Part shown: in pieces, positions 1 to 64,000 of the stretch
How positions within the stretch are numbered: the stretch's first letter is position 1
Layout: each line of letters opens with the position of its first letter
DNA from: Saprospiraceae bacterium
GTDB lineage: Bacteria > Bacteroidota > Bacteroidia > Chitinophagales > Saprospiraceae
Assembly: GCA_020630435.1 (NCBI GenBank)
Contig: JAHDBJ010000013.1
Location: forward strand, 1-64,000
Reading direction: 5' to 3'
Length of the DNA: 64,000 nucleotides
Made by a program: the position numbers and the translations under genes
The notes under the pieces: model-generated
The model's database searches: none
What the model was told of the DNA's origin: nothing
What the model saw: only the letters and a program-made list of their open reading frames with translations

Positions 1-51
1 CAGAGGTCTGCAAAACCTTGTACGGCGGTTCGAATCCGCTCCCGACCTCCA
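1..51 (+). tRNA. tRNA-Cys (GCA), 3' part
   Basis: The window opens inside a tRNA gene. An anticodon stem of GAGGT and ACCTT encloses the 7-nt loop CTGCAAA, so the anticodon is GCA (Cys). A T-arm with the loop TTCGAAT follows, then the 3' acceptor strand CCCGACC, discriminator T and an encoded CCA at 49-51. A U at position 73 is typical of cysteine tRNA and supports the call. The D-arm and 5' acceptor strand lie before the window. Confidence 0.93.
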
Positions 52-90
52 AAGCACCTTCCTAAGTTTACTTAGTTAGGTGCTTTTTTT
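52..90 (+). terminator. Rho-independent terminator after tRNA-Cys
   Basis: AGCACCT (53-59) pairs with AGGTGCT (78-84), with an inner CTAAG/CTTAG helix, followed by a run of T to 90. It starts directly after the CCA of the tRNA. Confidence 0.85.
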
Positions 91-506
91 ATGCCTTCTA
101 GTAAATTATATGGTTTTTGTAAAACCATTATTATTACTTCAATTCTCCTATCTACCACTTCCTTCGCACGGAATATTTCTAAGATTAGCATAAATCCTGA
201 AGCTTAGAAAAAAATCTGTTTTGATATTCAACGGTCGTTTGGGGACATGACTTTATCTACTGTAGGTGAGAAATAAAATACTTATCCTAAAAAATCTAAG
301 GATGGGATAATGAGCTTAAAATTTATGAGTGAAGGATATTTAGCTGAAATATTGAGATACCATGACTTGTGAATAATTGAGCATTCTATTTTTAAACAGC
401 TTCATTGTATTAATCCCAATTGTATATTTATCTTTCATAAAAAAATGAACTATTTTTTTAAAAATAGGATTGATAAGGGGAGTACCCAAGACACTAATAC
501 AAATAA
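91..506. other. Non-coding stretch with a 38-codon signal-peptide-like ORF
   Basis: No convincing gene fills this 416-bp gap. A short reading frame at 91-207 encodes 38 residues with a basic start, a hydrophobic stretch and an SFA cleavage-like site, resembling a bare signal peptide. Its ATG directly follows the terminator T-run and no continuation is visible in any frame, so it is more likely chance or a decayed gene end. No good promoter of the TAnnTTTG type was found before rtcB. Confidence 0.4.
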
Positions 507-1907
507 ATGGCAAAACTGAAACTAAAAAATAAGGATTTAAAAGGCATTGGTTATACAAACAATACCCATATTGGTTTGGCATTGAATATTGCCAAACAAT
601 ATTGTAAATGGGAAACGAAAGACCATGTACTTCAGCTATTGAAGAATATTATGCAAGAGCCAAAAGCTTATCTCGATAATACAATATGGTCAACATTAGC
701 CAATAAAATACATGGAGTAGAAAAACAAGCCTTGAAAGAAATCCCAATATATGATGAGGCACGCCCTTATAAGACATACGGAACAAAGTATATCGACTCT
801 AATGCTAAAAACCAAATGGATATTGCAATGCGCTTACCGATTACAGTAGGAGGTGCTTTAATGCCTGATGCACATCATGGCTATGGTCTACCAATAGGTG
901 GCGTTGTGGCATTAGATAATGCCGTTATGCCTTATGGTGTGGGGATGGATATTGGATGCAGAATGTGTTTGACAATTTATGATTTACCGACGTCTTACCT
1001 CAAGGAGCATCGTTATGAACTCAAATTAACCTTGAAAGAACATACCTATTTTGGGAAAGAAGAAAATATCCGTCCAAAGGAAGATCCAATATTTGAACGT
1101 TCTGAGTTTAAGGAAATTGCTTTTGTGAAACGTTTAAAAGATAAAGCATATAAGCAACTTGGAAGTTCTGGTTCTGGCAATCACTTCGTAGAGTTTGGGG
1201 TTGCGGAGATTACTGAACCGAATAATGAAATGGGATTAGCACCCAAATCATACTTCGCAATATTATCACATTCAGGTTCTAGAGGATTCGGAGCTACGAT
1301 TGCTCAAAACTATACTAAGATTGCGATGTCGAATTGTTTTTTGCCACAGGCAGCTAAAAATTTAGCGTGGTTATCATTAGATACAGAAGCGGGGATGGAA
1401 TATTGGCTAGCGATGAATTTAGCAGGGGATTATGCTTCGGCTTGTCACCATCATATTCATAAAAATTTATCAAAAGTAATAGGGCTTGAACCCATAGCGA
1501 CTGTTGAAAATCACCATAATTTTGCTTGGAAAGAGCGGATGCCAGATGGAAAGGAAGTGATTGTACATCGTAAAGGAGCTACTCCTGCAGGTAAAGGTGT
1601 CTTAGGAGTAATTCCTGGTTCAATGACGGCTGCTGGTTATATCGTAAGGGGGAAAGGAAATACGTTTGCACTTAATTCTGCTTCCCATGGTGCAGGGCGA
1701 GCGATGTCTCGATATAAAGCTAAAAACTCAATTACTAGCAAGGAATTTAGAAAAATGGTAAAAAGTGAAGGAGTTGAACTTATCGGGGGAGGTGTAGATG
1801 AAGCACCTATTGCATACAAAGACATAGAACGTGTAATGCTTGCTCAAGAAGCCTTAGTAGAGGTGCTAGGAAAATTTCACCCTAAAATTGTTAGAATGGA
1901 TAAATAA
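507..1907 (+). CDS. rtcB: RNA-splicing ligase RtcB
   Basis: GTP- and Mn-dependent RNA ligase that joins 2',3'-cyclic phosphate or 3'-phosphate ends to 5'-OH ends (RNA repair in bacteria). The 466-residue protein shows the full motif set: DIGCRM with metal-binding D148/C151, GSGNHFVE (222-229), HSGSRG from H255, ENHHNFAW (334-341), HRKG (354-357), IPGSM, and SASHGAGRAMSR (391-402), whose H394 is the expected guanylated histidine. It is longer than the E. coli enzyme (about 408 aa) because of an N-terminal extension of roughly 60-70 residues. The ATG at 507 is the only sensible start. The gene stands alone and ends in a strong hairpin shared with the convergent channel gene. Confidence 0.96.
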   Translation: MAKLKLKNKDLKGIGYTNNTHIGLALNIAKQYCKWETKDHVLQLLKNIMQEPKAYLDNTIWSTLANKIHGVEKQALKEIPIYDEARPYKTYGTKYIDSNAKNQMDIAMRLPITVGGALMPDAHHGYGLPIGGVVALDNAVMPYGVGMDIGCRMCLTIYDLPTSYLKEHRYELKLTLKEHTYFGKEENIRPKEDPIFERSEFKEIAFVKRLKDKAYKQLGSSGSGNHFVEFGVAEITEPNNEMGLAPKSYFAILSHSGSRGFGATIAQNYTKIAMSNCFLPQAAKNLAWLSLDTEAGMEYWLAMNLAGDYASACHHHIHKNLSKVIGLEPIATVENHHNFAWKERMPDGKEVIVHRKGATPAGKGVLGVIPGSMTAAGYIVRGKGNTFALNSASHGAGRAMSRYKAKNSITSKEFRKMVKSEGVELIGGGVDEAPIAYKDIERVMLAQEALVEVLGKFHPKIVRMDK

Positions 1908-1925
1908 AAGAAAAAGGATAAATAA

Positions 1926-1958
1926 AAATCCCTTGTAATTAATTACAAGGGATTTTTT
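1926..1958. terminator. Bidirectional terminator
   Basis: A near-perfect palindrome (1926-1940 against 1941-1955) built on ATCCCTTGTAATT, with A-rich flank on the left and T-run on the right. It can terminate both rtcB (+) and the convergent channel gene (-). Confidence 0.85.
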
Positions 1959-1989
1959 ATGAGTCTTAAGTTATTTTTAAACAGCTTTA

Positions 1990-3165
1990 TTATTTATCTC
2001 TAAATTTTTTGAATATACGCTCCATTTCTTTGCCCGCAGCTTCACGACCACCAAGCCCAAATGAAAGTGCAACAGCTACTGCAATAGCACCTAATGTAAG
2101 TCCAAATGCAAGTGTAACAATTTCGTCAGCGATACCCATTGCTTTTAAAGAAATAGCCAAGAATAACCCCAAAATAGCTACTCTTACAACAGATGCTAAA
2201 AAAGGACTAGTGTCTCCTCTTGAAAGTGCATCGTGCGCAATATTAGCAATCCAATTACCGATAGCCAGCATGACTAAGCCAAAGAAAATTTGACCAGACA
2301 TTTCAAAGACATTATTTAAAATATCAACTAATTTGTCAAAGCCCAATCGCTCAACACCTGTCAAAACACCCATAAACATAATGAAGAAAAACGCCAAGTT
2401 CCCTAATAATTTAGAAAGTGACTGTCCTTCACCAAGTACAGAGCCTAATCTTAATTTATTTGGTAAATCATCTGTTCCTAAACTTCCTAATAAATCAGTT
2501 AATAAACCTGATACAAAACGACCACCAATATAGAATACACCTATAATTACAGTAGCAAATAATATTTTAGGAATAGCTTCTAGGAAGGTTGTCAATACAC
2601 CTTTCAAAGGATCTGAAATAGCATTTAAACCTAATTCATCAATTGCAATGATTAAAATAGGAATAAAGATGATGATGAAAACTAGCTTTTTAAGGATACT
2701 ACTTAGGTCAACATCTGCTGATAAACCTAGCTTTTGTCCTGTTCTTTCAATAAAGTTTCCTCCAACATTTACAACTTCAGAAGCCATTGTTGCAAGTATA
2801 TAACCAACAAAACCAATTATAACAGCTTTTAAGATTGTTGGAATAGCAGAGAAAAATCGACCAACCATATCTTTAAGCGGGTCAAGTACATCTTTCACGC
2901 CTAACATTTCTAAAACTACCATCAAAACAATAATCATTAATAAGTAGTACACAAGCTTCGAAATAAATCTTTCAGAGCTCACAGTACTCTTTCCCATTAA
3001 TCTATTATCTAAGTTTGTTTTATTTAATAACCTGCCGACTAATTTGCTTACTCCTGATGCAATAAGCCACCCTACTATAAGTACAACGATAGCTCCTAAA
3101 ACTCCAGGCAACAAATTTCCAAACTGACCTAAAAAGTTTTCAAATCCATTTTTTATTAAATCCAT
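1990..3165 (-). CDS. Mechanosensitive ion channel family protein (conserved TM-helix repeats)
   Basis: A 391-residue, very hydrophobic inner-membrane protein. It carries repeated 'conserved TM helix' units of the kind found in small-conductance channel relatives (CmpX-like): a helix near residues 15-40, then repeats around 70-130, 155-215 and 255-300, each with a PLKxM/GxxxxAIPxIL-like stretch. The last helix (about residues 350-375) is rich in Gly/Ala like the pore helix of MscS, followed by a short charged tail. The large cytoplasmic beta and alpha/beta domains of true MscS are absent. It starts at an ATG and is monocistronic, convergent with rtcB. An osmotic-stress role is inferred from the family. 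Confidence 0.75.
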   Translation of the reverse strand: MDLIKNGFENFLGQFGNLLPGVLGAIVVLIVGWLIASGVSKLVGRLLNKTNLDNRLMGKSTVSSERFISKLVYYLLMIIVLMVVLEMLGVKDVLDPLKDMVGRFFSAIPTILKAVIIGFVGYILATMASEVVNVGGNFIERTGQKLGLSADVDLSSILKKLVFIIIFIPILIIAIDELGLNAISDPLKGVLTTFLEAIPKILFATVIIGVFYIGGRFVSGLLTDLLGSLGTDDLPNKLRLGSVLGEGQSLSKLLGNLAFFFIMFMGVLTGVERLGFDKLVDILNNVFEMSGQIFFGLVMLAIGNWIANIAHDALSRGDTSPFLASVVRVAILGLFLAISLKAMGIADEIVTLAFGLTLGAIAVAVALSFGLGGREAAGKEMERIFKKFRDK

Positions 3166-3536
3166 TTTAGTTGTGTTTTTAAAAAATTAAATATAAAGGT
3201 GAATAATATAGTACATATATATTAAAACCATGTCAAAGAAGACTTTGTGACATAGAATATAATTCAGACGTTAAGCAAAAGTTAAAGTAACCTATTTTTG
3301 AAACAAAAATTCAAAACTAGTCGACTTTTTGTCTTTATCCAATAAAAAATCATCGATTTTAAAGGTTTTTAAGATGGAAAAAAGGACAAGTTTAATTTAA
3401 AAAATAGACTAGATGATTTCAGATATTGTGACGAAAAATTAACTTTACATCAAATTTTAAAATATATTTTGTCATCAATCAAAATATTTAAACAGTAATA
3501 TTACTATCAATTTTCTTTTTAGCAAAATTTGCATAA
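3166..3536. other. Divergent intergenic region, nothing recognised
   Basis: 371 bp of AT-rich DNA between the starts of the channel gene (-) and the exonuclease gene (+). No open frame of note, no strong hairpin and no clean TTG/TAnnTTTG promoter were found, although promoters for both genes should lie here. Confidence 0.5.
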
Positions 3537-4118
3537 ATGTATTTATTTTTTGATGTAGAAACAGCAGGACAACCCAAAAATTGGAAGGCACCACATACCG
3601 ATACCTTTAATTGGCCCAGAATGGTACGTATCGCTTGGATTGTCTTTAACGAAGAACGTAAACCAACAGCGCTCCATAATTATATTATCAAGCCTGAAGG
3701 ATTTGAAATACCTATTGAATCGGAGCAGATCCATAAAATATCCACGGCGGTTGCAGCAATGGAAGGCACGAAACTAGAAGAGGTGTTAAATAAATTTGCA
3801 GAAGATGTTAAAAAAGTAAAGTATGTTGTTGCCCATAACTTGCACCATGATGAAAATGTACTAGGTGCTGAATTTGCACGAAAAGGAATTGAACATCAAC
3901 TTTTTTTAGCAGAGCGGTATTGTATTATGAGAGAAGGAACCTATTTCTGTCGGTTAAAAGGAAGAGGAGGAAAATATAAGTGGCCAAAATTAAATGAGTT
4001 ATATCTTAAATTATTTGGTAAAAAGATTATTCAATTAGAAAACCCCGAAATAGATGCAAAGGCTTCGGCAGTTTGTTTCTTTAGACTTGTTGATTTAGAA
4101 GAAATAGATTTAGAATAG
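3537..4118 (+). CDS. DnaQ-like 3'-5' exonuclease (DEDD fold, altered fifth residue)
   Basis: A 193-residue stand-alone exonuclease domain. ExoI motif DVETAG gives D6 and E8, ExoII HNLHHDENV gives D105, and ExoIII gives D173 within a segment ending DAKASAVCFFRL. A KYKWPKLNELY block before ExoIII is typical of the family in this phylum. In DnaQ-type enzymes the fifth catalytic residue is a His five positions before the last Asp; here that position is E168, with no Tyr at the DEDDy position either. Activity may be reduced or its geometry altered. No polymerase or repair gene adjoins it. Start is the ATG at 3537. Confidence 0.82.
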   Translation: MYLFFDVETAGQPKNWKAPHTDTFNWPRMVRIAWIVFNEERKPTALHNYIIKPEGFEIPIESEQIHKISTAVAAMEGTKLEEVLNKFAEDVKKVKYVVAHNLHHDENVLGAEFARKGIEHQLFLAERYCIMREGTYFCRLKGRGGKYKWPKLNELYLKLFGKKIIQLENPEIDAKASAVCFFRLVDLEEIDLE

Positions 4119-4123
4119 TTTTT

Positions 4124-4175
4124 TATAAAAAAAATAAACTCTGATGGTACATAAAAAATAACATCAGAGTTTATT
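4124..4175 (-). terminator. Terminator of fumarylacetoacetase gene
   Basis: A 14-bp inverted repeat (4133-4146 and 4162-4175, core AAACTCTGATG) lies just after the stop of the minus-strand gene. Read on the minus strand it is followed by a long T-rich run; on the plus strand the run is poor. Confidence 0.7.
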
Positions 4176-4182
4176 GAGTATT

Positions 4183-5466
4183 CTATAATTCATGCTTAAT
4201 AGCAGGAGCAATTTTACTTTCCACACCACCAAAACCAATAGTATAACCGTCACCTTTTGAAAAACCTCGCATAATTACTGTATCACCATCTTGTAAGAAC
4301 GTTCTCTCTGTACCATCAGGCATTGAAATTGGTTTTGTACCTTGCCAGCAAATCTCAAGCATCGACCCATAAGAACCAGGTTCTGGACCACTAATAGTAC
4401 CTGATGCGCAAATATCACCAACGTTTATATTGCAACCATTTATAGTATGGTGAGCAAGCTGTTGACACATATTCCAATACATATATTTGAAATTTGAACG
4501 AGAAATTACTTTAGAGCCTCCATGTGCTGTTTGAAGTTCAATCTCTAGATGAATATCATAATTCTTTTTACCCTCAAACTTTAAGTAGGGGAGTACTTCT
4601 GGATCTTGAACAGGAGAATCAACTTTAAAAGGTGCTAATGCCTCTAATGTAACAACCCAAGGAGATATTGTTGAAGCAAAACTCTTTCCTAAGAATGGCC
4701 CTAGTGGAACGTACTCCCATTTTTGTATATCTCTGGCAGACCAATCATTAAATAAGACTAAACCAAAAATATGCTCTTCTGCTTGTTGAGTAGAGACGGA
4801 TGCCCCTAAGTCAGTCTTTTTGCCAACAATAAATCCCATTTCTAACTCAAAGTCTAATAACTTCGATTTACCAAAAACAGGGGTTGCGGCTCCTTTAGGA
4901 AATTGTTGTCCTTTGGGCCTTATAGTAGGTGTGCCAGAGACTACAATAGAAGATGCCCTTCCATGATACCCGACAGGAAGATGTAGCCAGTTGGGTAAAA
5001 GGGCATTTTCTGGATCACGGAACATCTTTCCAAGATTAGTAGCGTGTTCTCGACTTGAATAAAAATCAGTATAATCACCGACCTTGACAGGCATTAACAA
5101 CTGGACAGATGAAATGGAATGTAGAACCTTAGTTTTATCCTCTTCATTATCTCTTAATGTATTATTATTAATATTTAATAAATCGGAAATTCTTGCTCTT
5201 ACAGCATTTGTTATTGGTTTCCCTAAAGCAATAAAGTCATTTAAATATGTTTGATGAAAGACTTGCTTATCGAACGGGATAGTATTAAAATAACCAAGTT
5301 CTGCTAGTGTGGCTAAGTCTAGTATGTAGTCACCAATAGCTGTAGCAACTCGTGGAGATTTTTCATTGGTACAGAAAATTCCAAAAGGGATGTTTTGTAT
5401 AGGAAAGTTGTTATCTTCAGATACTTCTATCCAAGACCTTAAAGATGGATCATTAATATTTGTCAT
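4183..5466 (-). CDS. fahA: Fumarylacetoacetase
   Basis: Last enzyme of tyrosine/homogentisate degradation: fumarylacetoacetate to fumarate and acetoacetate. The 427-residue length equals the family's usual size. Visible motifs include DYTDFYSSREHATN, GYHGRASS, the metal ligands in DFELEMGF, FNDWSARDIQKWEYVPLGPF, and the C-terminal SGPEPGSYGSMLE. The ATG start at 5466 is clear. The gene lies 70 bp downstream of a Crp/Fnr gene in the same direction, so co-transcription is possible. No other homogentisate-pathway gene is in the window. Confidence 0.96.
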   Translation of the reverse strand: MTNINDPSLRSWIEVSEDNNFPIQNIPFGIFCTNEKSPRVATAIGDYILDLATLAELGYFNTIPFDKQVFHQTYLNDFIALGKPITNAVRARISDLLNINNNTLRDNEEDKTKVLHSISSVQLLMPVKVGDYTDFYSSREHATNLGKMFRDPENALLPNWLHLPVGYHGRASSIVVSGTPTIRPKGQQFPKGAATPVFGKSKLLDFELEMGFIVGKKTDLGASVSTQQAEEHIFGLVLFNDWSARDIQKWEYVPLGPFLGKSFASTISPWVVTLEALAPFKVDSPVQDPEVLPYLKFEGKKNYDIHLEIELQTAHGGSKVISRSNFKYMYWNMCQQLAHHTINGCNINVGDICASGTISGPEPGSYGSMLEICWQGTKPISMPDGTERTFLQDGDTVIMRGFSKGDGYTIGFGGVESKIAPAIKHEL

Positions 5467-5536
5467 AAAAAGTTGGTTTTATTATTAGTGGCTAGGAGTG
5501 TAATGAATAGTTCGTTTAAAAGATTTTTGAAATTAA

Positions 5537-6217
5537 CTAAACTAATTTTTCCATATCTCTTATAAGAAGTCTTTTACGATTGAAAGTGATAATATTATTA
5601 TTTCGGAGTTCGTTAAGTACTGTTGTAACGGTTTGACGAGAAGTAGCTGTAAGATTTGCGATTTCTTGATGTGTGAGAAAATTTCGAACAAGCATTTCAT
5701 ATCCTACTCGTTGTCCTTTTTTTTCAGCAAGACTTTTTAAATATTCTACAATTCTAGTTCTAGAGTCTTTAAAAACTAAGGATTCAAGACGCTGTTCCAT
5801 TTCAAGTACACGACCACCAATGATTTTCATAATAAACATATTAAAACCATTACGTTCTCGCATCATCATCTTCATTTGCGGAACCGTCATCATACAAACT
5901 TCTGTTTCTTCTATAGCTACTGCAAAATCACGCCTTTTGTTTTCTCCGATTAAGGCGAGTTCTCCAAATACTTCTCCCTTAGATAATATAGCTTTTGTAA
6001 TCTCTTTACCAGTATCCGAGTAGGTTCCTATTTTTACTCGTCCCTCGGATATAAAAAAAACTTTTTCAGCATATTCTTCAGGGAGATAAATATAAGCCCC
6101 TTTTTTATATCTTCTATGTATATGATTTTCCATATCGACATTTTTGATTTTTGTAGGGCAAAAAACACCAAAAACATCAAATTCCTCAAAATACCATATA
6201 GATTGTTTCTCCATCAT
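5537..6217 (-). CDS. Crp/Fnr family transcriptional regulator
   Basis: About 226 residues: an N-terminal cyclic-nucleotide-binding-like beta-roll (roughly 25-120, with GEVFGELALIGE), a long dimerisation helix, and a C-terminal winged helix with LTHQEIANLTATSRQTVTTVLNELR-type recognition (about residues 185-210). No Cys cluster for an Fnr-type iron-sulfur centre is visible and the cAMP pocket is not clearly conserved, so the ligand is unknown. The frame opens with TTG ATG ATG; I place the start at the first ATG. TATTTTTG at 6241-6248 on the minus strand fits a -7 box, but no good -33 TTG is spaced correctly. It could regulate fahA just downstream (inference). Confidence 0.88.
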   Translation of the reverse strand: MMEKQSIWYFEEFDVFGVFCPTKIKNVDMENHIHRRYKKGAYIYLPEEYAEKVFFISEGRVKIGTYSDTGKEITKAILSKGEVFGELALIGENKRRDFAVAIEETEVCMMTVPQMKMMMRERNGFNMFIMKIIGGRVLEMEQRLESLVFKDSRTRIVEYLKSLAEKKGQRVGYEMLVRNFLTHQEIANLTATSRQTVTTVLNELRNNNIITFNRKRLLIRDMEKLV

Positions 6218-6257
6218 CAAATAATATTATGTTTTAGCAACAAAAATAACAAATAAT

Positions 6258-6269
6258 CAATTATAATTG
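6258..6269. promoter_or_regulatory. 12-bp perfect palindrome between crp-like and ompA-like genes
   Basis: CAATTATAATTG is a perfect palindrome in the 239-bp divergent region. It lies about 40 bp upstream of the Crp/Fnr start and could be an operator, but in AT-rich DNA it may be chance. Confidence 0.25.
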
Positions 6270-6456
6270 TTTTAATGCCCAACTATTCATTGTAATTAAA
6301 AATAGATTTATTATTCTTTTTCTTTTAGAAAAAGGATGGCATTATAATTATTCATTATTTTTGTGATCGTTGCCTGCAAAGTGTATTAATTTGATACCTT
6401 TTTTACATGAAAACGTCATATTAAAACACACATTGAAAATATAATCTTACATTAAA

Positions 6457-7569
6457 ATGAAAACACCCTTATTTAGTTCTAAAAAAGAGAAAACAGATTT
6501 TGCTATTTCCATCCTTGTATTACTTTTCTTTGCTTGGTTGCTTTGTTATTATACTTGTGATAAAGAAGTGATAGAACCAATGGATATTAAATCCAAAGTA
6601 GCTGCTGTAATTCCAGCAACAGTTGGTCAAAAAGATACAGATGGAGATGGGGTATTTGATCACGAAGATCGTTGCCCTCAAGAATTTGGATATATCATGT
6701 ATCAGGGATGTAAAGAGGCGCTAGAAGGAGAAGAAAATGAAGCAGCAAGTCTTGCAAAAAAAGATACTACAGATAATCCTGACTGGGATAATGATGGTAT
6801 CTTGAATGAAGACGATGATTGCCCTAGAGTTTCTGGAGATATAGAAAATAAAGGCTGCCCTGCGGATGCAGATAAAGATGGCGTTTATGACAAAGATGAT
6901 AGTTGTCCTACGATTGCAGGATTAGCAGAAAATAAAGGCTGCCCAGACGATCGAGATGGAGATGGTATAGCAGATAACGACGATCGTTGTCCTACAGAGG
7001 CAGGAGTAAAAGAAAATGGCGGATGCCCAAATGATGCAGACAAAGATGGGATATATGACCGTCTAGACAAATGTCCAAATATAGCAGGGACGGCTCAAAA
7101 TAGTGGCTGCCCTGCCGATACAGACAAAGATGGTGTTTATGATAAGGACGATAAATGCCCAGATGTAGCAGGGGTAAAAGAAAGAAATGGCTGCCCTGAA
7201 GTTAAACTCGAAGAAAAAGAGAAAAAAATATTAGAGGAAGCATTAACTTCTGTAGAATTTGAAACGAATAGTGCCTATGTTAAAAATACTTCTAAGAAGA
7301 TTTTAAAAGACATTGTAAAGATTATGAAAAAGTATCCTGATTATAAACTTAGTGTATATGGACATACAGATAATGTAGGGAAGTCAGAAGATAACCTTAA
7401 ACTGTCATCAGCAAGAGCGAATACCTGTATGAAGTATATTATCAGAAAAGGGGTAGATGCAGATAGAATTGATGCAAAAGGATTTGGTGATTCTAAACCT
7501 CTTGAAAGCAATGATACGTGGGAAGGTAGAAAGAAAAATCGTAGGGTAGAATTTGATTTGCATTATTAA
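6457..7569 (+). CDS. OmpA family protein with thrombospondin type 3 repeats
   Basis: A 370-residue envelope protein. A single hydrophobic segment at residues 14-33 is an uncleaved anchor or signal. It is followed by six Asp-rich calcium-binding repeats of the DxDxDGxxDxxDxCP type (starting near 59, 109, 137, 164, 193 and 221), each paired with a second Cys. The C-terminal OmpA-like peptidoglycan-binding domain (about 265-368) holds YGHTDNVG, LSSARA and the closing RRVEF motif. No N-terminal beta-barrel is present, so this is a tether rather than a porin. Monocistronic, with its own terminator. Confidence 0.9.
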   Translation: MKTPLFSSKKEKTDFAISILVLLFFAWLLCYYTCDKEVIEPMDIKSKVAAVIPATVGQKDTDGDGVFDHEDRCPQEFGYIMYQGCKEALEGEENEAASLAKKDTTDNPDWDNDGILNEDDDCPRVSGDIENKGCPADADKDGVYDKDDSCPTIAGLAENKGCPDDRDGDGIADNDDRCPTEAGVKENGGCPNDADKDGIYDRLDKCPNIAGTAQNSGCPADTDKDGVYDKDDKCPDVAGVKERNGCPEVKLEEKEKKILEEALTSVEFETNSAYVKNTSKKILKDIVKIMKKYPDYKLSVYGHTDNVGKSEDNLKLSSARANTCMKYIIRKGVDADRIDAKGFGDSKPLESNDTWEGRKKNRRVEFDLHY

Positions 7570-7620
7570 TCAAACTTAAAGCTTTTCCTTCGAAGAAAAT
7601 ATCAAGGTTTTAATATAGTT

Positions 7621-7652
7621 CCTGTAGTATAATTTATACTACAGGTTTTTTT
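7621..7652 (+). terminator. Rho-independent terminator after ompA-like gene
   Basis: CCTGTAGTATAA (7621-7632) pairs with TTATACTACAGG (7634-7645), followed by seven T. Confidence 0.85.
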
Positions 7653-7814
7653 ATTAGCGTAAAAATATTCTGTTCGGAATATTTCTACTAGAGATTCTTA
7701 TAGCAGTATCCTTCTGACAGTACTTATTTTTTTAAAAATAAATATATTTTAAAGAAGTCTATATTTAGATTATTATCTTGGGCAATAGAATTATTTTGAT
7801 GAAAAATATGTCTT

Positions 7815-9428
7815 ATGACCAAAGATGAAAAAAATAAATTAAGAAGTGATTTGTTTAGACACCTCGATGGGATTGTAACAGCACCAGTGGCGTTTGCTTT
7901 ATACAAAAAGGGCATATTAGATTTTTTATTGAAATCTAAACGTGTACAACTAAATGAAATTGTAGAACGATTCGATGCAAATGAAGGTTATCTTAATGTT
8001 GCCTTGCATATTTTAGCTTCTCAGGGGTGGTTAAATTACACAATTTTATCAGAAACAAATATTCAGATTAGCACGAAAGAAGTTAGTAAAGTAGCATTCG
8101 AATTAGTCGCATTATATGAGGAGGTTGTTGAGTTAATGAAAATGTCTGAAAAATATCATGCCCGTCGATTTGAAAAAGCCCCTTTTTTATTTTTAGAACG
8201 AATCTTTACAAATTATAAGAATAATTATGGGATTACACTTTCTGAAGATAAAACAGAGAAACAATTACAATTACAAGTTTTAAAACATATAGAAGGAGTT
8301 ATTGTCGGTCCAACAGTTGTTGCACTTGGAATGGGCGGAATGTTTCATAAGTACTTCATGGAAGCCTCGTTTCATCCAAGTGAATTTCATGCAGATGGTG
8401 ATAGCTTTGGACGCCTATTAGATATATTTGTTTATTTAGGTTGGTTTAATAAAAAAAATGAAGCCTACCAATTTACGGATAAAGGGGTATTTTATGCGAG
8501 AAGAGCAAGCGCTTATGGAGTGACCGTTTCTTATATACCTACATTTAGAAAAATAGAGGAATTGATTTTTGGAGATCCTAAAATATTTTGGAGCTTATCC
8601 AAAGGAAAAAAAGAAATTCATGTAGATAGAAAAATGAATGTTTGGGGAAGTGGAGGAGCGCATTCTTCTTACTTTAAAGTGATAGACGATATTATTATTG
8701 ATTTATTTAATCTTCCAATAGAATTGCAGCCTAAGGGGATTCTGGATATGGGATGTGGCAATGGTGCCTTTCTTATTCATCTTTACGATGTTATCGAGAA
8801 AAAAACCCTAAGAGGTAAATTATTAGATGAGCATCCATTATTCTTAATTGGAGCGGATTATAATCAAGAAGCACTAAGTGTTACCCGTTCAAATATTGTA
8901 CAAGCAGGAATATGGGCTAAATTAATATGGGGGGATATTGGTGATCCTAAACGTTTGGCGAAAGATATTAAGGAAAATTATGGGATTGATTTAAAAGAGT
9001 TGTTGAATGTTCGCACGTTTCTAGATCATAATCGAATTTGGAGTGATCCATTAATTAAGACAGAAAACCGCAAAAGCGAATCCTTTGGGGCTTTTGCCTT
9101 TCGAGGAAAGCGAATTTCTAATACAGCTGTTGAAGATAACCTGAAGGAGCATTTACAAAAGTGGGCTCCATTTGTTTCTAAATTTGGATTGCTAGTTATA
9201 GAACTGCACACGATTCCGCCGCATCTAATAGCTGAAAATTTAGGGAAGACAGCAGCTACAGCATACAATGCAACACATGGGTTTTCAGACCAGTATATTG
9301 TTGAAATTGATGTCTTTAATAAAGTTGCAGCAGAAGCAGGTCTATATGCCGATCAAAATAAATTTACAAAATTTCCTAATTCTGATTTAGCAACAATTAG
9401 CGTTAACTTATTGAAAACAAGACGATAA
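7815..9428 (+). CDS. Class I SAM-dependent methyltransferase with duplicated N-terminal domain
   Basis: 537 residues. The first ~240 contain two related winged-helix/dimerisation-like units. Unit one starts FRHLDGIVTAPVAFALYK and ends LASQGWLN; unit two starts LKHIEGVIVGPTVVALG and ends VYLGWFN. The C-terminal half is a Rossmann methyltransferase with motif I DMGCGNGAF (about 310) and an acidic ADYNQEA segment. A distinctive RTFLDHNR motif lies near residue 400; I associate it tentatively with C-methyltransferases of polyketide loading modules, without certainty. The substrate is unknown and no biosynthetic partner adjoins it. It is convergent with the next gene, the two stop codons abutting exactly. 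Start is the ATG at 7815. Confidence 0.72.
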   Translation: MTKDEKNKLRSDLFRHLDGIVTAPVAFALYKKGILDFLLKSKRVQLNEIVERFDANEGYLNVALHILASQGWLNYTILSETNIQISTKEVSKVAFELVALYEEVVELMKMSEKYHARRFEKAPFLFLERIFTNYKNNYGITLSEDKTEKQLQLQVLKHIEGVIVGPTVVALGMGGMFHKYFMEASFHPSEFHADGDSFGRLLDIFVYLGWFNKKNEAYQFTDKGVFYARRASAYGVTVSYIPTFRKIEELIFGDPKIFWSLSKGKKEIHVDRKMNVWGSGGAHSSYFKVIDDIIIDLFNLPIELQPKGILDMGCGNGAFLIHLYDVIEKKTLRGKLLDEHPLFLIGADYNQEALSVTRSNIVQAGIWAKLIWGDIGDPKRLAKDIKENYGIDLKELLNVRTFLDHNRIWSDPLIKTENRKSESFGAFAFRGKRISNTAVEDNLKEHLQKWAPFVSKFGLLVIELHTIPPHLIAENLGKTAATAYNATHGFSDQYIVEIDVFNKVAAEAGLYADQNKFTKFPNSDLATISVNLLKTRR

Positions 9429-11009
9429 TTAAAAATGATACTTCAATCCCATTTGGAGACCTAGCGCATAATTTTTAGTTGATAAAAATTTACTACGATC
9501 TATTTTTTCGTATTCATAAATAGAGGTAATTCCTTGTTGATATGTCGGTTCAAAATTCAAGGTCAATTTTTCATTTAAAAGAAGACTCAAATCAACCCCT
9601 GCAATATAATCTAAGGATACATTTTTAGTGTTGGTTTCTGTCCTTGTTTTTGTTTTGGAACTGCGATGGTTTACACCATTTCGATTTACTCTAAAAGCAG
9701 TTAATTGCGTTTTAGTTTTTAATAAAAAATTGGTTTGTAAACCGCCTTTTAAAGCGACTCTAAAACGTTGATTGCCAAAATAATATTTAGCTATAAGCGG
9801 TATTCCTAAATGTTGACTCGTATTCTCAACTTGGATACTAATTGGGATTTTAGTACCCTCTGGGATTTCATCACGTTGTTTTCGTATACTCGTAAATTCT
9901 ATTTCTTGTACACCATATGAAGTTTCTATCCGTGTAGAGTAAGTATTCGTAAAAGTATCATCACCTTCGGCTTGTTCTCCTTGTTGAGTATATTCTATAT
10001 TTGTATTTTTTGATTTGCTTTGTAATCGAAGGGAGTTATAATTCACACCTGACTGAATTGCCCAATGGCGTCCTAGGCTCAACTCCGCTTTTAGTCCGAG
10101 CTGCATAGAAATATTACCTTCTTCAATATCATCCAAATCTTTATACTTTTTACGACGTTTGGTTTCTTTCTCCTGAATGGTTCGATAGGTGAAAATAGGA
10201 GCGGTATATATTCCAATAGAAACGGTTTTATGGGGAGCTTTAAAACTATAGATTGTAGGATAGATTGGTAGTGTAGGTTGATTATTTTTTATGACAGTTA
10301 TTCCACTAGTAGGTAGGAAGTCTATAGGAAGAATAGCTGGTATAATAACACTAGAATCAATTGTTGTTAATAAAGGTTTTTCTCTTACAAATGGGGAAGG
10401 TTTCTTTTGTTGTTTAACGAATGGTGTCGTTACTTTTATTGTTGGTGGAGATGGCGTGCTAACAATAGAAGACGTTAATTTTTTGATAGGATTATTTTTT
10501 AAAGATGAGGATCTTACTGTATTATTGTAAGGGACATTTTTCAATAATCTTTCTTTCTTTTTTTGTTCTATTTTACTAGAATGAGTTATCGTTTTTTTAG
10601 AAATAGTAGGACGAGGTGTTGGTGTAATAATGTTCTCTACTCGTTGTTCGGTTATGGTGTTTTTTTTATCTAAATGGTATTTAGAAGGTTCATTTTTTTG
10701 AACATTGGAGGCTTCTATTTCTTTTTGAAGAGAATCAATAATTTTGCTTTGTTCCTCAAGCTTTTGAGAAAACATTTCAATAGTATTATTTTTTTGATAA
10801 ATAAAAGTATAAGCAACCAGACCAATAAGTAGTAAAGCAGCAACAGAAGCCCATCGATACCATAATAAGCGTGAGTTAGAAGGTGTAGCTACAGGCTGAA
10901 TAACCATCTCAATATCATCCCAAATATCATCAGGTGGTGATTCATCGAGTTTATTAAGTTCCTTTCTAAAAAAATCTTCTAAATTATCGTCGTGTAAATT
11001 TTTATCCAT
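9429..11009 (-). CDS. Membrane-anchored anti-sigma-like protein fused to outer-membrane beta-barrel domain
   Basis: 526 residues from the ATG at 11009; an upstream in-frame TTG is less likely. Layout: cytoplasmic N-terminus of about 48 residues (with DIWDDIE, typical of genes next to ECF sigma factors in this phylum), one transmembrane helix (49-71), a short coiled coil (76-105), a Lys/Pro/Thr-rich linker to about 260, then a predicted outer-membrane beta-barrel (261-526) of alternating strands ending in Phe (KYHF). The gene lies 24 bp after the sigma factor gene and is surely co-transcribed. Inference: it holds the sigma factor and may sense envelope state by spanning both membranes. No enzymatic motif seen. 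Confidence 0.65.
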   Translation of the reverse strand: MDKNLHDDNLEDFFRKELNKLDESPPDDIWDDIEMVIQPVATPSNSRLLWYRWASVAALLLIGLVAYTFIYQKNNTIEMFSQKLEEQSKIIDSLQKEIEASNVQKNEPSKYHLDKKNTITEQRVENIITPTPRPTISKKTITHSSKIEQKKKERLLKNVPYNNTVRSSSLKNNPIKKLTSSIVSTPSPPTIKVTTPFVKQQKKPSPFVREKPLLTTIDSSVIIPAILPIDFLPTSGITVIKNNQPTLPIYPTIYSFKAPHKTVSIGIYTAPIFTYRTIQEKETKRRKKYKDLDDIEEGNISMQLGLKAELSLGRHWAIQSGVNYNSLRLQSKSKNTNIEYTQQGEQAEGDDTFTNTYSTRIETSYGVQEIEFTSIRKQRDEIPEGTKIPISIQVENTSQHLGIPLIAKYYFGNQRFRVALKGGLQTNFLLKTKTQLTAFRVNRNGVNHRSSKTKTRTETNTKNVSLDYIAGVDLSLLLNEKLTLNFEPTYQQGITSIYEYEKIDRSKFLSTKNYALGLQMGLKYHF

Positions 11010-11033
11010 ATAAGGTCTTTTGTATATCAATTA

Positions 11034-11576
11034 CTATAAAGCAATTTGTTGTTCTAACTTTTTTCGAAGTGCTGCTTTTGCCCGTGACAATTGCGATTTT
11101 GAAGTATTGACAGATATATTTAATTGGTCGGCTATTTCTTTATGAGAATAACCTTCGATGACATACATATTGAAGACCACTCGAAATCCATCGGGCAAAT
11201 CTTGAACCATCTTCAAAATCGCTTTTTCACGATATCGACTAAACAGCTTTTGATTATCAGCATAAGTATCAGAAATATGCTCTAGGGAAACATCGGTAAA
11301 GATGTTCTTTTTATTTCTTCGAATATGTTGTAAAGCTACATTGACAATTACTCTTCTAATCCATCCTCCTAGCGCACCTGAAAAAGTATACTGATGCAAA
11401 TCTTTAAAAACAGTTATAAACCCTTCTTGTAAGAAATCCTTCGCTTCATCTTTATCTTTAGCATATCTAAGGCATAAATTATACATGGAGACTTTATACT
11501 GTTCATAAAGTTGTCTTTGAGCATTTCTATCCCCTTTAAGGCAATTCTTTACTAATGTATGTTCCGTATTCGCCAA
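11034..11576 (-). CDS. ECF RNA polymerase sigma factor (TTG start)
   Basis: 180 residues. Sigma-70 region 2 is at about 20-90 (YEQYKVSMYNLCLRYAKDKDEAKDFLQEGF, here described by its ends), and region 4 at about 120-175 with the helix-turn-helix EGYSHKEIADQLNISVNTSKS. There is no ATG before residue 31, and a TAA sits two codons upstream of the TTG at 11576, so TTG is the only plausible start. The gene heads a two-gene unit with the anti-sigma/barrel gene. TAAATTTG (11719-11726) and TAACTTTG (11737-11744) on the minus strand are candidate -7 boxes, but neither has a good -33 TTG. Confidence 0.9.
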   Translation of the reverse strand: MANTEHTLVKNCLKGDRNAQRQLYEQYKVSMYNLCLRYAKDKDEAKDFLQEGFITVFKDLHQYTFSGALGGWIRRVIVNVALQHIRRNKKNIFTDVSLEHISDTYADNQKLFSRYREKAILKMVQDLPDGFRVVFNMYVIEGYSHKEIADQLNISVNTSKSQLSRAKAALRKKLEQQIAL

Positions 11577-11772
11577 ATTTTAAATGGTTTTGATTCATTG
11601 GTGCATAAAGTAGATAAAAGGTTGCACTAGTATTAAAATTAAATTGAAAAATAAAGAGAAGATATTCTTAAAACTTAGACAATATTAACTTTAGAATTTT
11701 TCCATTAGTGTGAATTAGCAAATTTATCCCCTACTTCAAAGTTAGATTATCCGCTTTGCATTTTGTAATCTA

Positions 11773-11804
11773 TTTGATTATCAATAATAAAAAATGTAAC
11801 TTTG
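11773..11804 (+). promoter_or_regulatory. Bacteroidota-type promoter of mtaB
   Basis: TTTG (11773-11776), 20-nt spacer, TAACTTTG (11797-11804): an exact match to the phylum's -33/-7 consensus. It overlaps an in-frame TTG at 11802, which therefore cannot be the start of mtaB. Confidence 0.75.
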
Positions 11805-11825
11805 CCCGACTACAAAGATATACAA

Positions 11826-13178
11826 ATGGCAACGCCAAGAACTGTCGCATTTTATACTTTGGGCTGTAAGCTCAACTACTCTGAAACCTCTTCGATAGGA
11901 AGACTATTTGAAGAAGCAGGCTATGGTGTTGTCAAGTTTGAAGAAGGAGCAAATATATATGTTATTAATACTTGTTCGGTTACAGATTTTGCAGATCGAA
12001 AATGCCGAAAGGTTGTCCGACAAGCATTACGACATTCACCACAAGCCTACATAGTCGTTATAGGTTGCTATGCTCAATTAAAACCAGAAGAGATAGCAAA
12101 CATAGAAGGGGTGGATTTGGTACTAGGAGCAGCAGAGAAATTTAGGATTTTGGAGTATGTAGATGACCTAAGTAAAGCCACTGACAAAGGAATGGTAATT
12201 GCTGGTGAAGTAAAAGAAGCAAAAAACTTCGAAAATGCTTTTTCTTTTGGTGACCGTACACGCTCTTTTTTGAAAGTGCAAGACGGTTGTGATTATAAAT
12301 GTTCTTTCTGTACAATACCTTTAGCGAGAGGAAAGAGTAGAAGTGATACAGTAGAGAATATTGTCGCCAACGCTAAAAAGATAGCAGCACTAGGCGTAAA
12401 AGAAATTGTTTTGACGGGAGTGAATATTGGAGATTTTGGAAATGGAACAGAAGTAATTGAAGGGCTAAAGCCCAAAAAAGAAGCCTTGTTTATTGACCTG
12501 ATTCAGGCATTGGATCAAGTAGAAGGAATCAAACGTTTTAGAATATCATCTATCGAGCCTAATCTACTGACAAAGGAAATTATAACATTTGTTGCAGAAT
12601 CGAAGCGGTTTGTGCCACACTTTCATATTCCACTACAATCAGGTAATAATAAGCAACTCAGTAAAATGCGTCGACGTTATAAAAGAGAATTATATGCAGA
12701 ACGTGTCGCAGAAATTAAAAAATACATGCCACATTGTTGTATTGGAGTGGATGTTATCGTTGGATTTCCTGGCGAGACTGAAGAAGATTTTCTAGAAACA
12801 TACCAGTTCGTCAATGAACTGGATATTTCTTATTTACATGTTTTTACCTACTCTGAACGAGCAAACACATTGGCAGCAGAAATGTCAGACGTCGTGAGTA
12901 TTGAAGAACGTCGTCGTCGCAATGAAATGCTTCGCATTTTATCTGAAAAGAAAAAAAGATATTTCTACGAGCAACATCTAGGAACAACCCAAAAGGTTTT
13001 ATTTGAGTTGCATAAAGATAAATCCTTACTGACAGGCTTTACTCAAAATTACATTAAGGTTATTACACCTTATGATCCACTTCTAGTCAATGAAACAGGA
13101 AAAGTGTTTCTCCAATCTATCAATCCCCAAGGGTATGCAAATATTGACATCCTCAAAGAAAATGTATTGATACATTAA
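11826..13178 (+). CDS. mtaB: tRNA t6A37 methylthiotransferase MtaB
   Basis: Radical-SAM methylthiotransferase that converts t6A37 to ms2t6A37 in tRNA. The protein has about 450 residues. It has the N-terminal UPF0004 domain with TLGCKLNYSET and two further Cys (NTCSVTDFADRKC, GCYAQ), the radical SAM cluster CDYKCSFC, GFPGETEEDF, and a C-terminal TRAM-like segment. LGCKxN and FCTIPLARGKSRS favour MtaB over MiaB or RimO. The ATG at 11826 is chosen because a TTG 24 nt upstream lies inside the -7 box. No close partner genes; it is divergent from the ECF sigma gene. Confidence 0.93.
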   Translation: MATPRTVAFYTLGCKLNYSETSSIGRLFEEAGYGVVKFEEGANIYVINTCSVTDFADRKCRKVVRQALRHSPQAYIVVIGCYAQLKPEEIANIEGVDLVLGAAEKFRILEYVDDLSKATDKGMVIAGEVKEAKNFENAFSFGDRTRSFLKVQDGCDYKCSFCTIPLARGKSRSDTVENIVANAKKIAALGVKEIVLTGVNIGDFGNGTEVIEGLKPKKEALFIDLIQALDQVEGIKRFRISSIEPNLLTKEIITFVAESKRFVPHFHIPLQSGNNKQLSKMRRRYKRELYAERVAEIKKYMPHCCIGVDVIVGFPGETEEDFLETYQFVNELDISYLHVFTYSERANTLAAEMSDVVSIEERRRRNEMLRILSEKKKRYFYEQHLGTTQKVLFELHKDKSLLTGFTQNYIKVITPYDPLLVNETGKVFLQSINPQGYANIDILKENVLIH

Positions 13179-13400
13179 TGTTCAATTTCTTTTTATTTTT
13201 TGGTAATAATAAAAATAGTGTTTTAATCACTAAGTATTCTTCTAAGAATATGCATTGATAAGGTAGCACTATTGATAATGAGGTTGTTCAAGAATTATTT
13301 ACTAGATTACAAAATATGTTTTATTTAAAAATGTTTGCTGCTAGTAGTAATTATTAAATAACCTCGAATATATAATTCACACTTTAACTAAATATATATC

Positions 13401-15092
13401 ATGGGAATAGAAAGTATCGGATTGGGATTGGTCATTGGTTTGCTTGTAGGAGCAGCTATTGGCTTTTTTATCGTTCAATCCATTATTAAAAAGAAAAACG
13501 AGTCAGCAAGTGCAGAAGCTAATCGTAAAGCAGACCTAGCAATTGAGGAGGCTCGACTTACTGCAAAAAGAACTGTAGAAGAAGCAGATATTAAAGCGAA
13601 AAAAATTGTTTCGCAAGCAGAGAGTAAAAATGAAAGTATAAAGCAGAAAAAGATTCAAGAAGCAAAAAATAAATTTGCAACAATGAAAACAGATTTTGAA
13701 TCTTGGAAAGCGGATCGTAAAATTGAGTTGAAAGAGCGTCAAGTGGAGATTAAGGCAGCAGAAAAAGAATTAGAACAGAAGTCTTCAAGTGTTAAATCAC
13801 AAATTGAAGAGTTAGAATCCAAGAAGTCTGATTTAGAACAACAAGAAACGGATATAATTTCTATTAAAGAAAATCTTAACAAACAACTAAAGATTGTTTC
13901 TAAGAAAAAAGAAGAACTAGATAAAGCCAGCGAAGAACATATTAAAGCCCTAGAAGGTATTGCGAAATTGACTGAAGCAGAAGCGAAGGAAGAAATTTTG
14001 AAAGCAGTGAAAGACAAAGCAGAAACAGATGCAATGTCTTTAGTGAAAGATACGATTGAACAAGCAAAAAATACTGCAAATAAAGAAGCCAAGAAGATCG
14101 TTATCCAGTCAATTCAGCGGATGTGCGCAGAATATACAATTGAAAATACAGTATCAGTATTCAATTTGGAGTCAGATGATATGAAAGGGCAGATTATTGG
14201 ACGGGAAGGGCGAAATATTAGAGCTTTAGAAGCGGCTACAGGAGCAGAAATTGTGGTAGATGATACTCCTGAAGCTATCATCATCTCTAGTTTTGATCCT
14301 ATCCGTAGAGAAGTCTGTCGTTTATCTTTAAAACGCTTAGTTGCAGACGGTCGTATTCATCCAGCAAGGATTGAAGAAATTGTGAATAAAACAAGAAAGG
14401 AACTGAATGAACAAATTATTGAGATAGGAGAACGAACCATCATCGATTTGGATATTCATGGTTTAAGCCCAGAACTCGTACGTTATGTTGGACGGATGCG
14501 TTTCCGTTCTTCCTATGGGCAAAATTTGTTAAAACACTCTATTGAGACAGCTAATCTGTGTGCAATTATGGCATCGGAGCTAGGATTTAGCAAACAGCAA
14601 GTAAAACTAGCAAAACGAGCGGGTTTATTACACGATATAGGAAAAGTAGCAGAGGAAGAAACAGAATTGTCGCATGCTTTATTAGGAATGAAACTTTGTG
14701 AAAAAGGCAAGGAGCATAAGGTGGTTTGTAATGCTGTTGGTGCGCACCATGACGAATTAGAAATGACGAGTGTTATTGCCCCCGTTGTGCAGGCTTGTGA
14801 TGCCATTTCAGGGGCAAGACCAGGAGCAAGAAGAGAAATTATAGAAAGTTATTTGAAACGTATTGGTGAACTGGAAGAGTTAGCAATGTCGCATGAAGGA
14901 GTAGTGAAAGCCTATGCAATGCAAGCTGGTCGAGAGCTAAGAGTAATTGTATCAAGTGAAAAAGTAAACGATACTTACGCAGACGACTTGGCATTTATGA
15001 TTTCACAGAAAATCCAAGACGAGATGCAGTTTCCAGGGCAAATTAAAGTGACCGTTATTCGAGAAAAACGGGCAGTTAGTTATGCTCGTTAA
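13401..15092 (+). CDS. rny: Ribonuclease Y
   Basis: Membrane-anchored endoribonuclease that initiates mRNA decay. The 563-residue length is near the usual ~520, with a somewhat long coiled coil. N-terminal transmembrane helix (about 5-28), Glu/Lys-rich coiled coil (30-230), KH domain with [11 protein letters not shown] (from residue 267), and HD phosphohydrolase domain with catalytic H411-D412 in LLHDIGK and GAHHDE further on. The ATG is clear. The 222-bp region upstream holds no recognisable promoter of the TAnnTTTG type. Followed by a terminator. Confidence 0.95.
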
Positions 15093-15115
15093 GTATATGA
15101 AAAAATAAAAGATAG

Positions 15116-15157
15116 AATGAGATGTCGCTTTAGAGGTTACATCTCATTTTGTTTTTT
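15116..15157 (+). terminator. Terminator after rny
   Basis: AATGAGATGT (15116-15125) pairs with ACATCTCATT (15139-15148), followed by a T-rich tract. Confidence 0.8.
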
Positions 15158-15178
15158 AAAAACAATCAAAAATACAGC

Positions 15179-15209
15179 TTGATTGTAAAAATATTTGTTG
15201 ATACTTTTG
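15179..15209 (+). promoter_or_regulatory. Bacteroidota-type promoter of nadC-thiolase unit
   Basis: TTG (15179-15181), 20-nt spacer, TACTTTTG (15202-15209), ending 24 nt before the nadC ATG. Confidence 0.7.
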
Positions 15210-15233
15210 TAGAAAAATAAAAATACATTTACA

Positions 15234-16094
15234 ATGACGGTTACACCACCAGATAAAAATTTATTAGAGGACTTTATTAAAAAAGCACTAGACGAAGATG
15301 TAAAAGATGGGGATCATACCTCGCTAGCCTGTATTCCTAAAGAAAGTAGAAGTAAAGCAAAATTATTTGTAAAAGACGAGGGCGTTATTGCAGGAGTAGA
15401 GTTTGCAAAGACCGTTTTCAAAATGGTAGATGAAACAGCAAAAGTTGATGTACATATTCAGGATGGGGAAGAGGTGAAATTCGGAGATATAGCCTTTGAA
15501 GTAGAATGCAACAGTCAGGCTTTACTGAAAGCCGAACGGCTGATCCTGAATACCATGCAGCGTATGTCAGGAATTGCCACTTTAAGCGATTTATTTTCGT
15601 TTGAGGTGGAAGATATGCCAGTAACCATTCTGGATACTCGGAAAACCTATCCGAATGCTCGATTCCTAGAAAAATGGGCAGTTAGAGTAGGAGGCTGTCA
15701 AAATTATAGAGATGGGCTTTATGATTGGATCATGATAAAAGACAATCATATAGATGCTTGTGGAAGCATCGGAGAAGCCATACGACGAGCCAATACTTAT
15801 CTAAAAGAAAATAAGTTGAATCTAGGGATTACAGTAGAAGTGCGAAACCTCGTGGAGCTATACGAAGTGCTTGATACAGGGAATGTCACTCGGATTATGT
15901 TAGATAATTTCGAATTGCCCTTAATGAGAGAAGCTGTAGAAGTTATTGGTAGACGCTTTGAAGTAGAAGCCTCTGGAGGGGTAACCTTAAGACGTGTTCG
16001 AAAGATTGCTAAAACAGGCGTTGATTTCATTTCTGTTGGTGCATTGACCCACTCTTTTCAGAGCTTGGATCTAAGCTTGAAGATTCAAAAATAA
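15234..16094 (+). CDS. nadC: Nicotinate-nucleotide pyrophosphorylase (quinolinate phosphoribosyltransferase)
   Basis: Converts quinolinate and PRPP to nicotinate mononucleotide, CO2 and PPi in de novo NAD synthesis. 286 residues, the normal length. Motifs: AERLILNTMQRMSGIAT, DTRKT (134-138), LEKWAVRVGG, IKDNH with K169, EVEV-type strand TVEVRN, MLDNF, EASGGV and SVGALTHS. One oddity: the usual NHRxGL motif reads NYRDGL, so the substrate-contacting His is Tyr158. The thiolase gene follows after 10 bp in the same unit. No nadA or nadB is in the window. Confidence 0.94.
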   Translation: MTVTPPDKNLLEDFIKKALDEDVKDGDHTSLACIPKESRSKAKLFVKDEGVIAGVEFAKTVFKMVDETAKVDVHIQDGEEVKFGDIAFEVECNSQALLKAERLILNTMQRMSGIATLSDLFSFEVEDMPVTILDTRKTYPNARFLEKWAVRVGGCQNYRDGLYDWIMIKDNHIDACGSIGEAIRRANTYLKENKLNLGITVEVRNLVELYEVLDTGNVTRIMLDNFELPLMREAVEVIGRRFEVEASGGVTLRRVRKIAKTGVDFISVGALTHSFQSLDLSLKIQK

Positions 16095-16104
16095 ATCGAT
16101 ATAA

Positions 16105-17316
16105 ATGAACGAGGCTTATATATTTGATGCAGTTAGAACACCGAGAGGAAAAGGAAAAATAAACGGTTCACTATATGAAGTACCGTCTATTGAACTACTC
16201 AAAACACTATTGGATGCGCTTCAACGTCGAAATGATTTGGATACCACAGAGGTGGATGACTGTCTAATTGGTTGTAATGCACCAGTTGGCGATCAAGGCG
16301 GCAATATCGCTAGAACTGCAGTGTTGTATGCAGGTTGGGATTTGGATGTACCTGGTGCGCAAGTGCATCGTTTCTGTGGCTCAGGGCTGGAGTCTATTAA
16401 TTTAGCAGCAGCTAAAATATGTGCAGGATGGGAAGACCTCGTCGTTGCAGGTGGTGTCGAAAGTATGTCTCGTGTACCTTTAGGTTCCGATGGAGGGGCG
16501 ATGATGATGAATCCATCCGTTGCTCAAAGATTAGCTTATGTTCCTCAAGGTATTTCTGCTGATTTGATCGCTACGCTGGGGAATTTCTCTAGAGCAGATG
16601 TGGACAATGTCGCTGTTCGCTCACAACAACTAGCAGGTACAGCAATTGAAAATGGTTATTTTAACCAGTCGCTTATCCCTGTTACCGATCTAAACGGTAT
16701 CAACATACTCGCACAAGATGAATTTGTGAGACCTCAAACTACATTAGAAATCCTTTCTAACTTAAAGCCTTCATTCGAAAAAATGGGAGCAATGGGGTTT
16801 GATGAGATTGCGCTTTCAAAATTTTATAATATAGAAAAAATTAAGCACGTACACCATGCTGGAAATTCTTCGGGCATCGTCGATGGGGCAGCCTTAGTCC
16901 TTCTAGGTTCTAAAGCAAAAGGAGAAGCATTAGGATTAAAACCAAGAGCTAAAATTCGTTCTGCTGCATTGGTAGGACTTGATCCTACAATAATGCTTAC
17001 GGGACCAGCACCAGCTTCTAAAAAAGCATTGAAAAAAGCAGGAATGCTGCTTTCTGATATTGATCTTATTGAAATCAATGAAGCCTTTGCGTCTGTTGTA
17101 CTTCATTTTATGCGAGAGATGGGAATAGAGGATGATTTTGATAAAATTAATGTCAATGGAGGAGCTATAGCATTAGGACATCCTATTGGGGCGACAGGCA
17201 CTATCTTACTAGGAACAGCACTCGATGAATTAGAACGACGAAACCTCAATACGGCACTCGTTACCTTATGTATCGGAGGTGGAATGGGCATCGCTACAAT
17301 AATTGAACGGGTATAG
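16105..17316 (+). CDS. Acetyl-CoA C-acyltransferase (thiolase)
   Basis: Condenses or cleaves acyl-CoA units (beta-oxidation or acetoacetyl-CoA formation). 403 residues with all catalytic elements: nucleophile C91 in [31 protein letters not shown] with H359, and C389 in CIGGGMG. It lies 10 bp after nadC and probably shares its promoter, an odd pairing without obvious biochemical link. No hydratase/dehydrogenase partner is adjacent, so its chain-length role cannot be assigned. It is convergent with the DUF3999 gene, only 12 bp apart. Confidence 0.92.
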
Positions 17317-17328
17317 TATAAATTTACT

Positions 17329-18558
17329 CTACGCCTCTTTCATCATCTTTAAAGAAAACCAACCGAGTAGGAGTATAATAAGTCCCATAATAACCCACAG
17401 CCAGATTTTATTTTTAAAAAGGGGATTAATCTCATCAGATTTAGTGGGTTTTAATTCGGTCGTTTCACCCAATTCAAGAGGTTTTAATTTGGAGGGGATT
17501 TTATCTTTAAAATGCGTAATGTCATATTGTGGAGATTTGGCGTCTTTATTTCCATAATAAAGAAAATAATCCGCTTCTTGCAGCAAACGAGCAATAAGCT
17601 CGTAAGCAAATCCTTTAACCTCGATTGCTCCAATGTCTAAAGCTTGGTTGTCATAATTTTTAATACTTATCTTTAATTTTCGTGTAAAAACAGTAGAAAA
17701 TTTAAAAGGGGTTTTATCGATAGAGTTAAGGGTAGAAATCCGTTGTGTCCGATAAACATAACGCAATCCTTTCGATGTTTCTGCGCTATCAATAAGGTAT
17801 TGAATGTTGATTTTTCTATAAAAATCTATCTTATCGTTTACATCAATATTTAAATAATTGACAGGAACAATTGCTCCAAAGTCTAAGTTTATAATCGTTT
17901 CTTTTTTTTCCTTATTGACAGTAATGTCTTGCTTTGAAATAGGATGATTAATGTATTGACCTTCGATTTTTTCTAGCTGATTGACATAGGCTTTTTGGAA
18001 TTTGGGAATATCCTTACTATCTATCCATAGGCGGTAATAATGGTATTGAGCATTGGAAAAGTTAAGTTCTGTAAATTGGTAGTTTGTTTGATTATTGATT
18101 ATCGATAGGATACGATAGTCCTCTAATAAAGTAAACCAATTTCGTTGGTTTTGACTGCCTTCTAATTTAACTTTCCAGTCAAAGTTTTTATTCTTAAAAT
18201 TGACTAGGATTTGATTGATAGGAACTTTTTTGGAGACTTTAAATGTGATGAAATGTCCACTACTATTTTTACTTTGATTGAGTATCTTAAAATTAACTTT
18301 TTTAGTTTTAATGTCTTCTGAAAGCTGGTTTAAAATATAAGGTGCTTCAAGAGTATCTGTTGCGGTGAATCCAAATATTCGCATACCGTTCATTGTAGGA
18401 GCAGAAGTAGCTAAAATATCATTTGGTAGAAGAATTGAATGCCAAGTCTCACTAGGAGTTTGAAGACTCTTTTTGTATTGAAAATCATCTATCTGAGCTG
18501 AAATGCATTGGCAAAAACAGCACAAGAGAATAAGCCAGAATGTATTTTTTAGAATCAT
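17329..18558 (-). CDS. DUF3999 family membrane-anchored protein
   Basis: About 409 residues from the ATG at 18558. That start gives a clean signal peptide (hydrophobic core [10 protein letters not shown], cleavage near ISAQ) and leaves a 4-bp gap to the upstream stop; in-frame TTG and ATG codons further up would overlap that gene. A periplasmic, mainly beta region with discoidin-like segments is followed by one C-terminal transmembrane helix ([16 protein letters not shown]) and a short basic tail. DUF3999 proteins are usually encoded beside DUF2339 proteins, as here. Function unknown; the pairing suggests an envelope complex. Confidence 0.7.
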
Positions 18559-18562
18559 AAAA

Positions 18563-20902
18563 CTATACGTTATCATCAGCAATGTCGTCTTTATATTTAT
18601 TATATAAAAATGAAATAATTAAGAGTAAAATCCCTAAAGAAACGAATACAATTGTTTTGGAAATTGTATTTAAATGAGCAATATCGTAAAAGAATAATTT
18701 AACTAAGGTAATTCCAAAAAGTACAATCGCAGCGATACGCAAATGTTTTTGTTTTTTCCAAATTCCTATTCCAATCAAAATTAGTGAGAAAATGCCCCAG
18801 AAAATACTCAATCCAAGCTTATAGGCGTTTTCATATCCGCCTAGATTTATCCAATGTATTAACTCACTACTAGATATCCAAAGAACAGTAAGGATAAGGA
18901 AATAATCGAAGCCTATTCTAAAATTCACTTCTTGAGTAAAGGCTCTAATATTTCGATAAGTGAAATATAAAAGCCCTAAAACAGCAGCAATGCCGATATA
19001 TCGAATCAAAATATGGGAAATCCCCCTATTATAATATGTACTTCCTTCCAAATAGCTTTCCCTCAAAACACTAGCTTCATAAAGTCCTTCACCTAGAAAA
19101 ACAAGAATCGCTATAACACTAAGTGTAATGGTAAGAATACCTATGTTTCTATCCTTAATTTTAAAAAGATTTAAAAGGGATAAACCAATTAAAAAGACCA
19201 AAGAGTAGATCATAATCCATAGATAACCAAAACGAAGTAAGTCATTGTCACTCGTAGAATAGTCACGACCATCGTCATCAAATTCAAGACTAGAGGCGTC
19301 AAAAAGTTGATGCCAATATTCTTGAATCTCTAGTCTGAATGCCATATATAAAACGATAAGGAAAATACTAGGGATAATCCAAGAAATAAACTTAAATGTT
19401 GACTTTTTGATAATGGGTAAGGCGATCTCTTTTGTACGATAATGCGTGTAACCAATGAAAGCAAAGGCGAGCGCAAAAAGTAAAGAACTTAAAAATTGTA
19501 TATTGAAAATTGGCTTTAAAGGAGCCGTATCTTCATATGTTTGAGCGTACAAATATAGATTAGGGTAACTTCGATTCCAATCTTCCAGCAGACTGCCAAA
19601 TGCCAAAAGCATTAAGGGATAGGAGAGGATCTCAAAAGCTGCAAATTGTTTTGTTCGACCGAGCCAGAATATTAAAGCGGCCTCTAATGCCCAAAGTAAC
19701 GTTACCCAATTACCGTCTAATTGTACAGGGATAGCAATCGTAATAAATATAAGGACTAAACCTGTGACTAATAGTAATAAATTACGATTTGCCAATCGTT
19801 CATGATAGACAATCGCACTAACTATAAAATGAATCACAGCATTGGCTAAGGTATAAATACCAAGAAATTGTTCTCCATTTTCTAAATCGTGCATTAAACC
19901 ATAACCAATCCCATAAAATACGAAAGCATTGGCTAAAATTAAGACGACATCCCAGACTCCGAATTTTTCTTTTTGGATGAGTTTTCTCGCTAAGAAAGTA
20001 ATATAGAATAACACAAAAAAGGTAAAAGAGAAAAAAGCTGCGGTTCGGAACGATTCTGAACCCTCATAACTATCAACCAACCACGTAAAGAAAATCAACC
20101 ATGTCGCAACAAAAGCTGTTATCGATAGAGCTTTCCAATAGCGATTAAGCGAAACGAACAGGATTCCTATATTTATAATGGTAATATACGTGAAAAATAC
20201 GACCATATTGCCAGGCTCACTACTCAACAAAAAAGGAATAGCGTATGCCCCAACAAGACCAATATGAGCAATGATTTGTCGATTGTATCGTATGGCTGCT
20301 AGTACGGTAAAGATGGTGAAAATAACCATCAGTCCAAAAGCGATAAGACTAGGGAAGAGCTGGTAGAAATCGTAGGCAGCAAAGGTGATGAAGTATAAAA
20401 TTGCCATTGCACCACTAACCAATACAGCACTAAAGTTTTCGTAGTTCGCTCGTAGCTTATAGCCAAACCCTAGTAGACCAAAACCGACTAAATAACCCAG
20501 GATGATACGAGTTAAAGGGCTAATTAAATCATTGTCAATAGAATATTTTGCACCTATACCGACACCAATAATTGTAATGAGAATACCAATTTTATTAATG
20601 AGGTTTTCTCCTATAAATTTTTCCCAATCAGATTTGATTTTATCGCTTTTTGGCTTGGGTTTAGCCTTTTTAGGAAGTGTTTTTGAAGTAGAGGATTGCT
20701 GAAATGTAGGCTCTTTTTTAGGAACAGCAATTTCAGGAACAAACTCATTTTCACCTTCTAGAAGAATAGGCTCAAAATTACCACTTTGAAGACTTTTGAT
20801 TTCTTCTTTTAAGGCTTCCATCTCCTTTGTCAAAGTACGTTGCCTTTTATATAGCTCATTGAAACGACTAATCAGCTCATTAATTTTTTCTTTCTGATTC
20901 AT
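18563..20902 (-). CDS. DUF2339 polytopic membrane protein
   Basis: 779 residues. A coiled coil (about 5-40) and a Lys/Pro-rich cytoplasmic linker precede about twenty hydrophobic helices to the C-terminus. The segment SDWEKFIGENLINKIGILITIIGVG-like (from about residue 90) is the family's hallmark, described here by position. The function of the family is not known. Immediately followed by the DUF3999 gene, forming a two-gene unit. A GTATGTTTA/TAAACATAC hairpin at 20928-20951 lies just upstream of the ATG. Confidence 0.85.
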   Translation of the reverse strand: MNQKEKINELISRFNELYKRQRTLTKEMEALKEEIKSLQSGNFEPILLEGENEFVPEIAVPKKEPTFQQSSTSKTLPKKAKPKPKSDKIKSDWEKFIGENLINKIGILITIIGVGIGAKYSIDNDLISPLTRIILGYLVGFGLLGFGYKLRANYENFSAVLVSGAMAILYFITFAAYDFYQLFPSLIAFGLMVIFTIFTVLAAIRYNRQIIAHIGLVGAYAIPFLLSSEPGNMVVFFTYITIINIGILFVSLNRYWKALSITAFVATWLIFFTWLVDSYEGSESFRTAAFFSFTFFVLFYITFLARKLIQKEKFGVWDVVLILANAFVFYGIGYGLMHDLENGEQFLGIYTLANAVIHFIVSAIVYHERLANRNLLLLVTGLVLIFITIAIPVQLDGNWVTLLWALEAALIFWLGRTKQFAAFEILSYPLMLLAFGSLLEDWNRSYPNLYLYAQTYEDTAPLKPIFNIQFLSSLLFALAFAFIGYTHYRTKEIALPIIKKSTFKFISWIIPSIFLIVLYMAFRLEIQEYWHQLFDASSLEFDDDGRDYSTSDNDLLRFGYLWIMIYSLVFLIGLSLLNLFKIKDRNIGILTITLSVIAILVFLGEGLYEASVLRESYLEGSTYYNRGISHILIRYIGIAAVLGLLYFTYRNIRAFTQEVNFRIGFDYFLILTVLWISSSELIHWINLGGYENAYKLGLSIFWGIFSLILIGIGIWKKQKHLRIAAIVLFGITLVKLFFYDIAHLNTISKTIVFVSLGILLLIISFLYNKYKDDIADDNV

Positions 20903-21230
20903 GCTTTAAGAAGATTATGGGATTAGTGTATGTTTATAATTTTAAACATACGCTTCATTATTAAACGACTTCAAGATCTTATGTGAATATATATAATCTT
21001 TATCGGCAAAGAGAATTTTTCATCATTCCATTCAGAAGACATTCTAATATAAACGTAGAATAAACATCGTAAGCTCTAAGAAATGTTTTTTTTGTGCTTC
21101 AAATTCAAGAATTCGTAGCATTTTGATGAAATTTTAAAAAATTATATATATTGTAATAGAAGAATAATTTGTATATTTGTAAAATAATTATTTTTAATAA
21201 AGCCCTTTTAAGAACTTAAACTTTTTTGCT
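20903..21230. other. Divergent intergenic region with hairpin and promoter
   Basis: 328 bp between DUF2339 (-) and a lipoprotein gene (+). It contains a perfect 9-bp hairpin at 20928-20951 close to the DUF2339 start and a promoter for the lipoprotein gene at 21151-21179. The remainder is AT-rich with no reading frame of note. Confidence 0.5.
21151..21179 (+). promoter_or_regulatory. Bacteroidota-type promoter of lipoprotein gene
   Basis: TTG (21151-21153), 18-nt spacer, TATATTTG (21172-21179), about 50 nt before the ATG. Confidence 0.6.
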
Positions 21231-21716
21231 ATGAAAAATTTACTTTCAATCCTTTCACTTCTGTTTTGTTGCTTACTACTTATTATTGGTTGCAGCAAAG
21301 AGCAATCAGCAAAACAATATGATATGTCCATCACCATGGGGGAAAAAGAATTTATCGTAAAAAATCAAGAGGATTTAAGACAACTCGTTCTTGACGTGGC
21401 AGGGGAAGAAAGCGAGTTGATAGGAATGGTTGAATTTAAAACGATGAAGGATGATTTTACGACCTTTCAGGCAGTTTCTGCATCATATAAAAAAGGAGAA
21501 AAAATATCAATTTTAGCCATTCCGCTAGAACAAACCGAACAGACAACTCAACGGACGATTTATCAACAAGCTTATCTAGCAAAATGTAGTATGACCTGCG
21601 ATTCAGACTTGCAGTGTGGTGGATGCGATATGGTTATCCATGAACAATGCAAACGACTAACCTGTAAATGCAATTCTCAACACGGTGGCTGCTCGTCAAG
21701 AATTGAATTCTATTAA
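21231..21716 (+). CDS. Cys-rich lipoprotein, function unknown
   Basis: 161 residues. A lipobox LIIGC places the lipidated Cys at residue 21. The middle (30-110) is mixed and charged with no recognised domain. The C-terminal 43 residues hold eight cysteines (119, 123, 129, 132, 140, 145, 147, 154) with CGGC, CKC and GGC arrangements, suggesting disulfides or bound metal. I do not recognise the family. It stands alone with its own promoter, convergent with the glycosyltransferase gene 30 bp away. Confidence 0.75.
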   Translation: MKNLLSILSLLFCCLLLIIGCSKEQSAKQYDMSITMGEKEFIVKNQEDLRQLVLDVAGEESELIGMVEFKTMKDDFTTFQAVSASYKKGEKISILAIPLEQTEQTTQRTIYQQAYLAKCSMTCDSDLQCGGCDMVIHEQCKRLTCKCNSQHGGCSSRIEFY

Positions 21717-21746
21717 CTAACCAATCCCTACTCATTTTATCAAAAA

Positions 21747-22868
21747 TTACAATTGATTTCCAAAGGATAGTACTTTTTCTGCAAAACGTTCCCAAGAATT
21801 TTCTGCTTTTTGAGCTTCCAAGTTTTTTGAAAAAGCGATTTTATAATTTTTATTAAAATATATATGAATAGCGTCGGCAATAGCCTTACTATCGACTTCA
21901 GGAACTATCAATCCAGTTTCTTTGTGTGTTATAATTTCTTTTAGTCCGCCTACATCAGTTGCGATGATGGGAACAGCAAAATGGTGTGCAATCGCTGTAA
22001 TGCCACTTTGAGTCGCAGATTTGTAAGGAAGGACAACCACGTCAGCCGCACAGAAAAAATTAGGAACTTCAGGATCTCCGATATATTGATTGAAAACATG
22101 AATGTTTTGCTTGAACGTTGACTTTTCAATAAGGCGGGTATATTTTTCAAAACTACCATAACATTCTCCAGCGATAACCAACTGGAAAGAATCATCTAAA
22201 TGATCCATTGCTTGTATCAATAAATCTAACCCTTTATAATCTCGGATAAAACCAAAGAAGAGTATCGTTTTTTTCTCAGGGGGGAGCTTAAGTTGTTTTG
22301 CAGCATCGGATTTAGGGACATTAGCTCCAAAGTGGTCATAGTTAGGATGGTTTATTCTAAGGCATTGGGCTTTGCCATCGGTTAGTTGCATTAGGTCAGC
22401 CTGAACAGCATCGCTCATTGCGATAAACCCATGATTTTGTTTGAGAAAATATTTGGTAAAAGGCGTATCAAAAAAACGCTTTTCATGTGGGATAACATTA
22501 TCAAGAATCGTGATAACCTTTGTTTGTGTTTTGAGATGCTTTGCTACTGTTCCTAAAGAAGGACCAAAGAAAGACATCCAATATTTCATAATTAAAAAGT
22601 CAGGATTGAAGGCTTTGATTTGCTTTGCAGTAGACCCGTAAGAAAAGGGATTGATTGTGTCCAATAGTTCTAAACTATCAATTTTATCCACGTTATCATC
22701 CTCGGTAACATACTGTGTTTCGCCAGGAAAAAGAAAGTCGGGGTACTGTCTTTTAAAAGTATAGGCTTTGACGTCATGTTCTTGCTCAAACGCTCTATAC
22801 ATCGCAGCATTAAACTGGGCAATGCCTCCTCGAAGTGGGTAAAAAGTGGATAAAAAAGCTATTTTCAT
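21747..22868 (-). CDS. Glycosyltransferase family 4 (GT-B) protein
   Basis: 373 residues. The N-terminal half opens with a GGIAQFN donor/acceptor loop. The C-terminal half has FFGFIRDYKGLDLL, an AADVVVLPYKSATQSG segment and PIIATDVGGLKEI, typical of GT1/GT4 sugar-nucleotide transferases with the GT-B fold. Target unknown; together with the preceding GT9 gene it suggests surface glycan or LPS assembly. ATG at 22868. Its whole upstream gap is one copy of a 101-bp repeat with a hairpin, so translation may depend on that element. Confidence 0.85.
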   Translation of the reverse strand: MKIAFLSTFYPLRGGIAQFNAAMYRAFEQEHDVKAYTFKRQYPDFLFPGETQYVTEDDNVDKIDSLELLDTINPFSYGSTAKQIKAFNPDFLIMKYWMSFFGPSLGTVAKHLKTQTKVITILDNVIPHEKRFFDTPFTKYFLKQNHGFIAMSDAVQADLMQLTDGKAQCLRINHPNYDHFGANVPKSDAAKQLKLPPEKKTILFFGFIRDYKGLDLLIQAMDHLDDSFQLVIAGECYGSFEKYTRLIEKSTFKQNIHVFNQYIGDPEVPNFFCAADVVVLPYKSATQSGITAIAHHFAVPIIATDVGGLKEIITHKETGLIVPEVDSKAIADAIHIYFNKNYKIAFSKNLEAQKAENSWERFAEKVLSFGNQL

Positions 22869-22969
22869 CTGTTTATTTTTATTTCCTGTTAAGGTCAGAT
22901 GGAACTTACCATAATTAAATAATGATTTCCTTGTGTGTTTAAGGATTATTTAATCATGGACGTTTCATA
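22869..22969 (-). repeat. 101-bp intergenic hairpin repeat, copy 1
   Basis: Read on the minus strand, this fills the gap between the GT9 stop and the GT4 ATG. It matches 57996-58096 (+ strand) at 93 of 101 positions with no gaps. Arms at 22944-22959 and 22909-22924 form an imperfect 16-bp hairpin with a 19-nt loop containing ACACACAAGG. A conserved GGTAAGTTCCATCTGACC block follows, then an A-rich tail running into ATGAAAA. Confidence 0.8.
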
Positions 22970-22979
22970 GAATTTGATT

Positions 22980-24062
22980 TTAGAGTTCAAGTGCTTCAAC
23001 TTTTTCTACGACACATTCAACCTTTATATCGTACATACAGCTTTTTTCCCTAGAACAAGTATTACCATAATAGCAATCACAACCCGAAGACGGTTCGATT
23101 ATAAACCCTCTGCCATACATCTCAAATTCATGTTTATTAAAAATATTATTAAATAAAATCAACTGCTTTTTCAATGCCATTGCAATATGCATCATCATAG
23201 AAACTTGCGTGACAATAATATCGCAGCCATCAGAAAGGGAAATGAATTCTTCTAAAGAAAAATGTCCTGGATAGTAAGCGCCTGTTTGCGTTGCATAATA
23301 TTGGTTGAGTTCATCTTCCTGTTTGCCACCAAGCACCATACAGAAATAGCCTTTTGATTGTAGGGTTTCGATAAAGCGCACCCAATTTTCTTGAGGCCAA
23401 AGGCGAGTTTTCCATCTTGCTCCACAACCTGTGTTTAGACCGATGATGGGTTTGCCCTCACTTTTTTTAGCTAAGATATTTTGCCATTTTTCAACAAGAC
23501 CTTGATTTGTACGAATTAGGTATTCTTCATAATCAAATTCTAGGTGACAAATCTCAAAGATTTCTTCTAAATAACTTTTCGTATTTACCTTCGACAGCCC
23601 ATCAAACAGTCCAGTCATTAACTTGTGTGTAGCTTGGGGCGTTGCTACATCAATATGATTATTTTTCCATGTAAAACCGTATTTTTCAGGGGCGTCTACT
23701 TTTGCTAGTAGCATACAGGCTTCCTTGTCTTTATCTAAATTGATGGCAATGTCAAATTGCTCATGCTCTATCGTAAAAATCGAAACAGCGTCTAGTTTAA
23801 GAATGGTATGTATCGGTGTTTTCGGTAAGACATCGGGAAAGAGCGTTGCCCAAGTAAAATGACAGTTAGGATAAAGTTTATTATATTTTTCAATTAAAGG
23901 AGTAGTTCTAATAACATCACCAATTGCACCTAATTTTATAATTAATATTTTTTTAGAAATGGGTTGATAAGCAGGGCAATCCTTGCAGGTATAATCATGT
24001 GTTTTATTAGGAGTACAGGGCATATAGCCTTTGAAGTGCAAGCAGTCGTATTTGATGTTCAT
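22980..24062 (-). CDS. Glycosyltransferase family 9 (heptosyltransferase-like) protein
   Basis: About 360 residues from the ATG at 24062; an in-frame TTG eight codons upstream is rejected. GT9 features are IIKLGAIGDVIRTTPL near the N-terminus, a central NTGCGARWKTRLWPQENW, and LGGKQE plus a GCDIIVTQVSMMMHIA segment, as in ADP-heptose:LPS heptosyltransferases. Two Cys clusters are unusual for classic WaaC/WaaF: an N-terminal C-x(9)-C...C-x2-C set ahead of the Rossmann strand, and a C-terminal set around GCDCYYGNTC. They may bind metal. It is 36 bp after the M20 gene and precedes the GT4 gene, likely one transcript. Confidence 0.83.
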   Translation of the reverse strand: MNIKYDCLHFKGYMPCTPNKTHDYTCKDCPAYQPISKKILIIKLGAIGDVIRTTPLIEKYNKLYPNCHFTWATLFPDVLPKTPIHTILKLDAVSIFTIEHEQFDIAINLDKDKEACMLLAKVDAPEKYGFTWKNNHIDVATPQATHKLMTGLFDGLSKVNTKSYLEEIFEICHLEFDYEEYLIRTNQGLVEKWQNILAKKSEGKPIIGLNTGCGARWKTRLWPQENWVRFIETLQSKGYFCMVLGGKQEDELNQYYATQTGAYYPGHFSLEEFISLSDGCDIIVTQVSMMMHIAMALKKQLILFNNIFNKHEFEMYGRGFIIEPSSGCDCYYGNTCSREKSCMYDIKVECVVEKVEALEL

Positions 24063-24098
24063 TGAAGGATTGTTATTTTTTGACAAATTCTATAATAG

Positions 24099-25289
24099 TT
24101 AATTTCCGAGTTCTTTTACCGCCAACCATGCCATTAAACCAATACTTGTTTCTAGTGCAGTTTCATCAATATCAAAGGTGCTGGTATGTAACTGGGAGGT
24201 AATATTTTTGGCTTTATTGCCTGTTCCTAAACGATAAAAACAAGCGGGCATGACTTGGGTATAATAAGAAAAGTCTTCTGCCGTCATTCGAATTGGAAGA
24301 TCAATGACATTTTCAGCACCTAGAAATTCAATAGCGTATTTTTTGACATCGATAGTGAGTTGTTCATCATTTTTTAAAAAAGGATAACCCTTCATAATAT
24401 GGAAGTCACAGCTTCCCCCCATAGCTTCGGCTATACCTTCTGCCATCTTTTTCATTTTGATATGTGCTTCCGCTCTCCATGCTTCGTCCATTGCTCGGAA
24501 AGTACCTTCTAGTTTCACTTCATTCGGAATGACATTAGTAGAACCACCTGTAGAATTAATTTTTCCAAAGGTCAACAACGTTGGTGCTGTAGGGTTGGCA
24601 TTTCTACTAATAATTTGTTGTAATGCCGTAATGATATGTGCCGTAATTACGATAGGATCTACACATTTATGTGGTAAAGCACCATGTCCACCTTTACCAG
24701 TAACCGTTACATAGATTTCATCTGCGGAAGCCATATACATACCAGGACGCAAGCCAATTTTTCCTGCTTCTAAAGGAGGATGAACGTGTTGCCCTATAAT
24801 ATTATTTGGGGTGGGGTTTTCTAGAGCACCTTCTTTTATCATTAAGGAAGCACCTCCTGGAAATCGTTCCTCAGCAGGTTGAAAAAGGAGCTTTATAGAA
24901 CCTTCAAAATCTGTTTTTAATTCATTTAAAATCTTAGCGACACCAAGCAGAGAAGAAGTGTGAACATCATGTCCGCAAGCGTGCATGACGCCTTCATTTT
25001 TGGATTTATAAGGAACATCATTCGCTTCGGTAATGGGCAAAGCATCCATATCTGCTCTAAGAGCAATAACTTTTTTACTAGGATTTTTTCCCTCAATGAT
25101 TCCAAGTACACCATTATCTGCAATACCATGTTGATAAGGAATGCCAAACTCTTTTAGTTTATGAGCAACATATTTACCTGTTTCAACCTCTTCAAAGGAT
25201 AATTCTGGATGGGCATGAAGATGCCTACGGATACCAATGATTTCTTGGTGATAGGCTTTAGCACGTTGCTTTATTTTTTCTTTGAGCAT
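24099..25289 (-). CDS. M20 family amidohydrolase/carboxypeptidase
   Basis: 396 residues. Family features are the N-terminal RRHLHAHPELSFEE, metal-binding MHACGHDVHT (C105, H107), catalytic PAEE (138-141), the dimerisation lid domain, and the C-terminal MTAEDFSYY with a late His. It belongs to the IAA-amino-acid hydrolase/N-acyl-amino acid hydrolase (HipO-like) branch, acting on N-acylated amino acids in the cytoplasm; the exact substrate is unknown. First gene of a probable M20-GT9-GT4 unit with its own promoter. ATG start at 25289. Confidence 0.88.
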   Translation of the reverse strand: MLKEKIKQRAKAYHQEIIGIRRHLHAHPELSFEEVETGKYVAHKLKEFGIPYQHGIADNGVLGIIEGKNPSKKVIALRADMDALPITEANDVPYKSKNEGVMHACGHDVHTSSLLGVAKILNELKTDFEGSIKLLFQPAEERFPGGASLMIKEGALENPTPNNIIGQHVHPPLEAGKIGLRPGMYMASADEIYVTVTGKGGHGALPHKCVDPIVITAHIITALQQIISRNANPTAPTLLTFGKINSTGGSTNVIPNEVKLEGTFRAMDEAWRAEAHIKMKKMAEGIAEAMGGSCDFHIMKGYPFLKNDEQLTIDVKKYAIEFLGAENVIDLPIRMTAEDFSYYTQVMPACFYRLGTGNKAKNITSQLHTSTFDIDETALETSIGLMAWLAVKELGN

Positions 25290-25355
25290 AGTCTATTTTT
25301 GAACAACTTCTATAATACTACAGGTTTAAATTTGGTTAGCGTTATAGATTTTTTA

Positions 25356-25387
25356 CAAAAATAGAAGAATGCTTCTCAAATTTCCAA
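25356..25387 (-). promoter_or_regulatory. Candidate promoter of M20-GT9-GT4 unit
   Basis: On the minus strand: TTG (25385-25387), 21-nt spacer, TATTTTTG (25356-25363), about 66 nt before the ATG. It lies between the LytTR regulator stop and the M20 start. Confidence 0.5.
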
Positions 25388-25396
25388 TATTCAGAA

Positions 25397-26113
25397 TCAA
25401 AAACTAAACAACTTCCGAATCTTGTCGGTTTGTCGTCGGGATATTTCAATACTTTCACCCGATTGTAGCAATAATTTTAGTCGCCCATTAAACCAAGCAT
25501 CAATTTTTTCAACATAGTGGAGGTTGATGATTTGTTGTCGATTAGCACGGATGAAAACACTATCATCCAGGACTTGCTCAAAATGACCTAATGGCTTTAA
25601 TACAAGAGGTTTATGTTCGTTAAAATATACTTGGGTATAATTCCCTTGTGCTTCTAGTAGTCGAATATCTTTAATGGTAACGAACCAACATTTTTCACCA
25701 TCTTTTATAAAAACCCGACTATTTTCAAGGAGTTTTTCAGAAGAGGAGTTCGAAGGTTGTATTTGTGTCCTAGCTTTTTGTATGGCTTTTGCCAGACGTT
25801 CTGAAGAAATTGGTTTCAATAAATAATCAAGCGTATTATACTCAAACGATTGGATAGCATACTCATTGAAAGCGGTAGTAAAAATAATAAATGGGAGAAA
25901 ATCCAACTCTTGTAATAATTCAAAGGCATTTTTTCCAGGTAGATGAATATCTAGAAATAATAAGTCAGGCTTTTCAATACGAATCATTTGATAGGCTTGT
26001 TCTGCATTTTCAGCCATACCAATGATTTCGATTGATGGATGTACCTTTAACAATTCCTGAAGTTCAAGTCTTGCCAGTCTGGAATCTTCTACAATAACTG
26101 CTCTAATAGTCAT
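25397..26113 (-). CDS. LytTR-type response regulator (system 1)
   Basis: 238 residues: receiver domain with acidic pocket near E9/D10 and phospho-acceptor D55 (LFLDIHLPG), Lys in the LKPISSERL region, then a LytTR DNA-binding domain (about 135-238) containing RQQIINLHYVEKID. Its ATG overlaps the kinase stop codon by one base (TAATG), so the two are translationally coupled. Regulated genes are unknown; the hydrolase gene upstream in the same unit is one candidate for functional linkage. Confidence 0.92.
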   Translation of the reverse strand: MTIRAVIVEDSRLARLELQELLKVHPSIEIIGMAENAEQAYQMIRIEKPDLLFLDIHLPGKNAFELLQELDFLPFIIFTTAFNEYAIQSFEYNTLDYLLKPISSERLAKAIQKARTQIQPSNSSSEKLLENSRVFIKDGEKCWFVTIKDIRLLEAQGNYTQVYFNEHKPLVLKPLGHFEQVLDDSVFIRANRQQIINLHYVEKIDAWFNGRLKLLLQSGESIEISRRQTDKIRKLFSF

Positions 26114-27138
26114 TAAATATTGAGTTCTACGATAACAAAAGGGGCTTCTTCTTTTATAAAAATAGAAGCCTTATCCTTATAAATTAATTTTAAGCGATCT
26201 CGAATGTTTTTTAAGCCTATACCAAGTGTTTGTTCTAAGGTATTTTTCTTTTTTAACGAACCTGTATTCTTTATCCTGATATTTAAAAGACCAATTTGCT
26301 TTCGAATATCAATAAGGATTTCGCCTCCATTGATAGATTGGGCAATACCATGTTTTACGGCATTTTCTGCTAGGAGTTGTAAAATCATGGGCGGAATTTT
26401 TTCATGCTCTAAACCATCTTGGACATGGATACGATAACTCAATTTTTCTTCGTATTGTATTTTGACAAGCTCAAGGTATTTGTGTAAAATTTCAAGTTCT
26501 TCTTCTAGAGGGACTTCTTTCTTTTCAGAGTGTTGGAGGGAATAACTCAATAATTCTGAAAAATGGGTGATCATCTTACGAGCGGCGTGTTTATCTTCTA
26601 GTACTAGAGCTTTAATATTATTCAATGTGTTAAACATGAAATGGGGATTAAGTTGCGATTTAAGCGTACCCAATTGTGCTTTTTGTATTTCTGTTTCTAA
26701 ACGTAAATTTTCTATTTTATTAGAATGAAATCGCCATAATAAATGATACCCGATATAAAATAAAAACCAAACCATAAAAGTCATCCCTAGAGGAATAGCA
26801 CTAGCTAAAAAAGCAGGGACACTAAAAACAATCTTGTGTCCGACAAGATTAAATAGAAAAAAAGCAATAAATGTCCAAACAATGGAAACGAGAATCGTAA
26901 TAAAAATTAAATTTAGGGCGATGGTAGAAAAGCTCCAGACTGTCCAGTTCCTTTTTTTTAAATAAAATCTTAAAAGCGTGGTGAAAAATAGCCCACCAAA
27001 AAAGAGAAGACAAACATTTAAAATAGCACTAGTAAAAGGGGCGCCCACCCCTTTTTGAATGACAAAGTTCATCAAGGCAACAATGCCCCAGCTTATAAAT
27101 TGTATCCACCAAAAATATTTGCTGCCTTGATGCTGCAT
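26113..27138 (-). CDS. LytS-type sensor histidine kinase (system 1)
   Basis: 341 residues. Four transmembrane helices fill the N-terminal ~135 residues with almost no periplasmic domain, so the signal is probably membrane-related. The His_kinase domain has the phospho-acceptor H166 in QLNPHFMFNTLNN, followed by an ATPase domain with LAENAVKHG and LGIGLKNIRDRL. It lies 31 bp downstream of the alpha/beta hydrolase gene and overlaps the regulator gene. Confidence 0.92.
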   Translation of the reverse strand: MQHQGSKYFWWIQFISWGIVALMNFVIQKGVGAPFTSAILNVCLLFFGGLFFTTLLRFYLKKRNWTVWSFSTIALNLIFITILVSIVWTFIAFFLFNLVGHKIVFSVPAFLASAIPLGMTFMVWFLFYIGYHLLWRFHSNKIENLRLETEIQKAQLGTLKSQLNPHFMFNTLNNIKALVLEDKHAARKMITHFSELLSYSLQHSEKKEVPLEEELEILHKYLELVKIQYEEKLSYRIHVQDGLEHEKIPPMILQLLAENAVKHGIAQSINGGEILIDIRKQIGLLNIRIKNTGSLKKKNTLEQTLGIGLKNIRDRLKLIYKDKASIFIKEEAPFVIVELNI

Positions 27139-27169
27139 AATACGTTGTTTTTGCTTTTAAATATACAGT

Positions 27170-28909
27170 TTATAATTCATTTATCCATTTTTCTACCAGT
27201 TCTAATACTTTAGGATTAATGGTTTCTTCAATTTGCCCATATTCTGCAATATTACCCGTTTTTGCTTTTTGGAACAAGTGATTGAGGTTGTCAAGTGCTA
27301 CGATTTTATAATTTGAATGATTGCCTTGTTTTAAAGCCTTTTCTATAGCATCAAGGTTTTCCTTGGCTCTAACTTGAATATCTAAAGTACCATTCATAGC
27401 TAGTACAGGGCATTGGAGTTTTTGTAGATTTTCATTTGGGTTATAGGCAATAAAATATCGCATCCATTTATCGTTATAAACATCGATTTCTTTACTCATC
27501 ATGTCTTCTTTTGAGGTGTTTTTAAAGACGGATGGAGGATATTTTTTATAATTTTTTTTGATAACTTTTGAAAGCCCTTTTTTATATTTTTCATCTGAAA
27601 AATGAATGCTCTTGTTGATATATTTAAATATATCTTTGGACGTATTTAAACCGAATCGGATTTTATCATCAGATATTCCACGCATTTTACTGACATCTTC
27701 TTTTTGTTGTAAGAGCAATTGACCTCCTGATAATCCTGGAGCGGCTAGTAAAACAACAAAATCGACCAATTTATTCGTTGAAGCTACGATTGGTGCAATG
27801 AGTCCGCCCTCACTATGCCCCATTAAACCAATAGACATTTCTTTTAAATCAGTTCTATTTTTTAAATATGTTACAATTGTTTCCACATCGGAAGCGAAAT
27901 CAGCAGAAGTTGATCCAGCAAACTTCCCAGTAGATTTAGCAGTACCTCTATCATCGAACCGAAGTACTCCAATACCTTGTCTTGTCAAATAATCTGACCA
28001 GACAAGAAAAGGGCGATGGTTAAATTGAACAATTTCGGAATCTCTATTTTGAGCACCAGAGCCAGAAATCAAGATGACAATTTTTTTTGCTTTTTTGTCT
28101 TTGGGAAGCGTTAGTGTTGCCCCAAGTTCTAAATTTGCTGCGTCATTTTTAATTTCTAAATCTTCTATATGATAAGGGAAATCAGAAGGGTCTTGAGGAC
28201 GTTTTTTTACCTCCTTAGCAATCTTTTCTCGTTGCATATTCAAGGGGAGTTTTATCCCACTTTGCATAAAAAGACCTTTTAGAGTATTATGTTTTTCTTC
28301 AAAAGTGCCTTCATAGGTAATACCTATTTTAGAAGTTAGCGTCATTTTATCTCCTTCTAGTTTTATGGTTTCAAAAGGAATTCCCTTTGCACCTTGATCA
28401 GGACTATCCATTGTTGCTTTATACTGACCGTCGTGGTTGGTAAGATGGAAAACCACTCGTATTTTTGTTCCTCTGATGTCCAAAGCACCATTCCAGTCTC
28501 CAAGCATTTTTTTATTGAAATTAGAAAGTGTAGATTTTGATTTTTTGATTTTTTGAGGCTTTTGTTCGGTTTTTAATAAGTCTAAAGGAAAAGTCATTCC
28601 ATTTTGTGCGAAATTTCCTACTATGGTATTTCCGCTAAGTTTTCCATTATAACTTGCTTCTAGGGATTGCAAATTCATCGTCAACTTCTGCCCGTCAAAG
28701 TCGACCTGATCAACTGGCAGCCCCCGAACACCTTGCTCAGGACTATCCATTGTAGCGGTATAATTTTGTTCTTTTTTATCAATATGAAAAATAATATTTA
28801 ATGATGTGCCTTGGATGGATAGTTTCCCGTTCCAATCTCCTACGATTTCTTGTGCTGAACAGTTGTACATAGTAAAAAATGATACGATTAGAAAAAATGC
28901 TTCTCTCAT
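27170..28909 (-). CDS. Secreted alpha/beta hydrolase with two N-terminal beta repeats
   Basis: 579 residues from the ATG at 28909, which gives a good signal peptide (AFFLIVSFF, cleavage near NCSAQ); the TTG upstream is rejected. Two ~110-residue repeats (each with DWNGxLxI.G, a FHL/FHI strand and ATMDSPxQG) precede an alpha/beta hydrolase domain with the nucleophile in GHSEGG (about residue 366), DDRGTAKS and a C-terminal NHLF His. The repeats share a 28-bp DNA block with two mismatches (28390 and 28729), so the duplication is fairly recent or under strong constraint. Probably an envelope esterase or peptidase. Co-directional with system 1. Confidence 0.82.
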   Translation of the reverse strand: MREAFFLIVSFFTMYNCSAQEIVGDWNGKLSIQGTSLNIIFHIDKKEQNYTATMDSPEQGVRGLPVDQVDFDGQKLTMNLQSLEASYNGKLSGNTIVGNFAQNGMTFPLDLLKTEQKPQKIKKSKSTLSNFNKKMLGDWNGALDIRGTKIRVVFHLTNHDGQYKATMDSPDQGAKGIPFETIKLEGDKMTLTSKIGITYEGTFEEKHNTLKGLFMQSGIKLPLNMQREKIAKEVKKRPQDPSDFPYHIEDLEIKNDAANLELGATLTLPKDKKAKKIVILISGSGAQNRDSEIVQFNHRPFLVWSDYLTRQGIGVLRFDDRGTAKSTGKFAGSTSADFASDVETIVTYLKNRTDLKEMSIGLMGHSEGGLIAPIVASTNKLVDFVVLLAAPGLSGGQLLLQQKEDVSKMRGISDDKIRFGLNTSKDIFKYINKSIHFSDEKYKKGLSKVIKKNYKKYPPSVFKNTSKEDMMSKEIDVYNDKWMRYFIAYNPNENLQKLQCPVLAMNGTLDIQVRAKENLDAIEKALKQGNHSNYKIVALDNLNHLFQKAKTGNIAEYGQIEETINPKVLELVEKWINEL

Positions 28910-29020
28910 GGTGAAATAATTTTTTATCAAATAATACTTCAAAATTAGAAGGAATTAAAGACTCAAATAAGAAGATTATGACGAATGGTAAAATAAAATG
29001 ATGAGCGGTGTTCGTGCTAA

Positions 29021-29758
29021 CTAAAAGAATAAGCCCTGTGTTTTAAGATGTTCGATAAAAGGTTCTTTCTGACCTTTACTTACAGGAATCGTATGTTCTC
29101 CAATACGAATCATATTCCCTTCGATATGTTCTATTTTGTCTATATTCACAATAAAAGATCGATGAACTCGGAAAAAATTATTGCTAGGAAGTTGTTCATA
29201 GATTTTGCTTAGAGAAAACAAGGACATAATCTTATTTTGGCTAGTATAGATGCGTATATATTTTTGTAAGGCTTCGATAAATAATACATCATTGAATTCA
29301 ATCCGATGAATCTTTTGGTCTGATTTTATAAAAAAGTATTCCTCTTTTTGAGTAATTGTAATTGGAGAAACGATAGACTGGAACGACTGATTTTTTGAAC
29401 GAATAGCTTTATTCGTTGCCTTGAAAAAGCGTTCAAATTCGATGGGTTTTAAAAGATAATCAATGGCTTCAAGTTCAAAACCTTTAAGGGCATATTCGGA
29501 GTAGGCCGTTGTGAAAATGACAGCGGGAGGATTTTGGAGTTGAGCGATGAAATCTATACCAGAGAGGTTGGGCATTTCTATATCACAAAATAGAATGTCT
29601 ATTGGTTGTTGCTGAAGAACTTGTATAGCAGAGATAGCATCACTACATTTTGCGACTAGGTTTAAGTAGGGCATTTTAGTGATGTGAGATTCTAATAGTT
29701 CTTGTGCAAGCTGTTCATCATCTACAATTAAGCAGTTGTATTTTTGAGCCTTATCCAT
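29021..29758 (-). CDS. LytTR-type response regulator (system 2)
   Basis: 245 residues. Receiver with D13/D14, phospho-acceptor D59 (LFCDIEMP) and LKPIEFERF; LytTR domain from about 140 with FIEALQKYIRIYT and FFRVHRSFIVNID. The ATG lies inside the 3' end of the kinase gene (8-nt overlap), implying translational coupling. It is close in sequence style to the regulator of system 3 at 58097, and both belong to the branch with an LLKPI-F-RF linker. Confidence 0.92.
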   Translation of the reverse strand: MDKAQKYNCLIVDDEQLAQELLESHITKMPYLNLVAKCSDAISAIQVLQQQPIDILFCDIEMPNLSGIDFIAQLQNPPAVIFTTAYSEYALKGFELEAIDYLLKPIEFERFFKATNKAIRSKNQSFQSIVSPITITQKEEYFFIKSDQKIHRIEFNDVLFIEALQKYIRIYTSQNKIMSLFSLSKIYEQLPSNNFFRVHRSFIVNIDKIEHIEGNMIRIGEHTIPVSKGQKEPFIEHLKTQGLFF

Positions 29759-30746
29759 GAAGTTCTAAATTCAATTCTATTGTAAATATATCGTTTTCCT
29801 CATTAATAGACAATGTGTGTTGCTTAGGATAATGCAAGGATAATTGTCGTTGGATATTTTGTGAACCTACACCTCCTATCTTCGTAGAAGCTGTTTTCTT
29901 TTTTATACTATTTTGGGTGAAAAAATATAAATTGTCTTCATGTACATGACACTCGATTTTTATAAAGGCAGTTTCGTTTTGGTCAATATCACTATGTTTA
30001 AAGCAGTTTTCAATAAAATGGATGAATAGTAACGGGGCAATTTTATATTTTTTTAAATTGCCTTCTTTATAAAAATCAACATTTTGAGATTTTAACTTTC
30101 GGAGTAGTTGAAGTTGAATGTAATTTTCAACGACTTCAATTTCCTTTTCTAAGGATACGACTTTTTCATTACACTCATAGAGAATATACCGCATGATTTT
30201 GGAGAGTTGAGCAATCATGGGAGCCGCATTATCATGTTTTTGAAGTGCTAGGGTATAAATATTATTTAAAGAGTTGAATATGAAATGTGGACTGATCTGT
30301 GTTTTTAGAAACTTTAATTCTGTTTCCAGTTGTTCAGAACGAAGCAGTAGCCGTCGTTCTTTTTCTTTTTGCCATTGTTGGAAATAACTATATAGTGTCG
30401 AAATGAGTAAAAAAAGACTAGCATTTAAAATCATAGAGAAATTATTTCTCCAAGTTGTACCTTCGTATAAGTCATTTTCCAATCCACTTTTTCGAATTAA
30501 AAATATGTATAGAAGAACTAGTCCAATAATAGAAAATCCATATAGGATATATTTTTTCTTTTTTAGAAAGAAGGGGATAAGGAGAAAATAATTGGAATAG
30601 GCAACTATCATATACGTTAACAATTCTCTAAAGGTATAGAATATGGCTTCTCCCCAATTCTCATCCATTAGATGATAATCAAAAATAAAGCAATACATGA
30701 ATCCCCAAAAGATTAGATGTACAATATAATGTGTCGTTTTGAACAT
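29751..30746 (-). CDS. LytS-type sensor histidine kinase (system 2)
   Basis: 331 residues: four transmembrane helices (about 7-25, 40-60, 66-84, 103-122), a charged helix, phospho-acceptor H154 in QISPHFIFNSLNN, and an ATPase domain with HFIENCFKHSD and GSQNIQRQL. First gene of a two-gene unit. The 275-bp region upstream to the lipoprotein gene has no clear promoter of the TAnnTTTG form on this strand. Confidence 0.91.
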   Translation of the reverse strand: MFKTTHYIVHLIFWGFMYCFIFDYHLMDENWGEAIFYTFRELLTYMIVAYSNYFLLIPFFLKKKKYILYGFSIIGLVLLYIFLIRKSGLENDLYEGTTWRNNFSMILNASLFLLISTLYSYFQQWQKEKERRLLLRSEQLETELKFLKTQISPHFIFNSLNNIYTLALQKHDNAAPMIAQLSKIMRYILYECNEKVVSLEKEIEVVENYIQLQLLRKLKSQNVDFYKEGNLKKYKIAPLLFIHFIENCFKHSDIDQNETAFIKIECHVHEDNLYFFTQNSIKKKTASTKIGGVGSQNIQRQLSLHYPKQHTLSINEENDIFTIELNLELHG

Positions 30747-31021
30747 ATATAGACGATTGTTTTAATCTTACCGAAAGTAGGTTTTTTGAACTTAAAAAAA
30801 GATTGTTTTCCTTGAAACACCAATATAATTGTATGAATAGTTAATAATATAGAATGAATAGCGTTTAAGAACTAAACATATAACTTATTCCATAATAGGG
30901 GCTATTCAGTCCTATATTTCGACCATTCATGGATTAAACTTTACAAGTGATGAATTAGGGCTTTACTTTGTAGCATGATTTCGAAGTCAACTATTTTTTA
31001 ACAATTGACAAAAAATGTATC

Positions 31022-32107
31022 ATGTTATCGAATAAAAATAAAATTATGTTCTTTATAGCAATCGCAATTATGTTCGCTTCTTGTAGTCAAAACGATCAAT
31101 TGACTGAAGAATTCACTACAATACAAAATGCTAACCAAGCAGAGAATATCGAAAATCGATTAGAAAAGGATGAATCATTAATTGTATTATCAGCACCGTC
31201 AGTGTATAATGAATATTATCAGGCTATTTTTGAGGATATTATAGCTTTTCAAGCAGATTACGCTAATCAAATAAAAGGGAAAGATAAGGTTGTGATTCTC
31301 GCAGATAAAGAGACATTACCATACTTTAAAGGGAAAGTCAATCAATCTATTTTATTAGAAGCCAATGTAGAAGATATTTGGATTCGAGACTTTGCACCAG
31401 CTCATCCTACAGCACAAGTAAAGTTCAATTATTTACCAGACTTTCAGCCTGCAAAAACATCCAATCTGATAGATAATAGTTTTGAAGACTGGTTTTATAA
31501 TAGTGGTTTGAAATACGGTAAAAAAACGAGTTTGATTTTAGATGGAGGGAATGTTGTAGATAATGGTAAAGGAAAAATTGTTGTAACAGATCGTTTTTTA
31601 TACGATAACCCTAATCTAACTTATAGTTCAGCGAAACGAAAACTCAAGCAATTATTTGGTGCGACACAAGTTGCAATCGTACCAGAAGTGCCAGGCGATG
31701 CAACGGGACATGCCGATGGTATGATGCTATGGGTAAGTGACAATAAAATCTTATTACAGAAACTTTACGGTGCAAACCGTAGGGCAGTTATGGAAGAATT
31801 AAAATATGCTTTTCCTAATGTTGAGATTGTTGAATTACCAGATTATTATAAGGATGAAACATGGAATGGATTCTCTTCTGCTTGCAATATTTTTGTGAAT
31901 TCTCTAGTAACAGATAAGTATATTTATATGCCGACTTTTGATAGTCGATATGATGAAAAAATGCTAAAAATGATTCAATCGCATACCCATAAAAAAGTAG
32001 TGCCGATTACAGCAGAAGGTGTCTGCTTTATGGGAGGGAGTGTACGTTGTTTAAGTTGGCAAATGAAGGGGATGAATGCCAATAAAATATTGGAATTGGC
32101 AAAATGA
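31022..32107 (+). CDS. Lipoprotein of the agmatine deiminase / bacterial peptidyl-arginine deiminase family
   Basis: 361 residues. Lipobox FASC puts the lipidated Cys at residue 21, so this member is exported, unlike cytoplasmic agmatine deiminases. The pentein fold motifs are present: WIRDFAP, LDGGNVV, GHADGMM and the nucleophile Cys near the C-terminus (C343 in SVRCLSW). The usual IHCITQQ around that Cys is altered. Likely deiminates guanidino groups (agmatine, arginine or peptidyl-arginine) at the cell surface; the substrate is unproven. Monocistronic, followed by an 18-bp perfect hairpin. Confidence 0.8.
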   Translation: MLSNKNKIMFFIAIAIMFASCSQNDQLTEEFTTIQNANQAENIENRLEKDESLIVLSAPSVYNEYYQAIFEDIIAFQADYANQIKGKDKVVILADKETLPYFKGKVNQSILLEANVEDIWIRDFAPAHPTAQVKFNYLPDFQPAKTSNLIDNSFEDWFYNSGLKYGKKTSLILDGGNVVDNGKGKIVVTDRFLYDNPNLTYSSAKRKLKQLFGATQVAIVPEVPGDATGHADGMMLWVSDNKILLQKLYGANRRAVMEELKYAFPNVEIVELPDYYKDETWNGFSSACNIFVNSLVTDKYIYMPTFDSRYDEKMLKMIQSHTHKKVVPITAEGVCFMGGSVRCLSWQMKGMNANKILELAK

Positions 32108-32130
32108 CTTGTGTATTAATATCATAGATT

Positions 32131-32174
32131 ATGAACACCAATTGATGTAACACATCAATTGGTGTTCATGTTTT
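32131..32174 (+). terminator. Long perfect hairpin after the deiminase gene
   Basis: An 18-bp perfect inverted repeat (32131-32148 and 32152-32169; core GAACACCAATTGATGT) with a 3-nt loop, followed by GTTTTAG. The T-run is short, but the stem is very strong. Confidence 0.7.
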
Positions 32175-32378
32175 AGAGCTAAATATAAAGTGAATATTTT
32201 ATAGGTTATTCTATTTTTCTTAAGAGATAATCATTTTTTATTGATACTGTTTTTATTTTTAAGTAGTTTTATTTAAATATAAATTAACAAAACAATAATA
32301 GATTTTAACATCCGCAATATATTTGTATGGCGTTTTTATTTTTGAGTACTAGCTTAATTACCTATCAAATTTTTGTCT

Positions 32379-35300
32379 ATGAATACGTATAGCCTAAGAA
32401 CCTCAATAACCACCATTTTATTAATTTTATTCACCTTAAACCTTACTGCCCAGTATTTTGGTCGAAACAAAGCACAATACGAAACCTTTGATTTCGAAGT
32501 GTATAAATCGCCGCATTTTGAATTTTACCATTACTTAGAAGACAAAGAAAAACTAAATGATGTTGCCCAATGGACAGAGCATTGGTATCATGCGCATCAA
32601 GAAGTTTTACAAGATACCTTTACCGAAAGAAATCCTTTTATTTTATATAATAACCATGGGCATTTTCAGCAGACAAGAGCCATTTCGGGTGCTGTAGGTG
32701 TAACGACAGGAGGGGTGACAGAAGGTTTGAAAAATAGGGTTATTCTTCCCTTTGGAATGACTAATCAGCAGAGCCATCATGTAATCGGACACGAATTGGT
32801 TCATGCTTTTCAATACCACCTAGTGATTAATGGTGATTCTACTTCGTTACGAAATATGGCGAATTTTCCGCTTTGGTTTGTAGAAGGCTTAGCGGAATAT
32901 ATGTCTATTGGTAAAGTTGACGCACATACAGCGATGTGGATGCGTGATGCAGTATTACACGATGATGTACCGACATTAAAAGCGATGACCAGAGATTTTA
33001 AATACTTCCCCTATCGTTATGGGCAGGCTTTTTGGGCATTTGTTGCTGGTTTTTATGGGGACAATGTGATACGACCTTACTTTGAAGAAACGGCTAAAAG
33101 AGGGATAGCAGAGGCTACAAAATTGGTATTGGAAACAGATATAGAGAATCTATCTTCTATGTTTCAAGGAGCATTAAAGACCTATTATTCACAAATATTA
33201 GGCGAAGCCAAAAAAGAAAATTTTATAGGAAAGAAATTACTACATGAGGGCAATACGGGACGGATGAATATTTCACCATCTATTAGTCCTAATGGCCGTT
33301 ATGTGATTTTCCTTTCGGAAAAAAACCTTTTCACGACAGATCTGTTTCTAGCAGATGCTCGTTCGGGAGAAGTGCTGAATAAAGTCGCCAGTACGGTCAA
33401 AGATGGACATATCGATGCGTTTAGTTATTTTGAGTCAGCAGGAACATGGTCTCCAGATAGTAAGAAGTTTGCTTTTGTAGGTTTCTCGAAAGGGAAAAAT
33501 ATTATACTTGTTAAAGAAGCGAAAACAGGTAAAACGGTAGACGAAATCCTAATCCCGAATGTTCCTTCTATAACTAGCCCTGCTTGGTCTCCAGATGGAA
33601 AAATGATTGTGTTTGTCGGAATGGTGGAAGGGCAAACGGATTTATATGCTTATAATTTTAAATCAAAAACAACGACAAGATTAACGGATGATGTCTATTC
33701 TGAACTCCAACCGAGCTTTTCTCCTGACGGTTCAAAATTGGTCTTTTCTACCGATAAAGTAAGCCAACAAAAAGGGCGGGTACTTGGAAAATGGAAGCAT
33801 AATATTTCCATTATGAATATGGAAACGAAAAATATTTCCAATCTCAAATTATTTAGAGCAGCAAATAATTTAAATCCTGTTTTTGATAATGAAAATAATA
33901 TCCTGTTTTTGTCCAATCAAGACGGATTTAGAAATATTTATAAATACGAGTCGCAAACAGGAAACGTCTTAAAATTAACAAATTTCCTAGTAGGCGTAAG
34001 TGGTATTTCTGAATATGCTCCTGCGATTACCGTAGCTAGAAAAAGAGATCGTGTTCTGTTTTCTTTATTCAATGAACATAAATATGTGATTTATCAAGCC
34101 GATAAAGAAGATTTTTTGGCAGAGGAGGTTGCCTTAGATTCGGTAGATTATGCAGCTTCGACTTTACCACCTGTTGGTCTAGAACAAAAAGACATTATCA
34201 ATGAAAATTTGGCAGGACTAGATGAAGTAGAAGAACTTCCTGAAAGTGATTTTTCGGAAGATAAATATAGACCTAAATTTCAGCTAGATTATATTAGTGG
34301 TGGTGGCGGTGTAGCTGTAGGCAATAGTAATGCATTTGGGACTGCGACAGGACTAGCGGGGGGGATCAATATGTTGTTTGGCGATGTATTAGGGAATAAT
34401 CAATTGTTTGCAAACCTTGCCATGAATGGAGAGATTTATGATTTTGGTGGTCAACTTGCGTATGTCAATCAAAAAAATCGAATTGCTTGGGGGGTTAGTT
34501 ATTCACATATACCCTATTTAGCAACGAGAAGTTATGGTACGTCTTTAGATTCTCTACAAGATCAAGCAGGCAATATCTTTTTGGCAAATAAATTGACCTT
34601 TGATAAAATTCGATTTTTTGAAGATAGGGTAGGGGTATTTGCATCCTTGCCTTTTTCCTCTACGATGCGGGTAGAAGGAGGTGCTTCGTATTCTAGAAAT
34701 TATTATCGGATTGATAGAAACGAAGTTTTCTTTGATGATTTTGGTCAAACTATATTTAGAGAAGAAGAGAAAATTGATGCACCTGATGGATATAATTTAT
34801 TTAACCTCAATGCTGCTTGGGTCGGAGACAACTCCTATTTTGGGTTTGCCTCTCCTTTGCAAGGATACCGGTATAGGCTAGGAGCAGAACAATATTTTGG
34901 ACGATTTAATTTTACGAGTCTTACCGCAGATTATCGACGATATTTTTATATGAAACCATTTTCTATAGCCGTTCGAGGAATGCACTATGGGCGTTATGGA
35001 GGCGATTTAGAAGGCAGTAACTTGAATAATATTTATATTGGAAATCCTGTCTTAGTTAGAGGATATAGTTATGATAATCTAGAATCAATTATTAGAGCAA
35101 GTGATACTGCTGATGCCTCTCAATTTGTAGGAAGTAAAGTTTTAGTTGGTAATCTAGAAGTTAGGTTGCCCCTAACAGGGCCAAAGGCATTGGCGGTTAT
35201 TAAATCTGGATTTTTATTTACAGAGTTGGCACTCTTTGCGGATGCGGGTGTTGCTTGGGAAGAGTTTAGTGACTTTGATAATGATAATAGTAATATATCG

Positions 35301-35447
35301 AATTTAGCACCAGAACCAGCCTATAGTGTAGGGGCGGCGTTAAGGGTCAATTTATTTGGAGCGTTGATATTAGAACCTTTTTATGCTTGGCCTTTACATA
35401 AAGATACAAAAGGTACTTTTGGTCTTAATATTGTTCCTGGTTGGTAA
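32379..35447 (+). CDS. Metalloprotease-like / WD40-like propeller / outer-membrane beta-barrel protein
   Basis: 1022 residues from the ATG at 32379 (an in-frame TTG two codons upstream is not needed). Signal peptide ends near NLTAQ. Residues ~25-250 form a gluzincin-type metalloprotease-like domain with HELVH (138-142) and a downstream VEGLAEY whose Glu (about 169) is the expected third ligand. Then PD40/TolB-like propeller repeats (about 285-580; ISPNGRY, WSPDSKK, WSPDGK, FSPDGSK). The C-terminal third (about 640-1022) resembles a BamA/TamA-type surface-antigen beta-barrel, with RGY in VRGYSYD. A TATATTTG box sits at 32318-32325 without a good -33. Exact function unknown. Confidence 0.82.
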   Translation: MNTYSLRTSITTILLILFTLNLTAQYFGRNKAQYETFDFEVYKSPHFEFYHYLEDKEKLNDVAQWTEHWYHAHQEVLQDTFTERNPFILYNNHGHFQQTRAISGAVGVTTGGVTEGLKNRVILPFGMTNQQSHHVIGHELVHAFQYHLVINGDSTSLRNMANFPLWFVEGLAEYMSIGKVDAHTAMWMRDAVLHDDVPTLKAMTRDFKYFPYRYGQAFWAFVAGFYGDNVIRPYFEETAKRGIAEATKLVLETDIENLSSMFQGALKTYYSQILGEAKKENFIGKKLLHEGNTGRMNISPSISPNGRYVIFLSEKNLFTTDLFLADARSGEVLNKVASTVKDGHIDAFSYFESAGTWSPDSKKFAFVGFSKGKNIILVKEAKTGKTVDEILIPNVPSITSPAWSPDGKMIVFVGMVEGQTDLYAYNFKSKTTTRLTDDVYSELQPSFSPDGSKLVFSTDKVSQQKGRVLGKWKHNISIMNMETKNISNLKLFRAANNLNPVFDNENNILFLSNQDGFRNIYKYESQTGNVLKLTNFLVGVSGISEYAPAITVARKRDRVLFSLFNEHKYVIYQADKEDFLAEEVALDSVDYAASTLPPVGLEQKDIINENLAGLDEVEELPESDFSEDKYRPKFQLDYISGGGGVAVGNSNAFGTATGLAGGINMLFGDVLGNNQLFANLAMNGEIYDFGGQLAYVNQKNRIAWGVSYSHIPYLATRSYGTSLDSLQDQAGNIFLANKLTFDKIRFFEDRVGVFASLPFSSTMRVEGGASYSRNYYRIDRNEVFFDDFGQTIFREEEKIDAPDGYNLFNLNAAWVGDNSYFGFASPLQGYRYRLGAEQYFGRFNFTSLTADYRRYFYMKPFSIAVRGMHYGRYGGDLEGSNLNNIYIGNPVLVRGYSYDNLESIIRASDTADASQFVGSKVLVGNLEVRLPLTGPKALAVIKSGFLFTELALFADAGVAWEEFSDFDNDNSNISNLAPEPAYSVGAALRVNLFGALILEPFYAWPLHKDTKGTFGLNIVPGW

Positions 35448-35469
35448 TAAAGAGATTATATTTTTTTGT

Positions 35470-35516
35470 ATAAAAAATGCCCTAGTAGTTTTTCAGGTTC
35501 TACTAGGGCATTTTAT
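35470..35516. terminator. Bidirectional terminator
   Basis: AATGCCCTAGTAG (35476-35488) pairs with CTACTAGGGCATT (35500-35512). T-runs on both strands serve the convergent barrel gene (+) and DAHP synthase gene (-). Confidence 0.85.
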
Positions 35517-36529
35517 TAAAATGAAGCCTTTAAATTAGCAGTAGCATTTAGTTTTTGAATTAAGGCTTTGGATTCTTTAAAATCCAATGTTTGTTGTCCA
35601 TCGGAAAAGGCTTTTTCAGGGATTTGATGTGTTTCATAAATGATGCCATCAGCTCCAGCCATCACTGCTGCTAATGCCATAGGCTCGACATAGGCTCTGA
35701 GTCCAATACCATGAGAAGGGTCTGCAATTACTGGTAAGTGTGTTTTTTCTTTTAAAATAGGGATTGAATTTAAGTCAAAGGTGTTCCGATATGCCTTTTC
35801 GTAGGTTCGAATGCCTCTTTCACAAAGCAATAATTTTTCATTTCCAGCAGAGAAGACATATTCAGCACATTGTAATAATTCATCAATCGAGCCAGACATT
35901 CCTCTTTTAATCATCACAGGTTTATCGACCTTTCCAAGTTCATCTAATAGGTTGAAGTTTTGCATATTTCTTGCACCTACTTGGAAAATATCAATATAAG
36001 GAAGCATGGGTTCAATTTGAGAAACCTGCATGACTTCAGTAATGATTTTTATACCATAAGATGCCGCTAAGGTATGCCACATTTTTAAACCGTCCATTCC
36101 CAATCCTCTAAAAGCATAAGGAGAACTTCGTGGCTTGTATACGCCACCCCTCATTACGTTTACGCCATTTGCTTTCAGGTGTTCTAACGTCTGTATAATT
36201 TGCTCCTCAGATTCAATAGAACAAGGCCCTGCCATTAATTGTAGATTACCATCGCCTATTTTAACACCATCTTCCAAATCAATAATGGTAGGATGAACTC
36301 GCCATTTTCTAGAAACGAGTTTGTAAGCATCGGATACTCTATGAATATCACGAACGCCTTCCATTTGCCCCAGTATACGAATATCGAACTCTTTTTTTCC
36401 TATTCCAACCATGTATAAGTTCCCTTGTTCGGTCTTTACTTCAGTCATTTTGAACCCAAGAGTCATAGCTTTAAGTTCAATATTGTCTTTTACACTAGAC
36501 GGCGTTTGAGGATCGAGTTGGATTATCAT
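35516..36529 (-). CDS. aroF: 3-deoxy-7-phosphoheptulonate (DAHP) synthase, type I-beta
   Basis: First step of the shikimate pathway: PEP plus erythrose 4-phosphate to DAHP. 337 residues: an N-terminal ferredoxin-like regulatory domain (about 1-70), then the barrel with AGPCSIES, KPRSSPYAFRGLG, GARNMQNFNLL, KRGM, CERGIRTYEK and ADPSHG. The ferredoxin-like domain and the lack of a fused chorismate mutase match the Thermotoga-like subtype, usually controlled by aromatic end products. It lies 15 bp downstream of the secreted peroxidase gene on the same strand, an odd neighbour. Confidence 0.95.
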   Translation of the reverse strand: MIIQLDPQTPSSVKDNIELKAMTLGFKMTEVKTEQGNLYMVGIGKKEFDIRILGQMEGVRDIHRVSDAYKLVSRKWRVHPTIIDLEDGVKIGDGNLQLMAGPCSIESEEQIIQTLEHLKANGVNVMRGGVYKPRSSPYAFRGLGMDGLKMWHTLAASYGIKIITEVMQVSQIEPMLPYIDIFQVGARNMQNFNLLDELGKVDKPVMIKRGMSGSIDELLQCAEYVFSAGNEKLLLCERGIRTYEKAYRNTFDLNSIPILKEKTHLPVIADPSHGIGLRAYVEPMALAAVMAGADGIIYETHQIPEKAFSDGQQTLDFKESKALIQKLNATANLKASF

Positions 36530-36544
36530 TTTTAAATATCTTTA

Positions 36545-38458
36545 TTAATTTGCTTTTAAAATTTTATGATCTTCTTTAATACCAGGCAAACTAACAGATA
36601 CCGTATAGAATCCATTTGGTAAGCCCTCTTCTAAAGATAATTCAAATAAATTTTGACCTATTTCCACCTTGATGTTTTCGGAATATACAATTTGTCCTAG
36701 TAAATTGTAGATTTCTAGACGACCATTATCGGTTTTGGTAGATTGTAAAATTAAACTGAGATCATTGGTGAATGGTACAGGAAATGGATGTATACTTACT
36801 TGGGCATTACCTGATATGGCTTCTACATATTCAAAAGCTTTGTGGTCTACTGTAGTAAATACATCTTTTTGTAAAACGGTTAGTTCTGTATTTCTAAGAA
36901 TAATATCTGATAATTTTGTATTTCTTATTTCTGTGATTTCTTCTGGTGTTAAGTGGACATCGGCTTCATAATAATAACGATCGCCGTCTCTAAGGGCAGA
37001 AAATTGAGTTTTCATTATGGTCATAACCGTTTCTCCGAGAATGGCATCAGCCATATGTTCTTCTGCTAGAAAACCGACCCAAGGATCAATATTATTAATA
37101 TCATGATAGACGTCTTCTATCATTTGAGTTATCACTCTATCGCTACAAATTTCCTGAAAGCTATTTAATCGAGGTAAGCCAAAATTTTCTCGAATGGTAT
37201 TATAGTCTGATAGACCACGCTCTCTTCCTCTTTGAATATTAATAGCCGCTAAATCCAAACCAAATTCACCAGCACTTTCAAATAGAAAATTCCTTACATC
37301 ATCTACTAATTTGCAGTCCATATTTTGTTGGGACTGTGACGCCATTCCCTTTATCAAAGGATCGATACCTGTTTCAAAAATTCGAGTTGGAACAAAGAAG
37401 GCTTCTTTTAGAGAAAGATTGCCTTCTGGTATTACGCTACCTTGATTATCAATTCTTAATACTTGAGAATTGAGCAAAGTATGCCCCATACGAAAGGCAG
37501 CTGCCGCAAATACATTTGAGATGCGTGGATCTTGGCTTAATTGATAACCTGTATAACGTTCTAGGTGAATGCCCATTGCGGGTAGCCATTCATTATATAC
37601 AATGGATTGTATATAAGCACCTATTTTTTTTCGAGCAGTTTGATACAATTGCTCATCTGTCCATGTAGGATAAGTAATTAACAACTCATTACATAATCGA
37701 TTATGTTCTCTTACGAATAGTGTATGTATTGAAATCAAACCTAAATTTTCATTTGCTCGTACATCACCCGCTACAAACATTCTATCTGTCGAGGGATTAG
37801 ACATTGCCATCTCTGGGGCATCAGGGTCTATGGCACTTCCAAATTCTCCCGTCATGGTATTAAAAGGGAGTAAATTACCATGAGACGTTTTTAGCTTTCC
37901 ATTTTGAAAAGTTCTTAGCCAATCGGCTCGTTCTTGGTCTGAGCCATAAATGGAAGAAGCGTCAATCCATGTCGTAATACTGTTTAAATATTTTCTAGGA
38001 TTTGAAAGGGATGTCCCACTATTGGGATCAGGCATTGAACGAAAGAGGGGAATCATCACTTGCCCTGTGTTTTGAGGATCAAAATGGGGATCACCCATTG
38101 GGACAGGGATCATAATGGGTTCTGCCATATTATCATCAACAAGTGTAATATCGTGATCAATAAACTGCCCGAATATCCATACAAAATCACTCAAGCCTAA
38201 GGGGTCACCAATAAAATCATCTTGATCAAATAGCGCATTGCTGATAACTCTAGGATTAGGTCTAGTAAGGCCACTAATGCTAGAAATACCATCATCAAAA
38301 CCAATTGCGGTAACTTGTACTAAAGGAGAATGTTGTTTTCCCCATTCTGGAAATTCAAGATTATTGTTTGAACCGTCAATAGTTCTAAACTCTTGAGCAT
38401 AAACTTGAACAATTCCTAATAAAAATACTACAAAAATAAATTGTACTTGTCTGACCAT
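36545..38458 (-). CDS. Secreted animal-type haem peroxidase with T9SS C-terminal sorting domain
   Basis: 637 residues. Signal peptide (cleavage near VYAQ). The peroxidase domain has distal H102 in GQFIDHDIT, calcium-loop WIDASSIYGS (164-173), distal R234 with E237 in VRANENLG, and proximal H326 in RMGHTLLNS, so the haem site looks complete. The last ~80 residues are a beta-sandwich sorting module with LEIYNLLGQIVY and a basic end (HKILKAN), as in type A T9SS cargo. Secreted oxidation of halides or phenolics is the family's usual chemistry. It precedes aroF by 15 bp and may be co-transcribed. Confidence 0.9.
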   Translation of the reverse strand: MVRQVQFIFVVFLLGIVQVYAQEFRTIDGSNNNLEFPEWGKQHSPLVQVTAIGFDDGISSISGLTRPNPRVISNALFDQDDFIGDPLGLSDFVWIFGQFIDHDITLVDDNMAEPIMIPVPMGDPHFDPQNTGQVMIPLFRSMPDPNSGTSLSNPRKYLNSITTWIDASSIYGSDQERADWLRTFQNGKLKTSHGNLLPFNTMTGEFGSAIDPDAPEMAMSNPSTDRMFVAGDVRANENLGLISIHTLFVREHNRLCNELLITYPTWTDEQLYQTARKKIGAYIQSIVYNEWLPAMGIHLERYTGYQLSQDPRISNVFAAAAFRMGHTLLNSQVLRIDNQGSVIPEGNLSLKEAFFVPTRIFETGIDPLIKGMASQSQQNMDCKLVDDVRNFLFESAGEFGLDLAAINIQRGRERGLSDYNTIRENFGLPRLNSFQEICSDRVITQMIEDVYHDINNIDPWVGFLAEEHMADAILGETVMTIMKTQFSALRDGDRYYYEADVHLTPEEITEIRNTKLSDIILRNTELTVLQKDVFTTVDHKAFEYVEAISGNAQVSIHPFPVPFTNDLSLILQSTKTDNGRLEIYNLLGQIVYSENIKVEIGQNLFELSLEEGLPNGFYTVSVSLPGIKEDHKILKAN

Positions 38459-38604
38459 CTACATGTTTTTTGTGTTTTACAAAAGATTATGCTAATGCTA
38501 GGTTTGTTTGAGTCTAATGAAAATAGATAGTAGTTAAGTTGATGCAAGTTAAGGGATTTTTTCTAAAAAATCTTATTGGGGAGATTGGTCGGAGGTGATT
38601 TTTT

Positions 38605-38651
38605 AAAAATGGATATGATATTAGAGAACCAAAAGACATATCATATCCATT
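38605..38651 (-). terminator. Terminator of valS
   Basis: AATGGATATGATAT (38608-38621) pairs with ATATCATATCCATT (38638-38651). On the minus strand the stem follows the valS stop and is trailed by a short T-run. Confidence 0.65.
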
Positions 38652-38658
38652 AAAAAAA

Positions 38659-41373
38659 TTAGAGGCTTAAAGATTTCAATTGTTCTTCAATGAGTTTTAT
38701 TTTGGCTTCCGTATCCGCTTGTTTTTTACGTTCCAAAGCGACTACTTTTTCAGGAGCATTGTTTACAAATCGCTCATTACTCAATTTTTTCGCAATACCA
38801 ATCAAAAAGCCTTCTAGCCGCTGTTTTTCTTTTTTGAGTTTAACGGTTTCAGCACCTTTATCTATTTCTTGTTTTACGATTAGGTAATACTTTTCTGTTC
38901 CAGCAATAAATGCCACGCTACTCTCGGGTTCAGTAGTTGTCATTTCTAATACATCCAAAACACCCATTTTCATAATGAGTTCCTTAATATTAGGAGTATC
39001 AAAGAACAATTGAGCATTATTGGATTTTTCTACATACAATTGCATTAAGGTATGTTTTTTAAGCCCTTTAATTTTTGCTCTAGCCTCTCGGATTTTAGTA
39101 ATGAGTTCTTTCGCATTTTCAACTGTTTTTAAAAATTCTTCATCAAAAACAGTCACTTTGGGATATTGGCTGATAATGCAGTCTTCCCCCTCTTTACGTA
39201 TGTTTAGGTTATGCCAAATTTCTTCGGTAACAAAAGGCATAAATGGATGTAATATGATCGTGATTTTTTCAAAAAATCCTATTGCTTGTTCGTAAGTTTT
39301 ACGATCAATGGCTTCACCATAAGGCGGCTTAATCATTTCTAAATACCAAGAACAGAAATCGCCCCATGTGAAATTATAAAGATCCATTAAAGCTTCCGAT
39401 AATCGAAAGTCTTTAAAACTATTGTCTAACCGTTCTAATGCTTGGTTGAATCGGTTGTCCATCCATTTGGCGGCTAAAGTATTTACTTTTGGTTGTTTTT
39501 TATCTTCAATTTGCCAGCCTTTTATCAAACGCAATGCTTGCCAAATTTTATTAGCAAAATTTAAACCTTGATTACATTTTTCTGATTCACTTAAAGTCTT
39601 CTTTTGTGTTTTGTCATAAGGAGCATCAAACAAAATATCATTTCCAGCGGCTGCAGAGGAAAGCATTCCAAAACGTACGCCATCAGCACCATAATTATCC
39701 AATAGCTCAAGTGCATCAGGAGAATTTCCAAGTGATTTACTCATTTTTCGACGTTGTTCGTCTCTAACCATTCCTGTATAGTAAACGTGTTTGAAAGGTT
39801 GTTTTCCATATTTTTGAATATGCTCTTTGCCCAATAAATCTTCAGACCATTCGTACCCTGCCATAACCATTCTAGCAACCCAAAAGAACATGATGTCCCA
39901 GCCCGTTACCAAAACATTTGTAGGATAATAATATTTCAGTTCATCTTGTTTTTCAAAACCATCAAATACAGAAATGGGCCATAGCCAAGAAGAAAACCAA
40001 GTATCTAGTACATCCTCATCTTGCTTTAAGTCTTCTAGTGTTAGGTTCTTATCCTTAAATTTTTCTTGTGCTTGATTTAAGGCATCTTGGGCGGTTTCAG
40101 CCACAAAGACTTCTCCTTCATAGTACCATGCAGGAATACGTTGTCCCCACCATAACTGACGAGAGATACACCAATCTTTGATATTATCCTCATTTAGCCA
40201 ATTGTGGTACATATTATAGAAATGCTTAGGGTGGAAATTAACCTCTCCCGTTTCAACAGCTTTCAAGCCTGTTGCTGCAAATTCTTTCATAGATACGAAC
40301 CATTGCTCGGTCAATCGAGGTTCGATAATAGCATTTGTTCGCTCAGAACGACCAACTTTATTTTGATAGTCTTCAACATTTACAATATGTCCTAGAGCTT
40401 CTAAGTCTTTTACAATCTTTTTTCGGACAGAAAAACGATCCTCTCCAATATAAAATTGAGCAGCTTCACTCATGGTGCCATTGGCATTAAGCGTGTCGAT
40501 TACTTCAAGATTATGTCGGAGACCAATTTCATAATCATTCATATCGTGAGCAGGGGTAACTTTCAAAGCACCTGTTCCAAATTCCATCGTTACATATCGG
40601 TCAAAAATGATGGGTACTTCTCGATTAACCATTGGGATAATCGCTTTTTTCCCTTTTAAATGAGCATAACGCTCATCTTTGGGATGAACGGCGACAGCAC
40701 TATCGCCAAGTATTGTTTCAGGACGAGTAGTAGCAATAGTTACCCACTCGTCACTATTTGCAATTTTGTATCGAACATGATAGAGTTTTGAATGCTCATC
40801 AGAGTGTATAACTTCTTCATTAGATAATACGGTTAGTGCTTCGGGATCCCAGTTGGTCATTCGTAAGCCACGATAAATTTTTCCTTTTTTATACAAATCT
40901 ACAAAAACCTTAAGAACGGCTTTGGATAGTTTGTCTTCCATCGTAAAACGTGTTCGATCCCAATCACACGATGCCCCTAGTTTTTTTAACTGATCTAGAA
41001 TAATTCCACCATACTCTTCTTTCCATTCCCAAGCGTGCTGCATAAATTCTTCACGTGTTAAGTCTGACTTTTTAATCCCTTTTGCCCTTAGTTTTTTCAC
41101 CACTTTTGCTTCTGTAGCAATAGAAGCATGGTCAGTACCAGGTACCCAGCAAGTATTGTATCCTTGTAATCGAGCTCTACGGATCAATACATCTTGAATG
41201 GTATTGTTCAGCATATGTCCCATATGTAATACCCCCGTGACATTAGGAGGAGGAATAACAATAGTATAGGCTTCTCTTTCGTCTGGTTTAGAGTGAAAAT
41301 ATTTTTTCTCTAACCAATGTTGATACCATTTGGATTCAATCGTCTGTGGGGTGTACCGTTTTTCTAATGACAT
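38659..41373 (-). CDS. valS: Valyl-tRNA synthetase
   Basis: 904 residues, normal size for the enzyme. HIGH-type motif HMGH (50-53) in VTGVLHMGHMLN, KMSKS near residue 541, and the editing domain with TTRPETILGDSAVAVHP. The C-terminal coiled coil (about 840-904) is characteristic of ValRS. ATG start at 41373, 24 bp downstream of the endonuclease V gene, so the two are likely one transcript. No T-box or other leader is evident. Confidence 0.97.
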   Translation of the reverse strand: MSLEKRYTPQTIESKWYQHWLEKKYFHSKPDEREAYTIVIPPPNVTGVLHMGHMLNNTIQDVLIRRARLQGYNTCWVPGTDHASIATEAKVVKKLRAKGIKKSDLTREEFMQHAWEWKEEYGGIILDQLKKLGASCDWDRTRFTMEDKLSKAVLKVFVDLYKKGKIYRGLRMTNWDPEALTVLSNEEVIHSDEHSKLYHVRYKIANSDEWVTIATTRPETILGDSAVAVHPKDERYAHLKGKKAIIPMVNREVPIIFDRYVTMEFGTGALKVTPAHDMNDYEIGLRHNLEVIDTLNANGTMSEAAQFYIGEDRFSVRKKIVKDLEALGHIVNVEDYQNKVGRSERTNAIIEPRLTEQWFVSMKEFAATGLKAVETGEVNFHPKHFYNMYHNWLNEDNIKDWCISRQLWWGQRIPAWYYEGEVFVAETAQDALNQAQEKFKDKNLTLEDLKQDEDVLDTWFSSWLWPISVFDGFEKQDELKYYYPTNVLVTGWDIMFFWVARMVMAGYEWSEDLLGKEHIQKYGKQPFKHVYYTGMVRDEQRRKMSKSLGNSPDALELLDNYGADGVRFGMLSSAAAGNDILFDAPYDKTQKKTLSESEKCNQGLNFANKIWQALRLIKGWQIEDKKQPKVNTLAAKWMDNRFNQALERLDNSFKDFRLSEALMDLYNFTWGDFCSWYLEMIKPPYGEAIDRKTYEQAIGFFEKITIILHPFMPFVTEEIWHNLNIRKEGEDCIISQYPKVTVFDEEFLKTVENAKELITKIREARAKIKGLKKHTLMQLYVEKSNNAQLFFDTPNIKELIMKMGVLDVLEMTTTEPESSVAFIAGTEKYYLIVKQEIDKGAETVKLKKEKQRLEGFLIGIAKKLSNERFVNNAPEKVVALERKKQADTEAKIKLIEEQLKSLSL

Positions 41374-41397
41374 ATTCTAAAATTTTTCTGACCAATG

Positions 41398-42066
41398 CTA
41401 AATACGTTCTTTCGCAAAATCCCTTGCGGCTTTATCGGCTCGCCTTATGGGTTCGATATTACGATATTGAGTGGCTAGTTTTAAAATGGTTTCTGTTGTT
41501 CGTTCTAGGTTGATTTTATGACCTACACTTACAAAAATCGGTTTGACATTTTTTTGTGTTCTTAATACTTTACCAATAATTATTTCTTGTTCGTCCATAA
41601 TATCTAGTGTATCTCCTCTTTTTTCTCCTAGGACTCCGTCATATTGTACTAGTGTTCTTTTAGCACATCCTATCGTCGGTACATCAAGATGTATTCCTAG
41701 CCAGCAAGCCACCCCAAATTTTCGAGGGTGCGCTAGACCGTGACCATCTACAATGACTAGATCTGGTCGAATATCTTGTTCTTTTTCTAATGCTTCGATA
41801 GCTTTTAGAAGGATAGGCCCTTCTCTAAATGCGAAATACCCTGAATGATAATCAACCTCAACTTCAAATTTTTTTAAATAGATTCCTAGCGAACGCTCAA
41901 ACCATATTTGAACATCAATAGCGACAAAAGCCCATTCGCCTTCATACTGAATATCTAGACCAAAAACAATATCTCCAACCTTCGGTCGGTAGCCTTTGTT
42001 TTTTTCTGGAACAATAACTTGTGTTGCTAGTTTTGTTTGAAGTTTTTTTAGTTGTTCTTTATTCAT
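41398..42066 (-). CDS. nfi: Endonuclease V
   Basis: Cleaves DNA (and in some lineages RNA) one base 3' of deoxyinosine. 222 residues from the ATG at 42066; an in-frame TTG twelve codons upstream is unlikely. Catalytic acids: D38 in GLDIQY (usually GVDVSY), E82 in FREGP, and D107 in VIVDGHGLAHPR; IGCAKR follows. The DFE set is intact. Upstream partner of valS. TATTTTTG at 42127-42134 (minus) could be a -7 box, but its nearest TTG is 25 nt away. Confidence 0.93.
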   Translation of the reverse strand: MNKEQLKKLQTKLATQVIVPEKNKGYRPKVGDIVFGLDIQYEGEWAFVAIDVQIWFERSLGIYLKKFEVEVDYHSGYFAFREGPILLKAIEALEKEQDIRPDLVIVDGHGLAHPRKFGVACWLGIHLDVPTIGCAKRTLVQYDGVLGEKRGDTLDIMDEQEIIIGKVLRTQKNVKPIFVSVGHKINLERTTETILKLATQYRNIEPIRRADKAARDFAKERI

Positions 42067-42236
42067 TTTATAAAAGATTTTAAACCAAAACCCATCTAAC
42101 AAGAGATTAATTCCAAAAAATTTTCACAAAAATATATTTTTAATTAATCCTATACACACCAAAACAGAAATATATTGCATCCTTATATAAGAATTCTAGG
42201 ATAGAAATGGTTAATTTTAGGAGTATAGAGGATTCA

Positions 42237-42287
42237 ATGAATGGAGGAGAACTGTCGAATATCGAAAACTACCAACTTAAATTTTGA
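42237..42287 (+). CDS. Possible 16-residue leader ORF overlapping the sigma gene start
   Basis: ATG at 42237 opens a 16-codon frame whose TGA stop overlaps the TTG start of the ECF sigma gene as TTGA (42284-42287). A GGAGGAG sequence lies inside it. Such overlaps often couple translation, but the ORF is tiny and could be chance. Confidence 0.25.
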   Translation: MNGGELSNIENYQLKF

Positions 42288-42814
42288 CGGAAAAAGAAAT
42301 CATAGCACTTTGTAGAAAGCAAGATCGCAAGGCTCAAAAGTTTCTCTATGAGCGCTATGCTCCAAAGTTTTTTGGAGTCTGTAAGCGTTATGTAAAGAAC
42401 CGAGAAGATGCTGAGGATGTTATGATAGAAGGGATATTTAAAATATTGATGAATATTGAAAAATATGAAGGAAAGGGGAGCTTCGAAGGATGGATGCGTC
42501 GTATTGTAGTCAATGAATGTTTGATGTTTTTAAGGAAAAAACACAATTTCCATTTATCTATAGAAGGCGATAATATTGATATTGGGGCTAAAGTGGTGAC
42601 AGTCGTAGATGAATTGGCAGAAAGAGACATATTAGATTTGTTAAATAGGTTGCCTACGGGGTATAGAACAATATTTAACTTGTATGTTGTGGAAGGGTTT
42701 AAACATCGGGAGATAGCAGAAATGCTCAATATTAGTATCAATACTTCTAAATCTCAATTAATACTGGCTAAAAAACGAATGAAAAATTTAATTGAAAAGC
42801 GGAATGTTTCGTAA
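42284..42814 (+). CDS. ECF RNA polymerase sigma factor (TTG start)
   Basis: 176 residues. Region 2 at about 15-85 (YERYAPKFFGVCKRYVKN start) and region 4 at about 115-170 with EGFKHREIAEMLNISINTSKS. The first in-frame ATG is near residue 47, inside region 2, and a TAA lies two codons before the TTG, so TTG must be the start. It is a paralogue of the sigma factor at 11034, with the same region 4 helix and the same start-codon arrangement. Followed after 35 bp by its anti-sigma-like partner. Confidence 0.9.
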   Translation: MTEKEIIALCRKQDRKAQKFLYERYAPKFFGVCKRYVKNREDAEDVMIEGIFKILMNIEKYEGKGSFEGWMRRIVVNECLMFLRKKHNFHLSIEGDNIDIGAKVVTVVDELAERDILDLLNRLPTGYRTIFNLYVVEGFKHREIAEMLNISINTSKSQLILAKKRMKNLIEKRNVS

Positions 42815-42849
42815 AAATATTCAAAAACCAATTTGAGTTTTATCATACA

Positions 42850-44049
42850 ATGAAGGAAGAAAAAGACATATTTGATTTATTTCGAGAGAATCAGCATAAG
42901 TTGGATGAAATGCCTCGCAGTGGTGCTTGGGATAAACTGGAACGCAAGCTTAATGAGAATCAGCAGCGTACCTATTTATTCACATATCGTACCTTGATGG
43001 CGATTGCAGCTAGTGTTATCATCTTTTTATTAGTTTCTGTTGTAGTTTATCTTGAAAAATTTCAAACACAGCAGTTTTATGCTATGAATGAGAATATTCC
43101 TTCTGTACTTGAAGATCTTGACGTTTATTCTGATGCAAATGAAGATATATTAACCATTATCGAGTTTCAACGTTCGATGCAAAAAAGACAAAGGAGCTTT
43201 GCGATAAATGAAGGCGATTTGTCAAAAAAATTATTACCGAAGTATCAAGGAGAACTTCTTCCTGAAGACAAATTTATTGCAGGCAATATTGATAGTAAGG
43301 AAAACAAGGGTTCAAGTGCTAAAGTAAAGGATAAGGATGAAGCAATTAGAGTAGAGATTGAGGAAAAACGAACGAACTATAGTCATACGATAGAAACTAC
43401 AAGTACAAATGATGTAATTGCAGAGGTGTCTATATCAGATACAGAGAATATTGCTCCTAGTGAAAATGCTCAACCAAGCAATGTTCCTTGGCCTCCGACC
43501 CAATCTAATGAACCTGAAGAGGAGGTTGCCCCTTCTGCTGTAATTGCTTCTACTGAAAGACTTGTTAAAGAGACCGCTCCCACAACGGCAGCTATTCCAG
43601 AACCTTCGCTTCCTCAAAAGGCAAAAAGTAGGATAGCAGAATATAAAAAAGAAGAATTAGCGGATGCAGGAATGACGATGAGTACCATGAAAATGGAAGC
43701 TGAGGAAACAGATATTATTATAAAGGAAAAAAAGACATTTCTAGAAGAAATTAGCGTAGAATATAGTCAGCACTTTAAAACTGGTAATGGTTCATGGTAT
43801 ATTGAAATTCCTGTTACAGAAGATGAGGTAGAGCAACTTTATTTGGTAAAAGAAAAAAAGAATATGCTTTTATTTGAAAATAAAGCAAAAGATGGGGACA
43901 TTAAATCAATTGCGTTTCAAGAACTAGAAGGGAGTACTGAGATAGAATTAATCACAAGTTCGAAAAAAAATGCACTTCCAAAGCTAGATTTTTGGGAGGG
44001 CTTTATCCAACGGAGTAATAGAAAATGGGTAAAGAAAGTTGAAAAGTAG
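42850..44049 (+). CDS. Membrane-anchored anti-sigma-like protein
   Basis: 399 residues. Cytoplasmic N-terminus of about 48 residues (DIFDLFRENQHKLDEMP, SGAWDKLERKL), one transmembrane helix (about 49-67), then a charged, Pro/Glu-rich periplasmic region and a C-terminal globular part with no recognised domain. The N-terminus resembles that of the barrel-fused partner at 9429-11009, but no beta-barrel follows here. Role as anti-sigma factor is inferred from architecture and from lying 35 bp after the sigma gene. Confidence 0.65.
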   Translation: MKEEKDIFDLFRENQHKLDEMPRSGAWDKLERKLNENQQRTYLFTYRTLMAIAASVIIFLLVSVVVYLEKFQTQQFYAMNENIPSVLEDLDVYSDANEDILTIIEFQRSMQKRQRSFAINEGDLSKKLLPKYQGELLPEDKFIAGNIDSKENKGSSAKVKDKDEAIRVEIEEKRTNYSHTIETTSTNDVIAEVSISDTENIAPSENAQPSNVPWPPTQSNEPEEEVAPSAVIASTERLVKETAPTTAAIPEPSLPQKAKSRIAEYKKEELADAGMTMSTMKMEAEETDIIIKEKKTFLEEISVEYSQHFKTGNGSWYIEIPVTEDEVEQLYLVKEKKNMLLFENKAKDGDIKSIAFQELEGSTEIELITSSKKNALPKLDFWEGFIQRSNRKWVKKVEK

Positions 44050-44147
44050 ACCTTATTATTCTAGGTAAGAATCCCTTATTTTGTGAAAAGCTGGTCAATT
44101 GAATCTATCAATTAACCAACTCAAAATTATCATTATATAAGAGAGAA

Positions 44148-45185
44148 TTATTCTCTAAATACAATAAACCTTTCCGTTATTAGTCTATTTTCCTGATTGT
44201 TTATATTTATAAAGTAATGTCCATTAATTAAATTATTTATATTTATAGTAGAGATATTTTTGTCTACCATTAAACTGCCTTCTTGGACAACTTTTCCAAC
44301 GCTATTTAAAATTGTATAAGAAACATTAATAGTACTTTTGTTGTCAATCTGAAAATTTAAAATATCATTCACAATATTTCCAATAAGCTTGATGGATGAC
44401 TTAGGAATTTTTACTGTTTGTATTTCAGAATATTCGAATCTTCCATCAAAATCAATTTGTTTGAGTCTATAATAACAAGTACCTGAAATAGGTCTTTTAT
44501 CTATAAAAGTATATTCTTTAGTTTCTGAAGAATAATTATGTCCTTTTTCAAAACCTATTTGTTCAAAATTTGAGCCATCGTAACTTCTTTCAATTTCAAA
44601 TCCTTTATTGTTTGTTTCAGAAGCAGTAATCCATTTCAAAAGCACATCGTTTCTAGGAGTAATATCAGCGGTAAAACTATATAGTTCTACAGGAATAGCT
44701 GTATAACATATATATCCTTTAGTCATTAATTTGTCTAATAAATCAAAACTAAAATCATAGATAGTATATTCTATGATAATAGCTTCTTCGGGATGATCTG
44801 CTTTTAGTTCTACATCTAATGAGTGAGTATTTGTAGATAAACCAGTCACACCCCAACCGCAAAATTTATAATTTATTTCGGTTTTACCATCACCATAAAA
44901 TGTATCATCAGACATTCTTAAACTTTCCCCTTTATCAAATAGATATTCATCTGAATCACCACAATTGACTTGTGTAATAGTTGCAGTAAGTATAGTATTA
45001 TATTCATTCCGTTGAAAAAAGGTATAAACATTATCAGTACCAACAGTACAATCTTTTGGACAAGGATTTTCAACTGTTCCGCAATCTCCTAAACCTGGTC
45101 CTAAACGTACGGTATAAGTCGTTTGAGCCTTTGTACAGACAAAGACTAAAGAAAAAAATAAAATGGTTAGTAATCTTTTTTCCAT
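44148..45185 (-). CDS. Secreted protein with T9SS-type C-terminal region
   Basis: 345 residues. Signal peptide (LTILFFSLVFVCTKA). An N-terminal ~140-residue region with six Cys and no recognised domain is followed by the segment VELYSFTADITPRNDVLLKW, common ahead of T9SS sorting domains in this phylum. A fibronectin-like unit (GFEIERSYDG, YYRLKQIDFDG) and a C-terminal beta module ending in ITERFIVFRE complete it. Probably surface or secreted cargo. The next gene upstream on this strand is the 41-codon peptide gene at 45331. Confidence 0.75.
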   Translation of the reverse strand: MEKRLLTILFFSLVFVCTKAQTTYTVRLGPGLGDCGTVENPCPKDCTVGTDNVYTFFQRNEYNTILTATITQVNCGDSDEYLFDKGESLRMSDDTFYGDGKTEINYKFCGWGVTGLSTNTHSLDVELKADHPEEAIIIEYTIYDFSFDLLDKLMTKGYICYTAIPVELYSFTADITPRNDVLLKWITASETNNKGFEIERSYDGSNFEQIGFEKGHNYSSETKEYTFIDKRPISGTCYYRLKQIDFDGRFEYSEIQTVKIPKSSIKLIGNIVNDILNFQIDNKSTINVSYTILNSVGKVVQEGSLMVDKNISTININNLINGHYFININNQENRLITERFIVFRE

Positions 45186-45235
45186 AAGTATATTCTTTTT
45201 AAAATTTTAATTGTAAAATCGAAATTAAGGAGGTA

Positions 45236-45308
45236 AAGTAGGTGAATAATCTATAGCCAATACATTGCTAAAGCATGAATAATCTGCTATTGTTTCATCC
45301 ACCTACTT
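45236..45308. other. Large imperfect dyad between peptide gene and T9SS protein gene
   Basis: AAGTAGGTG (45236-45244) and CACCTACTT (45300-45308) are perfect inverted arms; inside are two copies of GAATAATCT. It lies directly after the peptide gene stop on the minus strand and could terminate or process its transcript. Confidence 0.4.
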
Positions 45309-45330
45309 AGTAGATTAATTCGCTAGATAA

Positions 45331-45456
45331 TTAATAAACGACATCTACAGCACCACCATTCCCACCTTTAATTTCTAGTAATTGTTTCGGTTGAATTTTT
45401 TGAAATTTACTTGCTTTTCCCTTTAATGTTTTTTTTGTTTTCTTGATAACTTTCAT
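45331..45456 (-). CDS. Small double-glycine leader peptide (RiPP/bacteriocin-type precursor)
   Basis: 41 residues, missed by size-limited gene calling. Lys-rich N-terminal leader (MKVIKKTKKTLKGK) followed by QLLEIKGG, which fits the ELxxIxGG pattern of leaders cut after GG by C39-type peptidase transporters. The predicted product after cleavage is only nine residues (NGGAVDVVY), without Cys, Ser or Thr, so it cannot form lanthionine. No transporter, radical SAM, YcaO or cyclase gene is present within the window. It is flanked by dyads on both sides. Similar small GG peptides are common in Bacteroidota, with function mostly unknown. Confidence 0.65.
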   Translation of the reverse strand: MKVIKKTKKTLKGKASKFQKIQPKQLLEIKGGNGGAVDVVY

Positions 45457-45885
45457 TTTTTAAAATTTTTAATTAGAAAATCAAATTAATTGTATAATCA
45501 TCTTTTTAAAGGTAAAAGTTAATCCCATTGCAATCAAAGACAAAAAAATTATATAGTTTTTTGTTTGGTGAATAAAAAAATATATAATTTTTTGTTTTTG
45601 AGTTATATATGGTGTTTTGGTTTACTGTTTAGTTATAGGGGATGGGTAGGACGCTATAGGGATATTCCTATAGGAAATATTAACATTAAAAACGAAATAA
45701 AAGAGTAGACAGGACTAAGTACTCGGACACATTTATTAATGGTTTATAGAACTATCTTTTTACGCTATTTTTCCTTTAAAAATCCTTCAATAACCCTGCT
45801 ATTAAAGGATTTTGAAAGAAAAACTATCGAAAAAATCTTAGCCCTATAATTCCACAAATAATTATATCCGAGTACTTAGAGATGT
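45457..45885. other. Repeat-rich intergenic region
   Basis: 429 bp between the peptide gene and the SRPBCC gene, both on the minus strand. It holds two near-identical AT-rich direct repeats (45542-45566 and 45574-45597, each ending TTTTTTGTTT), the palindrome TTCCTATAGGAA at 45665-45676, and the 165-bp inverted-repeat element at 45715-45879. No reading frame of note. The promoter of the peptide gene should lie here, but no TAnnTTTG box was found. Confidence 0.5.
45715..45879. repeat. 165-bp MITE-like element with 13-bp terminal inverted repeats
   Basis: CTAAGTACTCGGA (45715-45727) is the exact reverse complement of TCCGAGTACTTAG (45867-45879). An internal hairpin (AAAATCCTT at 45779-45787 with AAGGATTTT at 45805-45813, extended by AATA/TATT) sits near the middle. 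No reading frame inside and no obvious target-site duplication. Only one copy in this window, so mobility is unproven. Confidence 0.5.
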
Positions 45886-46443
45886 TTATTGGCGTTCCTC
45901 AAATAATGCATCATCGTAGTAAAAATCGTTGGATTCCGTTTTTAATTTCAATGCTTGATTCATAATATTCAGTCCTCCATTATAGAAATGCTTGATATAG
46001 GCATTCCATCCTAGACTAATAAGAAAACCGCCCATACTGACCTCATTCTCAAAGCGAGTGATCTTATCATCAATTGGGATTAGTCGAAAAGTATGTTGAT
46101 AACTTCCAAGGAAGAGCGAATTTCTTTTCCAACCGAGCAGTTTGTTTTTATTATACTCATATACTTTTACAGGAAAGGTTGAGGAATCATTGAGTTTCAC
46201 TTTCTTTTTATTGATTAAGTGTTCTGGGTTGTTACGGATACTTTCGTCATATGCTCGAACATAATCGTATACTCGTTCATCAAAGGGATGTAGTGTGACG
46301 CTTATTTTATTTCCCAAATCAACATCCCCTTTTACGTCTTTTATAAAAGGATTCCATGTTTCATAAGCATAAAAATTAGTTAACACTAACCAAATTTCTT
46401 CAGGGATGGCAGCAATATCAATGCTTGTTTTTAGCGTTTTCAT
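45886..46443 (-). CDS. SRPBCC (START/polyketide cyclase-like) domain protein
   Basis: 185 residues. The N-terminus ISIDIAAIPEEIWLVLTNFYAYETWNPFI is the typical opening of this hydrophobic-ligand fold (described by its ends), with a ~50-residue charged insertion before the second half (GWKRNSLFLGSYQHTFRLIP, FENEVSMGG). No signal peptide; cytoplasmic. Ligand unknown. The stop lies 7 bp after the end of the 165-bp inverted-repeat element. The DUF6702-like gene starts 30 bp upstream in the same direction. Confidence 0.75.
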   Translation of the reverse strand: MKTLKTSIDIAAIPEEIWLVLTNFYAYETWNPFIKDVKGDVDLGNKISVTLHPFDERVYDYVRAYDESIRNNPEHLINKKKVKLNDSSTFPVKVYEYNKNKLLGWKRNSLFLGSYQHTFRLIPIDDKITRFENEVSMGGFLISLGWNAYIKHFYNGGLNIMNQALKLKTESNDFYYDDALFEERQ

Positions 46444-46473
46444 GCTAGTAAAAATACAAAAAATAAGAATAGA

Positions 46474-46932
46474 TTACTCTAATTCAACAACCGTTTTAAT
46501 TCTCTTTTTATGAAGCCTAAAGCCACGTTGTTTTTCATTTTTATGGATATAGATAATATTAGAATGATCAGGAACTATATGTATTAAGCAAGTATTATAA
46601 ATTTCAAGTTTTTTTAAGATGTCGTTAAATGATGAAAATTCTCCTTTTAAGGTATAATGTTCATGGTCAATGTGGATAGTACAAATGTCAAACGAAGTTT
46701 GTTTCCCATTGAATATCCAAACAGCATTTTCATGAATATAATCTTCAATTAATGCTCTAGAAATATTTTTATTGTAATGGGTAATGATTGCCATCTCAAA
46801 ATCATCTTTGTCCAATTGAATTTCCATTTTTAAATTATTCTCTTGAATCGTCAGATTATAAACAGCAATAGGTACGTCGTGTTCGAGATTTAATAGATAA
46901 GAGAGTATTATACAAAGAAGATGAATTTTCAT
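46474..46932 (-). CDS. DUF6702-like secreted protein
   Basis: 152 residues with a weak N-terminal signal (IHLLCIILSYLLNL). The body has the order of features I associate with DUF6702: an opening beta strand, KDDFEMAI, a helix ending IEDYIHEN, VWIFNGK, LEIYNTCLI, and PDHSNIIYI followed by FRLHKKR. Function of the family is unknown. It lies between the T9SS sulfatase gene (35 bp upstream) and the SRPBCC gene, all co-directional. Confidence 0.5.
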   Translation of the reverse strand: MKIHLLCIILSYLLNLEHDVPIAVYNLTIQENNLKMEIQLDKDDFEMAIITHYNKNISRALIEDYIHENAVWIFNGKQTSFDICTIHIDHEHYTLKGEFSSFNDILKKLEIYNTCLIHIVPDHSNIIYIHKNEKQRGFRLHKKRIKTVVELE

Positions 46933-46966
46933 AAAAAACTATTCTAAATTAATTGAAAACAACATT

Positions 46967-49747
46967 TTAGAGATTCAGTTTTACAAGTTTTTTAGTTTCT
47001 AGTAATATTTGCTCTGAACTCAATTCTAGATAATAGATTCCTACAGGTAGGTCATCTCCTAGGATTAGATTTTTAGAAATTGCTTGTGTTTCTTTTAATG
47101 TTTGGTGATGAACAACTACACCACTTTGGTTATAGAGCTTAAAAGTATAAGATATACCTTTCTGAACTTGTAATGAAAGCCTGAAATTATCTACGCTAGG
47201 ATTAGGGTATATATTTAAGGCATTTTCAAAAATATTTTGTGCTTGAACCGTTTCGATGGTTGAATATTCATAGGAATAATCTAAATCAATTATTTTTAAA
47301 CGATAATAATACAAACCACTAATAGTCCCAATATCTTGGTAAGTATAATATTGCAGACTGGTTGATTTGGTAGCGGATACAGAACCTATTGAAACAAAAT
47401 CATAGCCATTTGTAGAGCGCTCAATTGAAAAATGAGAAACGTTGATTTCGTTAGCAGTTGTCCAATTTAAATTAGTTTGAGAATTCGCTTTGTCGTAAGA
47501 TGCCTGAAAACTAATTAAATCTAGAGGTAGAACCGTTCCTTTATTGCTATTGTCAAAGGTAGTGTCTTGCACACCGACTACACAGCGTCCAATCTGTGGG
47601 AAACTATCGGTGATGACATAAAAGTAATTAAAGGTTTCACTTCCTTGTGCGGTTGTCAAGGTAATGCTTCGTTCTACACCATTGCACTCATCGAGATCGC
47701 CTAGGTTGTTGATATACTCATAATCATTGGTGTATTTTCCGTTATATGCTCCACAGGGAGCTGAAATACCGTCTCCAGGTCTTTCACCAGATTTCAACTG
47801 ATAACTAGGCTCTAATAAAACTAAATTTCCATTTTCATCTGGTCCAAAACGATATAGAATCGGAAAACCATCAGACGCCCAACCAATCTGAACGGGTAAT
47901 AGAGGTGCTGTCATTGTAGTTGATAATCCAGTTTGGATATTTTCTGCGTATTCAAACATATTACCATGATAATGATAACCTTGTGGGCCAGTATGTGCTG
48001 AGGCACAATCTAGTCCTACTCTACTAGCACCACTTCCTTGATTATTAGTCGGTTCAAAAACCCAGTCCCAGTTATATTCTCCAGTTTCCGTATTTTCGAA
48101 AATAAAAGGAGTAGCAGGAGCAGGAGCTAGAAGAACACCGTTTAATGCCACACCATAATAATTATCGGGTCGATTGGTATTGGTTAAAACAGAAGTAATA
48201 GAGCCTGATACACTAGGAGTAGCATCCATATTGAAGGTATATAATCGTTGATCGGGAACATTTTGAGCAGTATGACAATAGTCGTGATCTGGAAAGTTAT
48301 TGGTATTTATGATTCTTGTATCGCCACTTATCGTTTCAGAATAGGCACTAGTAATACTCGGTGTGACACAACAGCCAATATTGGTTTGAGAAGTGCTATT
48401 GTCACCCGAACAGACTAGGGGAATACAGACATCAATATCTGTTTCTGTTCCATTTTGAATTAAGTCTTGACAAGACCAATTATTACGAATTACATCAGCC
48501 TCTGCTTCTAGTTCTTCTTTTATTAAAATTTGTGTAGCGGATAAATTATTGATAAGGTTGTTCACTTCTATAGTATCCGCTATGAGGTCATAAAATTCCT
48601 GTGTTCCATCGTGGAACTCAATGAGTTTATATTGTTCATTTCTGATTGCCCAACCCGTTACACTACCAGAAACGAGTTCTGTATAATTATAGGGACGTTT
48701 TGCGCCACTCGTACCTGAAAGAAGATGCTCAAAACTAAGACTGTTATACATTCCTCCAGGAAGGGTTGCTCCCGCAATTTCAAGTATTGTAGCATATAAA
48801 TCTGTAACGTGTACCATTGCCCCTTCTCTATCATTGGTTCTAGTAACCCCTTTACCAGATACAATCATTGGCACATGAACCCCGCCTTGATAGAGGGTGT
48901 TTTTAGCATGATCGCTTGGGAATTTTTGGATAACGCCTGTAGGTGTTCCATTATCTCCGATAAATATAATAACGGTATTGTTTAAAACAGTAGGAGGAAT
49001 ACTATCCATTAGACGACCGATTTCAAAATCTATGGATTCGATCATCGTTATAAATTTTCGTTGGTTGTTATTGGTTCTAGTAGAAGTATACATAGAATCT
49101 GGTGGAACGTGAAAAGGAGTATGTGGTGCAACATGAGCCAACCACAAAAACCAAGGTTGATTTTGGTCATTTATCCAACTTGCAGCAGCATTAGTAAAGT
49201 TTGTCGTTACGTATTCTGTTTCTGGCGATTCCATTTCGTCTTTAACTTTAGGCCAACTAAAATAATTGGGAACTGAAGAGCTAAAGAAGCCTTCGTAGTG
49301 ATCGACGTTATGTTGGGCAGGATGCGTAAAATCGATGGGTTGTGATATATGCCATTTACCAATAACGGCATCTGCATAGATACCACCTGTCTGATTTTCT
49401 AATTCTTTAAAAATTGACGTATGTATGGTATCTAAATTACCAGGTACACCTCGAACACCATTTTTTATACCAAACTTACCACTCATAATAGCAGCCCTAG
49501 TCGGTGTGCAAGCAGGAGCAGACCAAGCATTGTCAAAGGTTAATCCATTGGCTCTTAGGTTGTCTAGTACTGGAGTGTTTGGTTGAATAGGATTATCTTG
49601 ATAACCTTTTAGGGCGTCAACGCCTAAGTCATCCGCAATGATTAGTAATATATTGGGGTGGTTTGGATCGGTTTGTCCGAAAGAATCTGAAATTGTACAT
49701 AAGAATAAAAAGGCACAACTCAGCAAGTAGTAGTAAAGTCGATTCAT
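46967..49747 (-). CDS. Secreted sulfatase-YHYH fusion with T9SS sorting domain
   Basis: 926 residues. Signal peptide (cleavage near SFGQ). Residues ~30-430 are a type I sulfatase with metal-binding IADD, and the CTPTR formylglycine motif at C80 followed by AAIMSGKFG, GKWH and GDNGT, so the active site looks complete but needs a sulfatase-maturing enzyme. Residues ~470-740 are a YHYH domain (GPQGYHYHG near 590). A fibronectin-like unit and a type A T9SS sorting module (YPNPSVDNF, GIYYLEL, basic end) finish it. Likely desulfates external glycans. An imperfect dyad GATATTTG/CAAATATC at 49770-49807 lies upstream. Confidence 0.88.
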   Translation of the reverse strand: MNRLYYYLLSCAFLFLCTISDSFGQTDPNHPNILLIIADDLGVDALKGYQDNPIQPNTPVLDNLRANGLTFDNAWSAPACTPTRAAIMSGKFGIKNGVRGVPGNLDTIHTSIFKELENQTGGIYADAVIGKWHISQPIDFTHPAQHNVDHYEGFFSSSVPNYFSWPKVKDEMESPETEYVTTNFTNAAASWINDQNQPWFLWLAHVAPHTPFHVPPDSMYTSTRTNNNQRKFITMIESIDFEIGRLMDSIPPTVLNNTVIIFIGDNGTPTGVIQKFPSDHAKNTLYQGGVHVPMIVSGKGVTRTNDREGAMVHVTDLYATILEIAGATLPGGMYNSLSFEHLLSGTSGAKRPYNYTELVSGSVTGWAIRNEQYKLIEFHDGTQEFYDLIADTIEVNNLINNLSATQILIKEELEAEADVIRNNWSCQDLIQNGTETDIDVCIPLVCSGDNSTSQTNIGCCVTPSITSAYSETISGDTRIINTNNFPDHDYCHTAQNVPDQRLYTFNMDATPSVSGSITSVLTNTNRPDNYYGVALNGVLLAPAPATPFIFENTETGEYNWDWVFEPTNNQGSGASRVGLDCASAHTGPQGYHYHGNMFEYAENIQTGLSTTMTAPLLPVQIGWASDGFPILYRFGPDENGNLVLLEPSYQLKSGERPGDGISAPCGAYNGKYTNDYEYINNLGDLDECNGVERSITLTTAQGSETFNYFYVITDSFPQIGRCVVGVQDTTFDNSNKGTVLPLDLISFQASYDKANSQTNLNWTTANEINVSHFSIERSTNGYDFVSIGSVSATKSTSLQYYTYQDIGTISGLYYYRLKIIDLDYSYEYSTIETVQAQNIFENALNIYPNPSVDNFRLSLQVQKGISYTFKLYNQSGVVVHHQTLKETQAISKNLILGDDLPVGIYYLELSSEQILLETKKLVKLNL

Positions 49748-49885
49748 AATAGTCTAGTCGTAGAATAATGATATTTGCGGGGCTAATGGTTTAACCTAAC
49801 AAATATCTAAATCAAATTTAATTTATTCTAATTTATGATGTATGAATTTGTGACTAGTGATTTTTTTATATTGAAAATAGTTTAA

Positions 49886-50812
49886 TTATTCTACTAAAAA
49901 CTCGATACTAGATTTTCTTGTGTACTCTTCATCTGTTAAAGGATTATACAAAGAGGCTTCCATATGGATTATTTGCGCTCCTTTTTGAGTACATTTTTTA
50001 CGATATTCTACAAATCCTTTATCATCAAATGAATATTTTTTTCCATTAATTTTTAAATAGGAATTCGGGTGTATATCTGTATAGAATCCAAAGACTCCTA
50101 GTTCAATATCCATGTTTTTTCCAAGTTCATATGCTGTGCTATTTGTATTATATGTTACTCCTAATCTATGCTTGATTTCATGTTGAGGGACATCTCCTAC
50201 AATGGTTTTAATATAGTGATACTCTAATAACCTTAGCTCTAATTGTATAGATAGGAGTATAGGATATATTTCTAGGACATCTATAGCGTGTAATTGTTTA
50301 AGCCTTTTATTTAAATCTAAGGATTGAGGTTTAAAATCCAATTTCGGCTGATATTTTATTTTACTATTTACTCTTTCTAAAGTGTAGGTTATTGATTCTA
50401 TCATATCTTGATAGGTTCGTTGAATATCTTTTTCATATTGTTTTACACTTATTTTAATAGAATCTACAAGCTGTTCGTGTTCTATAAAATCATAGAACTC
50501 TTTCCGATACTCATATTTTGACATTTTACCATAATAACGTTCAAGATGGCTTACAATGTGCTTTGTTTTATCTTGAATATCGTCAATAGCTCCTAATACA
50601 TCCTTTTTAAGGATGGGCATTCTTCTTAAAGGTTTATAAACTCGATTTTTTTCAATACGAGTAACCTGATCAATAGCCTCTGAGACTTGCTGATATTGGT
50701 AGGATGTTTCAATGATTTTTTGTTTAGGAGGTAAATGAGCTTTATAAATAATGTAAGAATAAAAGAAGAGGTTTATTCCAATTGAAAAGACAAAAATAAT
50801 AGACTTATTCAT
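49886..50812 (-). CDS. GldM-like architecture protein, paralogue B
   Basis: 308 residues: one N-terminal transmembrane helix (about 4-24), a long helical periplasmic region (30-210) and a C-terminal ~95-residue beta region containing YLKINGKKYSFDDKG and closing strands. This order (anchor, helical domain, Ig-like domain with a GxxY and GKG-like turn) resembles the N-terminal half of GldM, the T9SS/gliding energy-transducing shaft, but no sequence motif makes this certain. It starts 2 bp after the stop of its neighbour at 50815, so the two form a pair and may make a complex. Confidence 0.45.
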   Translation of the reverse strand: MNKSIIFVFSIGINLFFYSYIIYKAHLPPKQKIIETSYQYQQVSEAIDQVTRIEKNRVYKPLRRMPILKKDVLGAIDDIQDKTKHIVSHLERYYGKMSKYEYRKEFYDFIEHEQLVDSIKISVKQYEKDIQRTYQDMIESITYTLERVNSKIKYQPKLDFKPQSLDLNKRLKQLHAIDVLEIYPILLSIQLELRLLEYHYIKTIVGDVPQHEIKHRLGVTYNTNSTAYELGKNMDIELGVFGFYTDIHPNSYLKINGKKYSFDDKGFVEYRKKCTQKGAQIIHMEASLYNPLTDEEYTRKSSIEFLVE

Positions 50813-50814
50813 GA

Positions 50815-51705
50815 TTAAGGTTTTACATATGTATAATGAAAAGAAGTATCAGAATATACTTTTCGAGTATCAGGGTCAACCCAAACAATAATGGCTTCGT
50901 TTTTTTGCCAACCGACTTTTTCTGCTTTTTCTTTTATCAGGTATCGTTGCGCTGTATTTGGTTTTACTATTGTTCCATTCCAATAGACTTTATAACGATA
51001 TTTATGGGGATTGATCCCATAGGAACCTATACCAATTTTTGTAGTATATAAATCTCCCTTTTTATAGAATGTTTTTTCTGATGAAAAGAGGGGAAATATT
51101 GTTGTGAACATTCCTCCACAACCTTCATGTATGCTGAAGCTACTTATTTGGGAATGAGTCGATAGAATTATTCTTCTAAAATGAGTTTCTAAAACAGTGA
51201 GGTAGAATTGTTTTTCTTTTTGTGTAAAATGTTCAACAGTATCTGTAATAAATTGAGGACTAGAAAAGTATTGTTCTTTAGCTTTTTTACTTGTTCTTTC
51301 ATACCCAAAGTTACGATAGTATTTATTATTTTTAATTACTTTGGAATAATCATAAAACAAATCATTTAATAATGAATGAGTACGTTTATTTATTTGAATT
51401 ATATCCTTATCAAAAATATAGGACTGCTGTTTTATGGTGTTGATTTTTTTAATAAAATCAATTGCTTTTTGTGTAGAGTATTCTAGATATTGGTAAACAT
51501 AGGGAATGGACTTTTTGTCTCTAATCTTGAACTTAATATAGTCACTAATTTCTGTAGTATTCTTAGTAAATATATCATTTGCTTTTGATAAGGAGGTGGT
51601 CACCGTTTCGTCAGGAACAAAATTTTTATAATGATGAAAATAACTACAATATACCCAAACGAGTGTACAGTTAAGAAATATTGAAATAGCTAGGAATCTG
51701 TTCAT
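50815..51705 (-). CDS. GldM-like architecture protein, paralogue A
   Basis: 296 residues with the same plan as the next gene: N-terminal transmembrane helix (about 4-22), helical region to about 195, then a beta region from FSSEKTFYKKGDLY to the end with YRYKVYWNGTIV and a closing strand FHYTYV. The shared plan and 2-bp spacing indicate an old duplication that has diverged strongly. A GldL-like partner is not adjacent. Function unknown; a role in an envelope motor or secretion accessory is only inferred from architecture. Confidence 0.45.
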   Translation of the reverse strand: MNRFLAISIFLNCTLVWVYCSYFHHYKNFVPDETVTTSLSKANDIFTKNTTEISDYIKFKIRDKKSIPYVYQYLEYSTQKAIDFIKKINTIKQQSYIFDKDIIQINKRTHSLLNDLFYDYSKVIKNNKYYRNFGYERTSKKAKEQYFSSPQFITDTVEHFTQKEKQFYLTVLETHFRRIILSTHSQISSFSIHEGCGGMFTTIFPLFSSEKTFYKKGDLYTTKIGIGSYGINPHKYRYKVYWNGTIVKPNTAQRYLIKEKAEKVGWQKNEAIIVWVDPDTRKVYSDTSFHYTYVKP

Positions 51706-51746
51706 GTTTTGGTAATTATGGATAATTAGTAGCTTGGTTTATACCC

Positions 51747-51839
51747 ATAATTCCAATGTTTAAAAAAGTAACACTTTTACATCGCTCGTTGAGTTTCAGA
51801 TGCTCCTACGACTTTATTTTAACCTTTGCTTTTTTTGAG
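51747..51839 (-). pseudogene. Remnant of a TonB-type receptor gene tail
   Basis: This 93-bp stretch matches 53865-53957, the 3' end of the receptor gene at 53895 plus its downstream flank. In the receptor frame it still reads VGASE-x-QRAM and TAA at 51777-51779, with an internal TAA at 51819-51821 that is the stop of the amidohydrolase gene. The amidohydrolase thus borrows its last codons (LKKSKG) from the receptor tail (LKKATV). It is evidence of duplication and gene replacement. Confidence 0.75.
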
Positions 51840-53705
51840 CCTACTTAATATTATTTTCGCTCTCTCATCCAAGGGGTTTAATTTCAAGGACTTTTCGAAA
51901 TTTAATATTGCATTAGAAATTTGCTTATCCTGGTAATATAGTTCACCTAAACTATTATATACAGACCAAGAATTAGGAAACAATTCAGCATTAAATAAAA
52001 GAAGTTCTATTGCTAATTTTGTTTTTCCTTCTTTATTTATAACAAAAGCTTCTAAATCTAATTGTTCCTCGTTTATCCAATTATAAGATAATTTATAGTC
52101 AGAAAATTCTTGTTTGCAGAATTTAAATATTGTTATTGCGTCCCTAACTCGGCGTTGTTGGAGTAAACTATATCCGACTTCCATTACTTGGGATTTCTTT
52201 TCAGAATAATATTTTTCATTTCCCTCAGAATTCTGATACCAATGAATTCCAGACTCAATTCCATTTTGGATGATTTGTTCATATAAATCATGGGTGATTG
52301 GTTCTTTGAACGTAACTACCTGTCCCATTTTAATTATTGTCTTTGCACGATTAATATTGTTAAAATCGTCTAATGGATTTTTATCAAATAAAACCAAATC
52401 AGCGACTTTACCAGATTCTATGATTCCATATTTATCATCTATGCCCATTGCTATCGCCCCATTATAAGTTGCAATCTGAAAAACATCATAAATTGAAATT
52501 CCTGCCTCAACTAAAAGTTTTAATTCAGTAATTAATGCTTGCCCTCCGTATCTACAATCTGTACCAATTCTTAAATCTACACCTTGTTCATGGGCAGCTC
52601 TAACAAATCGCATCATTGCTTTAAATCCATTTTTTAATTCCTCTTTTTTTAACGAATCGTAAACGGGAAAATAAGCCTTTGATCTTAATGGAAACGTTTG
52701 GAAACTTGAAAATATATCAGTTTCGGCAGCAATAGAAGCTAAGGGATGTATAGTCATACTTAGACTTGAGTTAGTTGAGGACAGTTTTTTGAATAAGTCT
52801 ATAAGCCGTATAGATAATTCAGGGTTGGACTCTATATATTTAAAGTAAAGTAAGAGATTGGCTGTCCATTCATCTGAAGAATTAAGATTTCTTAGCTTAT
52901 ATTTTTGGTTTAATTTTATCCAATGTTCTTCGGTATCAAGGATCGCATTAATCACAGTAAAAAAATGCTCAAAGTTTCTTATCCCCATATCGATTCCCTT
53001 ACTGATTTGGACATCACCTCTATCAATATGTGCAAATGGGATTATAGAGTGTTTTTGGGCCTCAACCAATACATTTTTCATATCTTCCTTTTTTAAAAAG
53101 GAATAAATCTTTAGATGTCTCAGCCCTGAATCAGCATATTGTTTTATTTTAATAGCAGCATGTTCTTTATCAAATATTGCAGCATGGTTCATATTTACTT
53201 CAGAGCCATTATCAGACCTTAGTGCTCCACCAGCGTTAAAGACATTGGGGATTTCTGGTGAGGGGTTATTTTGCCACTTGGTAGTTACAGGTAACCACCT
53301 TTCGGGTTGACCTAAATCTAAAATGGTTGTTGTCCCATACTTTAAATATTGTTCTTTCAATACTTGAGAATAAAGCTTTGAATCAGAAATTTCTTGGACA
53401 GCAATTTCATTTCCATCGCCAAAAATCTGTGAAAGATGCACATGAGTATCTATAAAGCCAGGAATAATTAATCTATCAGTTCCATCTATTAGGTTCTTAC
53501 CCTTGACGCTTATTTCTGAATTATAAACTTTTGAAATTGTATCCCCTTTTATACATATGGTTTTATTCCGTTCAATTTGCTTGGTTACCGAGTTATATAT
53601 AGTAACATCCTTAATGATTAAATCATATTCTTCGTGTTGTGATTTCGAATACTCACAACTGATTAATGATAAAATCAAAACATATAAGTAATAATCGTAC
53701 TTCAT
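51819..53705 (-). CDS. Lipoprotein amidohydrolase with C-terminal TPR repeats
   Basis: 628 residues. Lipobox SLISC (Cys near 17). The amidohydrolase barrel of the imidazolonepropionase-like branch has DTHVHL, the carboxylated-Lys candidate in RHLKIYSF, PFAHID, FEHFF, and IGTDCRYGG for the catalytic Asp. The usual ADLVLFDKNPL tail of the metal-dependent hydrolase fold follows. Residues ~520-628 hold TPR-like helices (WSVYNSLGELYYQ, NAILNFEKSLKLNPLDERA). Likely an envelope hydrolase of cyclic amides or dipeptides. Its 3' end overlaps a duplicated receptor tail, so it seems to have been inserted at or recombined into a second receptor copy. Confidence 0.82.
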   Translation of the reverse strand: MKYDYYLYVLILSLISCEYSKSQHEEYDLIIKDVTIYNSVTKQIERNKTICIKGDTISKVYNSEISVKGKNLIDGTDRLIIPGFIDTHVHLSQIFGDGNEIAVQEISDSKLYSQVLKEQYLKYGTTTILDLGQPERWLPVTTKWQNNPSPEIPNVFNAGGALRSDNGSEVNMNHAAIFDKEHAAIKIKQYADSGLRHLKIYSFLKKEDMKNVLVEAQKHSIIPFAHIDRGDVQISKGIDMGIRNFEHFFTVINAILDTEEHWIKLNQKYKLRNLNSSDEWTANLLLYFKYIESNPELSIRLIDLFKKLSSTNSSLSMTIHPLASIAAETDIFSSFQTFPLRSKAYFPVYDSLKKEELKNGFKAMMRFVRAAHEQGVDLRIGTDCRYGGQALITELKLLVEAGISIYDVFQIATYNGAIAMGIDDKYGIIESGKVADLVLFDKNPLDDFNNINRAKTIIKMGQVVTFKEPITHDLYEQIIQNGIESGIHWYQNSEGNEKYYSEKKSQVMEVGYSLLQQRRVRDAITIFKFCKQEFSDYKLSYNWINEEQLDLEAFVINKEGKTKLAIELLLFNAELFPNSWSVYNSLGELYYQDKQISNAILNFEKSLKLNPLDERAKIILSRLKKSKG

Positions 53706-53756
53706 TTTTATTTCCTTAGATTAAATTGATAACTGGAATCAAGCAAACTGTCTAAT

Positions 53757-53776
53757 TTTACGTGCTGTTACGTAAA
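53757..53776. promoter_or_regulatory. Dyad upstream of amidohydrolase gene
   Basis: TTTACGT and ACGTAAA, separated by 6 nt, lie about 52 bp before the amidohydrolase ATG. A perfect 7-bp dyad of this form could be an operator; no promoter boxes are clear around it. Confidence 0.3.
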
Positions 53777-53864
53777 GAAGTTTCCTGCCTGTTTGTCTAT
53801 CTCCTTGATTTGTAATAATGGAGAGCCTAAAATCTATTTATTGAGAATAATTTAGTTTGGATTA

Positions 53865-53957
53865 ATAATTCCAATACTAGGAAAAGTAATACCATTACAT
53901 TGCTCGTTGGTTTTCAGATGCGCCTACAGCTTTATTTTTAACCGTCGCTTTTTTGAG
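53865..53957 (-). repeat. Parent copy of the receptor-tail direct repeat
   Basis: The 3' end and flank of the receptor gene, matched by 51747-51839 in the same orientation. Both share GGAATTAT, GTTACTTTT-like flank and the codons for VGAS..QRAM. The two copies bracket the amidohydrolase gene. Confidence 0.7.
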
Positions 53958-56291
53958 TTTGCCAAAATTGTAAATCATAGACAATCTAAAATAATTTTGA
54001 CTCCATCTTCTGTTGAAATAAATATCCGTTCCACCGACTTGATAAGTACCAGAAGATATATAATCATCAAAAATGTCATGGGCAATCAACCGACATTTTA
54101 AACGATTGTCTAAGAAGGCTTTTTCAATAGTGATGCTGAAGTTTGATAGATCATGTCGATGTGTAACACCTTCAAAGCTATCCCCTACATACCAATACAT
54201 CAATTCTAAATTGAATAAATTAGCAATGTCAAAGGTGTTTTTAGTGTAAAAATATGCTCTAGGTTTAGGATTAACCCGAATAACGTCTAATTCGTCTTCT
54301 CGTATATCAAGATATTCAACACTTACAGTATTTTGTGAAGTCCACCATTTTGTTGTGAATGTCCTAGAAACGGAGGCATAAACTTCATTCCTTCTGTCGT
54401 AATTCAAGGGTTTTAAAACATAGTCATACACACCATCACCTCTTAAGACTCTAGCCCCGAATGGATCTCGACTATATTTATAGCCCAAGATAAGTGAAGT
54501 CTTGTTCAGTTTTGTATTGAATTCAAAGGCATGGACTTTTTGAGGGACAAGATCAGGATTTCCCTGTATCGAAGTATAAGGATCTTGATAGATTAAAACG
54601 GGATTCATTCGGTGATAAGGTGGTCGTCGAATACTAGAAGAATAAGAAAAATTAATTGAATATTGGTCACTTAGCACTCGATTGATGGATACATTTGGGA
54701 AAAGGTAGAAATAATCATCTTGGACTAAGTTCTTTTCCAATTGTGAAAAATCCAAACTAAAATTCGTGTATTCTCCTCGTAATCCAAGCGAGTACTGCCA
54801 CTTAGAAGCAATCTTTCCCTTGTATTGTATATAGGCAGCCCCTATCCATTCATCAAAGTTGAAATAATTAGACAATTCATTGTCTAAGAGGTATTCCGTA
54901 TCGTTCCAAACAAAAAAGTTAAGATTTGAATGATTATCCACGTAACTTGTTTTTAAGCCCAATTCTAAAGACGAGTTGTTGTGAAAAACTTTTGAGTAAT
55001 CCAATTGTCCAGAATAAATATCAATGCCCAAATTATACTGGTTTTTCAGATTGCGACTAGAGGTTAAGCTCTGTTCTATACGTTGCTCATCAATATCGTT
55101 ATCTGTATTTGTATTAAATCTAGAATATTGCCCTGCTAGGAAAAAGGAACTCCCAAGTGTGTCTAAAGATTGATTATAATTCAAGGATAAAGAATGATTC
55201 CATTCCTTTTCATCTCTATCAATGTTACTATCATAAAAATTCTCAGAATGACTATCCCTAATCATATTTTCACTAATTTGATTTCCTCCTAGCTTTACAA
55301 AAGAACCAGCGTATTCAAGCGAAACATAACTTCCAGAAGCTAAATCGTATTGCATCCCCAAACCATAATTTGAAGAATTGTCAAATTTACGTTGCCAATC
55401 CGTTACGACATTTGTTCGTAAAAAAGTAGCTGCATCATCTCGATCTCTAGTGGTATGTAATCGTTCTCTTTCTTTACCGACTAGTATGGAATACTGGCTA
55501 TTTAAAGAAAATTGTTTTTTGTTAAAGTTCCAATGGACAGTAGATTGAGTATTTGTACCTCCAAAAGAAGAGTGACTAATATTTTGTTTTAAGCCTATTT
55601 GATAGCCTTCACCTCGATTTTGTATGGTATGGATGTGAATAACTGCGGCACCTTCTGCATCGTACTTAGAACTAGGGTTTCTAATAATTTCAAGTTTTTT
55701 GATATTGGAAGGCGCTAATAAGGACAATTGTTCATTTGTGATTCGTTTACCATTAACATAAACAATCGCTTCGCCTTTACCGAGTACAGAAAGACTGCCA
55801 TCCTCTCCTACTAATATATTAGGAGATTTAGTCAATATTTCATCTACGGAGTTACTAGCCGATAAAGTAGTATTCTCGATATTAATTTCCAACGTACCGT
55901 CACTTTTTTGGATATATGAAGGACGCCGAGCTTTTACTGTTACGGTTTCTAGTGCATGACTTTTATCCGATATGATAATATGACCCAAATCAATTTGAGG
56001 TTCGCCATTATATTCGATCCTAAGGATAGTATCTTGGAATAATAGGGATGTGAACTTTAATAAGAAACGTTCTTTTTGGATGTTTTCTATTTGAAAAGTA
56101 CCGTCTAAAAAGCTTGTACCTGTTATTAGCTTTTGGTCTTCTACAGCTAGTAATATAGCATTTCCCATTAGAGGTTCTCCTTGTCCGTCAAGAAGAATTC
56201 CTTTTATGCTTTCAATTTGTTGTCCAGATAATGAGAAACTAGGAGAAGTTATAAAAAGGAGGAATATGAAACGAAAAATTGATTTAAACAT
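53895..56291 (-). CDS. TonB-dependent receptor-like outer-membrane beta-barrel protein
   Basis: 798 residues. Signal peptide, then a carboxypeptidase-regulatory-like beta-sandwich (about 27-105: IKGILLDGQGEPLMGNAI start), a plug domain (115-220, with ILTKSPNILV, YVNGKRI, EIIRNPSSKYDAEG) and a ~570-residue beta-barrel of the 'outer membrane beta-barrel family' type with the typical SYSSSIRRPPYHRMNP and GNPDLVP segments. An extension after the last strand ends QRAM rather than in Phe. No clear N-terminal TonB box or signalling domain was seen. Substrate unknown; the amidohydrolase downstream may process what it imports. Confidence 0.85.
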   Translation of the reverse strand: MFKSIFRFIFLLFITSPSFSLSGQQIESIKGILLDGQGEPLMGNAILLAVEDQKLITGTSFLDGTFQIENIQKERFLLKFTSLLFQDTILRIEYNGEPQIDLGHIIISDKSHALETVTVKARRPSYIQKSDGTLEINIENTTLSASNSVDEILTKSPNILVGEDGSLSVLGKGEAIVYVNGKRITNEQLSLLAPSNIKKLEIIRNPSSKYDAEGAAVIHIHTIQNRGEGYQIGLKQNISHSSFGGTNTQSTVHWNFNKKQFSLNSQYSILVGKERERLHTTRDRDDAATFLRTNVVTDWQRKFDNSSNYGLGMQYDLASGSYVSLEYAGSFVKLGGNQISENMIRDSHSENFYDSNIDRDEKEWNHSLSLNYNQSLDTLGSSFFLAGQYSRFNTNTDNDIDEQRIEQSLTSSRNLKNQYNLGIDIYSGQLDYSKVFHNNSSLELGLKTSYVDNHSNLNFFVWNDTEYLLDNELSNYFNFDEWIGAAYIQYKGKIASKWQYSLGLRGEYTNFSLDFSQLEKNLVQDDYFYLFPNVSINRVLSDQYSINFSYSSSIRRPPYHRMNPVLIYQDPYTSIQGNPDLVPQKVHAFEFNTKLNKTSLILGYKYSRDPFGARVLRGDGVYDYVLKPLNYDRRNEVYASVSRTFTTKWWTSQNTVSVEYLDIREDELDVIRVNPKPRAYFYTKNTFDIANLFNLELMYWYVGDSFEGVTHRHDLSNFSITIEKAFLDNRLKCRLIAHDIFDDYISSGTYQVGGTDIYFNRRWSQNYFRLSMIYNFGKLKKATVKNKAVGASENQRAM

Positions 56292-56318
56292 GATATTATT
56301 GTTGAAAAAAATTAGGTG

Positions 56319-56759
56319 TTATGATCTTACGCTTTTGGTATACATTTTATGGATAATAGTCCAATGACCTTTTACTTTCATAAGCATAAAATAATCAATA
56401 AAAGGTGTAGAACTCTTAGGGTGAGAAATTTGGACTTTTGCAACTGCAATATCATTTTCATAATCTATAGAGATGATTTTTCCTATCTCTCCTGTGGGTT
56501 TTCCTTTTTTGGTACGTTTAATATAATCTTTGCCACTCCATATTGTAAATTCATTCTTTTTGATAAAATATAAATTAAGATCAGGGTGGAAGGCTTTTTT
56601 CAATCGTTTAGGCTGACCATTGGTTGACCCTTCGATATAATCGGTTAAAGTTGCAGTGATTTGGGCAATTTCTGATGGAGGTTTTTCTGTTTGAGCCTTG
56701 AGAATGCCTGTCCCTAATGTTAAAATTGCGACGAGGTATAAAACTTGTATTAATTTCAT
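56319..56759 (-). CDS. Secreted NTF2-like (lumazine-binding-type) small protein
   Basis: 146 residues from the ATG at 56759, which gives a proper signal peptide (LYLVAILTLGTGILKAQ); an ATG 26 codons upstream would bury it. The mature part has the cone-shaped NTF2 fold pattern: IAQITATLTDYIEG, LKKAFHPDLNLYFI, a GEIGKIISIDYENDIAVAKVQ strand pair (described by its ends), FIDYFMLMKVKGHW and a final IIHK. These small domains bind ligands or act as enzymes on few substrates; none can be named. It lies 27 bp upstream of the receptor gene and is probably co-transcribed. Confidence 0.75.
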   Translation of the reverse strand: MKLIQVLYLVAILTLGTGILKAQTEKPPSEIAQITATLTDYIEGSTNGQPKRLKKAFHPDLNLYFIKKNEFTIWSGKDYIKRTKKGKPTGEIGKIISIDYENDIAVAKVQISHPKSSTPFIDYFMLMKVKGHWTIIHKMYTKSVRS

Positions 56760-56867
56760 TTTAAATATTTTTATTAAAAAATTAATGTTCCAGTACGTAT
56801 CATTTTGAAAGCAATTTATGACAAGAAATAATGACATTCAGGGAAGATATACCGATAGGAGATAAGT

Positions 56868-56922
56868 GTATAAGAATAGCCTGTTTCGTAGGTTTTTTAT
56901 AAAAAAATAAGGATTCTTATAC
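56868..56922. promoter_or_regulatory. Dyad in the divergent region before LytTR system 3
   Basis: GTATAAGAAT (56868-56877) and ATTCTTATAC (56913-56922) are perfect 10-bp inverted arms 35 nt apart, between the NTF2-like gene (-) and the kinase gene (+). A two-site operator or a hairpin is possible. Confidence 0.35.
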
Positions 56923-56983
56923 GGATATTCGTTGTTTGTATATTTTTTGGTTTTGGTAAAGTATAAAATCGTATTTTGAATAT

Positions 56984-58000
56984 ATGCAAGAATTAAAAAG
57001 ACATTCGCCTTTTTGGATTTTAATCTATATCGTATGGACGTTTATGAAGTCTGGAGGTGGTGAAAAATTAGGGATATACTTGCTTATAAACTTAGTAAAT
57101 ATTCCTATTTATATGGCGGCGTTTTATACGCTTAAATATGTTCAAATTCCTTATCTTTTGAATAAAGGTAAGTATGTTTTATTTGTGCTAAGTCTGGCAT
57201 TCATGTCTTTTGTATTGTATCTTTTTTGGAGAATCAACGGGGTACTATGGATGGATGAGATACGAGGATTAAAAAACATTCCGTTTATGAACTTTCTGAG
57301 GTACTTGACGTATTCTGTTCAGTTTTATTCTCCCGCAATGGCCTTATTGGCATGGGATAACCATCTAGATAAAATTAAAGAACGAGAGCGATTACAAGAA
57401 CTAGAAAAGGAAAAATTAGCCACAGAACTCAAGTACCTCAAAGCCCAGCTTAACCCACATTTTTTATTCAACACCCTTAATAATTTATATTCTTATGTAA
57501 TCATGCAGTCGCCCAAAGCTCCCGATATGATTTTACGATTATCAGGGATTTTGGATTATGTATTATATCGGAGTCAACAAAAAACGGTTCCATTAAAGGA
57601 AGAAGTAGAAACCATAGAACATTTTTTAGAATTAGAAAAAATTCGTTATGGAGAACGCTTGAATGTAAGATTTGAAGCAAAAGGCAATTTAGATATACCC
57701 GTTTCTCCGCTGTTATTACTTTCCTTAGTAGAAAATGCTTTCAAGCATGGCGCAAGTGGAGATATAGATTCTCCTGAAATAGTTATCGACTTACTGGGAG
57801 AGGAAGACTATATTGGATTCAATGTTTGGAATACAAAAAGTAAATATAAAGGTAGAAAAACAGATGATTACAAGGAAGGGATAGGTTTGTCGAATATTAA
57901 ACGGCAACTCAACCTGATTTATCCTCAAAAACACACTATTTCTATAGACGAAACAGAAACCACTTTTACTGTTTTATTAACGATTCAAAAAGAATTATGA
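56984..58000 (+). CDS. LytS-type sensor histidine kinase (system 3)
   Basis: 338 residues: four transmembrane helices in the first ~125 residues, a charged helix, phospho-acceptor H159 in QLNPHFLFNTLNN, and an ATPase domain with LVENAFKHG and GIGLSNIKRQL. The stop codon TGA is itself the beginning of the 101-bp repeat that separates it from the regulator gene. It is the nearest in style to the system 1 kinase. Confidence 0.92.
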   Translation: MQELKRHSPFWILIYIVWTFMKSGGGEKLGIYLLINLVNIPIYMAAFYTLKYVQIPYLLNKGKYVLFVLSLAFMSFVLYLFWRINGVLWMDEIRGLKNIPFMNFLRYLTYSVQFYSPAMALLAWDNHLDKIKERERLQELEKEKLATELKYLKAQLNPHFLFNTLNNLYSYVIMQSPKAPDMILRLSGILDYVLYRSQQKTVPLKEEVETIEHFLELEKIRYGERLNVRFEAKGNLDIPVSPLLLLSLVENAFKHGASGDIDSPEIVIDLLGEEDYIGFNVWNTKSKYKGRKTDDYKEGIGLSNIKRQLNLIYPQKHTISIDETETTFTVLLTIQKEL

Positions 58001-58096
58001 AACGTCCATGATGAAATAATCTTTAAACACACAAGGAAATGATTATTTCATCATGGTAAGTTCCATCTGACCTTAATGTGAAATAAAAATAAACAG
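57996..58096 (+). repeat. 101-bp intergenic hairpin repeat, copy 2
   Basis: Fills the gap between the kinase stop and the regulator ATG. A perfect 16-bp hairpin is formed by CCATGATGAAATAATC (58006-58021) and GATTATTTCATCATGG (58041-58056) around a 19-nt loop. The block after it and the A-rich tail up to the ATG match copy 1 (22869-22969, minus) closely. Eight of 101 positions differ, and one pair in the stem changes from G-C here to T-A there. Confidence 0.85.
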
Positions 58097-58807
58097 ATGA
58101 AAAAGATAAAATGCCTATTGATAGATGATGAACCACCAGCTGTTGAGTTGCTAAAGAAGTATGCCAGTATGATTGAACAGCTAGAAGTTGTAGGAACAAG
58201 TCATAATGCCTTGAAGGCATTTGATATGCTGAAGGATAAAGAAGTTGATTTGATTTTTCTAGATATTCAGATGCCCATTTTAAGTGGCATAGATTTTGTC
58301 AAAACGCTTAAAGACCCTCCTGCCGTTATTTTTACAACCGCCCACCGAGAGTATGCCCTAGAAGGCTATGAATTAGATGTCGTTGATTATCTCCTTAAAC
58401 CAATTGCCTTTGATCGCTTTTTAAAAGCGGTAGATAAATATCGAAATAGAATAACGACGTTAAGTTCAACGTCAAATTTTTCAAAAGAAGCCCCAAAAGA
58501 CGATTTTATTTTTTTTAATGTAAATAAAACCAATCATAAGGTCTTTTTTAAAGATATTTTATTTGTCGAAAGTTTAAAAGATTATGTACGAATCCATACA
58601 ACAGAAAAAAAGTTAGTGGTCAAAGGGAATTTAAGTACTTGTATGAAGCAATTGTCCGATGAACAATTTATCCGAATTCACCGTTCCTATGCGATTGCCC
58701 TACAACATATACAATCCTATAATCAAAGCGAAGTAACCATTCATACTATAAGCCTACCTGTAGGGATGAGTTATAGAGACGCTTTTCTTAAAAGAATTCA
58801 AAAATAA
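58097..58807 (+). CDS. LytTR-type response regulator (system 3)
   Basis: 236 residues: receiver with D10/D11, phospho-acceptor D56 (IFLDIQMP) and LLKPIAFDRF, then a LytTR domain (about 135-236) with FVESLKDYVRIHT and FIRIHRSYAIAL. Unlike systems 1 and 2, the gene does not overlap its kinase; a 101-bp hairpin repeat lies between them, directly abutting the ATG, which may uncouple expression. It is convergent with trpB, with only 2 bp between the stop codons. Confidence 0.93.
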   Translation: MKKIKCLLIDDEPPAVELLKKYASMIEQLEVVGTSHNALKAFDMLKDKEVDLIFLDIQMPILSGIDFVKTLKDPPAVIFTTAHREYALEGYELDVVDYLLKPIAFDRFLKAVDKYRNRITTLSSTSNFSKEAPKDDFIFFNVNKTNHKVFFKDILFVESLKDYVRIHTTEKKLVVKGNLSTCMKQLSDEQFIRIHRSYAIALQHIQSYNQSEVTIHTISLPVGMSYRDAFLKRIQK

Positions 58808-58809
58808 AT

Positions 58810-59985
58810 TTAGCCATAATACTTCATATAGGTTGCTAGATCTTTATCCCCACGCCCTGATAAACAGATAATCAAATTATCACTAGGGTTAAACTTAATT
58901 TTTTCTAGGACGGCTAGAGCATGAGCGGTTTCAATAGCAGGAATAATACCTTCAAGTTCGCAGAGTACTTTACCCGCAGCCATAGCTTCATCGTCGGTAG
59001 CATTTTCAAAAATAGCCCTTTGTGTATCGTATAAATGCGCATGGACGGGACCAATGCCTGGATAATCTAGACCCGCAGAAATAGAATAAGGTTCGATAAC
59101 TTGACCATCTGGAGTCTGCATCAATAAAGTCTTGCTACCATGTAAAATACCAGATTTACCTAAAACAGATGTAGCAGCTGACTCGCCCGAGTTAATGCCC
59201 AAACCTGCTGCTTCAACAGCAATCAGTTTAACGTCTGTATCATCTAAGTAATGAAAAAATGCACCCATCGCATTACTTCCTCCGCCAACACAGGCTATGA
59301 CATAATCAGGATTTTCTTTGCCTGTTTTTTCTTGAAGCTGCCATTTGGTTTCTTCACTAATTACGGCTTGAAATCGAGCAACCATATCAGGGTAGGGATG
59401 AGGTCCAACGACAGAACCGATAATGTAGTGAGTGCCTTTAGGATCACCTATCCAGTGGCGCATAGCTTCATTCGTAGCATCTTTGAGGGTTTGGCTACCA
59501 GAACGTGCGGGGCGAACTTCTGCACCCAATAACTTCATACGTTGCACATTTGGCTTTTGACGCTCAATGTCTATTGCACCCATATAAACAATACAAGGCA
59601 TTCCCATTAAAGCACAAACCGTTGCGGTTGCTACACCATGTTGCCCTGCACCAGTTTCAGCAATAATTTTTTCCTTTCCTAGTTTTTTAGCTAATAGAAT
59701 CTGCCCTAATGTATTATTGACCTTATGTGCGCCAGTATGATTTAGATCTTCACGTTTCAAGTAAATGTTAGTTTGATAACGTTCAGATAGTCGTTGTGCA
59801 TAGTAGAGTGGAGAAGGACGGCCAACATAATCTTTTAACATTTGTCGAAATTCCTTTTGGAAACTTTCGGCATTGATGATTTTAAGATAATTTTGTTGCA
59901 ATTCTTCAATATTGGGATATAACATTTCAGGAATATAAGCCCCCCCGAATTTCCCATAAAATCCCTTCTCATTAACTTGAAACAT
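58810..59985 (-). CDS. trpB: Tryptophan synthase beta chain
   Basis: PLP enzyme joining indole and serine to tryptophan. 391 residues, normal length. PLP-lysine K88 in HTGAHKVNN, phosphate-binding GGGSNAMG (about 233), KREDLNH and E-rich catalytic ETGAGQHG. It is the TrpB1 type that pairs with TrpA. No trpA or other trp gene is in the window, and the gene instead lies 47 bp after recR in the same direction. Start ATG at 59985. Confidence 0.96.
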   Translation of the reverse strand: MFQVNEKGFYGKFGGAYIPEMLYPNIEELQQNYLKIINAESFQKEFRQMLKDYVGRPSPLYYAQRLSERYQTNIYLKREDLNHTGAHKVNNTLGQILLAKKLGKEKIIAETGAGQHGVATATVCALMGMPCIVYMGAIDIERQKPNVQRMKLLGAEVRPARSGSQTLKDATNEAMRHWIGDPKGTHYIIGSVVGPHPYPDMVARFQAVISEETKWQLQEKTGKENPDYVIACVGGGSNAMGAFFHYLDDTDVKLIAVEAAGLGINSGESAATSVLGKSGILHGSKTLLMQTPDGQVIEPYSISAGLDYPGIGPVHAHLYDTQRAIFENATDDEAMAAGKVLCELEGIIPAIETAHALAVLEKIKFNPSDNLIICLSGRGDKDLATYMKYYG

Positions 59986-60032
59986 GATATATTGGTTTTT
60001 GATTTTTTTGTTAAAAATAAAACGTTACTTCA

Positions 60033-60641
60033 TCATTCACTCTTATACGGAATTCTAGTAACGATTGATCGCCCTAGCGTTAATTCATCAGCATATTGAA
60101 GCTCGCCACCAAAAGAAATCCCTCTAGCAAGCGTACTGACTTTAATAGGTAAATTTTTTATTTTTTTAGAAATATAAAAGATGGTCGTATCTCCTTCAAT
60201 TGTTGGAGAAATGGCCATGATGATTTCCTTTACCTCTTGTTCTTGAATACGTTGTAGTAAACTATCGATAGTTAAATCACTAGGGCCTACACCTTCGATA
60301 GGAGAAATAATTCCTCCTAGGATATGGTATAAACCCTTATATTGAGCAGTACTTTCAATTGCCATAACGTCCTTGATATTTTCTACGACACAAATAAGCG
60401 ATTTATCTCTACGAGCATCTTCACAAATATGGCATACTGGATTATCGGAAATATTATGACAACGTTGGCAAGAACGGATATGCGTTTTCATATTTGTAAT
60501 CGCTGTTGTAAATTCTTGCACACTGTCCGTATCTATTTTTAAGAGATGTAGAGCTAGACGTAAAGCAGATTTACGTCCGATACCAGGTAGGCTTGCAAAG
60601 ACGTCTATTGTTTTTTCCAACAGTTTTGAAGAAAATTCCAT
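60033..60641 (-). CDS. recR: Recombination mediator RecR
   Basis: 202 residues, normal length. Helix-hairpin-helix LPGIGRKSA (18-26), four-Cys zinc finger C58, C61, C70, C73, Toprim domain with VVENIKD, and the C-terminal Walker-B-like segment. Acts with RecO/RecF in loading RecA at gaps. The promoter at 60646-60674 almost touches the ATG, so the mRNA may be leaderless. trpB follows downstream and may be co-transcribed. Confidence 0.96.
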   Translation of the reverse strand: MEFSSKLLEKTIDVFASLPGIGRKSALRLALHLLKIDTDSVQEFTTAITNMKTHIRSCQRCHNISDNPVCHICEDARRDKSLICVVENIKDVMAIESTAQYKGLYHILGGIISPIEGVGPSDLTIDSLLQRIQEQEVKEIIMAISPTIEGDTTIFYISKKIKNLPIKVSTLARGISFGGELQYADELTLGRSIVTRIPYKSE

Positions 60642-60645
60642 AGGA

Positions 60646-60674
60646 CAAAGTTAATAGATAAAAGCTTGATGCAA
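60646..60674 (-). promoter_or_regulatory. Promoter of recR, nearly abutting the start codon
   Basis: On the minus strand: TTG (60672-60674), 18-nt spacer, TAACTTTG (60646-60653). The -7 box ends only 4 nt before the ATG, placing the expected transcription start at or next to the start codon. Confidence 0.6.
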
Positions 60675-60751
60675 TCACCTTAAATTAAGTATTTTACAAA
60701 ATATTCATAATAATTCTTAATTTAGAAGTCGTCTAAAAATAATAATAAGTG

Positions 60752-60781
60752 TTGATTTTACACTAATTTTTTATAATTTTG
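60752..60781 (+). promoter_or_regulatory. Bacteroidota-type promoter of the E2 gene
   Basis: TTG (60752-60754), 19-nt spacer, TAATTTTG (60774-60781), 42 nt before the ATG. Confidence 0.75.
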
Positions 60782-60823
60782 GAATAATTATTAATTTAAT
60801 TCAAACTAAAACTAAAAAATATC

Positions 60824-62080
60824 ATGGCAGAAGTCGTTAAAATGCCCCGTATGAGCGATACGATGGAAGAAGGAAACATCGTTGGATGGTTAGTCAAAGA
60901 GGGCGATAGTGTTGAGCCAGGAGATGTACTGGCAGAAATTGAAACGGATAAAGCAACGATGGAGTTTGAAAGTCTTTGGGAAGGAGTGGTTTTACATATT
61001 GGAGTAAAAGAAGGACCTGTTCCCGTAGGAGGTATTTTAGCAGTAATAGGAGAAGAAGGGGAAGATTATAAAGCGGCACTTGCTGCTGAGGAATCAGCCG
61101 CACCTGCTACGAATAATGGTCAGGCAGAAAAAGAAGAAGTGACTGCACCTACACCTGTTGCTGTAGCTCCTGCAACGGTAGAAGCTCCTGTGACGACTGC
61201 CGATACTAGGATAAAAGCATCACCTTTAGCAAGAAATATGGCTAAAGAATCAGGTATCAACCTTGCAGCGATAACGGGTACGGGAGATAATGGACGGATT
61301 GTTAAGAGAGATATTGAAAGTTATATCAAAGAAGGACCAAAAGTAGCACCTACAACAGCTCCGAAAGCAGCTCCGAGTTTTAATATAACGACAAGTGGTG
61401 ATAATTTTGAGGATATTCCGTTATCTCAAATGCGCAAAGTCATCGCTCGAAGATTGGGGGAAAGTAAATTCTCTGCACCTCATTTTTATTTGACAGTTGA
61501 AATAGAAATGACGGAAGCGATAGCCGCTAGAAAACGCATTAACGAAATGGCGGATGTTAAAGTTTCTTTTAATGATCTAGTGCTAAAAGCGGCTGCTGTA
61601 GCATTACGCCAACATCCTAATATTAATTCTTCATGGTTAGGAGATAAGATTCGTAAAAATGGAGATATTAATATAGGCGTAGCTGTAGCAGTTGATGAAG
61701 GTTTATTAGTACCTGTTATTCGTCATGCGAATATGAAATCCTTGTCTCAGATTAATGAAGAAGTAAAATACTTAGCAGGAAAAGCAAAAGAAAGAAAATT
61801 AAGTCCAGATGAAATGTCAGGAAATACATTTACGATTTCTAATTTAGGAATGTTTGGGATTGAGGAATTTACGGCAATCATTAATCCACCAGATGCTTGT
61901 ATTATGGCAGTAGGCGGTATTATACAAAAACCTATTGTCAAAGATGGTGAGATTGTAGTAGGGAATATGATGAAAGTTACGTTGTCGTGTGACCACCGAG
62001 TAGTAGATGGTGCAACAGGCGCAAAATTCTTAAACACTTTTAGAGATGTATTGACAGATCCTATTCGCTTGTTGGTGTAA
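60824..62080 (+). CDS. pdhC: Dihydrolipoamide acyltransferase (E2, pyruvate dehydrogenase-type)
   Basis: E2 core of a 2-oxo acid dehydrogenase complex. 418 residues: one lipoyl domain (1-78) with the lipoylated K43 in ETDKATMEF, an Ala/Pro linker, a peripheral-subunit-binding domain (about 128-165, ASPLARNMAKE, GRIVKRDI), a second linker, and the catalytic domain with FNDLVLKA and the active-site H391 in DHRVVDG. Sequence favours pyruvate over 2-oxoglutarate or branched-chain types, but this is not certain. E1 and E3 genes are not adjacent. It has its own promoter and is convergent with the TIR protein gene, 6 bp apart. Confidence 0.9.
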   Translation: MAEVVKMPRMSDTMEEGNIVGWLVKEGDSVEPGDVLAEIETDKATMEFESLWEGVVLHIGVKEGPVPVGGILAVIGEEGEDYKAALAAEESAAPATNNGQAEKEEVTAPTPVAVAPATVEAPVTTADTRIKASPLARNMAKESGINLAAITGTGDNGRIVKRDIESYIKEGPKVAPTTAPKAAPSFNITTSGDNFEDIPLSQMRKVIARRLGESKFSAPHFYLTVEIEMTEAIAARKRINEMADVKVSFNDLVLKAAAVALRQHPNINSSWLGDKIRKNGDINIGVAVAVDEGLLVPVIRHANMKSLSQINEEVKYLAGKAKERKLSPDEMSGNTFTISNLGMFGIEEFTAIINPPDACIMAVGGIIQKPIVKDGEIVVGNMMKVTLSCDHRVVDGATGAKFLNTFRDVLTDPIRLLV

Positions 62081-62086
62081 AAACTA

Positions 62087-63574
62087 TCAAGTATAGTCCT
62101 TTGTTGTTCTAAGCGGTTTGGCGGATAGTTGATGATTATCAGGAAGATTAAAAATATTTAGTTTTTTCAATAATTTATCTTTTTCACTAGGCAGAAGGAG
62201 ATAGTCGCCAAAGTTTTTCTGCTCTTTATGTTCTAGCCATTGTTCAGTCTCATACATTTGTTGTAGAGCCTTATTGATGTTGGGTTCATCATAGGTTATA
62301 AAAGAAGTTTTAAGTAGTACACCCGCTCTTTTTGATAAAAGGATACCATTATTGTTTAAATTATAATCCTCTCGGATGTATTCGTATGCTTTTAGTATTC
62401 GCCAGAGTAAATAGAAAATACCTAAGGTGGCTACTATATTAATTAATATACCTCCAGTCAGTTGATTTGTTTCAAACATTGAAAAGGTCAAAAAAATCAT
62501 AATAGTCATAATGACTAAGAATGCGATCACTCCAATAAAACTAATTAAGAAACCTTTATATTTTCGATGTAGATCATGTAGTCGTTCATCTAAACTTTCT
62601 TGATGTGATCTGAAACTATCCAGTGAGAAAACATCACAAGGAGTCATTTCTTGGTAAGCTAAATAAGAGAGATAATTTGCATCAAATTTTAAATTGCGTT
62701 CCGCCCTTATGTTATAGTTTTTTTTATATAATTTTTCGATTTCAATATTGGCGATATGTATATACTTTCCCTCTGGAAATCTTCGTTTATAAGCTAAAAA
62801 GAGGAATAATTGTTTATTGTTAATGGCATCTTGCCAGATAAGTTCTTCGTCCTCTTCATAATTAATAATCTTATCCAAGGCTTCTTCTTGATGTGCTTTA
62901 AGAGGGGCAGCTTTTAAATAGTCAAAAGCAGTTTTAACCTGTGAGTTTTTACGAGCATTTTCCCAATGTTTTTTTTCTAAAAGTTGATGCCACAACTTTC
63001 GAGCTTGCCCTGAGTATATGGAGAAAGGATATTTTTTTATGAAATTTTCATAAGCTGGAATAGTATTCTTTTTCTGTGTGTTTTGCCATGCGCTTTGAAT
63101 AGTTTTTTTATGAATAGATATGACTTGAGAAAAAGGAACAAGTTCTTTTGATAATTGAAGGAAAATTTCAGAAGGATGGGCTTTAAATTTATTTAGAATT
63201 GGCTGTTTATTGGATGGTAGACTTTGTATTCTACTTAAATCGGTTTCGTCAATTCTACAAGGAGAAAGTAAAATAGGAATTAATCTAAGATTGCCCACAT
63301 GATGATGTCTTCGGATTCTATCAATACTAGGGTTGTTGACGAACTTTACATTCAAAAAATCTTGACTCACTAAGTATAATATCAAGTCATGTTGTAAAAT
63401 AACTTTATCAACAGAAGATTTACTGATATTGAAGTTTTCAATCTGATGATATTCGATATGATGAAAAATCGATTTTAATTTTAAGGCCTCTAGGTGAGGT
63501 TCAAGAGATACCTTATAAGTAATGTCTTTAATCGAATAAAAACAACAGATGGAGGTAGATTGATTACGAGCCAT
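62087..63574 (-). CDS. TIR-domain membrane protein with YPxxxYxxxA-type repeats
   Basis: 495 residues. Residues ~8-128 fit a bacterial TIR domain: SICCFYSIKD, LILYLVSQDFL, a RRHHHVGNLRLIPILLSPC core and LQ/IQSLP..KQPI. The catalytic Glu expected just before the Arg/His helix is missing (Ser83/Asp85 region), so NADase activity is doubtful. Residues ~160-285 carry tetratricopeptide-like helical repeats (AYENFIKKYPFSIYSGQA, FLAYKRRFPEGKYIHIA). Two transmembrane helices follow (341-366 and 374-394), then a ~100-residue cytoplasmic tail. It could be a scaffold or immune sensor; no defence partners adjoin it. metX lies 63 bp upstream on the same strand. Confidence 0.65.
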   Translation of the reverse strand: MARNQSTSICCFYSIKDITYKVSLEPHLEALKLKSIFHHIEYHQIENFNISKSSVDKVILQHDLILYLVSQDFLNVKFVNNPSIDRIRRHHHVGNLRLIPILLSPCRIDETDLSRIQSLPSNKQPILNKFKAHPSEIFLQLSKELVPFSQVISIHKKTIQSAWQNTQKKNTIPAYENFIKKYPFSIYSGQARKLWHQLLEKKHWENARKNSQVKTAFDYLKAAPLKAHQEEALDKIINYEEDEELIWQDAINNKQLFLFLAYKRRFPEGKYIHIANIEIEKLYKKNYNIRAERNLKFDANYLSYLAYQEMTPCDVFSLDSFRSHQESLDERLHDLHRKYKGFLISFIGVIAFLVIMTIMIFLTFSMFETNQLTGGILINIVATLGIFYLLWRILKAYEYIREDYNLNNNGILLSKRAGVLLKTSFITYDEPNINKALQQMYETEQWLEHKEQKNFGDYLLLPSEKDKLLKKLNIFNLPDNHQLSAKPLRTTKDYT

Positions 63575-63637
63575 AAATTCCGATAGATAGTCTTATAATT
63601 AGCTTTGGAGTAGATTAAACTAATTTAAATATAAAGA

Positions 63638-64000
63638 TTATTTTTCATAAAAGCTCGAAATGATATCAACTAATTTTTGAGTCTCTACCAAAAAACCATC
63701 ATGTCCATAATGAGATTGAATCGTTCGATGTTGTGCATTGGAAATGTGTTTACAAAGAAATTGCTGCTCATTTAGTGGGAAAAGTAAATCGGAGTCAATT
63801 CCAATAGTCAACGTTTTGGCTTTTATAAGATTCAAGGCAGCACTAAGACTTTTTCGTCCTCTTCCAACATTATGAGAATCCATAGCTTTGGATAACATAT
63901 AATAAGAGAAGGCATTGAATCGTTTAGCTAATTTTTCTCCTTGATACTTTTGGTAAGAAGAGGCTTTATAATCATCCAACTTACCCAAATTGTCTTCAGC
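63638..64000 (-). CDS. metX: Homoserine O-acetyltransferase, C-terminal part
   Basis: Alpha/beta-hydrolase-fold enzyme making O-acetylhomoserine for methionine synthesis. Only the last ~120 codons are in the window; the frame is open to the right edge and the start lies beyond. Diagnostic features: YQGEKLAKRF, AMDSHNVGRGR, TIGIDSDLLFP with the catalytic Asp, and SHYGHDGFL with the catalytic His. The nucleophile Ser is outside. It precedes the TIR protein gene by 63 bp. Confidence 0.9.
   Translation of the reverse strand, partial: AEDNLGKLDDYKASSYQKYQGEKLAKRFNAFSYYMLSKAMDSHNVGRGRKSLSAALNLIKAKTLTIGIDSDLLFPLNEQQFLCKHISNAQHRTIQSHYGHDGFLVETQKLVDIISSFYEK

What the first reader, a model, noticed from the sequence alone, without database searches (positions are those of the whole stretch)
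57996..58096. Two 101-bp intergenic repeats with a covarying hairpin, each abutting a start codon
Copy 2 (57996-58096, +) and copy 1 (22869-22969, -) are equal in length, align without gaps and differ at 8 of 101 positions. Each spans the gap between an upstream stop and a downstream ATGAAAA, before unrelated genes (LytTR regulator; glycosyltransferase). Both fold into a 16-bp hairpin with the same 19-nt loop; one stem pair changes compensatorily (G-C to T-A). A conserved GGTAAGTTCCATCTGACC block follows. This looks like a mobile intergenic repeat or a conserved 5' regulatory RNA inside operons.
Basis: seen in the sequence. Interest (0 to 1): 0.68.

Follow-up and report, generated by a model that had tools for sequence, protein, structure and literature searches.

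The report
Mobile element inserting at start codons
A tiny DNA hairpin element, without genes of its own, has jumped again and again onto the start codon (ATGAAA) of unrelated genes in Bacteroidota, copying that start codon each time so that the gene stays readable; I found no described family that it fits, and what moves it is unknown.

Summary
The two repeats are real and are two of about 26 copies in this 5.1 Mb genome. They belong to a mobile family spread over Bacteroidota (16 of 396 and 12 of 395 surveyed genomes with strict patterns; reversed-pattern control 0 and 1 hits). Empty sites in relatives show what it is: in Algoriphagus the element (92 bp at one locus) is inserted exactly at ATGAAA, normally start codon and Lys2 of the next gene, with a 6-bp ATGAAA duplication, so the gene keeps its start. 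Anatomy: ATGAAA, covarying closing stem, variable apical hairpin, conserved block TTCCATNTGACC, A-rich leader, CANATGAAA. The block can pair with both ends, and its pairing with the 3' end covaries (C-G, G-C, A-T). Minimal 44-52 bp forms keep only stem, block and leader. In G793, 29 of 37 terminal copies sit at start-like ATGAAA, against 402 of 3,425 sites. Best reading: a non-autonomous element moving as a folded single strand, its block guiding cleavage at ATGAAA as in IS200/IS605 elements, by an enzyme in trans. No enzyme is linked: Y1 transposases are not adjacent and were not found in one copy-rich genome. Rival: a translational switch, since folding predicts that the block covers the gene's AUG.

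The parts
57997..58096 (+). copy 2 of the element (100-bp unit including the left ATGAAA)
57997..58002 (+). left ATGAAA; its TGA (57998-58000) is the stop of the upstream histidine-kinase gene
58006..58021 (+). 5' arm of the hairpin, copy 2
58041..58056 (+). 3' arm of the hairpin, copy 2
58061..58072 (+). conserved block TTCCATCTGACC (proposed guide)
58073..58096 (+). A-rich leader ending in CAG
58097..58102 (+). right ATGAAA = start codon and Lys2 of the LytTR gene
58097..58807 (+). response regulator with LytTR domain, downstream of copy 2
   Evidence: Pfam PF00072 and PF04397
56984..58000 (+). histidine kinase upstream of copy 2
   Evidence: Pfam PF06580
22869..22968 (-). copy 1 of the element (100-bp unit)
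22963..22968 (-). left ATGAAA of copy 1
22893..22904 (-). conserved block TTCCATCTGACC, copy 1
22863..22868 (-). right ATGAAA = start codon and Lys2 of the glycosyltransferase gene
21747..22868 (-). glycosyltransferase (group 1) downstream of copy 1
   Evidence: Pfam PF00534
22980..24086 (-). glycosyltransferase family 9 gene upstream of copy 1
   Evidence: Pfam PF01075

Best explanation
A family of very small (about 44-130 bp) mobile elements without genes. SHOWN: insertion is exactly at ATGAAA, with one ATGAAA left on each side (6-bp duplication). The site is usually a gene's start codon, so the gene, and an upstream gene that ends in the overlapping TGA, stays intact. SHOWN: the closing stem and the pairing of the block TTCCATNTG with the 3' end CANATG covary. 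INFERRED: the element moves as a folded single strand. On the antisense strand it reads 5'-TTTCAT^CTG - T-rich spacer - GGTCAGATGGAA - hairpin - TTTCAT^-3', which is the IS200/IS605 (IS608) order cleavage site - guide - hairpin - cleavage site, with one hairpin and one guide serving both ends. The guide pairs alternately with the left and the right TTTCAT, and by the same pairing selects new TTTCAT/ATGAAA targets. An enzyme acting in trans (HUH type as the first guess) cuts and rejoins. Start codons dominate because ATGAAA is a common gene start and because a start-codon insertion regenerates the start and is tolerated, whereas insertions inside genes are removed by selection. The A-rich stretch before the right ATGAAA supplies a new leader. 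My confidence is about 0.95 in the mobile element with ATGAAA duplication, about 0.6 in guide-directed movement of a folded strand, and about 0.35 in a Y1/HUH enzyme.
For: Empty sites, locus 1 (L154): in 8 of 57 matching Algoriphagus genomes both flanks abut with exactly 6 bases of overlap; the site reads ATGAAA in 6 and ATGCAA in 2. Locus 3: the 44-bp form of L124 is missing by length (43-45 bases) in 5 genomes. Stem position 1 is Watson-Crick in 92% of 112 distinct stems (at most 63% in 500 shuffles), position 2 in 68% (at most 36%). Block-to-3'-end pair, where fetching did not fix it: 38 of 39 listed places and 20 of 21 in G793 (C-G 4, G-C 11, A-T 5); over all loci 141 of 146 (most loci had been fetched as C-G). 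Minimal forms keep stem and block. Tandem arrays fit re-insertion at the new ATGAAA.
Against: No enzyme is linked. Of the 30 best Y1 (PF01797) loci in Algoriphagus only L271 has an element nearby, itself inserted in the gene's 3' end (a weak match in L260 lies in the gene and looks like chance). G292, with 23 pattern copies, has no Y1 by two searches; G798 and G821 have only partial matches; G806 has Y1 genes but no element match. One Y1 gene each of G000 and G099 is flanked by other palindromes. No replication bias in G793: 19 of 37 copies point with the fork (inferred from skew) against 229 of 432 control starts (my sums). Strand clues conflict: tandem G.A pairs in 41 of 112 stems, none of the complementary kind, favour the sense strand; A.C over G.T (28 to 13) the antisense strand. 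RNAalifold on 51 rows predicts only the block-3'-end helix. In the pair counts the covariation score exceeds all shuffles, but the number of pairs and of pair types does not. The base before the left ATGAAA does not follow block base N. A duplication could also come from a recombinase core.
Confidence: 0.6

Rival explanations
1. Regulatory RNA: the element is kept because its RNA is a translational switch. The block pairs either with the upstream AUGAAA (closing stem) or with CAGAUGAAA, covering the gene's start codon; a signal or the translation of the upstream AUG shifts the balance.
For: Two mutually exclusive pairings of similar predicted weight (mean probability 0.36 and 0.49 over 161 elements); the gene's AUG is mostly paired (mean unpaired 0.15), and more open than the upstream AUG in only 38 of 161. 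The covariation reaches the base just before the start codon.
Against: The 16 downstream proteins of G000 scanned are of many kinds; presence is patchy between relatives; tandem arrays and decayed copies look like mobile DNA; 8 of 37 terminal G793 copies are not at a start-like site. Precise empty sites show insertion, although a mobile switch is not excluded.
Confidence: 0.15
2. A double-strand site-specific recombinase (tyrosine or serine type), possibly acting on a folded strand like integron attC, moves the element as a circle; ATGAAA is the exchange core.
For: A fixed 6-bp sequence duplicated at both ends is what exchange at a core would leave; tandem arrays.
Against: No inverted recombinase arms are seen around ATGAAA at the target: flanks differ between sites, and in G793 the one clear preference found is a pyrimidine just before ATGAAA (29 of 32 against 244 of 432 control starts). 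The ends do not match the integron core site as I recall it. Recombinase genes were not searched for.
Confidence: 0.2
3. RNA-mediated copying: the transcript of the element is reverse transcribed into ATGAAA sites, with block-target pairing in the way introns recognise exons.
For: Sense-strand features (tandem G.A pairs; folding z lower for the sense than the antisense strand in 33 of 41 sampled elements); guide-like pairing with the flanking ATGAAA.
Against: Reverse transcriptases were not searched for; the element is too small for a known self-splicing intron (general knowledge); a copy lies in antisense in a Y1 gene.
Confidence: 0.1

Closest known systems
IS200/IS605 elements (IS608, ISDra2) and their gene-free derivatives
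   Same: Subterminal hairpin, short guide pairing with a short fixed target, insertion next to that target (mechanism as described in passages of PMC6006769).
   Different: One hairpin and one guide for both ends, identical sites at both ends giving an apparent 6-bp duplication, no transposase seen inside or next to copies, no fork-orientation bias in G793.
REP sequences and RAYT (TnpA-REP) systems, incl. Bacteroidetes subclass 2.6
   Same: Short, hairpin-forming, non-coding, many copies per genome; most genomes tested also have Y1 genes.
   Different: No GT[AG]G foot; not flanking the Y1 genes examined; precise ATGAAA target, mostly gene starts; two Y1 genes looked at have other palindromes.
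MITEs of DDE transposases
   Same: Short, non-autonomous, target duplication.
   Different: No terminal inverted repeats; the duplicated site is a fixed sequence.
Byps (translational bypassing elements of yeast mitochondria; recalled, not looked up)
   Same: Small mobile hairpin insert in coding sequence that leaves the gene usable, with matching codons at both ends.
   Different: Sits at the start codon, so no ribosome hopping is needed.
Repeats met in my paper searches (P. gingivalis MITE, PMC4596501; TAACTGA repeats, PMC4679880)
   Same: Repeats in Bacteroidetes or near genes (search listings and starts of abstracts only).
   Different: By those abstracts, other things: short TAACTGA direct repeats in Beggiatoaceae; a MITE holding a minisatellite.

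Membership tests
IS200/IS605-type single-strand transposition | Guide sequence complementary to the flanking target | tested here: met
   Block pairs with ATGAAA at both ends with one mismatch (G.T on the antisense strand); covariation at the 3' end. The mismatch is common but not invariant: e.g. L015 and L022 have TTTCAT
IS200/IS605-type single-strand transposition | Y1/HUH transposase in the element or in the genome | tested here: not met
   None inside any copy read; not adjacent; no Y1 found in G292 by two searches, though 9 of 10 genomes have a Y1-like match
IS200/IS605-type single-strand transposition | Insertion bias relative to replication | tested here: inconclusive
   19 of 37 against 229 of 432 control starts in G793; low power, origin not located (sums)
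IS200/IS605-type single-strand transposition | Single-stranded DNA intermediate | not testable with these tools
   needs experiment
REP/RAYT | Repeat copies flank a RAYT gene (REPtron) | tested here: not met
   1 of the 30 best Algoriphagus Y1 loci, and that one is an insertion in the gene end; none in the 8 Y1 loci of G000, G127, G076, G099
REP/RAYT | GT[AG]G tetranucleotide at the foot of the hairpin | tested here: not met
   Foot is ATGAAA(C/T) and (G/A)TTCCAT in the alignment
DDE MITE | Terminal inverted repeats | tested here: not met
   Ends ATGAAACG... and ...AAACAG
Rfam RNA family | Match above the gathering score | tested here: not met
   None over the element in the window; the one sub-threshold overlap is a miRNA hairpin model at E 0.77
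Translational switch | Two alternative covarying helices, one covering the start codon | tested here: met
Translational switch | Effect on expression | not testable with these tools
   needs reporter assay

The most novel reading that the evidence does not exclude
A new kind of transposition: a gene-free element of under 100 bases carries its own nucleic-acid guide (TTCCATNTG) that recognises its two ends and its target, ATGAAA, through base pairing, is moved in trans by an enzyme not yet known, and so colonises start codons across a phylum, installing at each a leader whose block can cover or free the start codon, i.e. a mobile translational switch.
Probability: 0.3. Interest if true: 0.88.

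Novelty: new variant of a known kind. Interest (0 to 1): 0.77.

Why it matters
It is a mobile element whose usual target is the beginning of genes and which regenerates the start codon it lands on, so it can replace the leader of gene after gene without destroying them. That makes it a natural source of new translation-initiation regions in Bacteroidota, which generally lack Shine-Dalgarno sequences (PMC8710568, passages). A base-pairing guide that reads both its own ends and its target, with natural covarying guide variants, could be tested directly in harmless laboratory Bacteroidota. Gene callers and promoter studies in this phylum will also meet these 5' repeats.

Tried and rejected
Autonomous form: no copy with a gene between the ends was noticed among the loci read or in 2.4 Mb of G793. 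L057, L112 and L187 lack a clear left end and look decayed. Plasmid and phage collections: no match. Y1/RAYT as the linked enzyme: rejected as linked, not excluded in trans. Mini-ORF (ATG AAA CGT CCA TGA, MKRP*) as a conserved leader peptide: rejected, its length and sequence change between lineages. My idea that the stem hides the upstream AUG and leaves the gene's AUG open was contradicted: the gene's AUG is the more open one in only 38 of 161. Block base N dictating the base before the target: no correlation. Empty site of the window's own copies: not testable; G001, the only same-genus genome in the relatives drawn, matches copy 2 by the element only (copy 1 not tried), and flanks of its own copy are not found in G000. 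Probable chance matches of the patterns: L083, L160, G766, and viral L408, L409, L411-L413. Literature: eight full-text searches gave no description of such an element; only listings and starts of abstracts were seen, except passages of PMC6006769 and PMC8710568. Preprints and most subscription journals are not held. The middle part of the output was cut and not read.

Full report
OBSERVATION. The two 101-bp stretches are as described: 8 differences, no gaps, perfect 16-bp stem in copy 2, a compensatory G-C to T-A change at stem pair 8. The loop differs by one base and copy 1 has one G.T pair and one C.C mismatch. Folding z-scores are -4.97 and -4.57 for the sense strands, -4.44 and -2.65 for the antisense strands. 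Rfam has no match at the element.

COPIES IN THE GENOME. BLAST of copy 2 against the window's own assembly (G000, 5.12 Mb, 70 contigs) gives 27 places, about 26 copies because one (L020 and L026) is interrupted. Of 25 copies with a readable 3' end all 25 stop at ATGAAA, and 22 have an ORF of at least 150 aa starting there. Nearly all copies with a left end begin with ATGAAAC. Sixteen of the 22 downstream proteins were scanned: among them LytTR regulator, glycosyltransferases, ribulose-phosphate epimerase, nucleotidyltransferases, menaquinone biosynthesis, TetR, amidohydrolase, desaturase, HerA helicase.

DISTRIBUTION. The pattern CCATCTGACC-N6..34-ACAGATGAAA occurs in 16 of 396 genomes of the order (13, 20, 25 and 23 copies in G000, G127, G076 and G292), with no hit for the reversed control. 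With S (C or G) at the two variable places it occurs in 12 of 395 genomes of the phylum (29 copies in G590; G766 is probably chance), the reversed control once. Of 8 viral contigs with a looser pattern three look convincing (L200, L410, L414); the L200 copy precedes a gene with a phage baseplate Gp10 C-terminal match.

EMPTY SITES. Query: 1.2 kb around the Algoriphagus antarcticus copy L154, against 60 Algoriphagus genomes, 57 of which match. The genus is named from G832, which matches the A. algorifonticola locus L100 at 100%. In eight genomes query bases up to 506 and from 593 match adjacent places that overlap by exactly six bases; sequences read ...TTTGGTAA-ATGAAA-AAA... or alike, with ATGCAA in two of the eight. 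The element is therefore 92 bp with a six-base ATGAAA duplication at the start codon. G823 holds a decayed copy at the same site; in the other matching genomes the junction has diverged or was not read. A third, the 44-bp minimal element L124 of Chitinophaga cymbidii, is missing by length (43-45 bases) in five genomes checked from the match table. The window's own copies could not be tested in this way (for copy 2; copy 1 not tried).

ANATOMY. ATGAAA; a closing stem whose first bases after ATGAAA pair with the bases before TTCCAT; a variable apical part, often ACACANNGGG-ATGATTAT; TTCCATNTGACC; an A-rich stretch; CAN-ATGAAA. Without selecting for pairing (220 distinct places; 161 distinct elements with a single candidate left end, giving 112 distinct stems; 39 places without and 13 with several candidates left out), stem position 1 is Watson-Crick in 92% (shuffle maximum 63%) and position 2 in 68% (shuffle maximum 36%). 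Base N and its partner pair in 141 of 146 distinct arms (C-G 117, G-C 17, A-T 7), but most of these loci had been fetched with C-G fixed; where the letters were freer the figures are 38 of 39 listed places (C or G only) and 20 of 21 G793 copies with a canonical block. On a 51-row alignment pair 7-82 is U-A 27, C-G 22, other 2; the covariation scores exceed all 500 shuffles, while the numbers of covarying pairs and of pair types do not. RNAalifold on the same rows gives only the block-3'-end helix; the two helices exclude each other. Forty-one of 112 stems carry tandem G.A pairs. In most copies TTCCAT is the complement of ATGAAA but for one base; some G000 copies differ, and rows were chosen to have TTCCAT. 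Minimal forms (L124, L177, L200, L410) keep stem, block and leader only. Tandem arrays of up to three near-identical units occur (L096, L197).

TARGETS. In 2.4 Mb of the Algoriphagus genome G793 a profile gives 44 hits at E up to 0.01; 41 end in ATGAAA, four of these run straight into another copy, and of the 37 terminal ones 29 start an ORF of at least 60 aa. Of 3,425 ATGAAA outside elements 402 are start-like (p = 1.5e-20); counting only start-like plus intergenic sites it is 402 of 787 (p = 8e-4). For the control sites an in-frame stop within 30 codons upstream was asked in addition, which cannot be asked of the copies. So there is a strong excess at starts, much of it explicable by selection against hits inside genes. 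Eight copies are not at start-like sites, one of them antisense in the 3' end of a Y1 gene, so the target appears to be the DNA sequence and not the act of translation. A pyrimidine precedes the left ATGAAA in 29 of 32 against 244 of 432 control starts.

MECHANISM. On the antisense strand the order is TTTCAT - CTG - spacer - guide AGATGGAA - hairpin - TTTCAT. This is the layout of IS608 ends (guide 5' of the hairpin foot pairing with the flanking target or terminal tetranucleotide; passages of PMC6006769) compressed on one hairpin. This is why I favour movement of a folded single strand with the block as guide. It is an inference. No Y1 gene is linked, none was found in copy-rich G292, G806 has Y1 genes but no element match, and copies in G793 show no bias relative to replication (19 of 37 against 229 of 432; sums). 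Strand clues conflict.

FUNCTION AT THE RNA LEVEL. Folding 161 elements with flanks predicts that the gene's AUG is mostly paired (mean unpaired probability 0.15) and that the two pairings of the block compete at similar weight (0.36 and 0.49). A cost or a control of translation is therefore possible, and a mobile switch is the boldest reading. Nothing here measures expression.

NOVELTY. The general kind, short gene-free mobile repeats, is known. The fixed start-codon target with start regeneration, the single guide for both ends and the phylum-wide spread match no family that I could find.

Noticed in passing
e.g. L311:6865-6991 (+), L395:389-512 (-): In about 16 of 41 G793 copies (counted by eye in the list) a GC-rich palindrome of about 20-25 bases (REP-like, CCCGTTTCCTTCGTCACGGGACAGG and others) sits inside the block, mostly just after CCAT; the hybrids recur at several places and may have multiplied as such.
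   Followed up: partly
L056 (G149 C91:9684): A copy almost identical to those of G000 lies in a genome of another family of the order: recent horizontal transfer or a misassigned contig.
   Followed up: no
L020/L026 (G000 C50:47749-48020): One copy is interrupted by about 150 bp of other DNA.
   Followed up: no
L011 and L018 (both ends of G000 contig C60): Contig C60 begins and ends inside a copy with about 50 shared bases: an assembly break in the repeat, or a circular 82-kb molecule.
   Followed up: no
L042 and L071 (G292 C1:3319-3401, 437891-437975): Tandem arrays of 45-47 bp hairpin-less units whose junctions read (A/G)TGAAA.
   Followed up: partly
L030 (G044 C11:208214): A copy sits between what look by eye like infA and rpmJ of the ribosomal-protein operon, in front of the rpmJ start codon.
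   Followed up: no
L077 1180-1330; L079 1290-2110: Y1 genes of G000 and G099 with a long HUH-Y distance (subclass 2.6-like) are flanked by their own palindromes, unrelated to this element.
   Followed up: partly
window 1-48: Part of a tRNA gene cut by the window start (Rfam tRNA, 29.3 bits).
   Followed up: no
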